Source: Methanoregula sp. (GTDB lineage Archaea; Halobacteriota; Methanomicrobia; Methanomicrobiales; Methanospirillaceae). Taken from it: a stretch of DNA of 45,236 nucleotides. A model generated the notes under the pieces. That model had not been told where the DNA came from. It did not search any database and saw only the letters and a list, made by a program, of their open reading frames with translations. The stretch lies in the NCBI GenBank assembly GCA_030651815.1, contig JAUSBW010000065.1, positions 1 through 45,236 of the forward strand, given 5' to 3'. A program made the position numbers and the translations under genes. Of the stretch, positions 1-45,236 are shown in pieces. Every line of letters begins with the position of its first letter. Position 1 is the first letter of the stretch.

Positions 1-62
1 TGACCTCGGTTCATTTTGACTTATACAATTGTTAGCAGGCAATAGGAGCGTTAGACGACAAA

Positions 63-136
63 GAGGGAGGCACTTCATCCCCGACCTAAAGTTCGGGGTC
101 TTCCCGTGCCCCCTCTTATCTCCCGAGACGGAGATA
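63..136. mobile_element. foldback DNA, possible IS200/IS605-type right end
   Basis: This stretch is a nest of inverted repeats. An outer near-perfect stem pairs 63-73 with 106-115. Inside it lies a 6-bp stem (CCCCGA at 79-84 with TCGGGG at 93-98). A third hairpin pairs TATCTCC (117-123) with GGAGATA (130-136). The inner hairpin with its CATCCCC and GGGGTCTTCC shoulders resembles the subterminal hairpin at the right end of IS200/IS605 (tnpB-type) elements, where a guide-like RNA also ends. No tnpB coding sequence can be seen in the 60 bases to the left, so the element would be truncated by the window edge or decayed. It could also be an unrelated structured repeat. Confidence 0.3.
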
Positions 137-160
137 AATTACGGTCGCTTAGCTGATCTT

Positions 161-1432
161 GTGACACGACCCATTCTTTTTGCATGCCTGATTGCACCTG
201 CAATGGCAGATACAAAGTACATGGCCGGGAGTCCGGAGTTGTCAGCATATATTTCGGGTACCAATGAGTTCAGTCCGGGTAAAGAGGTCCAGCTGAAAAT
301 TGTTATTGAAAATACCGGGCTCAATGAATTCAAATTTGTACGATCCGATATTGTTGGACACGACGATCTCCCAAATACCGCAAAGTTCCTGACAGTCAAA
401 GTTCTGCCCGGCAATGCACCGCTGGTCATCAAAACCGATCCCCAGATGCTGGGAGATCTCAAAGGTGCAAGCATTACAGATGTCATATTCACATCCAGGA
501 TCAATGCAGATGCACCTGCCGGTAATTACAATCTACCCCTGGACCTCAGTTATACGTACCTCTACACGGCTGAACAATATGGTGTTGATACAATCAAATA
601 CTCTTACAAAACGATAAACCAGTCAATTCTCCTTCCCATAAAAATTAAACCTGATGTCTCTATCGATGTCCTTTCAGCAATACCTGAACACCTGAATGTG
701 GGAACAGAAGGCTATCTTAATATGAAGATAAAAAATATTGGTTCTGATACAGGGACCAAATCTATTGTAAAAATTATCAGAAATGGCAACAGTCCCATCA
801 TTCCAACAGACAGCAGCGTTTATGTGGGGGACTTCGCACCGGGTAGTGTTGTGGATTGCCGGTATAAAGTATCAGTATCCAGCGATGCGCAAAAACAGAC
901 CTATCCCGTAGATGTGGTTGTAGTATATGAGAACAATGAAGGGGACTTTGTCTTTTCCCGAAGCGATACGGTTGGAGTATCTGTTGGCGGAAAAGCGGAT
1001 TTTGCAGTCGCATCACCCCCAGCTGAGATGAATCCCGGAAATAAGAAAGTCATCACGGTAGAGTACAAAAATACCGGCGATACAACGATAAAAAGTGCGC
1101 AGGCACGGATAAGTGCTGTTGATCCCTTTACCAGCAATGACGATATTGCCTATATCGGGGATCTGAAATCCGGCGAATCCCGGACTGTATCGTATGTCAT
1201 GAGTGTTGATCGGTCGGCAACGATAAAGGAATACGGGCTTGACTCGGAAATCCGGTACCGGGATGAACTCGATAACACATATATCTCCGATACCATGAAA
1301 GTCAAGGTGAATGTGACCGCCCCTGCGGGTATGACCGCTATATTTTCAAATCCCGTCTATCTTTCCATAATTGTGGCTGCCATTATTGGTGCAGTCTACC
1401 TGGTTTACCATTTTCAGAAGAAGAAATTTTAG
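161..1432 (+). CDS. S-layer-like (COG1361-type) surface protein with CARDB-like repeats, 5' end rearranged
   Basis: The frame is open from position 29, but I place the start at GTG 161. That start gives a short signal peptide (MTRPILFACLIAPAMA) with a cleavage site before DTKYM and a product of about 423 residues. The mature protein has repeated beta-sandwich segments of the CARDB/COG1361 kind, with recurring phrases such as IENTGLNEF, IKNIGSDTG and YKNTGDTTI and short spacers after each. It ends in one membrane segment (SIIVAAIIGAVYLVYHF) followed by KKK, which suggests an exported protein anchored at its C-terminus with the domains outside. No Shine-Dalgarno sequence precedes the GTG. The upstream sequence is foldback DNA, so the native n-region and start were probably replaced by a rearrangement. 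The function is structural or adhesive by inference. Confidence 0.7.
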   Translation: MTRPILFACLIAPAMADTKYMAGSPELSAYISGTNEFSPGKEVQLKIVIENTGLNEFKFVRSDIVGHDDLPNTAKFLTVKVLPGNAPLVIKTDPQMLGDLKGASITDVIFTSRINADAPAGNYNLPLDLSYTYLYTAEQYGVDTIKYSYKTINQSILLPIKIKPDVSIDVLSAIPEHLNVGTEGYLNMKIKNIGSDTGTKSIVKIIRNGNSPIIPTDSSVYVGDFAPGSVVDCRYKVSVSSDAQKQTYPVDVVVVYENNEGDFVFSRSDTVGVSVGGKADFAVASPPAEMNPGNKKVITVEYKNTGDTTIKSAQARISAVDPFTSNDDIAYIGDLKSGESRTVSYVMSVDRSATIKEYGLDSEIRYRDELDNTYISDTMKVKVNVTAPAGMTAIFSNPVYLSIIVAAIIGAVYLVYHFQKKKF

Positions 1433-1467
1433 CATGAAAAACTCGTAAATTGAGGAGGAAATCACCA

Positions 1468-1611
1468 ATGGATGCCCAAATTAAATTTTTTTATACCCTC
1501 TGAAATTTCCTGTCAAGCCTGGAAAACATGGGCGATATTCACAGGGTTCTGCCTGATGCGCACATCATGGTGTTTCTTTCGCACATTTCATCAAACATCA
1601 AAAAATATTAA
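1468..1611 (+). pseudogene. small reading frame with strong SD, interrupted by an in-frame TGA
   Basis: A strong ribosome binding site (GAGGAGG at 1452-1458) precedes ATG 1468. Translation gives an 11-residue peptide, MDAQIKFFYTL, then TGA at 1501-1503. Reading on in the same frame gives another 35 sense codons (NFLSSLENMGDIHRV and so on) up to TAA at 1609-1611. It may be a broken small gene, a short translated leader, or the 5' relic of a gene that once followed the S-layer-like gene. No family is recognised. Recoding of the TGA is not supported by anything else seen here. Confidence 0.25.
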
Positions 1612-1636
1612 TACCGTTTGAATCAACGTTTGGATA

Positions 1637-1668
1637 CAAATTTATTTGATTTAAATCAAGTTAATTTG
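1637..1668. promoter_or_regulatory. 32-bp symmetric dyad, candidate operator of the cobalt-uptake operon
   Basis: A perfect 14-bp palindrome, TTGATTTAAATCAA (1646-1659), is flanked symmetrically by CAAATT (1637-1642) and AATTTG (1663-1668). All arms share the same centre between 1652 and 1653. It lies 37 bases upstream of the cbiM ATG, in AT-rich sequence that could include the TATA box. A dimeric repressor bound here would block transcription of the operon. The regulator is unknown, and the site does not look like a bacterial NikR operator. Confidence 0.5.
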
Positions 1669-1705
1669 TTTGAAGTAATAATTCGTATCTTAAAAAGGTG
1701 ATATC

Positions 1706-2398
1706 ATGCATATTATGGAAGGATTCTTACCCTGGCAATGGTGTGTGGTGTGGTGGATTGTTGCCCTGCCCTGCCTCATGCTCGGAATATATCAGTTGAA
1801 AAAAGTCCTTGCAGCAGACCGTGAGGCGCTACCTCTGCTCGGAGTGACAGGAGGATTCATCTTCATCCTGTCATCCTTAAAACTCCCGTCCGTTACCGGC
1901 AGTTGTTCGCATCCTACCGGAACCGGCCTCTCAACCATATCCTTCGGGCCATGGATCACAGCAGTTGTCTGCGCTATTGTACTCCTGTTCCAGAGCCTGT
2001 TCCTTGCACACGGTGGACTGTCAGTTCTGGGCGCAAATATCGTGTCCATGGGGATTGTCGGACCTCTGGTTGGTTATGGCGTATACCGGTTACTCCGGGA
2101 CACATCGGTCAATATCTACATTACCGTATTTCTGGTAACCGCTCTGGCTGATATGTTTACGTATGTAACAACCTCGCTCGAACTGGCACTGGCATACCCG
2201 GCAGAGACCGGAGGCTTTGTCAGCTCATTCATCCTGTTTATGGGAATATTTGCCGTAACGCAGATTCCTCTTGCCATTGTTGAAGGAATTGTCCTTGCTC
2301 TGGTGTTCAAATATATCATTGCCTTAAAACCGGATATCCTGATACGGCTGAAAATCTTCTCAGAAGAGAAGATCAATGCGGCACGGAGTGATATCTGA
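1706..2398 (+). CDS. cbiM: cobalt ECF transporter substrate-binding subunit CbiM
   Basis: This is the integral membrane metal-binding component of an energy-coupling-factor cobalt importer, 230 residues. The N-terminus MHIMEGFLPWQWC matches the CbiM/NikM family, in which the amino group, His2 and a later His coordinate the metal. Further family segments are visible: KLPSVTGSCSHPTGTGL around residues 55-71, then FQSLFLAHGGLSVLGAN. About six membrane segments follow. GGTGAT precedes the ATG at the right distance, and the His2 geometry requires this start. Its stop overlaps the cbiN start (TGATG). The dedicated CbiN next to it favours cobalt over nickel. Confidence 0.93.
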   Translation: MHIMEGFLPWQWCVVWWIVALPCLMLGIYQLKKVLAADREALPLLGVTGGFIFILSSLKLPSVTGSCSHPTGTGLSTISFGPWITAVVCAIVLLFQSLFLAHGGLSVLGANIVSMGIVGPLVGYGVYRLLRDTSVNIYITVFLVTALADMFTYVTTSLELALAYPAETGGFVSSFILFMGIFAVTQIPLAIVEGIVLALVFKYIIALKPDILIRLKIFSEEKINAARSDI

Positions 2399-2700
2399 TG
2401 AGCTACAAATACACTCTTGAACTTCTGACCGTGATTGCAATTGTAGCATTCTGCGCACTATTCATTTACACGAGTTCTACTATGAGCGATGCAGAATTTG
2501 CCGGTTCTGACAATGTCGGTTCAGGACTTGTAGCTCAACTTTCGGGAACGCCCCTGGAAAATTTCCAACCGCTTATCCCCCAGTGGGAACCGTCAAGCGG
2601 TGAGATTGAATCATGTCTTTTTGCACTGCAGGCGGCTGTTGGCGGGATCCTTGTTGGCGGCGTATTTGGTTACTGGACAGGACAGAAGAAGAAAGCATAA
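2398..2700 (+). CDS. cbiN: cobalt transport protein CbiN
   Basis: This is the small accessory membrane subunit of the CbiMNQO cobalt transporter, about 100 residues, the usual family length. It has one N-terminal membrane helix (LLTVIAIVAFCALFIY), an extracytoplasmic loop carrying the family-like segment FAGSDNVGSG and the IPQWEPSSGEIESCLFALQA stretch, then a second helix (AVGGILVGGVFGYWTG) and a lysine-rich end. The gene overlaps the cbiM stop by one base, so translation is probably coupled. CbiN is found in cobalt systems, whereas nickel versions usually use NikN or NikL, so it sets the likely substrate of the operon. Confidence 0.9.
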   Translation: MSYKYTLELLTVIAIVAFCALFIYTSSTMSDAEFAGSDNVGSGLVAQLSGTPLENFQPLIPQWEPSSGEIESCLFALQAAVGGILVGGVFGYWTGQKKKA

Positions 2701-2725
2701 TCGATACAGGGAGTGACTATTATCT

Positions 2726-3514
2726 ATGTTTGAGGAACTTCTGGAAGACATTGCCCAGAAGAACGGACTCCGGGAGGTAAACGCATACTTAAAACTGGCA
2801 GCCGGTCTCGGCGCCATCCTCCTCTGTCTCCTCTCAACGGGTTATATTGCCCCGCTTTTTATTGCCATTGTTCTCAGCTGTGCAATTCTTATCCTTGCCC
2901 GGGTGGATGCAAAAATCTATGCAGAACTTTTCATAGTCCCCTTCTGGTTTGCTATCATGAGTGTAGCCGGCCTCATCCTCATCACAGGGGGACAGGATAT
3001 TTTCTGGCAATGGAATATCTTACCATCATTCTCGCTGTCCATCACGCGTGAAAGCATAAACCAGGGAATGTTTGTATTCTGCCGGGTTATTGGCGGGATG
3101 TCAGCTATGATATTTATTGCATTAACGACCCCGATGACAGATATTTTCATTGTGTTTCGCCAGTGCAGGGTTCCGGAAGTAGTCATTGACCTGATGATGA
3201 TCATCTACCGCACGATCTTTATACTCATAGATCAAGTGATCCAGATCTATCATGCGCAGGTGATGCGTCTGGGTTATTCCACATATCGCGAATCCCTGCA
3301 TTCCTTTGCCACTTTATGTGGAGCCGCATTCATCGCCAGCTGGGATGCAGGAGAAGATCTGATCCGGGCAATGGATGCACGGTGTTATGACGGAAAATTT
3401 GCCCTGCTGGGTGAGAGCCGGCCTGTTGAGCGAATTCCATGTCTTGCGGTTATGATCTTTCTTTTTTTATCAACAGCCGTTGTGATTGTATCAGGGACGA
3501 TTACTATAATTTAG
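2726..3514 (+). CDS. cbiQ: cobalt ECF transporter T component CbiQ
   Basis: This is the transmembrane coupling (T) subunit that links CbiM to the ATPase, 262 residues. It has several membrane helices in the N-terminal half and a cytoplasmic coupling region with the family signature around AQVMRLGYSTYRESLHSF. A second short motif follows, EDLIRAMDARCYDG, the Ala-Arg-Gly-like motif that docks on the ATPase. A ribosome binding site (GGGAGTGA) precedes the ATG. It sits 25 bases after cbiN and 8 bases before cbiO, so all four transport genes form one operon. Confidence 0.9.
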   Translation: MFEELLEDIAQKNGLREVNAYLKLAAGLGAILLCLLSTGYIAPLFIAIVLSCAILILARVDAKIYAELFIVPFWFAIMSVAGLILITGGQDIFWQWNILPSFSLSITRESINQGMFVFCRVIGGMSAMIFIALTTPMTDIFIVFRQCRVPEVVIDLMMIIYRTIFILIDQVIQIYHAQVMRLGYSTYRESLHSFATLCGAAFIASWDAGEDLIRAMDARCYDGKFALLGESRPVERIPCLAVMIFLFLSTAVVIVSGTITII

Positions 3515-3522
3515 GATGAACC

Positions 3523-4725
3523 ATGAGCAGCATCATACTTGAAGCCCGTGATATCCGGTATCGCTATCCCCGGGGAATGGAAGCTATCTGCGGCATCAGT
3601 TTCCATATCCGCAGGAAAGAAAAGATTGCTCTTGTGGGGCCCAACGGAGCCGGGAAATCTACGCTTCTTACCATGTTCAATGGTATGATACGCCCGGACA
3701 CCGGCCTGATGCTCTTTGATGATCAGCCAATACGATACGATACTGCATCGCTGCGGATGCTGCGAAAACGCGTAGGTTTTGTCCTCCAGAACCCGGACCG
3801 CCAGATCATCGCCCCGACCGTGTACCAGGATGTGGCCTTCGGACCGACCAATCTCGGTTACAGTCAGAGCGAGGTAAAAGAGGCCGTAACACAGGCACTC
3901 CGGCATGTCGGGCTCGAGGGATTTGAGCGCCGCCCTCCTCACCAGCTCTCCGGCGGAGAGAAAAAACGGGTAGCAATTGCCGGCGTGCTGGCAATGGATT
4001 CGGATGTGCTGGTGTTCGATGAACCCACCAGTGGTCTTGATCCATTGGGATCAGAAGATATTATGGAACTGCTCGATGAGCTGAATCATGAGGGTAAGAC
4101 CATCATCATCTCCACCCATGATGTTGAACTGGCATACCCTTGGGCTGATCGTGCCATCCTGATGCTTAACGGAAAAATCCTCAAAGAAGATATTCCTGAA
4201 GTGGCTTTTGGCAACCCTGAATCAGTTCGTACAGCTCACCTGTCCCTTCCGATACTTCTTGAACTGCACATGGAACTGCAGAAAAGAGGTTTTTTGCTAA
4301 CCGGGAAAAAACCCCGTACTGTTCTGGACATGATGCACTGCATTGATACGTTATTTGAACATTCCCGCAGCCATAGCCGGCACGGAATGATTACCGTGTG
4401 CAATGTCGATCAGGACAACGGGGAAAATCTGTCGGAATGGTTATCGGTGCACACGGGAATTTGTACAGGAGCCATGGGCACCCGTGCAAAGCAGTGTGCA
4501 GAAAAGTTCTGTATTAACCTTGATTTTACCTATGGCGTAATAGATAAATGTATTCTTAAAGCACTGCTGGGAGAGGATTGCCTGATCCTGACAACGGAGA
4601 GCATGGTCAAACGTGTATACTTAAGAGTGGATGCCTACGGTCTTGAGAGCGGAGTCCGCATTCCCGTACACCAGCTTACTATCGCACCTGGAGAGGCCAA
4701 TGAAAAAAACGGAAGTGCGCCATGA
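3523..4725 (+). CDS. cbiO: cobalt ECF transporter ATPase CbiO with a C-terminal extension
   Basis: This is the ABC ATPase that powers cobalt uptake. Visible motifs are Walker A (GPNGAGKST, about residue 40), the Q-loop in VLQNPDRQI, the signature LSGGEKKR, Walker B (VLVFDEPTSGLD) and the switch His in IISTHD. The usual protein has about 280 residues; this one has 400. Roughly residues 260-400 form an extra domain with segments such as TGAMGTRAKQ, FTYGVIDKCILKALLG and TTESMVKRVYLRV, which I do not recognise. Its 3' end overlaps the next gene by four bases (ATGA). The extra domain may sense corrinoid or cofactor state, but that is a guess. Confidence 0.92.
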   Translation: MSSIILEARDIRYRYPRGMEAICGISFHIRRKEKIALVGPNGAGKSTLLTMFNGMIRPDTGLMLFDDQPIRYDTASLRMLRKRVGFVLQNPDRQIIAPTVYQDVAFGPTNLGYSQSEVKEAVTQALRHVGLEGFERRPPHQLSGGEKKRVAIAGVLAMDSDVLVFDEPTSGLDPLGSEDIMELLDELNHEGKTIIISTHDVELAYPWADRAILMLNGKILKEDIPEVAFGNPESVRTAHLSLPILLELHMELQKRGFLLTGKKPRTVLDMMHCIDTLFEHSRSHSRHGMITVCNVDQDNGENLSEWLSVHTGICTGAMGTRAKQCAEKFCINLDFTYGVIDKCILKALLGEDCLILTTESMVKRVYLRVDAYGLESGVRIPVHQLTIAPGEANEKNGSAP

Positions 4726-6053
4726 ATCCTGTTCCCCGCATTGTTATTGCCGGCACGCACAGCGGGTGCGGCAAGACAACGATAGCCAGCGGCATTATGG
4801 CTGCACTTACCCGCAGGGGATTAAAAGTCCAGCCATTCAAAATCGGGCCGGACTTTATCGATCCATCCCATCACACCCGGATCTGCGGACGCAATTCGCG
4901 GAACCTTGATCCGTTCATGATGGGAAAAGAGGGTTGTATCAACACATTTATCCGGGCATCTGAAGGTGCAGACATAGCGGTGATCGAAGGCGTCATGGGT
5001 ATGTATGACGGGGTGGATGGCTCCGATATTTCGAGCACTGCTCATGTCGCACGGATCTTAAAGGCCCCGGTTATACTTGTAGTGGATGCCAAAGGCATGT
5101 CCCGCAGTGTCCATGCACTGATTGATGGATTCCGGCGATATGATCCAACCCTCACGTTCAGCGGAGTGATCCTCAATAGTATTGGCAGCCCACGGCACCG
5201 CTTGATGATTGAACCCTCCTTAACCATTCCCTCTTTCGGGTTCATTCCCTGGAAAGAAGAACTGGCTGTCGAAAGCAGGCATCTCGGACTTAAGATGGCT
5301 CACGAATCGGCGAGTATGGGAGAGTTCGGAAAAATTATCGAAGAGAACTGTAATCTGGATGCACTTTTAGCAGCTGCACATCAGTCTGCTCCCTTGAGAG
5401 ATATGATCAATACAGAGGAATGCGAGCAGCAGGCTCATTCAAAAATTGGTGTTGCTCTCGATGAAGCGTTCTGTTTTTATTACCAGGATAATCTTGATAA
5501 TCTTCGGAAGGCAGGGGCAGAACTGGTTTTTTTCAGCCCCCTGTCAGGTTCGCTTCCTGATGTCGATGCAGTGTATCTCGGCGGGGGTTACCCTGAGCTC
5601 CATCTCGCTGAGCTCGAATCATCGCATTGCACGCAGGAACTCAAACATGCGGCTGATTCGGGTATGCCGGTGTATGCGGAATGTGGCGGGCTGATGTATC
5701 TTACAAAAGAGATTCGATCGGATAAAACCTACCGGATGTGTGGCATACTTCCCGCTTGTGCAGAGATGACCCGTAGTATCCAGGCGCTTGGTTATGTAAA
5801 AGGGGAGAGCATCGGGAACCTCTCGTTTCTGCCTGCCAGTCTGCCGATCAAAGGTCATGAATTTCATTATTCAAGGATCGAACCTGCACGCGATGCCCGG
5901 TATGCACTGCGGTTGTCCCGCGGGAAAGGTATCGATGGAGGAAAAGACGGGTTGATCTCTCAAAATGTTCTTGGCTGCTATACGCATGCTTATTTCACGC
6001 CGGCTTTTGCCCACGCAATGATCGATGGTGCTGTCCATTTTTCCCGGCAATAA
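4722..6053 (+). CDS. cfbB: cobyrinate / Ni-sirohydrochlorin a,c-diamide synthase (CbiA/CfbB family)
   Basis: This 443-residue glutamine-dependent amidase converts two side-chain carboxylates of the corrin or nickel-porphinoid ring to amides. The N-terminal P-loop domain has GTHSGCGKTTIASG (residues 8-21), KIGPDFIDPSHH and EGVMGMYDG. The C-terminal triad glutaminase domain has YLGGGYPELHLAEL, the nucleophile Cys in YAECGGLMYLT, and the His region KGHEFHYSRIE. It overlaps cbiO by four bases, so it belongs to the cobalt operon. CbiA (cobamide) and CfbB (coenzyme F430) are homologous and cannot be separated by eye. Cobalt genes favour a role in cobamide synthesis, and a methanogen also needs CfbB. 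Confidence 0.85.
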   Translation: MNPVPRIVIAGTHSGCGKTTIASGIMAALTRRGLKVQPFKIGPDFIDPSHHTRICGRNSRNLDPFMMGKEGCINTFIRASEGADIAVIEGVMGMYDGVDGSDISSTAHVARILKAPVILVVDAKGMSRSVHALIDGFRRYDPTLTFSGVILNSIGSPRHRLMIEPSLTIPSFGFIPWKEELAVESRHLGLKMAHESASMGEFGKIIEENCNLDALLAAAHQSAPLRDMINTEECEQQAHSKIGVALDEAFCFYYQDNLDNLRKAGAELVFFSPLSGSLPDVDAVYLGGGYPELHLAELESSHCTQELKHAADSGMPVYAECGGLMYLTKEIRSDKTYRMCGILPACAEMTRSIQALGYVKGESIGNLSFLPASLPIKGHEFHYSRIEPARDARYALRLSRGKGIDGGKDGLISQNVLGCYTHAYFTPAFAHAMIDGAVHFSRQ

Positions 6054-6115
6054 TCTTTTCAGATCTCCCTGATAAAAAATCTTTTCCCTCCTCACGCAAG
6101 AGTTGGCACTCTAAC

Positions 6116-6214
6116 GACAAAAATCGTAGTTTTTTAACCCTTTACCCGGAATCATAAATATCATAAATCCAAAACAAACAATGAACAGAGATCAATCGGG
6201 AGAGAAATTTTTGA
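6116..6214 (+). repeat. 99-bp dispersed repeat, copy A
   Basis: This is the partner of the sequence at 28705-28804 in the opposite orientation. The 64 bases at 6151-6214 are identical to the reverse complement of 28705-28768, and the remaining 35 are similar with a few substitutions and a one-base indel. It lies in the convergent gap between the amidase gene and the DUF4013 gene. It is non-coding and AT-rich. Confidence 0.9.
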
Positions 6215-6277
6215 CCCGCTGGTTATTGTATCAAACTTCAGGTTCTTAATAATTAATCAGAAAAAAGAATTGTATTG

Positions 6278-6937
6278 TTATGCTGCACCGGCACTGTCGT
6301 AGATCTGGCAGATGTAGCGTGCCTGGAAGAGCATGATAGGTGAGATGAGACAGAGATAGATGATGAAGCCAAGGATCGGGATCATCATAATAATTGAAAC
6401 AATGATTCCAATGATTATCTGAACGACAACCAGGACTACAAGGGCAATGATATACGGAACCCAGCCGATTTTCTCGATTGTTGCCAGGATTGCGCTAAAG
6501 TTAAATGCCTCACCAATGCTACCGGTTCGTGCAAAGCGGACAACTCCAATGAGTGCAAAGATCGAAGTAATCAGCGCAACGACAGCAAAAAGCAGCATAC
6601 CGAACAGCATACCCCCGGTTGCGGCCATTGCTGTTGTGGGGTTTTTACTCATTGCGCCGAGAGCTGATCCGCCAACAACAACGAAAAGGACAATCAACGC
6701 AGGTATCATGTAGATAAACATGATAATGATATACTTGATACCATCAATGAACAGGGTGCCCCAGTCGTTAACTTCCGGTGCAGGCTTCTCACCGCGAAGG
6801 ACTTTTAAGGAATATCCTGCAAGCGGGATACCCAGAAGAATAGTTGCAATGATAAGCATTATCCACTTGTTCCACTTGCCAACAACAGCTTCCTTTGCAT
6901 ACTCAAAGGATTCTCCAACCATACTTCCGTAATCCAT
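6278..6937 (-). CDS. DUF4013 family membrane protein
   Basis: The frame extends upstream to 6994, but the start at 6937 is preceded by an excellent GGAGGT and gives the family-typical N-terminus MDYGSMVGESFEYAKEAVVG, followed at once by the first helix (KWIMLIIATILLGIPLAGYS). The product is about 219 residues with some five membrane segments rich in Ile, Val and Ala, and a NDWGTLFIDGIKY loop typical of DUF4013 proteins. Such proteins are common in methanogens; their function is unknown. The gene is convergent with the amidase gene and probably monocistronic. Confidence 0.75.
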   Translation of the reverse strand: MDYGSMVGESFEYAKEAVVGKWNKWIMLIIATILLGIPLAGYSLKVLRGEKPAPEVNDWGTLFIDGIKYIIIMFIYMIPALIVLFVVVGGSALGAMSKNPTTAMAATGGMLFGMLLFAVVALITSIFALIGVVRFARTGSIGEAFNFSAILATIEKIGWVPYIIALVVLVVVQIIIGIIVSIIMMIPILGFIIYLCLISPIMLFQARYICQIYDSAGAA

Positions 6938-7022
6938 ATCGTTAACCTCCTTAATGGTAATTCTGTTGATCACCCGCGGCTTCTTCAACCACAAACGATT
7001 TAATATGGTATGATATCTTCGC

Positions 7023-7040
7023 AGAATATAAATTTATCTT
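7023..7040 (-). promoter_or_regulatory. candidate TATA box of the DUF4013 gene
   Basis: On the minus strand this AT-rich stretch reads GATAAATTTATATTCTGC. It contains a good archaeal TATA-like core about 90 bases upstream of the DUF4013 start, in an otherwise featureless gap. No BRE was confirmed. Confidence 0.3.
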
Positions 7041-7077
7041 AAATTCCAGGCCCAATCAGAAAAATAATCCGGATAAT

Positions 7078-8562
7078 TCAGTGCCTGAAGTACCGTACAC
7101 CCGTAAAAACCATCGCCATCTGCAAGCGGTTTGCAGCTTCAATGACTTCCTTATCCCGGATCGATCCACCCGGCTGAATCAGCGCTGTTGCACCGGCCTG
7201 TGCAGCAACTTCGAGCGTGTCTGCAAACGGAAGGAATGCATCAGATGCAACCGATGAGCCTTTGAGGGGGGCACAGGCTTTTCCGATTGCGATCTTTGCC
7301 GAATCAACGCGACTCATCTGGCCGGCACCGATTCCGAGCGTGCGTTTCTGATCGGCAAAAATGATGGTGTTGCTCCTGGTATGTTTGCAGACTTTCCAAG
7401 CCAGCTGAAGGGCATTCATCTCAGCAGGGGTGGGGTCCCGGTCGGTGATAACTTCCCAGTGCTCCTGGTATGCCGGAGTATGTTGTACCAGGACACCCCC
7501 ATCAATTGTCCGGATCTCATCGGCCTCTTCTTTTTTGGGAAGCACCAGCACTCGCATGGTATCTTTCTTTTTCATTACGACAAGAGCATCCGGAGAAAAA
7601 GATGGGGCAACAACCACTTCAACAAATGTTTTACAGATCTCTTCAGCCAGGCTCGCATCCACTTCACGGTTGAACGAGACTACAGATCCATAGGCTGATA
7701 CAGGATCAACTTCGCGAGCGGTCACATAGGCTAAAAAAATTTCAGAATCAACAGCAACACCACAGGGATTGTTGTGTTTTACAATGACTGCTGCGGGTTC
7801 ATCAAATTCTCTTGCGAGTCCGACTCCGGCATTGACGTCAAGGTAATTGTTGTAAGACATCTGTTTTCCCTGGATGGGTTCGATGCCTGCAATTCCACAA
7901 GTTCCATACACCGCTGCTTTCTGGTGGGGGTTCTCGCCATACCGTAAAGTCCTGCCCTGTGTGTACTGGACGGTAAAAGTTGAAGGGAAATCCGCATCGA
8001 GCCGGTAGAGGTAATTACTGATCGCTGCATCATAAGCAGCGGTCCGGGCAAATGCCTTCTTTGCAAGCATCAGGCGCTCTTCAGGACTTATGCCGTTTTC
8101 CTGAATGGATTTGGTGATCGATGGATAATCCGCAGGATCAACTACAACTGCAACATCCCGATAATTTTTGGCAGCTGCCCGGATCATGGCAGGACCACCG
8201 ACATCGATATATTCAATGAGCTCTTCCAGCCCCAGCTTTTTTGCAGACATCTTTTCGAACGGATAAAGATTGACAACCAGAAGATCTATACGGTTGATTC
8301 CATGTTTTGCCATAACGGCATCGTCAATCTGTCTTCGCCCGAGCAGACCCCCGTGAACCTTCGGGTGCAGTGTCTTGACCCGCCCATCCATCATCTCTGG
8401 AAAGCCTGTGTAACTGGATACTTCAGTAAATTTTATCCCGGCTTCTGCCAGCGTTTTTCCGGTACCACCGGAACTCATAATGCTGTATTTTTGTTCTATG
8501 AGCTCCCGCGCGAGTTTGACGATACCCGTCTTGTCCCAGACGGAAAGCAATGCCCACTTCAT
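7078..8562 (-). CDS. purH: bifunctional AICAR transformylase / IMP cyclohydrolase PurH
   Basis: This 494-residue enzyme performs the last two steps of purine synthesis: formylation of AICAR, then ring closure to IMP. The N-terminal cyclohydrolase domain begins MKWALLSVWDKTGIVKLA and carries SSGGTGKTL and DGRVKTLHPKVHGGLLGRR. The transformylase domain has RYGENPHQKAAVYG, the catalytic Lys-His in IVKHNNPCGVAV, and later IGAGQMSRVDSAKIA and GGSIRDKEVIEAAN. Length and motifs are those of the full bifunctional protein, which many archaea lack in favour of PurP/PurO. The gene stands alone on the minus strand. Confidence 0.96.
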   Translation of the reverse strand: MKWALLSVWDKTGIVKLARELIEQKYSIMSSGGTGKTLAEAGIKFTEVSSYTGFPEMMDGRVKTLHPKVHGGLLGRRQIDDAVMAKHGINRIDLLVVNLYPFEKMSAKKLGLEELIEYIDVGGPAMIRAAAKNYRDVAVVVDPADYPSITKSIQENGISPEERLMLAKKAFARTAAYDAAISNYLYRLDADFPSTFTVQYTQGRTLRYGENPHQKAAVYGTCGIAGIEPIQGKQMSYNNYLDVNAGVGLAREFDEPAAVIVKHNNPCGVAVDSEIFLAYVTAREVDPVSAYGSVVSFNREVDASLAEEICKTFVEVVVAPSFSPDALVVMKKKDTMRVLVLPKKEEADEIRTIDGGVLVQHTPAYQEHWEVITDRDPTPAEMNALQLAWKVCKHTRSNTIIFADQKRTLGIGAGQMSRVDSAKIAIGKACAPLKGSSVASDAFLPFADTLEVAAQAGATALIQPGGSIRDKEVIEAANRLQMAMVFTGVRYFRH

Positions 8563-8738
8563 GGTCTAGTGTATGCAGGACAGGAGAGAAAAAGGTATGC
8601 AGATTTACAGCAGGGGATTTTTAAAAATCACTCACGAAAATACGGGGGACTTGAAATTTTGACAGGGTTCAGTTATCCGGTGAAAAAAACTGGTCGCATA
8701 AAAACATCGGCAAAGATAATATCCGGGGTGAGATGATC

Positions 8739-9374
8739 TCACTGCCTGATCAGAACCTGGCACAGGGTTTCAACTTCTGCCTGTTCATCGGGGCTGCTCT
8801 TGTCACCCTCCTTCCATGTATCGAATGTCTCACTGATGACATCTTCCGGAACATCAGTTATCCAATCCAAAAACTCCGAACCACATGAGTTGAAATCGGC
8901 AATCCCCTGCATGATACCCATGCAGTACTCTCGTGCTTCTTCAAACAGTGAGAGTTCCTGCAATCTTTTCATCTCATAGATACCCGGCTCGACCAGCTCG
9001 TGAAACATCTCGTATGCCTTTTCGTACACATCCACATACCCATCCCTCATCCTTCCGGAATGAGCCCGGAGTTCCTCCACATCAAGACTACGAAGATCGC
9101 TATACAGATCATCTGCTACCGCCTTGCGGTCTACAAAGCGTACCCTTTTTTCGAGACACTTTGTGATCTTTTTTGCAATCTCCGGAGAAGAACCATCAAG
9201 GTGCCTCAGGCACTGCCTGCACTGGGTATCATCAGCAATCTCCATGAGCGTATCAAAGGTCAGTTTCTTGGGGGGCACCCCTGTATCCTCCCGATGATGG
9301 GCACGCTCCTGAAATACCCGGTTATTAATGGCGCACCCGTCTCCCGCAACGGCTCCGCAGCCAGAGCAGTGCAC
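8739..9374 (-). CDS. hypothetical protein with N-terminal Cys cluster
   Basis: This 211-residue soluble acidic protein is not recognised. The GTG start at 9374 puts a possible metal site at the very N-terminus (CSGCGAVAGDGC), followed by another Cys pair in DDTQCRQCLRHL around residues 50-60. The rest is predicted mainly helical (DLRSLDVEELRAH, YEKAYEMFHELVEPG, EAREYCMGIMQG). It overlaps the 3' end of the TPR protein gene by 50 bases in another frame, so the two are probably co-transcribed and translationally coupled. A start at a later Met (about residue 44) would remove the overlap and the first Cys cluster. The genes may also once have been fused. Confidence 0.6.
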   Translation of the reverse strand: MHCSGCGAVAGDGCAINNRVFQERAHHREDTGVPPKKLTFDTLMEIADDTQCRQCLRHLDGSSPEIAKKITKCLEKRVRFVDRKAVADDLYSDLRSLDVEELRAHSGRMRDGYVDVYEKAYEMFHELVEPGIYEMKRLQELSLFEEAREYCMGIMQGIADFNSCGSEFLDWITDVPEDVISETFDTWKEGDKSSPDEQAEVETLCQVLIRQ

Positions 9375-10254
9375 CCTTTGAACGAGCCCATGCTTCGATA
9401 GCGCCGGTCACGTATAGTATCGCCTCATTCCGGTCTCCAAAACCATAGTGATCCGGCATTTTTGATGACATCTTCCGGGTTAAAAGGAGATACTCAGGAA
9501 CATACGGGTTACACTTCACCGCTTCAGACAATGCGGCATCTGCTGCGGGGGAGGCCCCCTCCTTACGGAATAACCAGAGCACATGGCTATACGCAAAACA
9601 TGCCATCCCATCATCTTCGAATTCTTTGTAGAGAGCCGCAAATTCGTCGTCCAGATCCAATGCCATTAGGCGCTGGGCGAGGACATACCGAATCCCCTGG
9701 TTGTCCCCGGGGTTCAACCGGAGTGTTTCCCTGCTCACTTCAACCGATTCGTTATAGTTGTGATTCCACCAGAGGAACTCGGCAAGTGCCGCTCTCGCAC
9801 GCATGTAGGGGCGTGTGGGCAGAATGCTCCAGAAGTGTCCCACCTCTTCTGTGAAAATCTCTTTTCCCAGCACCCGTTTCCCGGCACGGACACCTTCACG
9901 GGCATATTCCACAGCAGCGGGCAGGTCGCGGTCGGCTGTATTTTCGGCAAGGATGATGTACGCCTCGGCACAATCCGGAGTGAGGGCAAGGGCTTGTTTT
10001 GCCAGATCAAGACGGCGTTTTGGATTTGCGACTTCAGCCTCGTACATCAGCTGCTGCGCCTTTTCAAGCGGGGTGTTTGCCTGTGCACGGGGAATCCCCC
10101 CATGGGCAAGCTGGTCTTTTATAAAAGCGTTGGCTTCTTCAATGGATGAAAACTGGTGGTTTGCCATGAATGCTACTACATCATTCAACGACTGCTCCGC
10201 GGCTCTCCTGTTAAATGCCGGCGGTTCAGTAGAACTGGTCGGTTTCTTCTTCAT
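9325..10254 (-). CDS. tetratricopeptide-repeat-like protein
   Basis: This 309-residue helical protein has TPR-like segments, for example ANPKRRLDLAKQALALTPDC (about 90-110), SVEVSRETLRLNPGDNQGIR (about 180-200) and AALSEAVKCNPYVPEYLLL. The C-terminal part YGFGDRNEAILYVTGAIEAW resembles bacterial and archaeal TPR proteins sometimes linked to SEC-C zinc motifs. It has no signal peptide or membrane segment. Its end overlaps the Cys-rich gene downstream by 50 bases. It probably acts as a protein-protein scaffold, with no specific partner visible. Confidence 0.65.
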   Translation of the reverse strand: MKKKPTSSTEPPAFNRRAAEQSLNDVVAFMANHQFSSIEEANAFIKDQLAHGGIPRAQANTPLEKAQQLMYEAEVANPKRRLDLAKQALALTPDCAEAYIILAENTADRDLPAAVEYAREGVRAGKRVLGKEIFTEEVGHFWSILPTRPYMRARAALAEFLWWNHNYNESVEVSRETLRLNPGDNQGIRYVLAQRLMALDLDDEFAALYKEFEDDGMACFAYSHVLWLFRKEGASPAADAALSEAVKCNPYVPEYLLLTRKMSSKMPDHYGFGDRNEAILYVTGAIEAWARSKGALLWLRSRCGRRVRH

Positions 10255-10338
10255 TTTTGAATCTCCCCATACTATGTTTTTGGATGGAGGATGATGAACT
10301 CTTGCCCGGCACCATCCTTCCCACCGCAGCGCACCTTC

Positions 10339-10437
10339 TCAGTACCAACGGCGGTACTTTCCGAAGACAAGCAGGGGCAGCAGGGTGCCGATGATAATCG
10401 CTGCGGAGATGAAGAGTGAGAGCAGAGCGGTAGACAC
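10339..10437 (-). CDS. possible 32-residue membrane peptide
   Basis: In the 290-base gap between the TPR gene and surE a minus-strand frame from GTG 10437 encodes VSTALLSLFISAAIIIGTLL, continuing PLLVFGKYRRWY and a stop. This is a single hydrophobic helix with a basic end, typical of small membrane proteins. The frame stays open upstream (RSVDQNTVR) without another clear start, so the start is uncertain. Nothing else is visible in this gap. Confidence 0.35.
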   Translation of the reverse strand: MSTALLSLFISAAIIIGTLLPLLVFGKYRRWY

Positions 10438-10547
10438 CCTTACTGTATTTTGATCTACCGAACGAAGCCGTCGGGTAAATTATGGAAAGATTTTAAAATA
10501 TGCGGTAAAGATAGGATAGACGGGTGGTGGACTGTTTTATCCACTCA

Positions 10548-11336
10548 CTAATTCCTAAATACTTTTTTTGTATCTTCTATTGCCGCATAGGAAGTGCAGT
10601 CAAGCGTAATCGGCGTGATTGATACATTTCCCTTCTTGATTGCATGCACGTCGGTACCTTCTCCGGCATCATCATAGAGCGGGCCATTGATCCAGAAATA
10701 CGACCGCCCTCGGGGATCCAGTCGTTTTTCCACACCGGTATGGAAGAGTTTGGGGGCAAGCCGGGTGATCTCGTACCCGCCTTTTACTTCTGACGGAATG
10801 TTCACATTGATCACATCTGTATGCTGTGAGAACCCATGCTCGAGTACGCGGGAGACCACATCGCGCACCACTTTTTTTGAAGCATCGAAGCTGTGCCCAT
10901 GGTTGCGGGGATCATCAAACTTGTCACCCTGGTCTTCTACCTGGAGAGAGAATGCAATACCTTTCGTGCCCTGGTTGGAACCTTCCAGAGCTGCTCCAAC
11001 GGTGCCGGAAGTCATGATCGACTCAGTGGAGAGGTTCTCACCGATATTGATCCCGCTCACAATCATCGTAGGGGCGAGTTTGAGTGCATACAGGCCGATG
11101 ATCACGGCATCCGTGGGTTTACCGGCAACGGACCAGGCCGTAATTCCGTTGATCGTGATCCGGCTTGCCCGCAGGGGTTCAAAGATAGAGATAGACCTGC
11201 CAACAGCACTCTGCTGGGTTGCCGGGGCAACAACTGTCACATTGGCAATGGGGGTGAGCGCTTCATACGCCGCCCAGAGTCCGACTGAACTTACACCATC
11301 ATCATTCGTGAGCAGGATCGAAGGTCTCATGTCCAT
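10548..11336 (-). CDS. surE: 5'/3'-nucleotidase SurE
   Basis: This is a divalent-metal-dependent phosphatase acting on nucleoside monophosphates, 262 residues. The metal-binding N-terminal motif is ILLTNDDGV. Later family motifs are APATQQSAVGRSISI, SVAGKPTDAVIIGLY and IVSGINIGENL, then TSGTVGAALEG and DVINVNIPSE. ATG codons at 11336 and 11330 are both possible starts; I keep the first. The gene is divergent from the methanofuran operon, with about 75 bases between them. Confidence 0.95.
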   Translation of the reverse strand: MDMRPSILLTNDDGVSSVGLWAAYEALTPIANVTVVAPATQQSAVGRSISIFEPLRASRITINGITAWSVAGKPTDAVIIGLYALKLAPTMIVSGINIGENLSTESIMTSGTVGAALEGSNQGTKGIAFSLQVEDQGDKFDDPRNHGHSFDASKKVVRDVVSRVLEHGFSQHTDVINVNIPSEVKGGYEITRLAPKLFHTGVEKRLDPRGRSYFWINGPLYDDAGEGTDVHAIKKGNVSITPITLDCTSYAAIEDTKKVFRN

Positions 11337-11411
11337 CTTCTATTGATGCCACCCCACAAATAGTTCACCGATCGGATAGGGTAATTTTCTCAAAGCGCAT
11401 ACATAAAAAAG

Positions 11412-12299
11412 ATGAAAGTCCTGCTTGCAGAATATGCCACCTGTCATGATCCCACCCTTGCTGCTGAGGGTGCAGCAATGTCAGACACGATAAAAAAGAG
11501 TTTTGAACGCTCCGGGTATGAAGTAGTGCTGCCCGGCAGCGGGGATTTTGAAGCGGAGATTGAACGTCTCGCACCGCAGTGCGCTATGGGGCTTGTGATC
11601 GCACCTGACCACCTGCTTGCGCGATATACGCAGATTCTTGAGCAGCACACCCACAATCTCGGTTGCAGTTTTATGACAGTCGCTCTCTGTGCCAACAAGG
11701 TGCAGACCGGAAAAATTCTGCGTTTGCATGGCGTACCTGTGCCGGAAGAAGTTACAACAGGAAAGCGGGTGATAAAACCGGTAAAAGGCTGCGGCGCGCA
11801 GGGGGTACGGGTTTCAGACAGTCCAGCGGGCGACGGGGAATTTGCCCAGCAGTATATTGACGGCGACCATTTCTCGGTGAGCATTGTGGCAAGCCGGGTA
11901 ATCGGCGATGCATGCCTGTATTTTACGGGCAATCCCCCGCTTGTCCTTGCTGTGAACCGGCAGCATATCGGGCATGCAGCAGATGGCGCGATTCAATACC
12001 TCGGTGGAGAGACACCTGTCCATCCGGAGAGGGAAGCAGAGATCATTGAGACCGCTAAAAAGGCGATCGTTGTACTCGGGGGGCAGGGATATTGTGGCGT
12101 GGATGTGGTTGTTGCCGATAAAGTATATGTAGTGGACGTAAACCCCCGGATCACAACAAGTCTTGTCGGTATTGCAGCCTGCATGAAAGAAGAGATAGCA
12201 GAGATCCTGATTGACGCTTCAAAAGGAGGTGGCCCGACTCATGTGCACCTTGCAGGAAGCGTCCGTTTTGATACGCACGGGAAGGTCTCTTTCATATGA
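11412..12299 (+). CDS. mfnD: tyramine-glutamate ligase MfnD (ATP-grasp)
   Basis: This 295-residue ATP-grasp ligase is, in methanogens, the enzyme that attaches the first glutamate to tyramine in methanofuran synthesis. The ATP-grasp core is visible: KRVIKPVKGCGAQGVRVSD (nucleotide-binding loop), QQYIDGDHFSVSIVASRVIG, GYCGVDVVVADKVYVVDVNPR (metal/ATP site with the DVNPR signature) and TTSLVGIAACM. The gene overlaps the next one by four bases (ATGA), and that next gene is also a methanofuran gene, which supports MfnD over other small ATP-grasp ligases. Confidence 0.85.
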   Translation: MKVLLAEYATCHDPTLAAEGAAMSDTIKKSFERSGYEVVLPGSGDFEAEIERLAPQCAMGLVIAPDHLLARYTQILEQHTHNLGCSFMTVALCANKVQTGKILRLHGVPVPEEVTTGKRVIKPVKGCGAQGVRVSDSPAGDGEFAQQYIDGDHFSVSIVASRVIGDACLYFTGNPPLVLAVNRQHIGHAADGAIQYLGGETPVHPEREAEIIETAKKAIVVLGGQGYCGVDVVVADKVYVVDVNPRITTSLVGIAACMKEEIAEILIDASKGGGPTHVHLAGSVRFDTHGKVSFI

Positions 12300-13249
12300 T
12301 CGGGATTGATGTGGGAGGGGCAAATCTCAAAATTGTCAATGAGAGCGGTGCCCACATCCATTACTGTCCGCTCTGGGAGCATGCACCGATCACATCACTG
12401 CTCGACCAGTACGTTACTTCACCCGATGATCAGGCAGCCGTGGTCATGAGCGGGGAGCTGGCGGATAGTTTTTCAAACAAGATGGAGGGCATCTCCTTTA
12501 TTGTGGACGCAGTGAAGAGAGCATTTCCCCGAGCCTGTTTTTACGGTATGGACGCAAAATTCCATCACCGGGCCGTGCCCCAGCTGGCAGCTGCCAACTG
12601 GCTCGCATCGGCAGCATACCTGCGGGAGGAATATCCCGATGCAGTCCTTCTCGATATCGGAAGTACCACTGCTGATATCATCCCGCTTGCCTGTTTTGAA
12701 TCGCTGTTTGGTCTTTCCGATCTCCACCGGCTCCAGAAGGGCTATCTTCTCTATACCGGCATGCTCCGGGGAAATGTTGCAACCCTTCTCCAATCGGTTT
12801 GCCTTAACGGCGAAAAAACACCGGTCAGTTCAGAATATTTTGCTATAAGTGCCGATGTGCATCTGGTTCTTAATCATATCAGCGCTCACCAGTATTCCTG
12901 CGACACTCCGGATAAGAAAGAGAAAACAAAAGCCGCATCCCTGCGCAGGCTTGCCCGCGTGGTTTGTGCGGATCTTGAAGAGACTGGCAAAGCGGGAGCC
13001 ATGCAGGTTGCAGAACAATTCTGGGAAGTGCAGCGGAACCTGATCTGCAATCAGGTAAAGAGTGTGGCAGCAGCATCTCATACCAGGCAGATTATCGTTG
13101 CAGGTATCGGGGCACAGATATTTTCAAAGGAACTGGACGGGACGGACTTAACAAAGATTTTGGGACCGGTTGCTGATGCCCTTCCTGCATATGCTGTGCG
13201 GGAACTGGCCCTTCGATCCATAAATCCTGTATCCGCTATTCCGAAATAA
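12296..13249 (+). CDS. mfnF: methanofuran biosynthesis protein MfnF (hydantoinase/oxoprolinase-like)
   Basis: This 317-residue member of the ASKHA/hydantoinase-like H4MPT-linked C1 family joins the furan moiety to gamma-glutamyltyramine, forming the methanofuran core, as known for MfnF of Methanocaldococcus. The phosphate-binding loops are clear: MIGIDVGGANLKIVN at the N-terminus and VLLDIGSTTADIIPL near residue 117, with VAGIGAQIFSKEL late in the protein. ATGA overlap with mfnD means the two are translated together. Confidence 0.85.
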   Translation: MIGIDVGGANLKIVNESGAHIHYCPLWEHAPITSLLDQYVTSPDDQAAVVMSGELADSFSNKMEGISFIVDAVKRAFPRACFYGMDAKFHHRAVPQLAAANWLASAAYLREEYPDAVLLDIGSTTADIIPLACFESLFGLSDLHRLQKGYLLYTGMLRGNVATLLQSVCLNGEKTPVSSEYFAISADVHLVLNHISAHQYSCDTPDKKEKTKAASLRRLARVVCADLEETGKAGAMQVAEQFWEVQRNLICNQVKSVAAASHTRQIIVAGIGAQIFSKELDGTDLTKILGPVADALPAYAVRELALRSINPVSAIPK

Positions 13250-13262
13250 AAGAAGTGATCCC

Positions 13263-13514
13263 ATGAACTCGTGGAAATTGAGCCTGATCCTGTTCATAGG
13301 CTCTATATTGATCACCGCCGTCTTATGGGCGCTCGGCCTGCCGTTTTACTTTCTCTTCCTCTTCCTGCCGCTGCTCCCCTTCTTCTCCCGTGGACAACGG
13401 GTCAGGCGCTGCCCGGTGTGCGGATGGGAAACCACAGGCGGCGAGCACTTCTGCCCCCATGATGCCACCCCCCTCTCCGGTGCGGGCAGCGAGCGAAGAG
13501 AGCGAGAGGATTGA
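13263..13514 (+). CDS. small membrane protein with C-terminal zinc ribbon
   Basis: This 83-residue protein has two hydrophobic helices (LSLILFIGSILITAVLWALG and FYFLFLFLPLLPFF) followed by a cytoplasmic zinc-ribbon-like tail, RRCPVCGWETTGGEHFCPHD, with ligands C-x2-C, H and C-x-x-H/D. It starts 13 bases after mfnF and may be co-transcribed. Its function is unknown. The last 190 bases lie antisense to the 3' part of the longer frame on the other strand. Confidence 0.6.
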   Translation: MNSWKLSLILFIGSILITAVLWALGLPFYFLFLFLPLLPFFSRGQRVRRCPVCGWETTGGEHFCPHDATPLSGAGSERRERED

Positions 13515-13958
13515 GAGCGGAAGGCGCATACCGAACATATCGGCGGTTGGAATAGTTCCAGATGCCCGGTTTGCATAGTTCCGGACACTGCCGCGATCGA
13601 TTGCAATTCCCATCAGCGAGAGGTGGGTGGCAGTGCGGCAGAAGGGCATAGTTGCTGCAAACGTTTTACAGAGATCGATTACCGGTGATCCGATGCGGGT
13701 ATCCGGATAAAACGGTTCATCCGCGTAACAGAGTCTCTTGCAGGATTTACAGGAAAATCGTTTTACCCGGATGTGAATGATACGCTTCTTATCATTTTCA
13801 ATAATCACGGCAAACTGTTTTTTCCGGGTGTCATATCCCCGGACTGCCCCGCCGCATGACGGGCAGGCTGCCAGATCAGAGAACTCCATCCCATCACAGA
13901 CTAAAAGTGCTGTCTGGACAATATCAATTACCATCGGGGGGAACCGGGATTTTCTCAT
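13323..13958 (-). CDS. zinc-ribbon protein resembling a transposase N-terminus
   Basis: A 211-codon frame. Residues 30-130 look real: two CxxC pairs (CPSCGG and CKSCKRLCYADEPF) flank a beta-rich segment, followed by a helical region with TATHLSLMGIAIDRGSVRNYA. This is the layout of the zinc-ribbon plus helix-turn-helix N-terminus of ISL3-like transposases and related proteins. Beyond about residue 150 the frame is low-complexity (TGEGGG, EEGEQRQEEEE) and antisense to the small membrane protein, so the true gene may be C-terminally truncated or have picked up a spurious tail. No transposase catalytic domain is present. Confidence 0.5.
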   Translation of the reverse strand: MRKSRFPPMVIDIVQTALLVCDGMEFSDLAACPSCGGAVRGYDTRKKQFAVIIENDKKRIIHIRVKRFSCKSCKRLCYADEPFYPDTRIGSPVIDLCKTFAATMPFCRTATHLSLMGIAIDRGSVRNYANRASGTIPTADMFGMRLPLSILSLSSLAARTGEGGGIMGAEVLAACGFPSAHRAAPDPLSTGEEGEQRQEEEEKVKRQAERP

Positions 13959-14119
13959 GGGGATTGTTCCTGTGCATGAAATCGATGCTGCGCAATAGTG
14001 CCGCGAGCTGATGCACTGTTTTTATGATGAGTACTCCATAAATACCCACGGTTAATCATCAAATCGTTCGCGGGATTAAAAAATTTACCGGAAAAAAGAG
14101 GTATTTTTAAAGTATCCGA

Positions 14120-14575
14120 TCATTTCCATTTGAAGATCGGAATCATCGGTTTAAGCGGATCGAACTCATTTCCCAGCGCGGATAATGCGTACGTCCGGGA
14201 AAACGCGTCCTTTTTTTCATTTTCAAATGTTACCACAACTTTGACTTCCTCAATCATCGAAACGAGCGGGCAGGTATGGGATTCGTCCACTGCAAGGGAT
14301 GGCACATCATACTCGGCATTCATGGGAACAAGGGCCACATGGATATGTAACGCTGTTGAGTTCCCGGAATTTTTTAAGATTATTGATTTGGCATCATCCG
14401 CCAGGCTCGCCACCACATCAGGAAGATATGTACTGTCGCGCATAATCTGCAGTGACATAAATAATGTAATTACCAGTACAAAGACGATACCTGCCAGATA
14501 GATATCTAAAATAAAATAGAGAATGATAGTGATGGCAATACCCAACACCAGAACGATCTGAGATTTTTTATCCAT
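14120..14575 (-). CDS. hypothetical membrane protein
   Basis: This 151-residue protein has two close hydrophobic helices near the N-terminus (IVLVLGIAITIILYFILDIY and LAGIVFVLVITLFMSLQIM). A soluble domain of about 95 residues follows, rich in beta-strand-like segments (SIILKNSGNSTALHIHVALV, VKVVVTFENEKKD). Patterns such as NSGNSTALHIHV recall Ig-like folds. No family is recognised. It is divergent from fdhC across a 476-base gap. Confidence 0.55.
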   Translation of the reverse strand: MDKKSQIVLVLGIAITIILYFILDIYLAGIVFVLVITLFMSLQIMRDSTYLPDVVASLADDAKSIILKNSGNSTALHIHVALVPMNAEYDVPSLAVDESHTCPLVSMIEEVKVVVTFENEKKDAFSRTYALSALGNEFDPLKPMIPIFKWK

Positions 14576-15051
14576 ACTTCATTGTTGTTCATCTATCCTT
14601 TTTTGTTTAACGGTTTATCTTTCTTAAAAAAACAGTATGCCTGTGGGAAAAATTTCGCAAAAAACTGCACTGTTTTTTTGTTTCTGTCATTATCCAATTT
14701 ACGATTGGATAATATGTGGACATACCTGACTAAAAACCGGAACCATACATCAGCTTTGTTTTCTCCTGACTGCGCGTCATAAAAAAATCTTTTTTTTTCC
14801 TTGTTGTAATGTTTTTTTTATTTCTTTCTGATTCAATGCGATTCAATAAGTTTATTAATAATACTATTTCGTATATCATATTTCATTAACACAAGGGAAA
14901 TGGTTTTTCCCGATTCATTGCTTTACACGTGTTTGATTGACAAACAATTAGAAAATTATTAATATCCACACAAGAGAGTGTAAAATGACCTATACGGAAA
15001 AGTGATTTAATACGTTGCTGGTATAGGTGGACAATTGAGGTGTGTTAAAAA
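14576..15051. promoter_or_regulatory. long AT-rich gap with candidate fdhC promoter
   Basis: This 476-base non-coding stretch is very rich in A and T. A TATA-like run (AATTATTAATAT, about 14953-14965) lies about 90 bases before the fdhC start, leaving a fairly long leader. A short inverted repeat around 14900-14920 (GGGAAATGG / TTTTTCCC) is visible. GAGGTG at 15036-15041 is the likely ribosome binding site of fdhC. A 66-codon frame at 14582-14782 has no coding character and is not called. Confidence 0.35.
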
Positions 15052-15933
15052 ATGGTGTTTCATCCTCCGGTTGCAATCGTCGCTAAGGCTGGCGATGCCG
15101 GTAAATACAAAGTAGGTCTGCCCGCGTGGAACATGGTCCTTCGTGGATTCATGTCTGGCGCATACATCGCCATGGGTGGGGCCCTTGCAACAGTGTGCAG
15201 TACAGGTATTGTCTATTCAGCAGCACAAATTACCGCGGGCGCAGTTCCCGGTGGTTTCGCATCAGCAGGAATGTCACAGTTGATCCTTGGTGCAGTGTTC
15301 CCGGTTGGGCTTATCATCACCGTTCTTACGGGTGCTGAGCTCTTTACTGGTGACGCAATGCTCGCCCCGATGGCTGCATTCATCCACAAGATCAGCTGGA
15401 ATCAGGTCCTGAACCTGTGGCTCTGGGTATATATCGGAAACCTGATCGGTTCTGTCGTTTGGGCATATATCTGTGCCAACGGTCCGTTCGTTTCGTTCAA
15501 TGAAGCAGGTGTTGCTACAATTACTGCTTTCGGTACCAGGGCAATAGCCATTGCCGGTGCCAAGGTGAGTTACGTTGGAATGATGGGCATGTGGTCTGCA
15601 TTCTTAAAGGCAATTGCCTGCAACTGGCTTGTCAACCTCGCTATCCTCCTCGGAATTTGTTCTGATGACATGGTCGGCAAGTTCTTTGGTATCTGGTTCC
15701 CGATCATGGCCTTCGTTTCCAGCGGATTCGAACACTCTATCGCGAACATGTACTTTATTCCTGCAGGTATCTTTACCTCAATGCTGACTGGTGTTCCAAC
15801 TACAGCAAACTGGATCAACATGTGGACGTCCAACGTCATTGTTGTGACCCTCGGTAACATAGTGGGCGCATTATTCTTCGTTGGTATCATCTACTGGGTT
15901 GCGTTCCGTAAAGAGATCGCAGCACTGAAGTAG
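15052..15933 (+). CDS. fdhC: formate transporter FdhC (FocA/NirC family)
   Basis: This 293-residue membrane channel brings formate into the cell as methanogenic substrate. It has six membrane segments. Family motifs are FMSGAYIAMGGALA (first helix), GAVFPVGLIITVLTGAELFTGD, LWVYIGNLIGSVVWAY, KAIACNWLVNLAILLG and SGFEHSIANMYFIPAGI, with the loop His used by FocA-type channels in FEHSIANM. No formate dehydrogenase genes are next to it here, unlike the fdhCAB clusters of some methanogens. Codon use is that of a well-expressed gene. Confidence 0.93.
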   Translation: MVFHPPVAIVAKAGDAGKYKVGLPAWNMVLRGFMSGAYIAMGGALATVCSTGIVYSAAQITAGAVPGGFASAGMSQLILGAVFPVGLIITVLTGAELFTGDAMLAPMAAFIHKISWNQVLNLWLWVYIGNLIGSVVWAYICANGPFVSFNEAGVATITAFGTRAIAIAGAKVSYVGMMGMWSAFLKAIACNWLVNLAILLGICSDDMVGKFFGIWFPIMAFVSSGFEHSIANMYFIPAGIFTSMLTGVPTTANWINMWTSNVIVVTLGNIVGALFFVGIIYWVAFRKEIAALK

Positions 15934-15956
15934 ATTAACCACACATACTATTTTTA

Positions 15957-16466
15957 ATGAAAATTGGAAAAGTTGAAGTGAAGGTCTCAATCATCGCAAT
16001 TGCGGTGTTTGTGTTCTTCACTATTCTGTTACTTATAGCCTCTGTATACAGCCCTGATGTGCGATCACAGCTCATCTGGCTGATACCGGGCCTGTTTATG
16101 CTCCTTGTCATCCCCATTGCGCTCAATTACATGAGCCGCAGCGAGTACGCGGATCTTGAACCATTGTACGAGGCTCAGTCAAAAACGGTGCGGATCAAGA
16201 TGATCAATGCGGGCATGGTGGGAAAAGCGGTACGGATTGAAGGTGTAGTGGAACAGGTTCATTTCCAGTTCCTGAACCGTCCGCAATATACCGTTGCCGA
16301 CCGTTCCGGCGCGATCTCTGTCAAGATGTTCACCACTCCCAATGAGGATGTGAAGGTGAACGATGTCGTTGAGGTGCTCGGGCAGGTAATCCAAAGGTAT
16401 ATTGTAACCGGGGATCCGGTCGTCAACTGCATATCTATCCGGAAAATAATAAAACGCCAGGAATGA
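15957..16466 (+). CDS. membrane-anchored OB-fold protein
   Basis: This 169-residue protein has two N-terminal membrane helices (IIAIAVFVFFTILLLIASVY and LIWLIPGLFMLLVIPIALNY). A C-terminal domain follows (about residues 75-165) with the pattern of an OB-fold nucleic-acid-binding domain: VRIEGVVEQVHFQFLNRPQY, DRSGAISVKMFTT and VNDVVEVLGQVIQRY. It starts 23 bases after fdhC and may be in the same transcript. It could be a NfeD-like or tRNA-type OB domain; the role is unknown. Confidence 0.6.
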   Translation: MKIGKVEVKVSIIAIAVFVFFTILLLIASVYSPDVRSQLIWLIPGLFMLLVIPIALNYMSRSEYADLEPLYEAQSKTVRIKMINAGMVGKAVRIEGVVEQVHFQFLNRPQYTVADRSGAISVKMFTTPNEDVKVNDVVEVLGQVIQRYIVTGDPVVNCISIRKIIKRQE

Positions 16467-16553
16467 GGATCCGTACATCCCCTCCTCATCGGGATTCAAC
16501 CCTCTTTCACCATGAGAAAAACGGGTTTTTAAGAACTTTTGGGATCACATACT

Positions 16554-17390
16554 ATGACCATTGCAGATAACCCCCCACAGCTCGATCGCATAAATGAACG
16601 ATATCTGGAGATTGCCATACCTGTTGCATCCTTTGGCGCAACCCTTGCAGGCATCCTCTTATGGAAGATGGGATTTGAGATTAATTTCCAGTTTTTTGCT
16701 ATCGGTTGCGTTATTGGATCCTGTCTTTTAGCATACCTTGCCTGGATCCGGCCAAAGAAAGATATTGTGGGATTATCAACGCCGATCTATGCCATCATTT
16801 TCTTTGTTGTGCCAACAGAATATACGGTCGGAGTAACCCTTCAGCTGTTGTATGCGGTAAGCCTTACCATCTTACTCATCCGGCTGAAGTACCGGTTTGG
16901 AAAGCCCGGTGATGCAGCTTCCATGGGAAAGGAACTCGCAGATCCCATCAAAACCTATATCGAACAGACCAGCGGTTCATTCACCGGCATATGTCCTGAG
17001 ACAGCGCACGATGCAGCGGTTGTCTTTGTCCAGTTCACGCATGGAGAGTATAAGGAGGCAGTGCGGAGGGCAGGAACAGCTGCTATCGGGCAGATGGGGG
17101 ATGTGGAGCATGCGGCAACTGTTGTCAGGGCTTTCAATATCTTAAAAGAGCATTCCGCACTCATTGACAAGTCACTGCCCCGCCCGGTAACCTACGAGGT
17201 ATTCCGGCCGGAGGAGTCCGCCCTGCTCGCAAAACCCTATCTGCCTGCATACGATGATGATCATGAATTTTATGCAATGCTCGACAATGCCCTGCTCTTA
17301 CTCTTCAGTATTGCATGGAACAATTCCAAAGCGGATCGTCCGCACCTGCTGGCATGCCAGGCGTTCGTGCTGAAATTACTGGGAAAGTGA
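16554..17390 (+). CDS. hypothetical membrane protein with soluble C-terminal domain
   Basis: An upstream TTG at 16539 is in frame, but ATG 16554 is the better start and gives 278 residues. Three or four hydrophobic segments occupy residues 25-110 (VASFGATLAGILLW, FFAIGCVIGSCLLAYLAWI, TPIYAIIFFVVPTEYTVG). A cytoplasmic helical domain follows, in which EAVRRAGTAAIGQMGDVEHA and ALLLLFSIAWNNSKAD stand out. I do not recognise the family. It lies in the same direction as the OB-fold gene, 87 bases downstream. Confidence 0.6.
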   Translation: MTIADNPPQLDRINERYLEIAIPVASFGATLAGILLWKMGFEINFQFFAIGCVIGSCLLAYLAWIRPKKDIVGLSTPIYAIIFFVVPTEYTVGVTLQLLYAVSLTILLIRLKYRFGKPGDAASMGKELADPIKTYIEQTSGSFTGICPETAHDAAVVFVQFTHGEYKEAVRRAGTAAIGQMGDVEHAATVVRAFNILKEHSALIDKSLPRPVTYEVFRPEESALLAKPYLPAYDDDHEFYAMLDNALLLLFSIAWNNSKADRPHLLACQAFVLKLLGK

Positions 17391-17670
17391 GAATTTTCTC
17401 ACAGGAAAGTTTTTTTTAAAACCGACATCAGGTGTAATAACTCATATCGTATTTTGTATTGAGTGCCTGCCATGTCCGGTATTCCGAAGTTGACAGAGGT
17501 TTTACCTTTGCTTCAATATCACATTTTATTTTTTTAGAAGTACTCAATCATACTCACATTGAAAAAATAGAGTAAAGTTTCTGAATAGTCTACCTGTTTT
17601 TTATAATAATTGTAAAAGATGATGACACGCTTAGTGGGAACTTTGTCACTCACCCAGATTCAGGATGCTT

Positions 17671-17702
17671 CCGCCGCCCCCGAAGGGACGCCCCCGCGGC
17701 GG
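17671..17702 (+). repeat. GC-rich 32-bp dispersed repeat, copy 1
   Basis: The sequence is bounded by CCGCCGC and GCGGCGG, a 7-bp terminal inverted repeat, with CCCCCGAAGGGACGCCCCC between. The exact reverse complement occurs at 36027-36058. Both copies sit in decayed non-coding sequence. A few bases outside one end (AGGATG) also match, so the unit may be about 40 bp. Confidence 0.85.
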
Positions 17703-17821
17703 CTACTTAACCGGTTTCGGTGTAGGGTTTACCGGAATCCATTTTCGATAAGATTGATATCTTTGAACGCTTAGGTATCTTTGCTAGCAGTGAGATCTTA
17801 GCCGATTGTGTGACACGACCA

Positions 17822-18199
17822 ATTTATTGCGTTTGATGATTCGTTTAATCGTGGATTGTGAGGGAATTTCCTACGGCTTATGCCCCGGTTCTTCCATTCG
17901 AAATTGGATTGACTCAGATCCCACAAAAGAATATTTGGTGGAGTTCTCGGTTCTGTCCATCAATGATTTTCTGATTATACGACGGCTGTTTCAATTCGCC
18001 CATCGATTTTTTTGCGTATTATATGAGGTCTTTTTGGAAGATCTTTATACCATTCCTTATTGCCAGCCCGGTATCTCTTCAACCATTTCATGAACATGGG
18101 TTTGGATTTGCCAAGGCTTCGATAGATTTCTACTGATCTCTCTCCTTCAACATGTCGTTTTATGGCTTCGATTCGTTCTTCTTCGTAGATCTCTCTCAT
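17822..18199 (-). pseudogene. broken IS481-like transposase N-terminus
   Basis: The minus strand from 18199 reads MREIYEEERIEAIKRHVEGE, SVEIYRSLGKSKPMFMKWLK, the helix-turn-helix N-terminus of IS481/IS630-type transposases. After VV near 17975 the frame shifts, and the protein can be followed as IIRKSLMDRTENST and FVGSESIQFRMEEPGHKP. A TAG then interrupts it before EIPSQSTIKRIIKRNKL. Only about 120 of some 350 codons remain, and no DDE catalytic core is present. Confidence 0.75.
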
Positions 18200-18284
18200 C
18201 GTGCTCTACCGAAAGAGCATTGGAATGCGGTCTATATCCTTGAAGGTATACGATGTTATGACCCTTACTCAGCAAAAAGAAACG

Positions 18285-18333
18285 GTCTACGATGTGTTGA
18301 GCTTTCTTTGTCTACGATGTATTGAGCTCTTCC
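18285..18333. repeat. two tandem copies of a 25-bp repeat
   Basis: GTCTACGATGTGTTGAGCT (from 18285) is repeated as GTCTACGATGTATTGAGCT (from 18310), giving a 25-base period. It lies 57 bases upstream of the antiporter start and may be an operator or debris from the neighbouring insertion sequence. Confidence 0.7.
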
Positions 18334-18389
18334 AGGTATGCAAATAATATTTCGGTAACCGTAACGATAGTATATGCAGGAGCACTCCT

Positions 18390-20393
18390 GTGATCTTTGA
18401 ACTCTTCACCGACATCCTGATCGTTTTTGCCATTGCGCTTATAGTCGGGATGATCTTCAACCGAATCAAGGTGCCCCCCCTTGTCGCGTTCATCCTGACC
18501 GGGGTCATTGTCGGTCCGTACGGGTTGAGTATCATCAAGGGACAGGATCAGGTCACCAGTCTCGCGGAGATTGGCATAATCCTGCTGCTCTTTACCATTG
18601 GCCTGGAGTTCTCGTTCAAGGAGCTCTGGAAGATCCGGCTCATTGCAATCGTGGGCGGTGCACTCCAGGTCGGGTTGTCCTTTGCGTTTTTCTGCGGCCT
18701 TGCCTTCATGTGGGGTCTTCCGGCAAATGAAGCCATCCTGATGGGTTTCCTCTTCTCTCTTTCAAGTACCGCAATCGTGCTTAAAATCCTGCACCAGAGG
18801 GGAGAGATGGACTCCCCGCACGGCAGCATTGCTCTCGGGATCCTGATCTTCCAGGACTTAATGGCGATTCCCATGATCATGGCGATCCCGTTCTTGGCAA
18901 GTATTCCCCAGCTGCATTCCACACCCCTCTTCTCCGGTGATGCACTCCTCATGCTGGTAATCCGGGATCTGGTGATCATCTTTATTCTCATTGTGAGTGC
19001 CAAATGGATCATCCCCCGGGTCATGCACGAGATTGCCCGGACCCGCAACCAGGAACTCTTCCTGCTCGTTGTCATCCTGACCTGCTTTGGCGTTGCGTGG
19101 CTGGTCTCGTTTACCGGTATTTCGATTGCCATCGGCGCCCTGCTCGCGGGATTGATCATATCAGGATCGGAATACAGTCACCAGGCCGCGAGCATTGTCC
19201 TTCCCTTCCGGGATATTTTTACCAGTTTCTTCTTCATCTCTGTGGGCATGCTGGTGGATGTCCGCGTCCTGCTCGCAAATTTCTGGCTTGTCCTCTTCTT
19301 AATCATCTTAGCGATTGTGGCAAAAACCCTGATTGCAACCGCCGCACCCCTGGCACTCGGGTACCCGCTGCGGACTGCGGCGATGACCGGCCTCGCCCTT
19401 GCACAGGTGGGAGAATTCTCGTTTATCATCGCCCAGAGCGGATTTATGACCGGCATCCTGCCGTTTGAAACATACCAGATGTTCCTTGTTGTTGCCCTGA
19501 TCACCATGGCTGTTACGCCATTTGTGATTACTATTGGCCAGCCCGTTACCGGACGACTCTGTGAATTGCCGGCATTGTCCCGGATTGCGCAGGGAACGTG
19601 CGGTCTTGATGATGAGCGGTTACGCAGGAAGCATAAAGATCACCTGGTTGTCATCGGGTACGGCGTTACCGGCCGGAATCTCGCTTTTACTGCACGAAAG
19701 GCGGGGATTTTGTACAATATTATCGAGCTCAACCCGGACCTTGTCATCGATGCACGAAACGGGGGAGAAACGGTAGTTTTCGGCGATGCTACCGGAGAAG
19801 GAGTGCTTAACCATGCCGGCATTCCGGATGCCCGGATCGTGGTAGTGGCGATCAATGATCCGGTGGCGACCCGCAAGATTGTGAGCCTGTGTAGCAGCCT
19901 CAATCCTTCGCTCTCCATCATTGTGCGGACCCGGTATGTCAGTGAAGTTGAATCACTGTACTCCCTGGGGGCAGATGAGGTGATTGCAGAAGAGTTCGAG
20001 ACCTCTGTTGAGATTTTCACAGTAGTGATGAACAAATATTTTGTCCCGCGTGACCGGATTGAATCATTTATCACGGATGTCCGGGCGAATGGCTACCAGA
20101 TGCTGCGCAACCGGAGTGTGGGTCAGGGAACCCTGCCGGATCTTGTGCGGCATATCCCCAATATTACCTTAACCTCACTTACTGTTGAACCCAAATCCCC
20201 GCTTGCGGGTACCACGCTCGGGGAGATCAACCTGCGGAAAAGGTACAATCTTCTCGTGCTCGCTATCCGGCGGGGCGAAGAGGTGCTGACGGATCTTGGT
20301 GGCGAGACCCGTATTGAAGAAGGGGATGTTGCGATCATCTACGCAACGCCGGAAGATATCGCAAAAGGTGCGGGGTTGTTTACCGGGAAGTGA
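18390..20393 (+). CDS. Kef-type cation/proton antiporter with RCK (TrkA-N, TrkA-C) domains
   Basis: The GTG start at 18390 is preceded by GGAG at a good distance; 667 residues. Residues 1-385 form about twelve membrane segments of the CPA2 family, with IPPLVAFILTGVIVGP-like and SSTAIVLKIL and FFFISVGMLVDV motifs. Residues 410-525 are a TrkA-N nucleotide-binding domain (HLVVIGYGVTGRNLAF, then acidic ELNPD). Residues 585-665 are a TrkA-C domain (SPLAGTTLGEINLRKRYN). It should exchange K+ or Na+ for H+, gated by a nucleotide or ligand on the RCK part. An IS relic and a tandem repeat sit directly upstream, so its promoter region may have been remodelled. Confidence 0.92.
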   Translation: MIFELFTDILIVFAIALIVGMIFNRIKVPPLVAFILTGVIVGPYGLSIIKGQDQVTSLAEIGIILLLFTIGLEFSFKELWKIRLIAIVGGALQVGLSFAFFCGLAFMWGLPANEAILMGFLFSLSSTAIVLKILHQRGEMDSPHGSIALGILIFQDLMAIPMIMAIPFLASIPQLHSTPLFSGDALLMLVIRDLVIIFILIVSAKWIIPRVMHEIARTRNQELFLLVVILTCFGVAWLVSFTGISIAIGALLAGLIISGSEYSHQAASIVLPFRDIFTSFFFISVGMLVDVRVLLANFWLVLFLIILAIVAKTLIATAAPLALGYPLRTAAMTGLALAQVGEFSFIIAQSGFMTGILPFETYQMFLVVALITMAVTPFVITIGQPVTGRLCELPALSRIAQGTCGLDDERLRRKHKDHLVVIGYGVTGRNLAFTARKAGILYNIIELNPDLVIDARNGGETVVFGDATGEGVLNHAGIPDARIVVVAINDPVATRKIVSLCSSLNPSLSIIVRTRYVSEVESLYSLGADEVIAEEFETSVEIFTVVMNKYFVPRDRIESFITDVRANGYQMLRNRSVGQGTLPDLVRHIPNITLTSLTVEPKSPLAGTTLGEINLRKRYNLLVLAIRRGEEVLTDLGGETRIEEGDVAIIYATPEDIAKGAGLFTGK

Positions 20394-20513
20394 CGGGAGG
20401 TATCATTCCGGGATCAGGACAACCCGGTAAGAGGGTATGCAGGCTGATATATCACCGGGATGGATTAACCCTGAATCCGACCGGTTCCCGATATATAAAA
20501 ACATGGATTTTCT

Positions 20514-20705
20514 ATGGATTTGGATAATGTGCTCTTTACCGGATTAACGGTCCTGGGCCTTTTCATAATAGCCGACAGTATCTGGTTTACCCTGATGCCT
20601 CCCTATGGAGATGAAATACAGGGATATGGTTTGATTACCATCGGTTTTTTTGCCCTCTTAATGGTTTACATCCTTGCACTATACAATAAGAAACCAACAC
20701 ACTGA
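20514..20705 (+). CDS. 63-residue two-helix membrane protein
   Basis: The frame encodes two hydrophobic helices (NVLFTGLTVLGLFIIADSIWF and GLITIGFFALLMVYILALY), joined by a short loop with PPYGDEIQGY. A run of AT-rich sequence (ATATATAAAAA) about 15-25 bases upstream could be a TATA box for a nearly leaderless mRNA. Its family is unknown. Confidence 0.5.
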   Translation: MDLDNVLFTGLTVLGLFIIADSIWFTLMPPYGDEIQGYGLITIGFFALLMVYILALYNKKPTH

Positions 20706-20767
20706 TGCACTAAAAAAAACAGCATCAGAACCCGGTGGCGAGCCCGTCAGAAATCTTCTGCTTCTTC

Positions 20768-20998
20768 TCACGGTTTTAGTTCTGTATTGTAATGCCCGGA
20801 CCTGTGGATGCGGGTGCTGACGGGAAAGGGGATGCCGATCGTGGAGATGATCGCTTCGCCCCGGTCCAGCATCCGGATCCCGATCTCCATCTTCGATAAA
20901 TCCTGTTTTGCACTGCCTATGATGATGTCGCGGTCGCCCCGCTCCCGGAATCCCGAGCCTCCGGATGGGAAAAGGTCTGCCGGCTGCTGCACGCGCAA
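20768..20998 (-). pseudogene. possible C-terminal relic of a HerA/DUF87-like ATPase
   Basis: The minus-strand frame contains GDRDIIIGSAKQDLSKMEIG, then IRMLDRGEAIISTIGIPFPV and STRIHR. The L-x-x-GEAIIS-x-PFPV-x-RI pattern is like the end of HerA/DUF87 ATPases, where gene products finish with a GEA-I-x-G segment. There is no Walker A and no good start; it is about 75 codons. It is either a gene relic or an accidental frame. Nothing else is evident in the 353-base gap 20706-21058. Confidence 0.3.
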
Positions 20999-21058
20999 AC
21001 CTGTCGTACAATTGAAAGCAATAGGCTATAGTGTCCGAAAAGAAATGCATGGGTAATC

Positions 21059-23683
21059 ATGGTGGTACTCCGTGTTCTTTATGTGGATGACGAACCCGAT
21101 CTGCTCGAGCTCGGTAAGATATTCCTCGAAAAAGGGGGGCAGTTCCTGGTTGATACCATTACCTCTGCTCCGGAAGCACTTGCCCTGCTGAATTCTACAA
21201 AATACGATGCCATCATCTCTGACTACCTGATGCCGGATATGAACGGTATCGAATTTTTAAGGAAGGTCCGGACTTCGGGAAACCATATCCCGTTCATCCT
21301 TTTCACCGGGCGGGGGCGGGAAGAGGTTGTCATACAGGCATTAAATGAGGGGGCTGACTTCTATCTCCAGAAAGGCGGGAATCCGACGCCCCAGTTCACT
21401 GAGCTTTCCCATAAGATCCGCCAGGCCGTCCAGAAGAGACTGGCCGATGGGCTGCTGCTGGAGAGCCAGGTGCAGCTCCGGACCGTTGTTGATTTTATCC
21501 AGGTTGGCATTGTCACGATTGATGCAAAAACGCACAGTATCCTGAACGCTAACCAAAAAGCAATCGACATGATCGGGGCGGACGCCGATGAGATTGCAGG
21601 CCAGGTCTGTCATAAATTCATCTGTCCTGCTGATGTGGGTAAATGTCCGGTAACGGATCTCGGACAGCGGGTTGATCTCTCCGAGAGAGTTCTTCTTACC
21701 CGAAAGGGGAACAGGATACCCATCCTCAAAAGTGTTATGTCCACAATAATGGATGGAAAGGAAGTACTGATAGAATCTTTTTTTGATATTTCCGAGCGCA
21801 AGCGGTCGGAGATGACATTCCAGACATTGATCCGGAGTATGGTTGGTAAAACCGGGTTTGAATCCCTTAATGATATAACAACGAATGTCTGTAAATGGCT
21901 GGGGACCGACATAGCGGTGATCATGGAGCTTACAATGGATATGAAGCACGTGCGTATCCTTTCCATGCAGCCCGGCAGCGGAATAATTCCTGAGGGTATC
22001 CATCCCCTCGAGGGCACACCCTGTGGTTTTGTTGTCGAGAGGGGATTTTACCTCTGTCCGGATAATGTCCAGCAACTTTTTCCCGATTTTAAGATGCCGT
22101 TTAATTTTGCGGTACGAAGCTATGTTGGTATAGCGCTGCGGAATTCCGCCGGCAACGTGATTGGAGCGATCTGCTCATTATCACATGACCCGCTGACCGC
22201 CCCGCCCCAGCTGCAGGAGATTTTTGAAATTATCGGTGTAAAAGCGGCAGCCGAGATAGAGCGTAAACAGACCGAGGAGGTGCTCAGACAGAGTGAGGAG
22301 AGGTTCCGCGTGCTGCTCCAGAATGTCCCGGGGGTAGCGGTCCAGGGTTACCGTATGGATGGTACAACATTCTTCTGGGATGAGGGGTCAGAGAACACGT
22401 ACGGATATACTGCAAAGGAGGCTGTTGGTAAGAACCTCGTCGACCTGATCATCCCACCGGAAATGCGGGTGGATGTCAAAGGAGCGATTGCATATATGGC
22501 ACAGAGCGGCCAACCGATTCCGGCATCAGAACTGTCCCTTTTGAAAAAGGACGGGTCCCGTGTTGCGGTGTTTTCCAGCCATGTAATCCTTACGAGGCCG
22601 CATGGCGACATGGAGTTGTATTGCCTGGATATGGATCTTACCGAGCGCAAACGGACAGAAGAGACGATACAAAAGAGCGGGCGGGAATGGCAGACGACTT
22701 TTGATACAATTACGGATGTTGTTTACCTCAGTGATGACAAGGGGCGGATTGTCCGGCATAACCGGGCCTTCGAGACGTTTACCGGAAAATCGGCCGGGGA
22801 GATTGACGGCAGGTATTGCTATGAGGTATTGCACGGGATTACCGTTCCCATAACGGGGTGTCCGAACGTAAAATCCAACGTAAGCCGGAAGCGCGAGAGT
22901 ATCGAGCTGAATATCAATCAACGGTGGTTCGTGGCCACCGTTGATCCAATTTTTGATACAACCGGGGAGATCTCGGGTGCGGTCCACCTTATCATTGATA
23001 TCACGGAACGCAAGAGAGCAGAAGAGGCGTTCCGGCAGGCAAACGTAAAGCTCAACCTTCTCTCCGGCATCACGCGGCACGATATTAAAAACCAGCTTCT
23101 GATACTGGATGGTTTTCTGGATATACTCCGCATGAATATCCCAGATTCCTCGCTCGATAAACATTTCAGCCGGATCACAAAGGCGAGTTCCAGTATTTCC
23201 GCAATGATCGAGTTCACCGGTGAATACGAGAAGATCGGGGTTATAGCCCCGGTATGGCAGGACTGCCGCACCCTTGTAAATACTGCGGCAGGTAAAGCTG
23301 CGCTCGGAACGGTCAGGCTGAAAAACGACTTCCCTGCCGGCATAGAGATATTCGCTGACCCGTTGATCGTGAAGGTTTTTTACAACCTCATGGATAACGC
23401 TGCCCGGTATGGCGCGAAGATCACGACCATCCGGTTCTCCGCAGAGGAATGTTACGGGAACCGGATCATTGTCTGTGAGGACGATGGCAACGGCATCCCT
23501 GCTGACGAGAAGGAACGGATCTTCGAGCGGGGTTTTGGTAAGAATACCGGCATGGGTCTCTTCCTTACCGGCGAGATCCTTTCGATCACGGGCATCACTA
23601 TTCAAGAGACCGGAGAGCCGGGCAGGGGTGCCCGGTTCGAGATCCGAGTGCCGGAAGGAATGTACCGGGTTACCAGGGCATAA
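21059..23683 (+). CDS. hybrid response regulator / PAS-GAF sensor histidine kinase
   Basis: This 874-residue cytoplasmic signalling protein has no membrane segment. Residues 5-120 form a receiver domain (LYVDDEPDLLEL; phosphorylatable Asp in IISDYLMPDMNG; final K-type motif FYLQKGG). A PAS domain follows (about 140-255), then a GAF-like domain with Cys-rich GTPCGFVVERGFYLCPDNVQ (about 265-405). Two more PAS domains (about 415-540 and 550-660) each end in DITERKR- or DLTERKR-type sequence. A His-box TRHDIKNQLLILDGFLD (His near 674) and an HATPase domain (FYNLMDNAARYG, EDDGNGIP, GMGLFLTGEIL) complete it. The N-terminal receiver means it probably receives phosphate from another kinase. The RHDIKNQL box is typical of methanogen kinases. 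Confidence 0.92.
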   Translation: MVVLRVLYVDDEPDLLELGKIFLEKGGQFLVDTITSAPEALALLNSTKYDAIISDYLMPDMNGIEFLRKVRTSGNHIPFILFTGRGREEVVIQALNEGADFYLQKGGNPTPQFTELSHKIRQAVQKRLADGLLLESQVQLRTVVDFIQVGIVTIDAKTHSILNANQKAIDMIGADADEIAGQVCHKFICPADVGKCPVTDLGQRVDLSERVLLTRKGNRIPILKSVMSTIMDGKEVLIESFFDISERKRSEMTFQTLIRSMVGKTGFESLNDITTNVCKWLGTDIAVIMELTMDMKHVRILSMQPGSGIIPEGIHPLEGTPCGFVVERGFYLCPDNVQQLFPDFKMPFNFAVRSYVGIALRNSAGNVIGAICSLSHDPLTAPPQLQEIFEIIGVKAAAEIERKQTEEVLRQSEERFRVLLQNVPGVAVQGYRMDGTTFFWDEGSENTYGYTAKEAVGKNLVDLIIPPEMRVDVKGAIAYMAQSGQPIPASELSLLKKDGSRVAVFSSHVILTRPHGDMELYCLDMDLTERKRTEETIQKSGREWQTTFDTITDVVYLSDDKGRIVRHNRAFETFTGKSAGEIDGRYCYEVLHGITVPITGCPNVKSNVSRKRESIELNINQRWFVATVDPIFDTTGEISGAVHLIIDITERKRAEEAFRQANVKLNLLSGITRHDIKNQLLILDGFLDILRMNIPDSSLDKHFSRITKASSSISAMIEFTGEYEKIGVIAPVWQDCRTLVNTAAGKAALGTVRLKNDFPAGIEIFADPLIVKVFYNLMDNAARYGAKITTIRFSAEECYGNRIIVCEDDGNGIPADEKERIFERGFGKNTGMGLFLTGEILSITGITIQETGEPGRGARFEIRVPEGMYRVTRA

Positions 23684-23742
23684 TCCTGTTGTGCTTGTCT
23701 TCCCGGGGTTAACGGTCATAAAAATGAATTAACCATCAAAAA

Positions 23743-26700
23743 TTAAAAAGACTTAAACTTACATCCCGGGCCTTTTAACCGGCTTCTCCCACCCGCTCTT
23801 TTTTCAATAATAATCCGGGTGGCGATTTTTTCTTTAATTGCAGCAACATGTGAGATTACACCAATCAGTTTGCCTTCCTGTTGCAACCCGGACAGCGTGA
23901 CGAGTGCCAAATCCAGTGCTTCATCATCGAGTGTACCAAATCCTTCATCAAGGAAAAATGAATCAATGCGGACTTTATGGCTTGCCATGCCTGACAGACC
24001 AAGAGCCAGGGATAAACTGATTATGAAACTTTCACCTCCTGAAAGATTCTTTGTGGATCGAATTTCGCCAGCCTGGTAGTTATCTATTACATTCAGATCC
24101 AATGAAACTGTAGAATTTTTAACAAGTAAATATCGGTCGCTCATTTTTTGCAGATGATGATTTGCATGAGAAATTAAAATCTCAAAAGTTAAGCCCTGTG
24201 CAAAGTTCCGGAACTTTTTCCCGTCAGCAGAACCGATCAAGGTATGTAAACGATCCCAACGATCAAATTCTTTTTTACGGGTATTTAATTTCACAAGTTT
24301 ATCTTGTTGTAGTTGCCTGGTTTCAGCATTTTTCCGAAGCACTTCCCCGATTGCACCAAGTCGATCTTTTATTTCATCATTCCGGACACTTATAATTTTT
24401 AACTCTTCTGATAATTGTTCAGGAGAACGATCGGTGAGATTTTTTTCAAGTTCAGTGGATTGTGTTTTATTTTTATCTTTGATCCGGGTTGAAATCTGGA
24501 CTTCCTTATTATGCAATCCCTCCTCCAATGCCAGTAGTTCTTCAAATGTGCCTGTGGGTAAACGAGCTTTTAAAAATTTATTTTCATCGGTAAAACCAAT
24601 TATTTCCAGGGACTCTTTAAAAGAAATCTCAAGATTATGAAGTATTTCTCCACCGGTATCTATCACTTGTTTAAGTTTGGCAAGCTGGCTCCCGACTGAC
24701 GTTACATTAAGGTTTATCGCATGTTTTTCGTTTAAAATACGGGAATAGTTTTCCTGAGTATCGTTTATCATTTTTTTAATTTTTATTTCCTCAGCGTCCG
24801 GATTTTTATTGTCATACATTGAAGTTCTCTGATCAACAATTCCCTTCAATGCACTTTCTCTTTCTGAAAGTAGTGCATTTTTATCATCTGACTGGTTTTT
24901 AAAATCGGCCAGGCTTTGAGTATAGGCATTAATTTCAGATGAGATTTTAACCTTTTCAGTTTCCAGAGTTTGTTTTTTCTTAATTTGTTCCTGGTATTCA
25001 TTTGACCGGTTTGTTAAATTTTTAATTATCGTGGGTAATTTCTTTAGCTCGAATTGCCGGTATCCATAATTTTCCAGAAGATTTGTAAGAATATCTATAG
25101 ATTCAAAAATATCGGCACTTATACCTTCATGTTCCTCGTGTAATCTTTGTTTTTCAGCATCCAGAGATTTATATTCAGAATCTGCCCCTTGTTTGGCCAA
25201 TTCAATTTTGGCAAGATCTTCTTTGCATTTATTTACCTCTCGTTCTGATTTCTGAAGTTCCTTTTCTTTTTTGCCGGCATTAAAAATCAGTTCATGGCAG
25301 GAAGTAACATCTTTTTCACAGGATTTCAATAATTTTATGACTTCATTATTTTTAATTGCGATTTTCACATCAAGCCCGAATTCCTGACAGCCGATAGTCC
25401 AGGCTTCATTGCACTCAAGGAGTTTTTCTTTTAATTTATCCTGTTCTCGTAAAGTTTGCGAGAGTTCGGAGTCGGTAAGGGCAATCTCAATTGATAATTG
25501 AGCTATCTGTTCATGAAGTGCCTTTAAGGCCTTTTTCTCACGTTTTGATTCAGAACTTATTTTATCAGGAACAGGTATGTTTCCTTTGGCAAATGGATGG
25601 TTAAAAGATCCACAGAGAGGACAGGGTTTTTTATCTTCCAGTAATTTTCTTTCATTTTCCAAATCCCTGATGCGGGCAACCAAAGCTTCTTTTTCTTCCA
25701 GATGTTCTACTTCTTTTTCCTTTATCCGGGCCTCTTTCTGAATTATTTTGAGATTTTTAGAATTTTTAAGAGAGTTACTTTTTATTTTTTTATGTGATTC
25801 GGCAAGGATCTTTAATTCTTTGAGTATCTCTTCAGAAGTTTCTATCGTTTCTTTCAACTGTTTGATCCGATCGAGATTATCCCGTAATGAGGATTCTTTT
25901 TCACGCCAGAATGACAGATCCTGGCCATTCAGTATAACAGAAAGATTTCCCTGTAATGTGTCAAAATTCTGGCTTTCAAGGGTTAGTTCCTGTTTTTTTT
26001 GTTCCAGGGCGATTGTCAGCATTGAAACCTCATGCTCAGCAGTTTCATGATTCTTCAGGACTCTTTTTTGATCTGCTGCTATTTTGTGCAATTTACTATC
26101 TAAAGAGCGATATACCTTAAATTGCTGATCGGATGCAATAATTATCTCATTTAAATCGCTGTCTTTTTGATTTTCAGACAGAAAAATGTCAGTTTGTTCA
26201 AGATTGAGTATTGTCTCGTTAAGATTTTGGGTACTATCTTTGATAATTTTCTGATAGTTGTCATAATTTTTTACAATTTTTGCATGCTCTTCTTTGATAC
26301 CTCCGATGAAAGTTTTCGCTTCCTGGATCTTTACATCCAGATTCCGGACATGAGTAATTATCAGGCTTTCTTTCTCCCACTTGCTCCGGATATCCTTTAG
26401 TTGTTCAGAGGCTTGTATTTCATCCTTTACCGCTTTTTCATATTGTTCCTTAAAGATCAATTGTTGAGTGGTACAATGTTGAATTTCTTCCAGAGTTTTC
26501 TTTAGCTGGTCCCTTTTTGTTTCGAGTATAGTGAATGCTGGTTCAATTGTTCTGGCTTTTTTTGCTAATCCCAGTTTTTGCAGGTCACCCTGTCTTTTGA
26601 TTTTGTCCCGCTCAAATTGTTCTTTTTCTTCATTGAGTGCAATGATATCTTTTTGAATTGCCTCCAGCAGCTTATGCCATTCGATCGATTCCTGGACGAA

Positions 26701-27423
26701 TTTGATTGTTGCTGACAATTCCAGAGTATCTTTTTGTTTTTGATTTTTCTCACTGCTCAACAACTCTTCCTCCTCAGGAATGAGCACCTGGATCATACCC
26801 AGTTCAGTTTGCAGTTCATCAAATTTTCTATGTTCTTCCGATCTTCGCTCATGAACCCGGATTGAGATGATACTGTAGATGCCGGTGCCGGTGATCTGTT
26901 CAAGAATAGGGGATCTTTCATCCGGTTTTGCCTCTAAAAACGCGGCAAATCCTCCCTGGGCAAGAAGTATGGAACGAGTGAACTGATCAAAATCAAGACC
27001 TGTCACTTCAACTATTTTCTCTAATACATCCCGTCGTTTTGAAGTAGTGAGAAGTTTTCTTGTTTTTGCATCAGAAATCTCATGCTTTGGCTGTTGAAGT
27101 TCACCATCAGCTTTACCACGAGCCCGCTGCTGGCTCCAATGACAGAGAAAATGTCCTTCTGTAGTTTCAAATTCAACTTCAGCAAAACACTCTCCCGTCT
27201 GGCGTGTTATGATCTCGTTTGTCGATTTGGTAATATCCCGGAGACGAGGAGTTTTCCCATAGAGGGCAAGACAGATCGCATCAAGTATGGTAGTTTTTCC
27301 CGATCCTGTAGGGCCGGTTATTGCAAAAATTGAACCCTGGATATATGCAGGATCCGTAAAATCAATAATCCATTCACCGCTGAGAGAATTTAAGTTTTTA
27401 AAGCGGAGTTTCAAAATTCTCAT
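23743..27423 (-). CDS. sbcC: SbcC/Rad50-type SMC-like exonuclease ATPase
   Basis: This 1226-residue ATPase subunit of the SbcCD (Mre11-Rad50-like) DNA end-processing nuclease has Walker A in FAITGPTGSGKTTILDAICL (about residue 35). Two long coiled coils flank a zinc hook (CPLCGSFNHPF near residue 600). The ABC signature NLSGGESFIISLSLALGLSG and Walker B DSFFLDEGFGTLDDEALDLA lie near the C-terminus. The length and short hook resemble bacterial SbcC more than the roughly 880-residue archaeal Rad50. The gene is lysine-rich with A/T-ending codons, unlike neighbours on both sides, which hints at acquisition. It abuts sbcD end to start (27423). Confidence 0.93.
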   Translation of the reverse strand: MRILKLRFKNLNSLSGEWIIDFTDPAYIQGSIFAITGPTGSGKTTILDAICLALYGKTPRLRDITKSTNEIITRQTGECFAEVEFETTEGHFLCHWSQQRARGKADGELQQPKHEISDAKTRKLLTTSKRRDVLEKIVEVTGLDFDQFTRSILLAQGGFAAFLEAKPDERSPILEQITGTGIYSIISIRVHERRSEEHRKFDELQTELGMIQVLIPEEEELLSSEKNQKQKDTLELSATIKFVQESIEWHKLLEAIQKDIIALNEEKEQFERDKIKRQGDLQKLGLAKKARTIEPAFTILETKRDQLKKTLEEIQHCTTQQLIFKEQYEKAVKDEIQASEQLKDIRSKWEKESLIITHVRNLDVKIQEAKTFIGGIKEEHAKIVKNYDNYQKIIKDSTQNLNETILNLEQTDIFLSENQKDSDLNEIIIASDQQFKVYRSLDSKLHKIAADQKRVLKNHETAEHEVSMLTIALEQKKQELTLESQNFDTLQGNLSVILNGQDLSFWREKESSLRDNLDRIKQLKETIETSEEILKELKILAESHKKIKSNSLKNSKNLKIIQKEARIKEKEVEHLEEKEALVARIRDLENERKLLEDKKPCPLCGSFNHPFAKGNIPVPDKISSESKREKKALKALHEQIAQLSIEIALTDSELSQTLREQDKLKEKLLECNEAWTIGCQEFGLDVKIAIKNNEVIKLLKSCEKDVTSCHELIFNAGKKEKELQKSEREVNKCKEDLAKIELAKQGADSEYKSLDAEKQRLHEEHEGISADIFESIDILTNLLENYGYRQFELKKLPTIIKNLTNRSNEYQEQIKKKQTLETEKVKISSEINAYTQSLADFKNQSDDKNALLSERESALKGIVDQRTSMYDNKNPDAEEIKIKKMINDTQENYSRILNEKHAINLNVTSVGSQLAKLKQVIDTGGEILHNLEISFKESLEIIGFTDENKFLKARLPTGTFEELLALEEGLHNKEVQISTRIKDKNKTQSTELEKNLTDRSPEQLSEELKIISVRNDEIKDRLGAIGEVLRKNAETRQLQQDKLVKLNTRKKEFDRWDRLHTLIGSADGKKFRNFAQGLTFEILISHANHHLQKMSDRYLLVKNSTVSLDLNVIDNYQAGEIRSTKNLSGGESFIISLSLALGLSGMASHKVRIDSFFLDEGFGTLDDEALDLALVTLSGLQQEGKLIGVISHVAAIKEKIATRIIIEKRAGGRSRLKGPGCKFKSF

Positions 27424-28664
27424 TAAAGATCCGCCTCTGCAAGTTCATCCTTCTGATAGATCTCATCGAGGATGAGATTGAATGAATCAGTTAAGTCCTG
27501 TTTTTGTTCTTCCGGTACTTTGAATTCTTTAAGACAGCGATTAAAAACATCCCGCTCATTCAAATCGCTTAAGGATTCATCTGCTTTCATTTGCTGCATA
27601 ATCTGATTAACAATCCAGGTGTTTGTGCACTTCAATATTTCAATATCCGAACCTCGTGTGTGCTCATTTAAGTGTTGCTGGATATTGGGGATGATGAGGT
27701 TGTCCGTTAAAATGATCTCTACCCAAACGGGAATATTACCGGCTTTTAATTCCTGTAGCCGGGAGACAATCGTATTGAAATCGCCAGTGATTGATTCGAT
27801 ATCCTGGAATCGGGGAACTGGTATTTCTGTGAAAACAGGCTTTTTTTCAGGAATGAATTCTACAGAAATCACGATTTTTTTCTGTCGGGCTTCAGCAAAA
27901 CCCATGGGTAACGGAGCTCCGCAATAGCGAATTGTATCCCGGCCGTTAAGAATTTGTGGTGAATGCAGGTGTCCGAGAGCGACATAATCAATATCCGGTG
28001 AAAATGTATCTGTGCTGACTCGTGTGAGGTTTCCAATATACAGCTCCCTGACCCCATCTCCATCAGAAGAAGATCCCCCGGCGGCAAATAAATGTCCCAT
28101 AGTTACGATTGGGATCTTACCGCCCGTCTGGCTGCGTTTTGATTCCGCTGCACCATGCACCTTTTGATAGTGCTGCCGGATTCCCGTGAGTAATTTTTCT
28201 GTTTTTTCGGCAATCTCTTCACCGGGTTCAACAGTACGAATTTCACGGTCACGTAAAAAAGGGACAGCACAGACAATTAAAAACGGAGTACCCTCCGAAT
28301 CTTTCAAAATTAATACTTCATCATCAATATTTTCAGATATGGATCCAATTGCATGTATGTTCAAGGTACGGAGGAGTTCTTTTGGAGCATTCAGGAGTGC
28401 CGGAGAGTCATGATTTCCTGCAGTTACGATCAGATGCTGGCAATCCGATTTTGCTATGCGGCCGAGAAAATCAAAATATAATTCTATTGCCCGGATACCC
28501 GGATTACTGCTATCAAAAATATCTCCGCTGATTAAGACGACATCGATACGTTCTTTATTGATACATTCAATCAGCCAGTTTAAAAATGATTCAAATTCTT
28601 CAAATCGTTTTTTCCCATACAGTGTATGGCCAAGATGCCAATCGGATGTATGAAGAATTTTCAT
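27423..28664 (-). CDS. sbcD: SbcD/Mre11-type nuclease
   Basis: This 413-residue calcineurin-like phosphoesterase is the nuclease partner of SbcC. The metal-binding motifs are complete: MKILHTSDWHLGHTLYG, VVLISGDIFDSSNPG, VTAGNHDSPALL, TMGHLFAAGG and DYVALGHLHSPQIL. A C-terminal region of about 130 residues corresponds to the SbcC-binding part. Its stop overlaps the sbcC start by one base. Codon use is AT-rich like sbcC. A 100-bp dispersed repeat begins 41 bases upstream of the ATG and may hold its promoter. Confidence 0.93.
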   Translation of the reverse strand: MKILHTSDWHLGHTLYGKKRFEEFESFLNWLIECINKERIDVVLISGDIFDSSNPGIRAIELYFDFLGRIAKSDCQHLIVTAGNHDSPALLNAPKELLRTLNIHAIGSISENIDDEVLILKDSEGTPFLIVCAVPFLRDREIRTVEPGEEIAEKTEKLLTGIRQHYQKVHGAAESKRSQTGGKIPIVTMGHLFAAGGSSSDGDGVRELYIGNLTRVSTDTFSPDIDYVALGHLHSPQILNGRDTIRYCGAPLPMGFAEARQKKIVISVEFIPEKKPVFTEIPVPRFQDIESITGDFNTIVSRLQELKAGNIPVWVEIILTDNLIIPNIQQHLNEHTRGSDIEILKCTNTWIVNQIMQQMKADESLSDLNERDVFNRCLKEFKVPEEQKQDLTDSFNLILDEIYQKDELAEADL

Positions 28665-28704
28665 TTTGATGCCTCAAAAAAACCAGTATTCTCCAGTGGA
28701 ATTA

Positions 28705-28804
28705 TCAAAAATTTCTCTCCCGATTGATCTCTGTTCATTGTTTGTTTTGGATTTATGATATTTATGATCACAGGTAAAGGGTAAAAAAACCCACGATTTT
28801 AGTC
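28705..28804 (-). repeat. 100-bp dispersed repeat, copy B
   Basis: This is the inverted copy of 6116-6214, with 64 bases at the sbcD-proximal end identical. The far end includes GGGTAAAAAAACCC, a small hairpin with an A-run loop. It sits between sbcD and a DUF2080-type small gene, within a 729-base divergent gap. Confidence 0.9.
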
Positions 28805-28971
28805 ATGTGTATCAAATTGTGATTTTTGATAGAAACGAAATCCATGGGTCATCAGTTAAGGATTAACTCGATTTTTCCATAACGATAAAACTCCCATTTT
28901 TACTAAGTATTCATAAAAACCGTGCAGAAATTTTAAATTGATGTGCATTACTAATGCATAATTGTATTACT

Positions 28972-29130
28972 ATGGCTACAAAAGATCTGACGCAGGAACC
29001 TTTTGATATCCACATGCAGGGATATGAAGTATTAGAGAAAGTGGCAAGTCAATCATCATCCTCCGGGAGAGTAATGGTTCCACGGGATTGGGTAGGGAAG
29101 AAAGTACGCATTATTCGGATGGAATTATGA
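28972..29130 (+). CDS. DUF2080-type transposase-associated small protein
   Basis: This short 52-residue frame encodes MATKDLTQEPFDIHMQGYEV, LEKVASQ, then SGRVMVPRDWVGKKVRIIRM. The MQGYEVLEKV, SGRVMVP-WVGKKV-II pattern is that of DUF2080 proteins, which in archaea are encoded beside insertion-sequence transposases and resemble SpoVT/AbrB-like DNA-binding strands. No transposase gene is next to it, so it is an orphan or the relic of an element. A TATA-like TTTTAAATT lies about 40 bases upstream. Downstream, another frame (ATG 29177 to TAG) encodes a 32-residue basic peptide (NRERFRWIGGLNRGHMKRDQ) of unknown status. Confidence 0.65.
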   Translation: MATKDLTQEPFDIHMQGYEVLEKVASQSSSSGRVMVPRDWVGKKVRIIRMEL

Positions 29131-29393
29131 ACAACAAAATGACACAGAAAATCTTGCCAGTCTAAAAAACGCATATATGAAAACAAGTCAGGCTCTCGAT
29201 CCAAATGTCAACCGCGAGAGGTTTAGATGGATTGGTGGGCTTAATCGAGGACACATGAAACGAGATCAAATATAGATCTCTTTTTTGATTGGTCACACAG
29301 GATAAAACTTTACCGAAGAATTTTGCTTTTGTTGCAGCTCACTTTACGATAAACAACCCCGCCATTTTTCTTCCGGCAGGTTGACCACATATT

Positions 29394-32300
29394 ATGTCAG
29401 TGCGGTCCTCTCTGGATTTTTCAGATCTCGTTTTTTATGATCGTGGACTTCCGGGAGAAAAACTGAATTATTTTATCGACCAGTTCGTCGCTGCCGCAAC
29501 AGAAGATCCCTTCACGAGCTGGCTGCTCCTTCCTACAAAAAGACTTGTTGTCGATGTCACCGGCTACCTGACAGCACATAACATCCCCTTCATTGTATCC
29601 CGCATCTGCAACCTCGAAGGATTCTGCCAGATCCTCTTTGAAGACAGCCGGACAACAGAGCGGCTCTTATCAAAGGGCGAATCGAAACTCCTGCTGAACG
29701 ATATTCTTGAGAAGCATGCAGATGAGATTCCGTTATTCATTACCCGCGATCACCCGTCTCCGGGTACGATTGATGATCTCATGACCTTCATGAATGTCAC
29801 TCTCACAAGGAAGACGGCATTCCCTGAATGTCTATTAAGTCTCCAGAGCGAGAAGAGCGATCAGCTTGACACGATCATCACGGAATACCGGAACCGGCTG
29901 AGGAAACTGGAGCTTGTTGATGGCGATACGATTCTTGAATGGACGATCGATCACCTGGACCGCTGCGCATCATCCCCGCTCGGCACGGTATTCATCTATG
30001 GATTTCATGAGCCCCTGCCGCTCGAACAGGATCTCTTTGATACGATAAAAGCGCATGCAGGGAACGCGTACTTCTTTTTCCCTGACGGGCTCGATCCAAA
30101 TATATTCAGGAGCCGGACTGTGGAGGGGAAACAACCCGTATCTCAACCGGCACCTGATCCTTTGTCAATCCGGTCTGAGATCACCGGCCTGTTCCTGGAG
30201 ACCGGTACACTTAAAGCCGGTGATTTTTTCCGGGTGCAGACGTTTCCCTCGCGCTATGCCGAAGTATATGGCATCGCAGCGGAGATCGGCCGGCTGAACG
30301 CTGCCGGCACTCCCCTTGCCGATATCGCCGTGGTATTTCCGGATCTTCGCGGGGACTACGGGCTTATCGAAGAGGTGTTTAAGGAGTTTTTGATCCCGTG
30401 GAATGCGGCAGTCGGACCCAAACTCTCCCGGGCGCCGGTTATCCAGATCCTTGCCGGGATTGCCGGTCTCGTTTCCGGCGGGTATAACCGCGAGAATATC
30501 ATCCGGTTGATTGGCAGCCCCTATTTCCGGAAGGAAGCGGTACCGGGTGGGACTTCCCGACTGGATGCCGGTGAAGTCGATCTCGTTTCCCGGTATGCCC
30601 GGATTGACGGCTCTTATCCTTCATGGATCCCGCAGCTGGACTGGCTCCATAACGAGTTACAGGATCCGGAAAAAAGTAAGAACTACCCGGGCATCCCGGT
30701 TCATACCGTTGAACGCGTGCAGGAGGGAATGCGGATTCTTATCCGTGACCTCGATGCTCTTGCCGGCAAGAAAAGTCTCCGGGTGCATATCAGCGGGTTT
30801 TTGTCTTTCCTGAAATCATGGAACATCCCGCGCTTGTACACTGCGCCGGATGAACAGACTAACGAGCGGGAGATCAAGGCGTATAACAAATTCACCACCC
30901 GGCTTGAGGCTCTTGCCATGGCTGCGTGGATCCCAGAACATGAACCTGTCCCTTATAATGCATTTTTACGGTTTATCTCCGCCATTGCTGAAGAGCCGGA
31001 TCAGAGCGGCCGGCAGGATACCGGTGGGGTTGCCGTGCTCGGTCTCCGCGAATGCCCGCACCTGAAGTTCCCGTATGTCTTTATCGGGGGGCTGGTTGAG
31101 GGCACCTTTCCCCGGCTGACCACCCGCCTCCCCTTCACGAACTCCTTAGAGAATTCCCGCATGGGCACCCGTACGCTTTATAAGATTCTCCGGGAAGAAC
31201 AGTACTATTTCATTGCGGCCCTGCTCTCCGCGCAGAAGACGGTGTACCTGAGTGCCCCGCTTGCCGATGGGGAGAAACCACTGCTCACGTCCGCATTTTT
31301 CGAACGGGTCCGGATGAGAACCAAAGAAGCACCGTGGCCTGATGCAACCGGGATTATTCCCCCGGCATCCCGGCGCACTGCGGCTGTTTTGGCCGGTGCA
31401 GGCATCCGTGATGAGACGATTTGTGTTGCTCTCAGCCTGATCCCGGGCTCACTGGATATCAGCGATCTGGTGGAACGGATCAACATGGAGCGGTACTATC
31501 GGCGGGGCAACTGCGATTCGCCCTATGATGGCATTCTTTCCGATGAATCGATCCGTGAAGTGCTTGCTGAACGGTACGGGCCGGAGCATGTGTATTCCCC
31601 GACCAGCCTTGAGACCTATGCCAGCTGCCCGTTCGAATATTTCTTAAACCGGGTGATCAATCTTCAGGCGCTGCCGGAAGTAGAGCCGAACCTGTCAGCC
31701 GGTGATCGAGGGACAGCCATCCACGATATCCTGAGCACCTTTTACCGGAAGTGGCGTTCAGCCGGCCAGATGAAGGTCAGCCTTGCCTCTCTCAGTGATG
31801 CCACTGACCTGATCCTCCGTCTTGCCAACGAAGAACTGGACAAGTACTCATTCCAGAGTCCCCTCTGGGATGCAACCCGTATCCTGATGCTCGGGGACCG
31901 GCATACCGGTCCCGGGTACTTCGAACGGTTCTTACTCCATGAAACGGATGAATCTGCATCACCGCTCGTTCCTTCCCTGTTTGAATATTCCTTTGGCATG
32001 GGAACAACGGAATCGGATGATCCCGCATCATCTCCTTCGCCGGTTGAACTCACCTCACCGGATGGGGAACGGAAGGTATTCATCCGGGGCCGGATCGACC
32101 GGATCGATCTCACACCGGACGGATTCTTTTTAATTTATGATTACAAGTCCGGCTCGCAGCATCCCAGGGCAAAGGATATCGAAGCAGGTACTGCCCTGCA
32201 GCTGCCGCTTTACCTGCTTGCGTTTGAGAAGATCACCGGCAACCACGGTATCGGCGGGGGATACTACACGATCCGGCGCGAGGTGGACCGGAGCATTGTG

Positions 32301-32531
32301 CTCGCGGATTCCGCTGCAAAGGACCTGATGGTCTCCCGGCCCCGTGTCTCTAAAGATTTTGCCGGGATGATTCAGCACTCGCGGGACTGCGCTTTTGAGT
32401 ATATCGATGGCATCCGGAACGGTCGGTTCCCCCTTCCCTGCGAAGAGAAATGCCCGAACCTGTATTGCGAGTTCAAACGTATCTGCCGCTTCGATCCCTA
32501 CCGGGTCTTCGAAGTGCGGGAGGAGACCTGA
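29394..32531 (+). CDS. AddB/RecB-like PD-(D/E)XK exonuclease with Fe-S cysteines
   Basis: A 1045-residue protein. The N-terminal two thirds have a degenerate helicase architecture like AddB (FTSWLLLPTKRLVVDVTGYL, VFIYGFHEPLPLEQDLFDTI). Residues 740-1035 form a RecB-family nuclease: YASCPFEYFLNRV, GDRGTAIHDILSTFYRKW, IRGRIDRIDLTPDGF and LIYDYKSG (catalytic D-x-K), then LQLPLYLLAF. The Cys near 743 together with CEEKCPNLYCEFKRIC near 1016-1031 matches the four-Cys iron-sulphur staple of AddB-type nucleases. The stop is one base before the AddA-like start, so the pair is one operon. It should process double-strand ends with AddA; the role as an anti-invader nuclease is inference. Confidence 0.85.
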   Translation: MSVRSSLDFSDLVFYDRGLPGEKLNYFIDQFVAAATEDPFTSWLLLPTKRLVVDVTGYLTAHNIPFIVSRICNLEGFCQILFEDSRTTERLLSKGESKLLLNDILEKHADEIPLFITRDHPSPGTIDDLMTFMNVTLTRKTAFPECLLSLQSEKSDQLDTIITEYRNRLRKLELVDGDTILEWTIDHLDRCASSPLGTVFIYGFHEPLPLEQDLFDTIKAHAGNAYFFFPDGLDPNIFRSRTVEGKQPVSQPAPDPLSIRSEITGLFLETGTLKAGDFFRVQTFPSRYAEVYGIAAEIGRLNAAGTPLADIAVVFPDLRGDYGLIEEVFKEFLIPWNAAVGPKLSRAPVIQILAGIAGLVSGGYNRENIIRLIGSPYFRKEAVPGGTSRLDAGEVDLVSRYARIDGSYPSWIPQLDWLHNELQDPEKSKNYPGIPVHTVERVQEGMRILIRDLDALAGKKSLRVHISGFLSFLKSWNIPRLYTAPDEQTNEREIKAYNKFTTRLEALAMAAWIPEHEPVPYNAFLRFISAIAEEPDQSGRQDTGGVAVLGLRECPHLKFPYVFIGGLVEGTFPRLTTRLPFTNSLENSRMGTRTLYKILREEQYYFIAALLSAQKTVYLSAPLADGEKPLLTSAFFERVRMRTKEAPWPDATGIIPPASRRTAAVLAGAGIRDETICVALSLIPGSLDISDLVERINMERYYRRGNCDSPYDGILSDESIREVLAERYGPEHVYSPTSLETYASCPFEYFLNRVINLQALPEVEPNLSAGDRGTAIHDILSTFYRKWRSAGQMKVSLASLSDATDLILRLANEELDKYSFQSPLWDATRILMLGDRHTGPGYFERFLLHETDESASPLVPSLFEYSFGMGTTESDDPASSPSPVELTSPDGERKVFIRGRIDRIDLTPDGFFLIYDYKSGSQHPRAKDIEAGTALQLPLYLLAFEKITGNHGIGGGYYTIRREVDRSIVLADSAAKDLMVSRPRVSKDFAGMIQHSRDCAFEYIDGIRNGRFPLPCEEKCPNLYCEFKRICRFDPYRVFEVREET

Positions 32532-32532
32532 T

Positions 32533-35500
32533 ATGGCGGCTACCGGGCGGCAGGACGAAGCGATCACCACGCACGACCGGAGCATGGTGGTCACGGCCGG
32601 TGCAGGTACCGGAAAGACCTACGTGCTTGTCCGGAAATATATCGATCTCCTCAAAACACAGGGAGTTACGGTGCCGCAGATCCTTGCCCTGACCTTTACG
32701 GACAAGGCCGCTGCCGAAATGAAGGAGCGGATCCGGACCGGGATCCTCTTACAGGAAGGCCCGCAGTGGGAGAAGGCGGCCGAGGATTTCATGGTAGCCC
32801 CGGTCCAGACCTTCCATTCGTTCTGCGCCCAGGTACTCCGGGAGTTCCCGATCGAGGCGGGCCTGGAACCCGGCTTTGCCGTGCTGGACGAGCAGCAGGT
32901 CTCCCGCATCCACAGCACCGCATACGAGGAGCTGATCCATACCCGGCAGGATGAGCTGACGAACGAGGCGCTGGTCCATGTTCTCTCCATCACCGACCAG
33001 TACAGCTTAAAGACGATGCTCTCCGCACTCTACAGCAAGCGGGAGCAGTATGCCCGGTTCTTTGCTGCCCTTGGCGGGGATGAGAACCATATCCCTGATG
33101 TGTGGAAAACGGAAGTCGACGCATTCCGGGACGGGGAGATCACGGCACTGCGAAAGGATCCCTCGTTCTCATTGTGCGTTCGTACCCTGCTCGGATTCGC
33201 GTCTGCGTACGAGGGTGTCGATGACAAGGCGGCGATATTCCTTCAGGAGATTCGTCCCCTCCTTTTCCGGCTTGCTGAGCCTGCGGATGCCGGGAAGTTC
33301 TGTTCGGCTGCGCTTGAACTTGGCGAGAGGAAGCCAGGCAATATCGGGAGCAAGAAGATCTGGAAGGCCAATGATCTCGATGACTTTAAGAAAGCCCGGA
33401 AGGACTTAACCGGGATCCTTGAACGGAAACACTCCCTGTTCCGGATGACCGTTGATACCGCTGATCCGGTGATTACCGGGTCGGTCCGGTTCCTGCGGGA
33501 CCTTTCTGTTGTGTTCTCCCGGTATGCAGAACTGGCCGGTAACGGGAAGGCATCTGCCGGCGGTCTTGACTTCTCGGACCTGATCCTCCATGCCCGGCAG
33601 CTCTTCGTTGAGCAGCGGGATCTTGTGGCAACGCACTTCATGCCCCGGTTCCGGTACATCCTTGTCGACGAATTCCAGGACACGGACCTTGCCCAGTTCG
33701 ATATCATCCTCGCGATCATCGGGACCCCGTCCCCGAAAACGGACTGCCTCTTCATTGTCGGCGACCCCAAGCAGTCGATCTATCTCTTCCGCGATGCGGA
33801 CGTGACCCGGTTCAAGGAGGCGCAGGAGATCATCGCTGCGGCCTGCAAGGGACGGGTGGTGAACCTCGATACCAGTTTCCGGAGCACGAAGGAAGTGATC
33901 GGCCTTTCGAACTTCATCTTCTCCCGGCTGCTTGCGTCTGCGGAGAAGCCGTGGGAGTTCGGGTACGAGCCGGTCCGGATAGCTGAAAGCCGCGCAGCTC
34001 ATACCGGTTCGGTGGAACTGCTCCTCCCCCCCAAGGGTAGTGATGCTGCCGGGACGAAACGGAACGAGGCCGGGATGCTGGCCCGGCGGATCCACAGCAT
34101 CGTGAATGCGCAGCCGTTTTTTGTGTACTCGGAGGGGCCGGACCATTCGTTCGTTCAGCGCCCGGCCCGGTACGGCGATATCGCGATCCTGCTGGAGCAG
34201 CGGACCAACCTCTCGTATTACCTGTCGGCGCTGGGCGAGTACGGGATCCCGTTCTATGTCCACGGGGGGACCGGGTTCTACCACCGGCAGGAAGTGTACG
34301 ATCTCTGCAATATCCTCTCGTTCCTCGAACACCGTCACGACAATATCAGCCTTGCCGGTATCCTGCGGTCCCCGTACTTCGGCGTTCCGGATACGGAACT
34401 TTTCTGCATTGCGCAGGAGAACGGCCGGATGCTCTGGGACAAGCTGGTTGCGTACGCGGAGCGGACCGGTCCCGGTCCGGCAACCCGTGCCCGCGAGCTG
34501 CTCTCATCATGGCAGCAGTACGCCGGCCGGTCCGGGCTGGTCTCGTTACTCCGCCGGATCCTATCGGAGTCCGGAGTTTACACCGTGTATGCCGCGCTCC
34601 CGGCCGGGGAACAAATCCTTGCCAACATCGAGAAGCTGGTCGGCATGGCCCGGAACCGCGAGGAGGCCGGAAATTATACACTAGCCGATTTCACCGCCGA
34701 TCTCCGGCAGGCGATGGACGAGGACGAGCGGGAAGGCGAGGCGCCGCTCGATGCCCTTTCTGAGAATGCTGTCAACATCATGACCGTGCATGCGGCAAAG
34801 GGCCTGGAGTTCCCCCTCGTGTTCGTGCCGGACATGGGCATGCCGTTCCGCGAACGGTATCCCCCCATCATGATCGGCGACAACCCGCTGATGGTGGGAG
34901 TCAGGGTCCCCAATCCCGCTGACAATTTTGAGATGACGGAGAGTGCCGTCATGGTGATGCTGCGGGAGTTGCAGCGCCAGAAGGAGCGGGCCGAGCGGAA
35001 GCGTTTGTTGTATGTGGCGTTGACCCGGGCCCGGGATCATTTGTTCATGAGCGGGAGTGCGCCGGAGGATTCTCTTTTATCTTTTGATCTTGGCCGGTCC
35101 CGGATTGAGTGGTTATTTAGTGCACTTGGGGTGACGGGGGATGCGATTGCTGCCGGGGGATTGGTGTTGCTTTCTGACGGTCTCCGTCTTTCGATTGTTT
35201 CGGATCCCTTGGCGATTCCTGCTGAGACGGGGCGGGTCTCATCTGCGCTGCTTGTTGTGCCTGAGGAATGTGCGGGGAAGGCGGGGACCTGGACCGGGCC
35301 GGTGTATTCTGCCGGACCGGAGCGGGTGAAGGTTGTTTCTGTTTCGGAGATGGAGAAGGGACTGGTTCATGTCCGGGAGCCGGTGGTTTCGAAGTATTTA
35401 CCGGGTGTCGATGGCACGAAGAAGGGTACGATTATTCATGAGGTGCTGCGGGGCCGGGATACGTCGACTGTATTGAAAGAATATGGGGAATATTCGGAGG

Positions 35501-35835
35501 AGCATGTCCGGCAGTGTGAGGAAATTCGATCTGCGTTTCTCTCTTCGGACCTGATGAAGCGGGTGAAGCGGTCTTACTGTGAGGTGCCGTTTGTTGTTAC
35601 AGTTGAAGGAAAGCGGGTGATTGGGAAAATTGACCGGTTGTGTGAACTTGAGGATGGAACGTGGGTTGTGATTGATTACAAATCGGAAGCGTCAGCTGAT
35701 TATACTGTTTTAGTGGAAGAGTATGCTCTTTCAGTTTCGGTTTATGTTGCGGCGGCCCGGCATCTTATCGGAGGAAATAATGTGCAGGGATTGTTGTATT
35801 TCACGGAGACGGGGAATTTGGAAAAGGTACATTAA
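32533..35835 (+). CDS. AddA-like UvrD-family helicase-nuclease
   Basis: The frame is open from 32395, but ATG 32533 directly after the AddB-like stop is the sensible start; 1100 residues. SF1 motifs are all present: TAGAGTGKTYVLV (I), ALTFTDKAAAEMKERI (Ia), FHSFCAQVLREF, YILVDEFQDTDLAQFDII (II), VGDPKQSIYLFR (III), TSFRSTKEVI (IV), NIMTVHAAKGLEFPLVF (V) and RKRLLYVALTRARDHLF (VI, about 822-838). The C-terminal RecB-like nuclease has GTIIHEVLRGRD, GKIDRLCELEDG and WVVIDYKSE. Codon use changes sharply near motif VI, from C-ending upstream to T/G-ending downstream. The same 3' third is repeated twice downstream (from 36588 and from 39843). Confidence 0.9.
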   Translation: MAATGRQDEAITTHDRSMVVTAGAGTGKTYVLVRKYIDLLKTQGVTVPQILALTFTDKAAAEMKERIRTGILLQEGPQWEKAAEDFMVAPVQTFHSFCAQVLREFPIEAGLEPGFAVLDEQQVSRIHSTAYEELIHTRQDELTNEALVHVLSITDQYSLKTMLSALYSKREQYARFFAALGGDENHIPDVWKTEVDAFRDGEITALRKDPSFSLCVRTLLGFASAYEGVDDKAAIFLQEIRPLLFRLAEPADAGKFCSAALELGERKPGNIGSKKIWKANDLDDFKKARKDLTGILERKHSLFRMTVDTADPVITGSVRFLRDLSVVFSRYAELAGNGKASAGGLDFSDLILHARQLFVEQRDLVATHFMPRFRYILVDEFQDTDLAQFDIILAIIGTPSPKTDCLFIVGDPKQSIYLFRDADVTRFKEAQEIIAAACKGRVVNLDTSFRSTKEVIGLSNFIFSRLLASAEKPWEFGYEPVRIAESRAAHTGSVELLLPPKGSDAAGTKRNEAGMLARRIHSIVNAQPFFVYSEGPDHSFVQRPARYGDIAILLEQRTNLSYYLSALGEYGIPFYVHGGTGFYHRQEVYDLCNILSFLEHRHDNISLAGILRSPYFGVPDTELFCIAQENGRMLWDKLVAYAERTGPGPATRARELLSSWQQYAGRSGLVSLLRRILSESGVYTVYAALPAGEQILANIEKLVGMARNREEAGNYTLADFTADLRQAMDEDEREGEAPLDALSENAVNIMTVHAAKGLEFPLVFVPDMGMPFRERYPPIMIGDNPLMVGVRVPNPADNFEMTESAVMVMLRELQRQKERAERKRLLYVALTRARDHLFMSGSAPEDSLLSFDLGRSRIEWLFSALGVTGDAIAAGGLVLLSDGLRLSIVSDPLAIPAETGRVSSALLVVPEECAGKAGTWTGPVYSAGPERVKVVSVSEMEKGLVHVREPVVSKYLPGVDGTKKGTIIHEVLRGRDTSTVLKEYGEYSEEHVRQCEEIRSAFLSSDLMKRVKRSYCEVPFVVTVEGKRVIGKIDRLCELEDGTWVVIDYKSEASADYTVLVEEYALSVSVYVAAARHLIGGNNVQGLLYFTETGNLEKVH

Positions 35836-36026
35836 TACTGAACTGAAAAATTTGCTGTAATTATTTCAGAGAATGTTTTGAAAAAGAATATTGATCTTTA
35901 TTTGCCTCTTCAGCGTTTTAAGTGGGTAAGATATGTTACTAAAAATTTGTTTGTGAAGTTCCCCCGTATTAGGGTCTCTCCAAGGCACGGCGGGGCAAGG
36001 TGGTGTCAACAGATTAGTCACTAAAA

Positions 36027-36058
36027 CCGCCGCGGGGGCGTCCCTTCGGGGGCGGCGG
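36027..36058 (-). repeat. GC-rich 32-bp dispersed repeat, copy 2
   Basis: This is the exact reverse complement of 17671-17702. It lies in the 500-base gap between the AddA-like gene and the cassette array. Apart from it and the relic at 36160-36221 this gap (35836-36335) holds no convincing gene. An open frame around 35870-36020 without a good start encodes a basic stretch and is left uncalled. Confidence 0.85.
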
Positions 36059-36159
36059 CGTTCATCCTAATAGGGGGTATGGGGGCGAGCTCCCAATCAG
36101 CATGATGCATATGCAATAAATTTACCCACTCATTTCGCTGAAGAGCCATCTATTTTTCC

Positions 36160-36221
36160 GACCGGGTTTTTCTGAGTTCTGTCGGGTCAGTGAGGGTTGT
36201 GGCGAGGCCTTGACGCCGGAG
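36160..36221 (+). pseudogene. relic of an earlier cassette junction
   Basis: GTCGGGTCAGTGAGGGTTGT at 36181-36200, followed by GGCGAGGC and a damaged TTGACGCCGGAGA, matches the joint between the ATPase 3' flank and the addA fragment in unit 2 (39821-39865). Nothing of either gene remains, so it is probably the collapsed end of a unit that preceded the two recognisable ones. Confidence 0.6.
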
Positions 36222-36335
36222 ATGGGGATGAGGGGGCTGTCTGGTTTTTTGGGGTGTGCGGGGATATGAGAGGAGGGGAGGGAGAAAATGATGGGGAGTT
36301 TACGGTTCACCAGAAACCGCGACGCATTAAAAATC

Positions 36336-36365
36336 CTAATCGTGATTAGTACTAATCATGATTAG
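36336..36365. promoter_or_regulatory. double 14-bp palindrome, unit 1
   Basis: CTAATCGTGATTAG (36336-36349) and the perfect palindrome CTAATCATGATTAG (36352-36365) are separated by TA. The element is identical to that at 38323-38352. The ATG of the ATPase relic is inside the second palindrome. Confidence 0.85.
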
Positions 36366-36447
36366 GAATTCATCGACCGCGAGGAAGAGCGTTCCTCGGG
36401 ACGATGGCTATCTTGTTTTTGACAGCGCTGATCTGGAAGAGTGCTGA
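36358..36447 (+). pseudogene. internally deleted DUF234 ATPase (unit 1)
   Basis: The first dozen codons and the last dozen codons of the ATPase at 38345-39709 are joined by a deletion of about 1.27 kb. The start region differs by a one-base loss, which puts the N-terminal residues out of frame (MIRNSSTARKSVP). The frame then returns to the parental one for RDDGYLVFDSADLEE before a stop. The flanks and palindromes are kept. The product, if made, is a 29-residue peptide without ATPase motifs. Confidence 0.8.
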
Positions 36448-36587
36448 CGGAATAAGAAGAGGTCGCCCGCGTGGATGGGGGGCCCGGGTTTTTCCCTGTA
36501 TGCTGTTTTCTATCGCCCTGACGAAATTATCGGTCGGCTGCTTTTCGTTTTGGGTTGTTTGTGCTCGGTCGGATTGGGGAGGGTGGT

Positions 36588-36899
36588 GGCGAGGCTTTGA
36601 TGCCCTTTGCGGAGAATGCTGTCAACATCATGACGGTCCATGCGGCCAAGGGTCTGGAGTTTCCCATCGTGTTCGTGTCGGACATGGTCATGCCGTTTAA
36701 GGATCGCCCCAGCCCCATCATGATTGGGGACAACCCGCTGATGGTAGGCGTGAAGGTCCCCAACCCCGCTGATAATTTCGCAATGACCGAAAGTGCCGTG
36801 CTGGTGATGCTGCGGGAGTTGCAGCGCCAGAAGGAGCGGGCCGAGAGGAAGCGTTTGCTGTATGTGGCGCTGACCCGGGCCCGGGATCACCTTTCATGA
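36588..36899 (+). pseudogene. addA 3' fragment, unit 1, helicase motif V-VI part
   Basis: This copies the AddA-like gene from 34735 onward: ENAVNIMTVHAAKGLEFPIV, VGVKVPNPADNF and RKRLLYVALTRARDHL are clear. A single-base deletion around 36887-36893, compared with the parent and with unit 2, shifts the frame right after DHL and stops it at 36899. The fragment begins in the middle of the helicase, lacks motifs I-IV, and cannot be an active motor. The frame continues from 36896. Confidence 0.8.
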
Positions 36900-37720
36900 G
36901 CGGGACTGCGCCGGAGGATGCTGGTTTATCTTTCGATCTTGGCCGGTCCCGGATTGAGTGGTTGTTTACTGCGCTTGGGGTGACGGGGGATGCGATTGCT
37001 GCCGGGGGACTGGTGTTGCCTTCTGGCGGTCTCCGTCTTTCGATTGTTTCTGATCCTTTGGCGATTCCTGCTGAGACGGGGCGGGTCTCGCCTTCATTGC
37101 TTGTTGTGCCTGAGGAATGTGTGGGGAATGTTGGGACGTGGAGTGGTCCTCAGTACTCTCCCGGGCCGGACCGGGTGAAGGTTGTTTCTGTTTCGGAGCT
37201 GGAGAAGGGGCCGGTTCACGCCCGGGATCCGGTGGTTTCGAAATATTTACCGGGCGTTGAAGGGACGAAGAAGGGGACGATCATTCATGAGGTGTTGCGG
37301 GGCCGGGATGCTTCGACAGTTCTGAAAGAATATGGGGAATATTCGGAGGAGCATGTCCGGCAGTGTGAGGAGATCGTGGCCCGGTTCTGGTCTTCGGATC
37401 TGATGAAAACGGTGAAGCGTTCGTATTGTGAACTGCCGTTTGTTGTAACTGTTTCCGGTGTGCGGGTTACCGGTTCTATCGATCGGTTGTGCGAGCTCCC
37501 GGATGGTTCGTGGGTGGTAATCGATTACAAATCAGATCCGGTTTCTTCGGCGGAGTATTCTTTGAAGGCGGAGGAGTACGCTCTTTCTTTATCGGTGTAC
37601 TGCGAAGCGGCCCGGCAGTTGATTGGGGCGGGGGTTGCCGGGTGGCTGTATTTTACGGAGACGGGGGAGTTTTTTAAAGGGCTGACGATTAATTGGTGCA
37701 AAAAAAGGAAGGCATACTAA
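36896..37720 (+). CDS. stand-alone RecB-like nuclease domain, addA 3' duplicate (unit 1)
   Basis: A 274-residue frame covers the region after motif VI plus the full nuclease domain of the AddA-like protein, at roughly 75-80 per cent identity by eye. The nuclease motifs are kept: GTIIHEVLRGRD, GSIDRLCELPDGSW, VVIDYKSD and YALSLSVYCEAARQL. It follows the frameshifted helicase fragment with a 4-base overlap (ATGA at 36896-36899). It may be expressed as a separate nuclease module, act as a recombination donor for the parent, or simply be a recent pseudogene. The end (FFKGLTINWCKKRKAY) differs from the parent. Confidence 0.55.
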   Translation: MSGTAPEDAGLSFDLGRSRIEWLFTALGVTGDAIAAGGLVLPSGGLRLSIVSDPLAIPAETGRVSPSLLVVPEECVGNVGTWSGPQYSPGPDRVKVVSVSELEKGPVHARDPVVSKYLPGVEGTKKGTIIHEVLRGRDASTVLKEYGEYSEEHVRQCEEIVARFWSSDLMKTVKRSYCELPFVVTVSGVRVTGSIDRLCELPDGSWVVIDYKSDPVSSAEYSLKAEEYALSLSVYCEAARQLIGAGVAGWLYFTETGEFFKGLTINWCKKRKAY

Positions 37721-37728
37721 GATTGCAT

Positions 37729-37826
37729 GATAGCAGAAATTGTGTACTAATATAGTGAAGATAGCAAAGATAACAAAGATAGCAGCAATTGTGTAAGTAG
37801 ATAATGAAGATAGCAAAGATAACGTA
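37729..37826. repeat. two tandem copies of a 49-bp AT-rich repeat
   Basis: GATAGCAGAAATTGTGTA at 37729 recurs as GATAGCAGCAATTGTGTA at 37778. Each is followed by an ...ATGAAGATAGCAAAGATAAC-type tail, giving a 49-base period, and GATAGCAAAGATAAC also repeats within it. It marks the end of unit 1. The rest of the 624-base gap up to 38344 is GC-rich, with no gene that I can support. Its last 300 bases are homologous to the sequence left of the unit 1 palindrome (GGGGAGTTT-CGGTTCAC at 36295 and 38029). Confidence 0.75.
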
Positions 37827-38322
37827 ACTATTCGGGGCAAGCCCTCAAACGGATCCAGCCAAACGGGGCGCCAACACCGGCCCTTGTTGCATGGGCGAAG
37901 GCAGAGCCTGTGGTCTGGGGAAGCGGAGGCTGTGGCCGGAAAATATTAAACATGCCCTGCCTGAAATTTTCCCATCGCGATTCGGATCGCGATTGAAATT
38001 ATTTTTTTGGGAGGTGAAGGGAGATGAGGGGGAGTTTCCGGTTCACTCATGATACAACTCTCCCAATAATCAGTCAAAGGAATACACCCGACAATTTTTG
38101 AAACTTTAAGAGCGTTTTTAGTAAGAGCCGCTGGCTCCATGCAGCGTTGACCGGGACGCAATCGTGTCGTAGCTCGTGGCACCGGAACTGCCGCTTAACG
38201 TTGAGCGGGAAAATCCGGGTGAGGAACCGGCCACCCCTGTGTCTTTTAAAGGACCGGTGATTTGAGAAGGATCAGGTTTTTTAGGATTCCGGAACACCCG
38301 AACCAGCGACACATTAATAATC

Positions 38323-38352
38323 CTAATCGTGATTAGTACTAATCATGATTAG
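38323..38352. promoter_or_regulatory. double 14-bp palindrome overlapping the ATPase start
   Basis: CTAATCGTGATTAG (38323-38336), TA, then CTAATCATGATTAG (38339-38352). The start codon at 38345-38347 is the central ATG of the second, perfect palindrome. A protein bound here would block both promoter clearance and translation start, so autoregulation is plausible. Binding as a transposition or recombination site is the alternative, since the element is also present in unit 1. Confidence 0.85.
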
Positions 38353-39709
38353 AGAGTTCATCGACCGCGAGGAAGAGCGTGCCCTGCTTGAGCGTGAATG
38401 GCAGGATTCCGGGGGCCGGCTCATCATCCTCTACGGCAGGCGGCGGATCGGAAAGACCCGGCTCATCGATGAATTCATCCGGGACAAGCCCGGCATACTC
38501 TATATCGCAGAGGACGCATCCCCGCATATCCAGATCGCGCAGCTCAAGGCCCGGTGCGCGGAGTATTTTGGCGATCCCCTCCTCGCTGAGCTGGATATCA
38601 GGACATGGGATCAGCTCTTTACCTATCTCGCACAAAAACCGCCCGGTAAGAGAACATACCTTGTAATTGACGAGTTTACGTACCTGATAAGAAACGACCC
38701 CTCTGTTCTTTCTGCGCTCCAGAAAGCCTGGGACCGTAGTATCACCGGCTCTGACTGGTGCCTTCTTCTCTCCGGCTCGATACTCTCGCTCATGAGCGAT
38801 CTTGCCCTCTCGTCCACATCCCCGCTCTATGGCCGGAGAACGCGTGACCTGCTGTTAGGGCCGTTAAGGTTTTCCGATGCGAGGAAGTTTTTCCATCTCC
38901 CGTTTCCTGAGGCCCTGAAAGTGTACCTGTCTATCGGTGGGGTTCCGGAGTATCTTCTCAAGGCTGGCGCGTATGAGGATTGCGACTCGTTTTACACAAC
39001 CGAGTTTTTCAACCGGTACGGGTACTTTTACCACGAACCGTACTTTATCCTCTCGCAGGAGTTCCGGGAGCTTAAAATTTACCAGTCCATCCTCCACGCG
39101 ATTGCGCTTGGCAATACCGCACCGACTGCGATTGCGCAGTTCTGCGGTCTCGACACCCGCCACGTGTACCCGTACCTCGAATCCATGATCCGGCTGGGGC
39201 TTGTGGAAAAAGAGGTGCCGCTCCTGGGTCATTCCCGCCAGGCGATATACCGCATCCGGGACCGGGTCTTTGATTTCTGGTACTGCTATGTGTTCCCGCG
39301 CCGGCAGGAGATCGAGACCGGGCATCCCGGTTCCGTTCTTCCGGATATCAACCCGTTCTTTGGCAGGCAGTTCGAGGCGTTCGTGCGAAACGAGTATGCC
39401 GCAATTGTCATGCCGGGATACCGTACCGGCCACTGGTGGTATAAGGAGGACGAGATCGATCTCGTGGCGACGGACGATACTTCATCCACCGTTATCTTTG
39501 GCGAATGCAAATGGGGGGATGTCAGTCTCCAGCAGGCTAAAAAACTCCTCGCCCTCTTAAAAACAAAGTCAAAGCTCGTGCGTGCCGACAAGTACCGCCA
39601 CTGGAAGTACGCGCTCTTCTCTGCCGGGACAATTGAAGGGAAGCTCCGGTTGCGGGACGATGGCTATCTTGTTTTTGACAGCGCTGATCTGGAAGAGTCC
39701 GGACGGTAA
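38345..39709 (+). CDS. archaeal ATPase with DUF234 nuclease-like domain
   Basis: A 454-residue member of the archaeal AAA-type (STAND-related) ATPase family. The N-terminus is IREFIDREEERALLEREW, with Walker A YGRRRIGKTRLIDEF (about 29-43), Walker B TYLVIDEFTYLIRN, and sensor-like LLSGSILSLMSDL. A winged-helix region follows (about 245-300, TAIAQFCGLDTRHVYPYLES). The C-terminal DUF234 domain contains EDEIDLVATDD and VIFGECKWGDVS, a PD-(D/E)XK-like D...E-x-K arrangement. Such genes occur in many copies in archaeal genomes, and their function is not established. The GC-rich codon use matches the older parts of the region. An almost completely deleted sister lies in unit 1. Confidence 0.88.
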   Translation: MIREFIDREEERALLEREWQDSGGRLIILYGRRRIGKTRLIDEFIRDKPGILYIAEDASPHIQIAQLKARCAEYFGDPLLAELDIRTWDQLFTYLAQKPPGKRTYLVIDEFTYLIRNDPSVLSALQKAWDRSITGSDWCLLLSGSILSLMSDLALSSTSPLYGRRTRDLLLGPLRFSDARKFFHLPFPEALKVYLSIGGVPEYLLKAGAYEDCDSFYTTEFFNRYGYFYHEPYFILSQEFRELKIYQSILHAIALGNTAPTAIAQFCGLDTRHVYPYLESMIRLGLVEKEVPLLGHSRQAIYRIRDRVFDFWYCYVFPRRQEIETGHPGSVLPDINPFFGRQFEAFVRNEYAAIVMPGYRTGHWWYKEDEIDLVATDDTSSTVIFGECKWGDVSLQQAKKLLALLKTKSKLVRADKYRHWKYALFSAGTIEGKLRLRDDGYLVFDSADLEESGR

Positions 39710-39815
39710 AAAAGAGGTCGCCCGCGTGGATGGGGGGGCCGGGTTTTTCCCTGTATGCTGTTTTCTATCGCCCTGACGAAATTATCGGGCGGCTGCTTCT
39801 CGTTTCGGCTTTTTT

Positions 39816-40358
39816 GTGCTCGGTCGGGTCAGTGAGGGTTGTGGCGAGGCTTTGATGCCCTTACCGGAGAATGCCGTCAACATCATGACGGTCCATGCGG
39901 CCAAGGGCCTGGAGTTTCCCATTGTGTTCGTGCCGGACATGGGCTCCGGCTTCCGGGACCGCCCCGGCCCCATCATGATTGGCAACAACCCGTTCCTCGT
40001 TGGCGTGAAGGTCCCCAACCCCGCTGATAATTATGAGATGACCGAGAGTGCGGTGCTGGTGATGTTGCGGGAGTTGCAGCGCCAGAAGGAGCGGGCCGAG
40101 AAGAAGCGGCTGCTGTATGTGGCCCTGACCCGGGCCCGGGATCATTTGTTCATGAGCGGGACTGCACCGGAGGATTCTCTGTTATCTTTTGATCTTGGCC
40201 GGTCCCGGATTGAGTGGGTGTTTACTGCTTTATCGGTGACGGGGGATGCGATTGCTGCGGGGGGACTGGTGTTGCCTTCCGGACTGCGCCTTTCGATTGT
40301 TTCGGATCCTTTGGCGATTCCTGCTGAGACGGGGCGGGTTTCATTCGATGAGTGCTGA
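39816..40358 (+). pseudogene. addA 3' fragment, unit 2, truncated
   Basis: The frame of 180 codons matches the AddA-like protein from GEAL (39843) through motif V (ENAVNIMTVHAAKGLEFPIV) and motif VI (KKRLLYVALTRARDHLF). It ends abruptly after AIPAETGRVS, with three foreign residues and a stop. The nuclease domain is missing. It shares several changes with unit 1 against the parent (GVKVPNPADN, MSGTAPED, GGLVLPSG), so the two units come from a common cassette ancestor. The cut point is where the AT-rich island begins. Confidence 0.8.
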
Positions 40359-40474
40359 TGAGAGATCGCGGCTGACAGGGATTTAGAATACGGTTAAAAA
40401 CCAAGTTTTGAAAAAAAGAGACTGTCCCCGTATAAATTAAATACAATTTTAAATGAAGCGGTTTGAGTCTATGC

Positions 40475-40484
40475 TATATTTAAT
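40475..40484 (+). promoter_or_regulatory. candidate TATA box of the ABC-3C operon
   Basis: CTATATTTAA lies 25-34 bases before the ATG at 40509, the usual distance from TATA box to transcription start. The mRNA would have a very short leader, although GAGGCG just before the ATG could still serve as a ribosome binding site. This is the first clear promoter-like signal after the truncated addA copy. Confidence 0.4.
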
Positions 40485-40508
40485 TGTTAAATAAATATCG
40501 AGGCGATA

Positions 40509-41708
40509 ATGAGTAAATCACCTTCTAAACATTCAGCAGGACCATCATTAACTGGATACTTGTATCAATGTCGCCTTGCGCTTTTCTTGGCTTTAAAAAA
40601 TTTGAAAATTAATCCAAATCTTACAATATCTTTTGAAAATCTGGATGACGTGGTTTTTGAAAAAAATGGATTGCCAAAAGAAATCATTCAAACGAAGCAT
40701 CATACAAAACGGAAAGGGAATCTTTCAGATGCTAGCACTGACTTATGGAAGACACTTCATATTTGGATGGATCTTTTCCAATCTGAAATTCCACAATCGG
40801 AATTTGCATTCTATATGATGACAACATCTTTAGCGAATAAAGGATGTGCAGCATTTTACCTCAGAGTGGAAAAACGCAACCTTCATGAAGCGGAGAAAAA
40901 ACTTATTCAGGTAGCAAAAACATCAGATAATAAAATTAACAAAGAAGCATATTCTGCTTTCCTTTCAATGACGGAATCTCAACGCTTAACTTTTCTCAAT
41001 TTAGTTTTTATTATTGATAATTGTCCGTTAATCGATGAACTGGATAAACACCTACAAGGAGAAATATTAAGGGCATGCCATCGATCCAGAGTGGATCAAT
41101 TTCTCTTATATCTTGAGGGTTGGTGGTATTCCCGAATCTTAAAGAGTTTAACGACAGATCGAGCCAAGATTATCTTAGGTATCGAATTGGATTTACGTAT
41201 TGATGAATTACGTGAAGATTTCAAAAATGATGCCCTGCCGATTCACGATGATCTAAGAACTCTGAACGTAGATCAGGAATTGTACCAAGATTACATTTTC
41301 GTTCATCAATTGAGAATGATAGATGTGACTTCTCGGCGCATTGCAATTGCAGTTAATAACTATTATAGGGCTTACGAACAGCGTTCGCGATGGTTACGCG
41401 AAGATTTGCTTCTTCTTGGGGATATTGATGTTTATGAAGATCGATTAAAAGAAGAGTGGACAACTCAATTTGAAACAATGCGGGAAAATATCGGAGAAGA
41501 AGCAACTGAAAAAGAAAAAGTGAATGCAGCACGGGCAATTTATAATTGGGTCGAAAAGGAAGCTGACATCCCCCTTCGCAAATGCCAAGAGCCCTTTATA
41601 ACACGAGGTTCATATCACATTTTAGCTGACAAAGGGAAGGTAGGTTGGCATTTGGATTTTGAATCCCGAATTGCGAACCTTTTGGAACTCAAGGGAATGG
41701 CAAAATGA
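40509..41708 (+). CDS. ABC-3C system effector/CTD component with PD-(D/E)XK-like N-terminus
   Basis: A 399-residue protein. The first 130 residues read GPSLTGYLYQCRLALFLAL, then ISFENLDDVVFEKNG and EIIQTKHHTKR. This is the E...DD...E-x-x-QxKH layout of the DUF4297/Cap4-like restriction nuclease fold. The remaining 270 residues are helical, end in a conserved-looking RGSYHILADKGKVGWHLDFE, and fit the CTD component of ABC-three-component systems, which couple an effector to an SMC-like ATPase. It is AT-rich and overlaps the next gene by four bases. The nuclease reading is from motif layout only, and the target (DNA or RNA) is unknown. Confidence 0.7.
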   Translation: MSKSPSKHSAGPSLTGYLYQCRLALFLALKNLKINPNLTISFENLDDVVFEKNGLPKEIIQTKHHTKRKGNLSDASTDLWKTLHIWMDLFQSEIPQSEFAFYMMTTSLANKGCAAFYLRVEKRNLHEAEKKLIQVAKTSDNKINKEAYSAFLSMTESQRLTFLNLVFIIDNCPLIDELDKHLQGEILRACHRSRVDQFLLYLEGWWYSRILKSLTTDRAKIILGIELDLRIDELREDFKNDALPIHDDLRTLNVDQELYQDYIFVHQLRMIDVTSRRIAIAVNNYYRAYEQRSRWLREDLLLLGDIDVYEDRLKEEWTTQFETMRENIGEEATEKEKVNAARAIYNWVEKEADIPLRKCQEPFITRGSYHILADKGKVGWHLDFESRIANLLELKGMAK

Positions 41709-42211
41709 GATCTTGGGACAGACGCAGTATTGAAGAAGCGAATCTTCTTAACCCAGCATTTCTATCGGTTATAACCCACCAATGTGTGAGGGGGTATGTA
41801 GATGGGACCGGTTCGAACGCTCCGTATGTTCTTCCATTCCTAGTTGCGCCATTAATTTTGCATAAAAACACCCGAGACAATTTACCCTCTACGATTGCAA
41901 CAAAGTTTCCGACTTGGATTTCCCAACTAACTGGGACTCAAGCAAAAGCAGGATATGCACAAAGGGCAAGTTCGATTGTACCTTTTATGAAAGAAGCAAT
42001 GATTATTTCGATCTCGAATAAAATAATCATCCCTACAGAAAATAATTATTTCTTAACATACAATCCAAAAATTAACATACCGTCAATTGTAAAAGATCCG
42101 TTTACCCATGAAGTTATAGATTGTTTCAAAAAATCTCATTTTTGTGGTCGATGGTTCGCCCGAGCAGGATCGATTGAGACCATAATGGCATTACTAGGAG
42201 TAAAACCATGA
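41705..42211 (+). CDS. ABC-3C system middle component
   Basis: A 168-residue protein whose start overlaps the upstream stop (ATGA) and whose stop overlaps the DUF3732 ATPase start (ATGA). Features are RRSIEEANLLNPAFLSVITH at the N-terminus, APYVLPFLVAPLILHKNTRD, GYAQRASSIVPFMKEAMI and, at the end, CGRWFARAGSIETIMALLGV. This N-P-AF... F-L-x-P-L-x-L ... G-x-W-F ... T-I-x-x-L-L-G-V pattern is that of the three-component ABC system middle component family. It is thought to bridge effector and ATPase. It has no catalytic motif of its own. Confidence 0.8.
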   Translation: MRSWDRRSIEEANLLNPAFLSVITHQCVRGYVDGTGSNAPYVLPFLVAPLILHKNTRDNLPSTIATKFPTWISQLTGTQAKAGYAQRASSIVPFMKEAMIISISNKIIIPTENNYFLTYNPKINIPSIVKDPFTHEVIDCFKKSHFCGRWFARAGSIETIMALLGVKP

Positions 42212-44148
42212 GTTTCCAGATAAAAGAAATCGTTCTCTACAATCTCTTTGGGGAAAAAAGAATTGTCTATTTTGATATTAACGCAGTAAATATTATCACA
42301 GGTGCGTCAGGAACCGGGAAATCTTCAATAATTCATATTGTAAGGTATTGTCTTGGGGAATCTAACAATATTCCAATTAGAAAAGAAATATTAGAGAAAA
42401 TTTCATGGTTTGGAATCCGACTTGTACGCGATCAAGAAGAACTTTTTATCGCTCGTTTAAACCCAAGATCCGGAAAATTATCATCAGAAGAGATTTATTT
42501 CGAAAAAAGACATAATCTCGTTTTACCCCCACTCGAACAATTATCTCAAAATATTAATTTAGATGGGTTAGTGACTTTACTCACAAAATTTTCTGGTATC
42601 GATGATTATGAGTTTGAACCTAAGGAGGGTCAAACGAGAAATCCTGGAATTGCTCATATTGGGAAAGCAATAATTTATTGTTTCCAGAAGCAAGGTGAAG
42701 TTGGCAATCAGGATTTTTTATTCCATCGCCAAGGTGAACCATTCCTCCCTCAAAGTATCAAAGACTATATGCCATTTTTTATGGGTGCTGTCGACAAAAA
42801 TTATGTTTTGAAAAAATCGGAATTAAATCAACTAAAAAACAAGTTACGTCGTCTGCAAATTCTGGTAGATGATAGAAACTTGATTAAAGGGGATGTATTT
42901 AACCGAGCCCATACACTAATTGCTGAAGCAGTTTCATTTGGTCTTCTCCCTAACGATCAAACAATGCCTCAATCATGGGCCGAAATAAAAAGTGTATTAA
43001 TTTCCGCGATCGAGGAAAACCCAGAGCAAATTTTGCCTGAAATTGAATTTGAAAAAAAAATAAATCAGTTGTTTGAAAAAAGGAAAGAGTTACACAATAT
43101 ATCGCTAAAAATTTCTGATGAAATTGAAGCTTTAGAGGCATTAAAAAAAGGAGGGGTTGGTTTTGCTCAGGAAGCTAACGAACAACGTGCCCGGCTCAGT
43201 AGCATTGGACTTCTGCCAGTAAATAGAGGATTAGAACAAAAAATATGTCCTTTTTGTGAATCCGAACTGACAAAACCGGCTCCTGGAGCGAATGATATCC
43301 AAACAAATTTACTACAAATATCAAAACAACTCACCGGAGTTAAAACGGATCTTCCGCATATCAAAAAATTGATCGCTGATGCTAATGATAGGCTAACAAT
43401 AGTTCTAAAAGAAATTCGGAATCTTAATTCTCAAATGCAGGCGATTCAACGTGTGAATCAAAAAATTGAGGATATTCAAAATATAAATGAAAAATGTGCT
43501 TTAATTAAAGGACGTCTAGGATTATATCTTGAAACAATTGTTGACGTTGCGGATGTCGAAACGGAAAATGATGAAATAGCTGAATTAAAAAGACGTATCG
43601 AGACTCTTGAAAATGATATTGATTTGGACGAAACACAGGATCGTCTTCAATCAATTCTTCTATACATTTCTCAAGAGATGACAGAAATGGCAACAAGACT
43701 TCAACTAGAATACTCCCCTCATCCAATCCGAATAGATCCCAAAAAATTGACCGTCGTTGCTGATACGGAAGATGGAGAAGTGACGATGAAAAAAATGGGA
43801 AGTGAGCACACTTGGATGTCTCTTCACGTTATAACGCACCTAGCTCTCCATCGATGGTTTGCAAAAAAGAGACTACCGGTTCCACACTTTATCTTTTTTG
43901 ATCAGCCCAGCCAGGCATATTTTCCTCCTGAAATGTCAGATAACTCCAGAAGAAATTCAGATATGATATCCGTAAATCAATTATTTCATCTTATAATTGA
44001 TAAAGTGAAAGATGCTGGATTTCAAGTGATTATTTTAGAACATGTTGATATTCAACAAGATTGGTATCAGAAAATGATAAGGGAAAAATGGTGGGATGAA
44101 GAAAAAAAGCTAGTTCCTGTTTCATGGATTCATTCAGAACTAAAATAA
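42208..44148 (+). CDS. DUF3732 SMC-like ATPase of an ABC-3C system
   Basis: A 646-residue SMC/Rad50-like ATPase. Walker A is NIITGASGTGKSSIIHIVRY near residue 30. A central coiled coil is split by a CxxC zinc hook (KICPFCESELTKP, about residue 347). The C-terminal half has SEHTWMSLHVITHLALHRWF in place of the usual ABC signature, and the Walker B equivalent HFIFFDQPSQAYFP, a Gln-Pro-Ser-Gln form typical of DUF3732, followed by VIILEHVDI. Together with its two coupled partners it forms a predicted conflict (anti-virus) system. The AT-rich codon use differs strongly from the region to the left. Confidence 0.85.
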   Translation: MSFQIKEIVLYNLFGEKRIVYFDINAVNIITGASGTGKSSIIHIVRYCLGESNNIPIRKEILEKISWFGIRLVRDQEELFIARLNPRSGKLSSEEIYFEKRHNLVLPPLEQLSQNINLDGLVTLLTKFSGIDDYEFEPKEGQTRNPGIAHIGKAIIYCFQKQGEVGNQDFLFHRQGEPFLPQSIKDYMPFFMGAVDKNYVLKKSELNQLKNKLRRLQILVDDRNLIKGDVFNRAHTLIAEAVSFGLLPNDQTMPQSWAEIKSVLISAIEENPEQILPEIEFEKKINQLFEKRKELHNISLKISDEIEALEALKKGGVGFAQEANEQRARLSSIGLLPVNRGLEQKICPFCESELTKPAPGANDIQTNLLQISKQLTGVKTDLPHIKKLIADANDRLTIVLKEIRNLNSQMQAIQRVNQKIEDIQNINEKCALIKGRLGLYLETIVDVADVETENDEIAELKRRIETLENDIDLDETQDRLQSILLYISQEMTEMATRLQLEYSPHPIRIDPKKLTVVADTEDGEVTMKKMGSEHTWMSLHVITHLALHRWFAKKRLPVPHFIFFDQPSQAYFPPEMSDNSRRNSDMISVNQLFHLIIDKVKDAGFQVIILEHVDIQQDWYQKMIREKWWDEEKKLVPVSWIHSELK

Positions 44149-44222
44149 TTTTACTTTATTGAATATTTATGAAAAAGTTTATTTATTCAGATTTCATTAT
44201 ACACATCTAGAAGTGGAGAAAG

Positions 44223-44543
44223 ATGTACAATTATGATTTATTTCTAAAGTTGACTCGAGATGTTTCCGAAGGCCTCGACAAGACTAAAAAAATTGAGAAG
44301 ATCACACTAAAATGCCGGGAAATTGTTACAGAACGAGATGATCTGACCTGCAAAATTTGTGGACTACAAGATGAACATGGCCGTGGCCCATGGGGAAAAA
44401 AAGGAATAATTGCTTTGCACCATATTATTCCCACCGGTGAAAGTTCACCAGAAAATATTGTTTCTTTATGCAAATACTGTAAAAATGCTGTTAATTTAGT
44501 TTTATATCGCTCTGGTAAATGGAAATATATCCGGGCATTCTGA
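44223..44543 (+). CDS. small HNH endonuclease
   Basis: A 106-residue protein with an HNH/McrA-like core: CKICGLQDEHG (first Cys pair), IALHHIIPTGESSPENIVSL (HH, with Asn of the HNH), and CKYCKNAV (second Cys pair). The N-terminal 40 residues are helical and charged (SEGLDKTKKIEKITLKCREI). GTGGAGAAAG precedes the ATG. It follows the ABC-3C operon by 74 bases in the same direction and with the same AT-rich composition, so it may be part of the same defence cluster. Homing or restriction nucleases share this fold. Confidence 0.75.
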   Translation: MYNYDLFLKLTRDVSEGLDKTKKIEKITLKCREIVTERDDLTCKICGLQDEHGRGPWGKKGIIALHHIIPTGESSPENIVSLCKYCKNAVNLVLYRSGKWKYIRAF

Positions 44544-44736
44544 GTAATAGTAGAAAATTCAAATTTTCTGATATCATTTATCGGAGCTGGTGAGACAGAT
44601 TAAGTGAAGTTCTGCGAGTTGTCTTTTGTTGCGACTTTGGGTGTTCGACGGGTTAATGGTCGATCAGCAGTGCAAGTTTGATAGATGTAATTAAACTGTG
44701 AAGCGAGTTAAAAAAAATATTAGAAAATTTTAAAAA

Positions 44737-45135
44737 TTAAACTTGGAATCCTAAAATTCCGTATTTCTGCTCTCTTTTTTTGAATGCCTCTTGTCCCCCT
44801 TCTAACAAAGGCATAATTTCTTGTCGAATTTCGGGACTTTCAAGCGCACCGGATTTATATGTAATTTTCCCATCATTAAATTCTGCAATAATTATTTGTT
44901 CTGCGTCTGTATTAACAACTAAATTTGCATTATTTGATGCAATTAAGACTTGTCGATTATTTTTCGCGTTCCTCATTGCCCCGACTAGCTCGTTATAAAT
45001 AAATTTATTATCCAGATTTTCTTCAGGTTGATCTAGTATAATGGGATAGTCTCCTTCTGCAAGGAATAGTTTTAAGAGAACAGTACCTTTTTGACGGTTC
45101 TGTCGAAAAATCCAGTGATTACACCATTTTTTCAT
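44737..45135 (-). pseudogene. C-terminal remnant of a TrlF-like AAA ATPase
   Basis: A frame of 132 codons contains the end of an ATPase: YPIILDQPEENLDNKFIYNE (Walker B region), NRQVLIASNNANLVVNTDAE, then GALESPEIRQEIMPLLEGGQ and AFKKREQKYG. This matches the C-terminus of TrlF-family PHP-AAA ATPases and related SMC-like defence proteins, which are normally about 900 residues. The Walker A part and any PHP domain are absent, and the bases to the right are non-coding A-runs. It looks 5'-truncated, the start MKKWCNHWIF probably being accidental. The 193-base gap 44544-44736 to its left holds no gene. Confidence 0.65.
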
Positions 45136-45236
45136 GATGATACTAAATTAAAAAAAAAAGTCAGTATGATTATTATTCGCAACCGTTTTTTTTATCGAGA
45201 TCCGTCCCCAAGGGTCAAATTATCATCGACAGATAA

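Follow-up and report, generated by a model that had tools for sequence, protein, structure and literature searches.

An addB-addA operon and the array behind it

The stretch of DNA analysed, 45,236 nucleotides of a Methanoregula sp. assembly (hereafter the window), carries an operon in which a UvrD-type helicase-nuclease, AddA, is encoded together with a nuclease, AddB. Domain matches in Pfam and NCBIfam bore out the intact operon that the original prediction had placed ahead of the array; because the NCBIfam scores do not reach the curated equivalog cut-offs, the genes are called AddAB-like. The start of addA was set at the conserved ATG (32533); the listed open reading frame opens at 32395. 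The features of the operon and of the region behind it are as follows.

29394..32531, + strand: addB, intact (Pfam PDDEXK_1, E=2e-38; NCBIfam AddB models; orthologues in AddAB genomes)
32533..35835, + strand: addA, the intact parent (Pfam UvrD helicase, and PDDEXK_1 at aa 1057-1136; NCBIfam addA)
36160..36290, - strand: mre11 5'-end relic 1 with leader (aligned to the intact mre11 starts of genomes G024, G027 and G029; in the relic family)
36336..36367, unstranded: double palindrome before the ATPase remnant (same sequence before DUF234 ATPase genes of other genomes)
36354..36455, + strand: DUF234 ATPase remnant, the first ~40 bp joined to the last ~60 bp (same internal deletion in contigs C217 and C513 of genome G011)
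36456..36604, - strand: mre11 5'-end relic 2, a "joint" (tblastn with Mre11 and nucleotide alignment; relic family, 100/100)
36599..37678, + strand: addA 3' fragment A, codons ~782 to the end, one frameshift at ~36893 (in the G005/G007/G011 clade)
37690..37823, + strand: natural 3' flank of G011/G005-type addA, with short direct repeats (matches the intact-addA flank in G011, locus L015, and G005, L033)
38321..38352, unstranded: double palindrome overlapping the ATPase start codon (sequence repeat)
38345..39709, + strand: intact ATPase (Pfam ATPase_2 and DUF234; PADLOC candidate PDC-S27; 96% identical protein in G011)
39712..39859, - strand: mre11 5'-end relic 3, a "joint" (tblastn with Mre11, nucleotide alignment, relic family)
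39854..40344, + strand: addA 3' fragment B, stopping at codon ~949, without the nuclease domain (BLAST, Pfam, tree)
40509..44148, + strand: Lamassu/ABC-3C antiphage genes (LmuA 40509-41708, LmuC 41705-42211, LmuB 42208-44148)

BLAST of the window against itself confirmed that the 3' end of addA recurs twice downstream, with 82.6% identity between 34750-35814 and 36599-37666 (fragment A, E=0) and 86.1% between 34750-35242 and 39854-40344 (fragment B). The two downstream units are alike from the 3' end of the ATPase on (36397-37089 and 39653-40342, 89.4%), as are the double palindrome and ATPase start before them (36300-36395 and 38287-38383, 88.7%). The same ATPase flank and palindrome do precede each copy, as had been proposed, but the ATPase is whole only before fragment B and a remnant before fragment A. 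The predicted shorter relic of the joint was also found (36165-36217, 86.8% identical to 39807-39859). Contig C220 of this genome terminates in a third addA fragment, which has the same joint (C220:5975-6540), and many contigs end inside these repeats, for which chance is excluded as a source.

The double palindrome (CTAATCGTGATTAGTACTAATCATGATTAG) precedes DUF234 ATPase genes in several genomes (loci L026, L028, L029, L032 and L036), one of which belongs to another family of the order. The ATPase start codon, an ATG, lies inside the second palindrome, suggesting that an operator covers it.

Mre11 relics and foreign addA ends

Tblastn with Mre11 and nucleotide alignment identified the joint as the decayed 5' end of an archaeal mre11 gene, lying in antisense orientation. 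It aligns antisense to the first ~60 mre11 codons, including the HAGDLFDTV motif, and to the upstream leader. A search of related genomes with the unit revealed the joint without addA in several related species, and intact archaeal mre11 adjoins some of these addA-free joints. Twelve relics from five species form a single clade apart from all intact mre11 (support 100/100), which indicates repeated copying of a single, already degraded mre11 start. Members of this family lie directly after addA in G005, beside intact mre11 in G029 and G034, and after a uracil-permease gene in G034 and in contig C16 of G005; the latter two contexts show that the family has also reached places other than simple scars of displacement, which counts against displacement as the whole explanation.

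GATGCC marks the point where relic and addA join in the window copies and in C220; in contig C217 of G011 that point is GGCGAGGC, ~15 bp from the GATGCC joint. Both joints fall inside a short similarity between the relic and addA (GGCGAGGC...GATGCC), which suggests short-homology recombination, perhaps on more than one occasion.

Other mre11 5' fragments (from aa 1 to aa 53-118) lie beside varied genes in G026, G022, G061, G004 and G009 (L118, L120, L121, L122 and L137). Those that were tested fall outside the relic family, and none derives from the 3' part of mre11. Their ends scatter widely (aa ~53-118), which rules out a fixed point of site-specific integration in mre11.

The ancestry of the addA fragments was assessed in trees, most of them built on less than 500 bp, with one genome per species in the comparison set. 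In the 3'-region tree, the parent is the outgroup to the fragments and the intact addA of G005, G007 and G011 (98/97). Groupings of the parent with fragment A (AU p=0.028), fragment B (p=0.0045), the C220 copy (p=0.006) or all three copies (p=0.010) were rejected, as was a group of A and B alone (p=0.045); the groupings were chosen after the first tree had been seen, so these p values serve as guides. The 50-100 bp following fragment A match the natural addA flank of G011 and G005 and not that of the parent. The tree and the AU tests rule out an origin of the fragments by duplication of the addA in the window. Judged from these comparisons, the addA fragments are foreign, descended from the addA of related species. 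They differ from other addA genes mostly at third codon positions, which suggests that most of their divergence accumulated elsewhere, while they were still functional genes.

Two points of the original prediction are modified by these results. The copies do share changes absent from the parent, but these are largely the changes found in the intact addA of related species. That the cassette was made once holds for the junction common to A, B and C220 but not for its addA part, in which A and B are not sisters.

One locus for two end-processing operons

Depending on the species of the genus, a single chromosomal locus carries either herA-nurA-rad50-mre11 or addB-addA. The left flank genes (clusters 6, 7, 8, 13, 3 and 9) and the right flank genes (an RNase_T exonuclease and a PDDEXK protein) are common to the addAB loci of G033 and G060 and the mre11-rad50 loci of G062 and G020. 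Ends of the alternative operon persist beside addAB: a relic of the rad50 3' end (aa ~697-816; 787-816 in G033) lies to the left of addB in G060, G030, G012 and G033, and the mre11 5' relic to the right of addA in the window genome and in G005. The two ends were seen together in no single genome; no rad50 relic was found to the left of addB in the window genome, where SbcCD is located, and, which counts against displacement, no genome shows an intermediate state in which both operons lie intact side by side.

Among the 23 genomes that are at least 90% complete, eight have AddAB only, ten Mre11/Rad50 only, one both and four neither (Fisher p=0.009 for the alternation, uncorrected for relatedness). 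Parts of both systems are present in G009, G017 and G006. In other parts of the order AddA and Mre11 are found together, which makes the alternation a trait of this genus. Rarity of AddAB in the order was ruled out (65 of 120 genomes have it). The reverse arrangement is found in G024, where two addA 3' fragments lie directly upstream of intact mre11-rad50 (L132:12439-13510) and no full addA was found; this genome suggests that displacement also ran the opposite way.

The locus is part of a defence hotspot. Different antiphage systems lie between the same core genes, and several of the genomes concerned have flanks in common. In genomes other than that of the window, mre11 is accompanied by either of two distinct Gabija sets, by a HEPN-MNT pair or by a helicase; in the window genome, Lamassu adjoins the array. 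The two Gabija systems occupy the same spot beside mre11 in opposite orientation (G020/G034 and G062, plus GajB in G027; L123-L126 and L134). Near the window end (44737-45135), a C-terminal piece resembles the Ppl defence protein (PADLOC E=3e-20).

Origin of the array

In our view the array probably consists of scars, left at a hypervariable defence hotspot when operons displaced one another repeatedly and short homologies recombined. The repeats are mostly broken mre11 and foreign addA ends at an alternating locus, which argues for recombination scars rather than a working store. In the proposed course of events, AddAB would have taken the place of the rad50-mre11 interior, leaving the rad50 3' end on the left and the mre11 5' end on the right. 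The right-hand stretch, comprising an addA 3' end, an mre11 relic, the DUF234 ATPase and a further mre11 relic, may then have been repeated head to tail by recombination at the short similarity between relic and addA, after which pieces of the array would have been exchanged with related species. Tandem repetition followed by exchange is our reading of the joints and the trees; the ATPase-relic joint is identical in both units, so these are not independent displacements. The left border of the hotspot would thus be an end-processing operon that is itself displaced, with exchangeable antiphage genes on its right, and the fragments would be without function. The intact ATPase is probably a defence gene in its own right, carried as cargo of the hotspot.

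Two other accounts bear on how the composite came together. The original prediction had raised the possibility of a mobile unit that captured addA sequence. Such a unit would be a DUF234 ATPase that moves between genomes with its flanks as a cassette and has acquired ends of both mre11 and addA; the captured piece includes the mre11 relic, which had not been recognised as such. The foreign origin of addA and the presence in G011 of the same composite (ATPase remnant, mre11 relic and addA 3' end) agree with it, as do the near identity of the ATPase and relic in G011 (95.6% at the DNA level) and the occurrence of this ATPase start ahead of intact mre11 in G035. The ATPase deletion common to G000 and G011 is what a non-autonomous derivative would look like, and the dispersal of the relic family over several contexts suggests that the relic travels with modules, which leaves this account some weight. 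We nevertheless regard it as unlikely: the open reading frames of the array, namely the ATPase (Pfam ATPase_2 and DUF234) and pieces of addA, include no recognisable transposase or integrase gene; no constant ends were found, the boundaries of the relic and its partners on the left and right differing from copy to copy; and the copies seen in context lie mostly at or near the same hotspot, so that exchange by homologous recombination explains them. An assembly artefact, in which pieces of related strains were joined in a metagenome-type assembly, would fit a genome in 285 contigs with 3.1% contamination, copies that differ at the species level and a contig, C220, that ends inside a copy. It is very improbable, given that the same ATPase-relic-addA joint occurs in an independent assembly (C217 of G011) and that relics and rad50 ends recur in independent genomes, some of them on single long contigs.

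Even less probable, in our judgement scarcely credible, is the proposed store of silent cassettes, in which alternative AddA nuclease ends would be recombined into addA, for example to escape phage inhibitors of the nuclease. It is true that much of the reading frame is preserved in the copies, that their divergence from the parent is of species level, and that addA 3' ends are more variable than the rest of the gene. However, the 5' and 3' parts of intact addA give one and the same branching order, with the parent outside G011 and G005/G007, and thus no sign that the parent acquired a cassette 3' end; no intact addA was found to be a mosaic with cassette sequence, and the fragments are not sister to the parent. 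Moreover, fragment B ends before the nuclease domain (Pfam), fragment A reaches the gene end but is frameshifted, and the few private changes of fragment B and the C220 copy are scattered over codon positions as in decaying sequence. In the portion inspected, none of the nine other AddAB genomes of the genus, G060 among them, has such a fragment next to addA. The idea that copies and parent exchange sequence was rejected because the 5' and 3' trees show no incongruence, and the congruent trees, together with the missing nuclease domain of fragment B, leave the silent-cassette proposal without support. In the part tested, the fragments are decaying and no exchange with the parent is detected, the pattern that had been named beforehand as telling against cassettes. 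In G007, a contig ends in addA at codon ~948 (L042:8155), near the end point of fragment B, a possible sign of repeats in that genome too.

In silent-cassette gene conversion, as in pilS and vlsE, partial gene copies lie beside an intact gene. The array resembles these systems in that partial copies adjoin the intact gene, but no exchange is detected and the copies are foreign and decayed. A parallel to the scars proposed here is xenologous displacement, reportedly described by Omelchenko et al. in 2003, in which an operon is replaced in situ by a functionally equivalent one. There too a system is swapped at one chromosomal place and gene ends are left behind; what differs here is that the machines are unlike (HerA-NurA-Rad50-Mre11 and AddAB) and that the displaced ends are multiplied in an array.

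The core defence hotspots of Pseudomonas aeruginosa likewise hold variable antiphage systems between fixed core genes, with transfer via homologous flanks suggested (PMC10250203); here, in contrast, one border is an exchangeable repair operon, and partial gene ends persist as scars. The herA-nurA-rad50-mre11 operon is an archaeal operon (PMC12977600, PMC7690668), and it is the allele at this locus in the Mre11 genomes of the genus. Mre11-Rad50 has been described as universally conserved in archaea (PMC7690668), whereas it is absent here from several near-complete genomes carrying AddAB. In this genus, Mre11-Rad50 and AddAB seem to be interchangeable alleles, alternating at a single locus within a defence hotspot, which makes phage pressure testable as a driver of the turnover of end-processing nucleases. 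The main interest of the array lies in this alternation of two end-resection systems, of whose turnover it is a readable record rather than a new kind of system. A more speculative possibility, to which we attach a small probability, is that the rad50 3' and mre11 5' ends act as homology arms by which the two end-processing systems swap back and forth, the ~150-bp mre11 relic being a linker that reshuffles defence modules between genomes.

Two further repeats were observed in the window. A GC-rich REP-like repeat occurs at 36027-36104 and 17626-17702 and has about 20 matches genome-wide, several of them at contig ends. An inverted repeat of ~100 bp (6116-6214 and 28705-28804, 93% identical) has just a short third match elsewhere.
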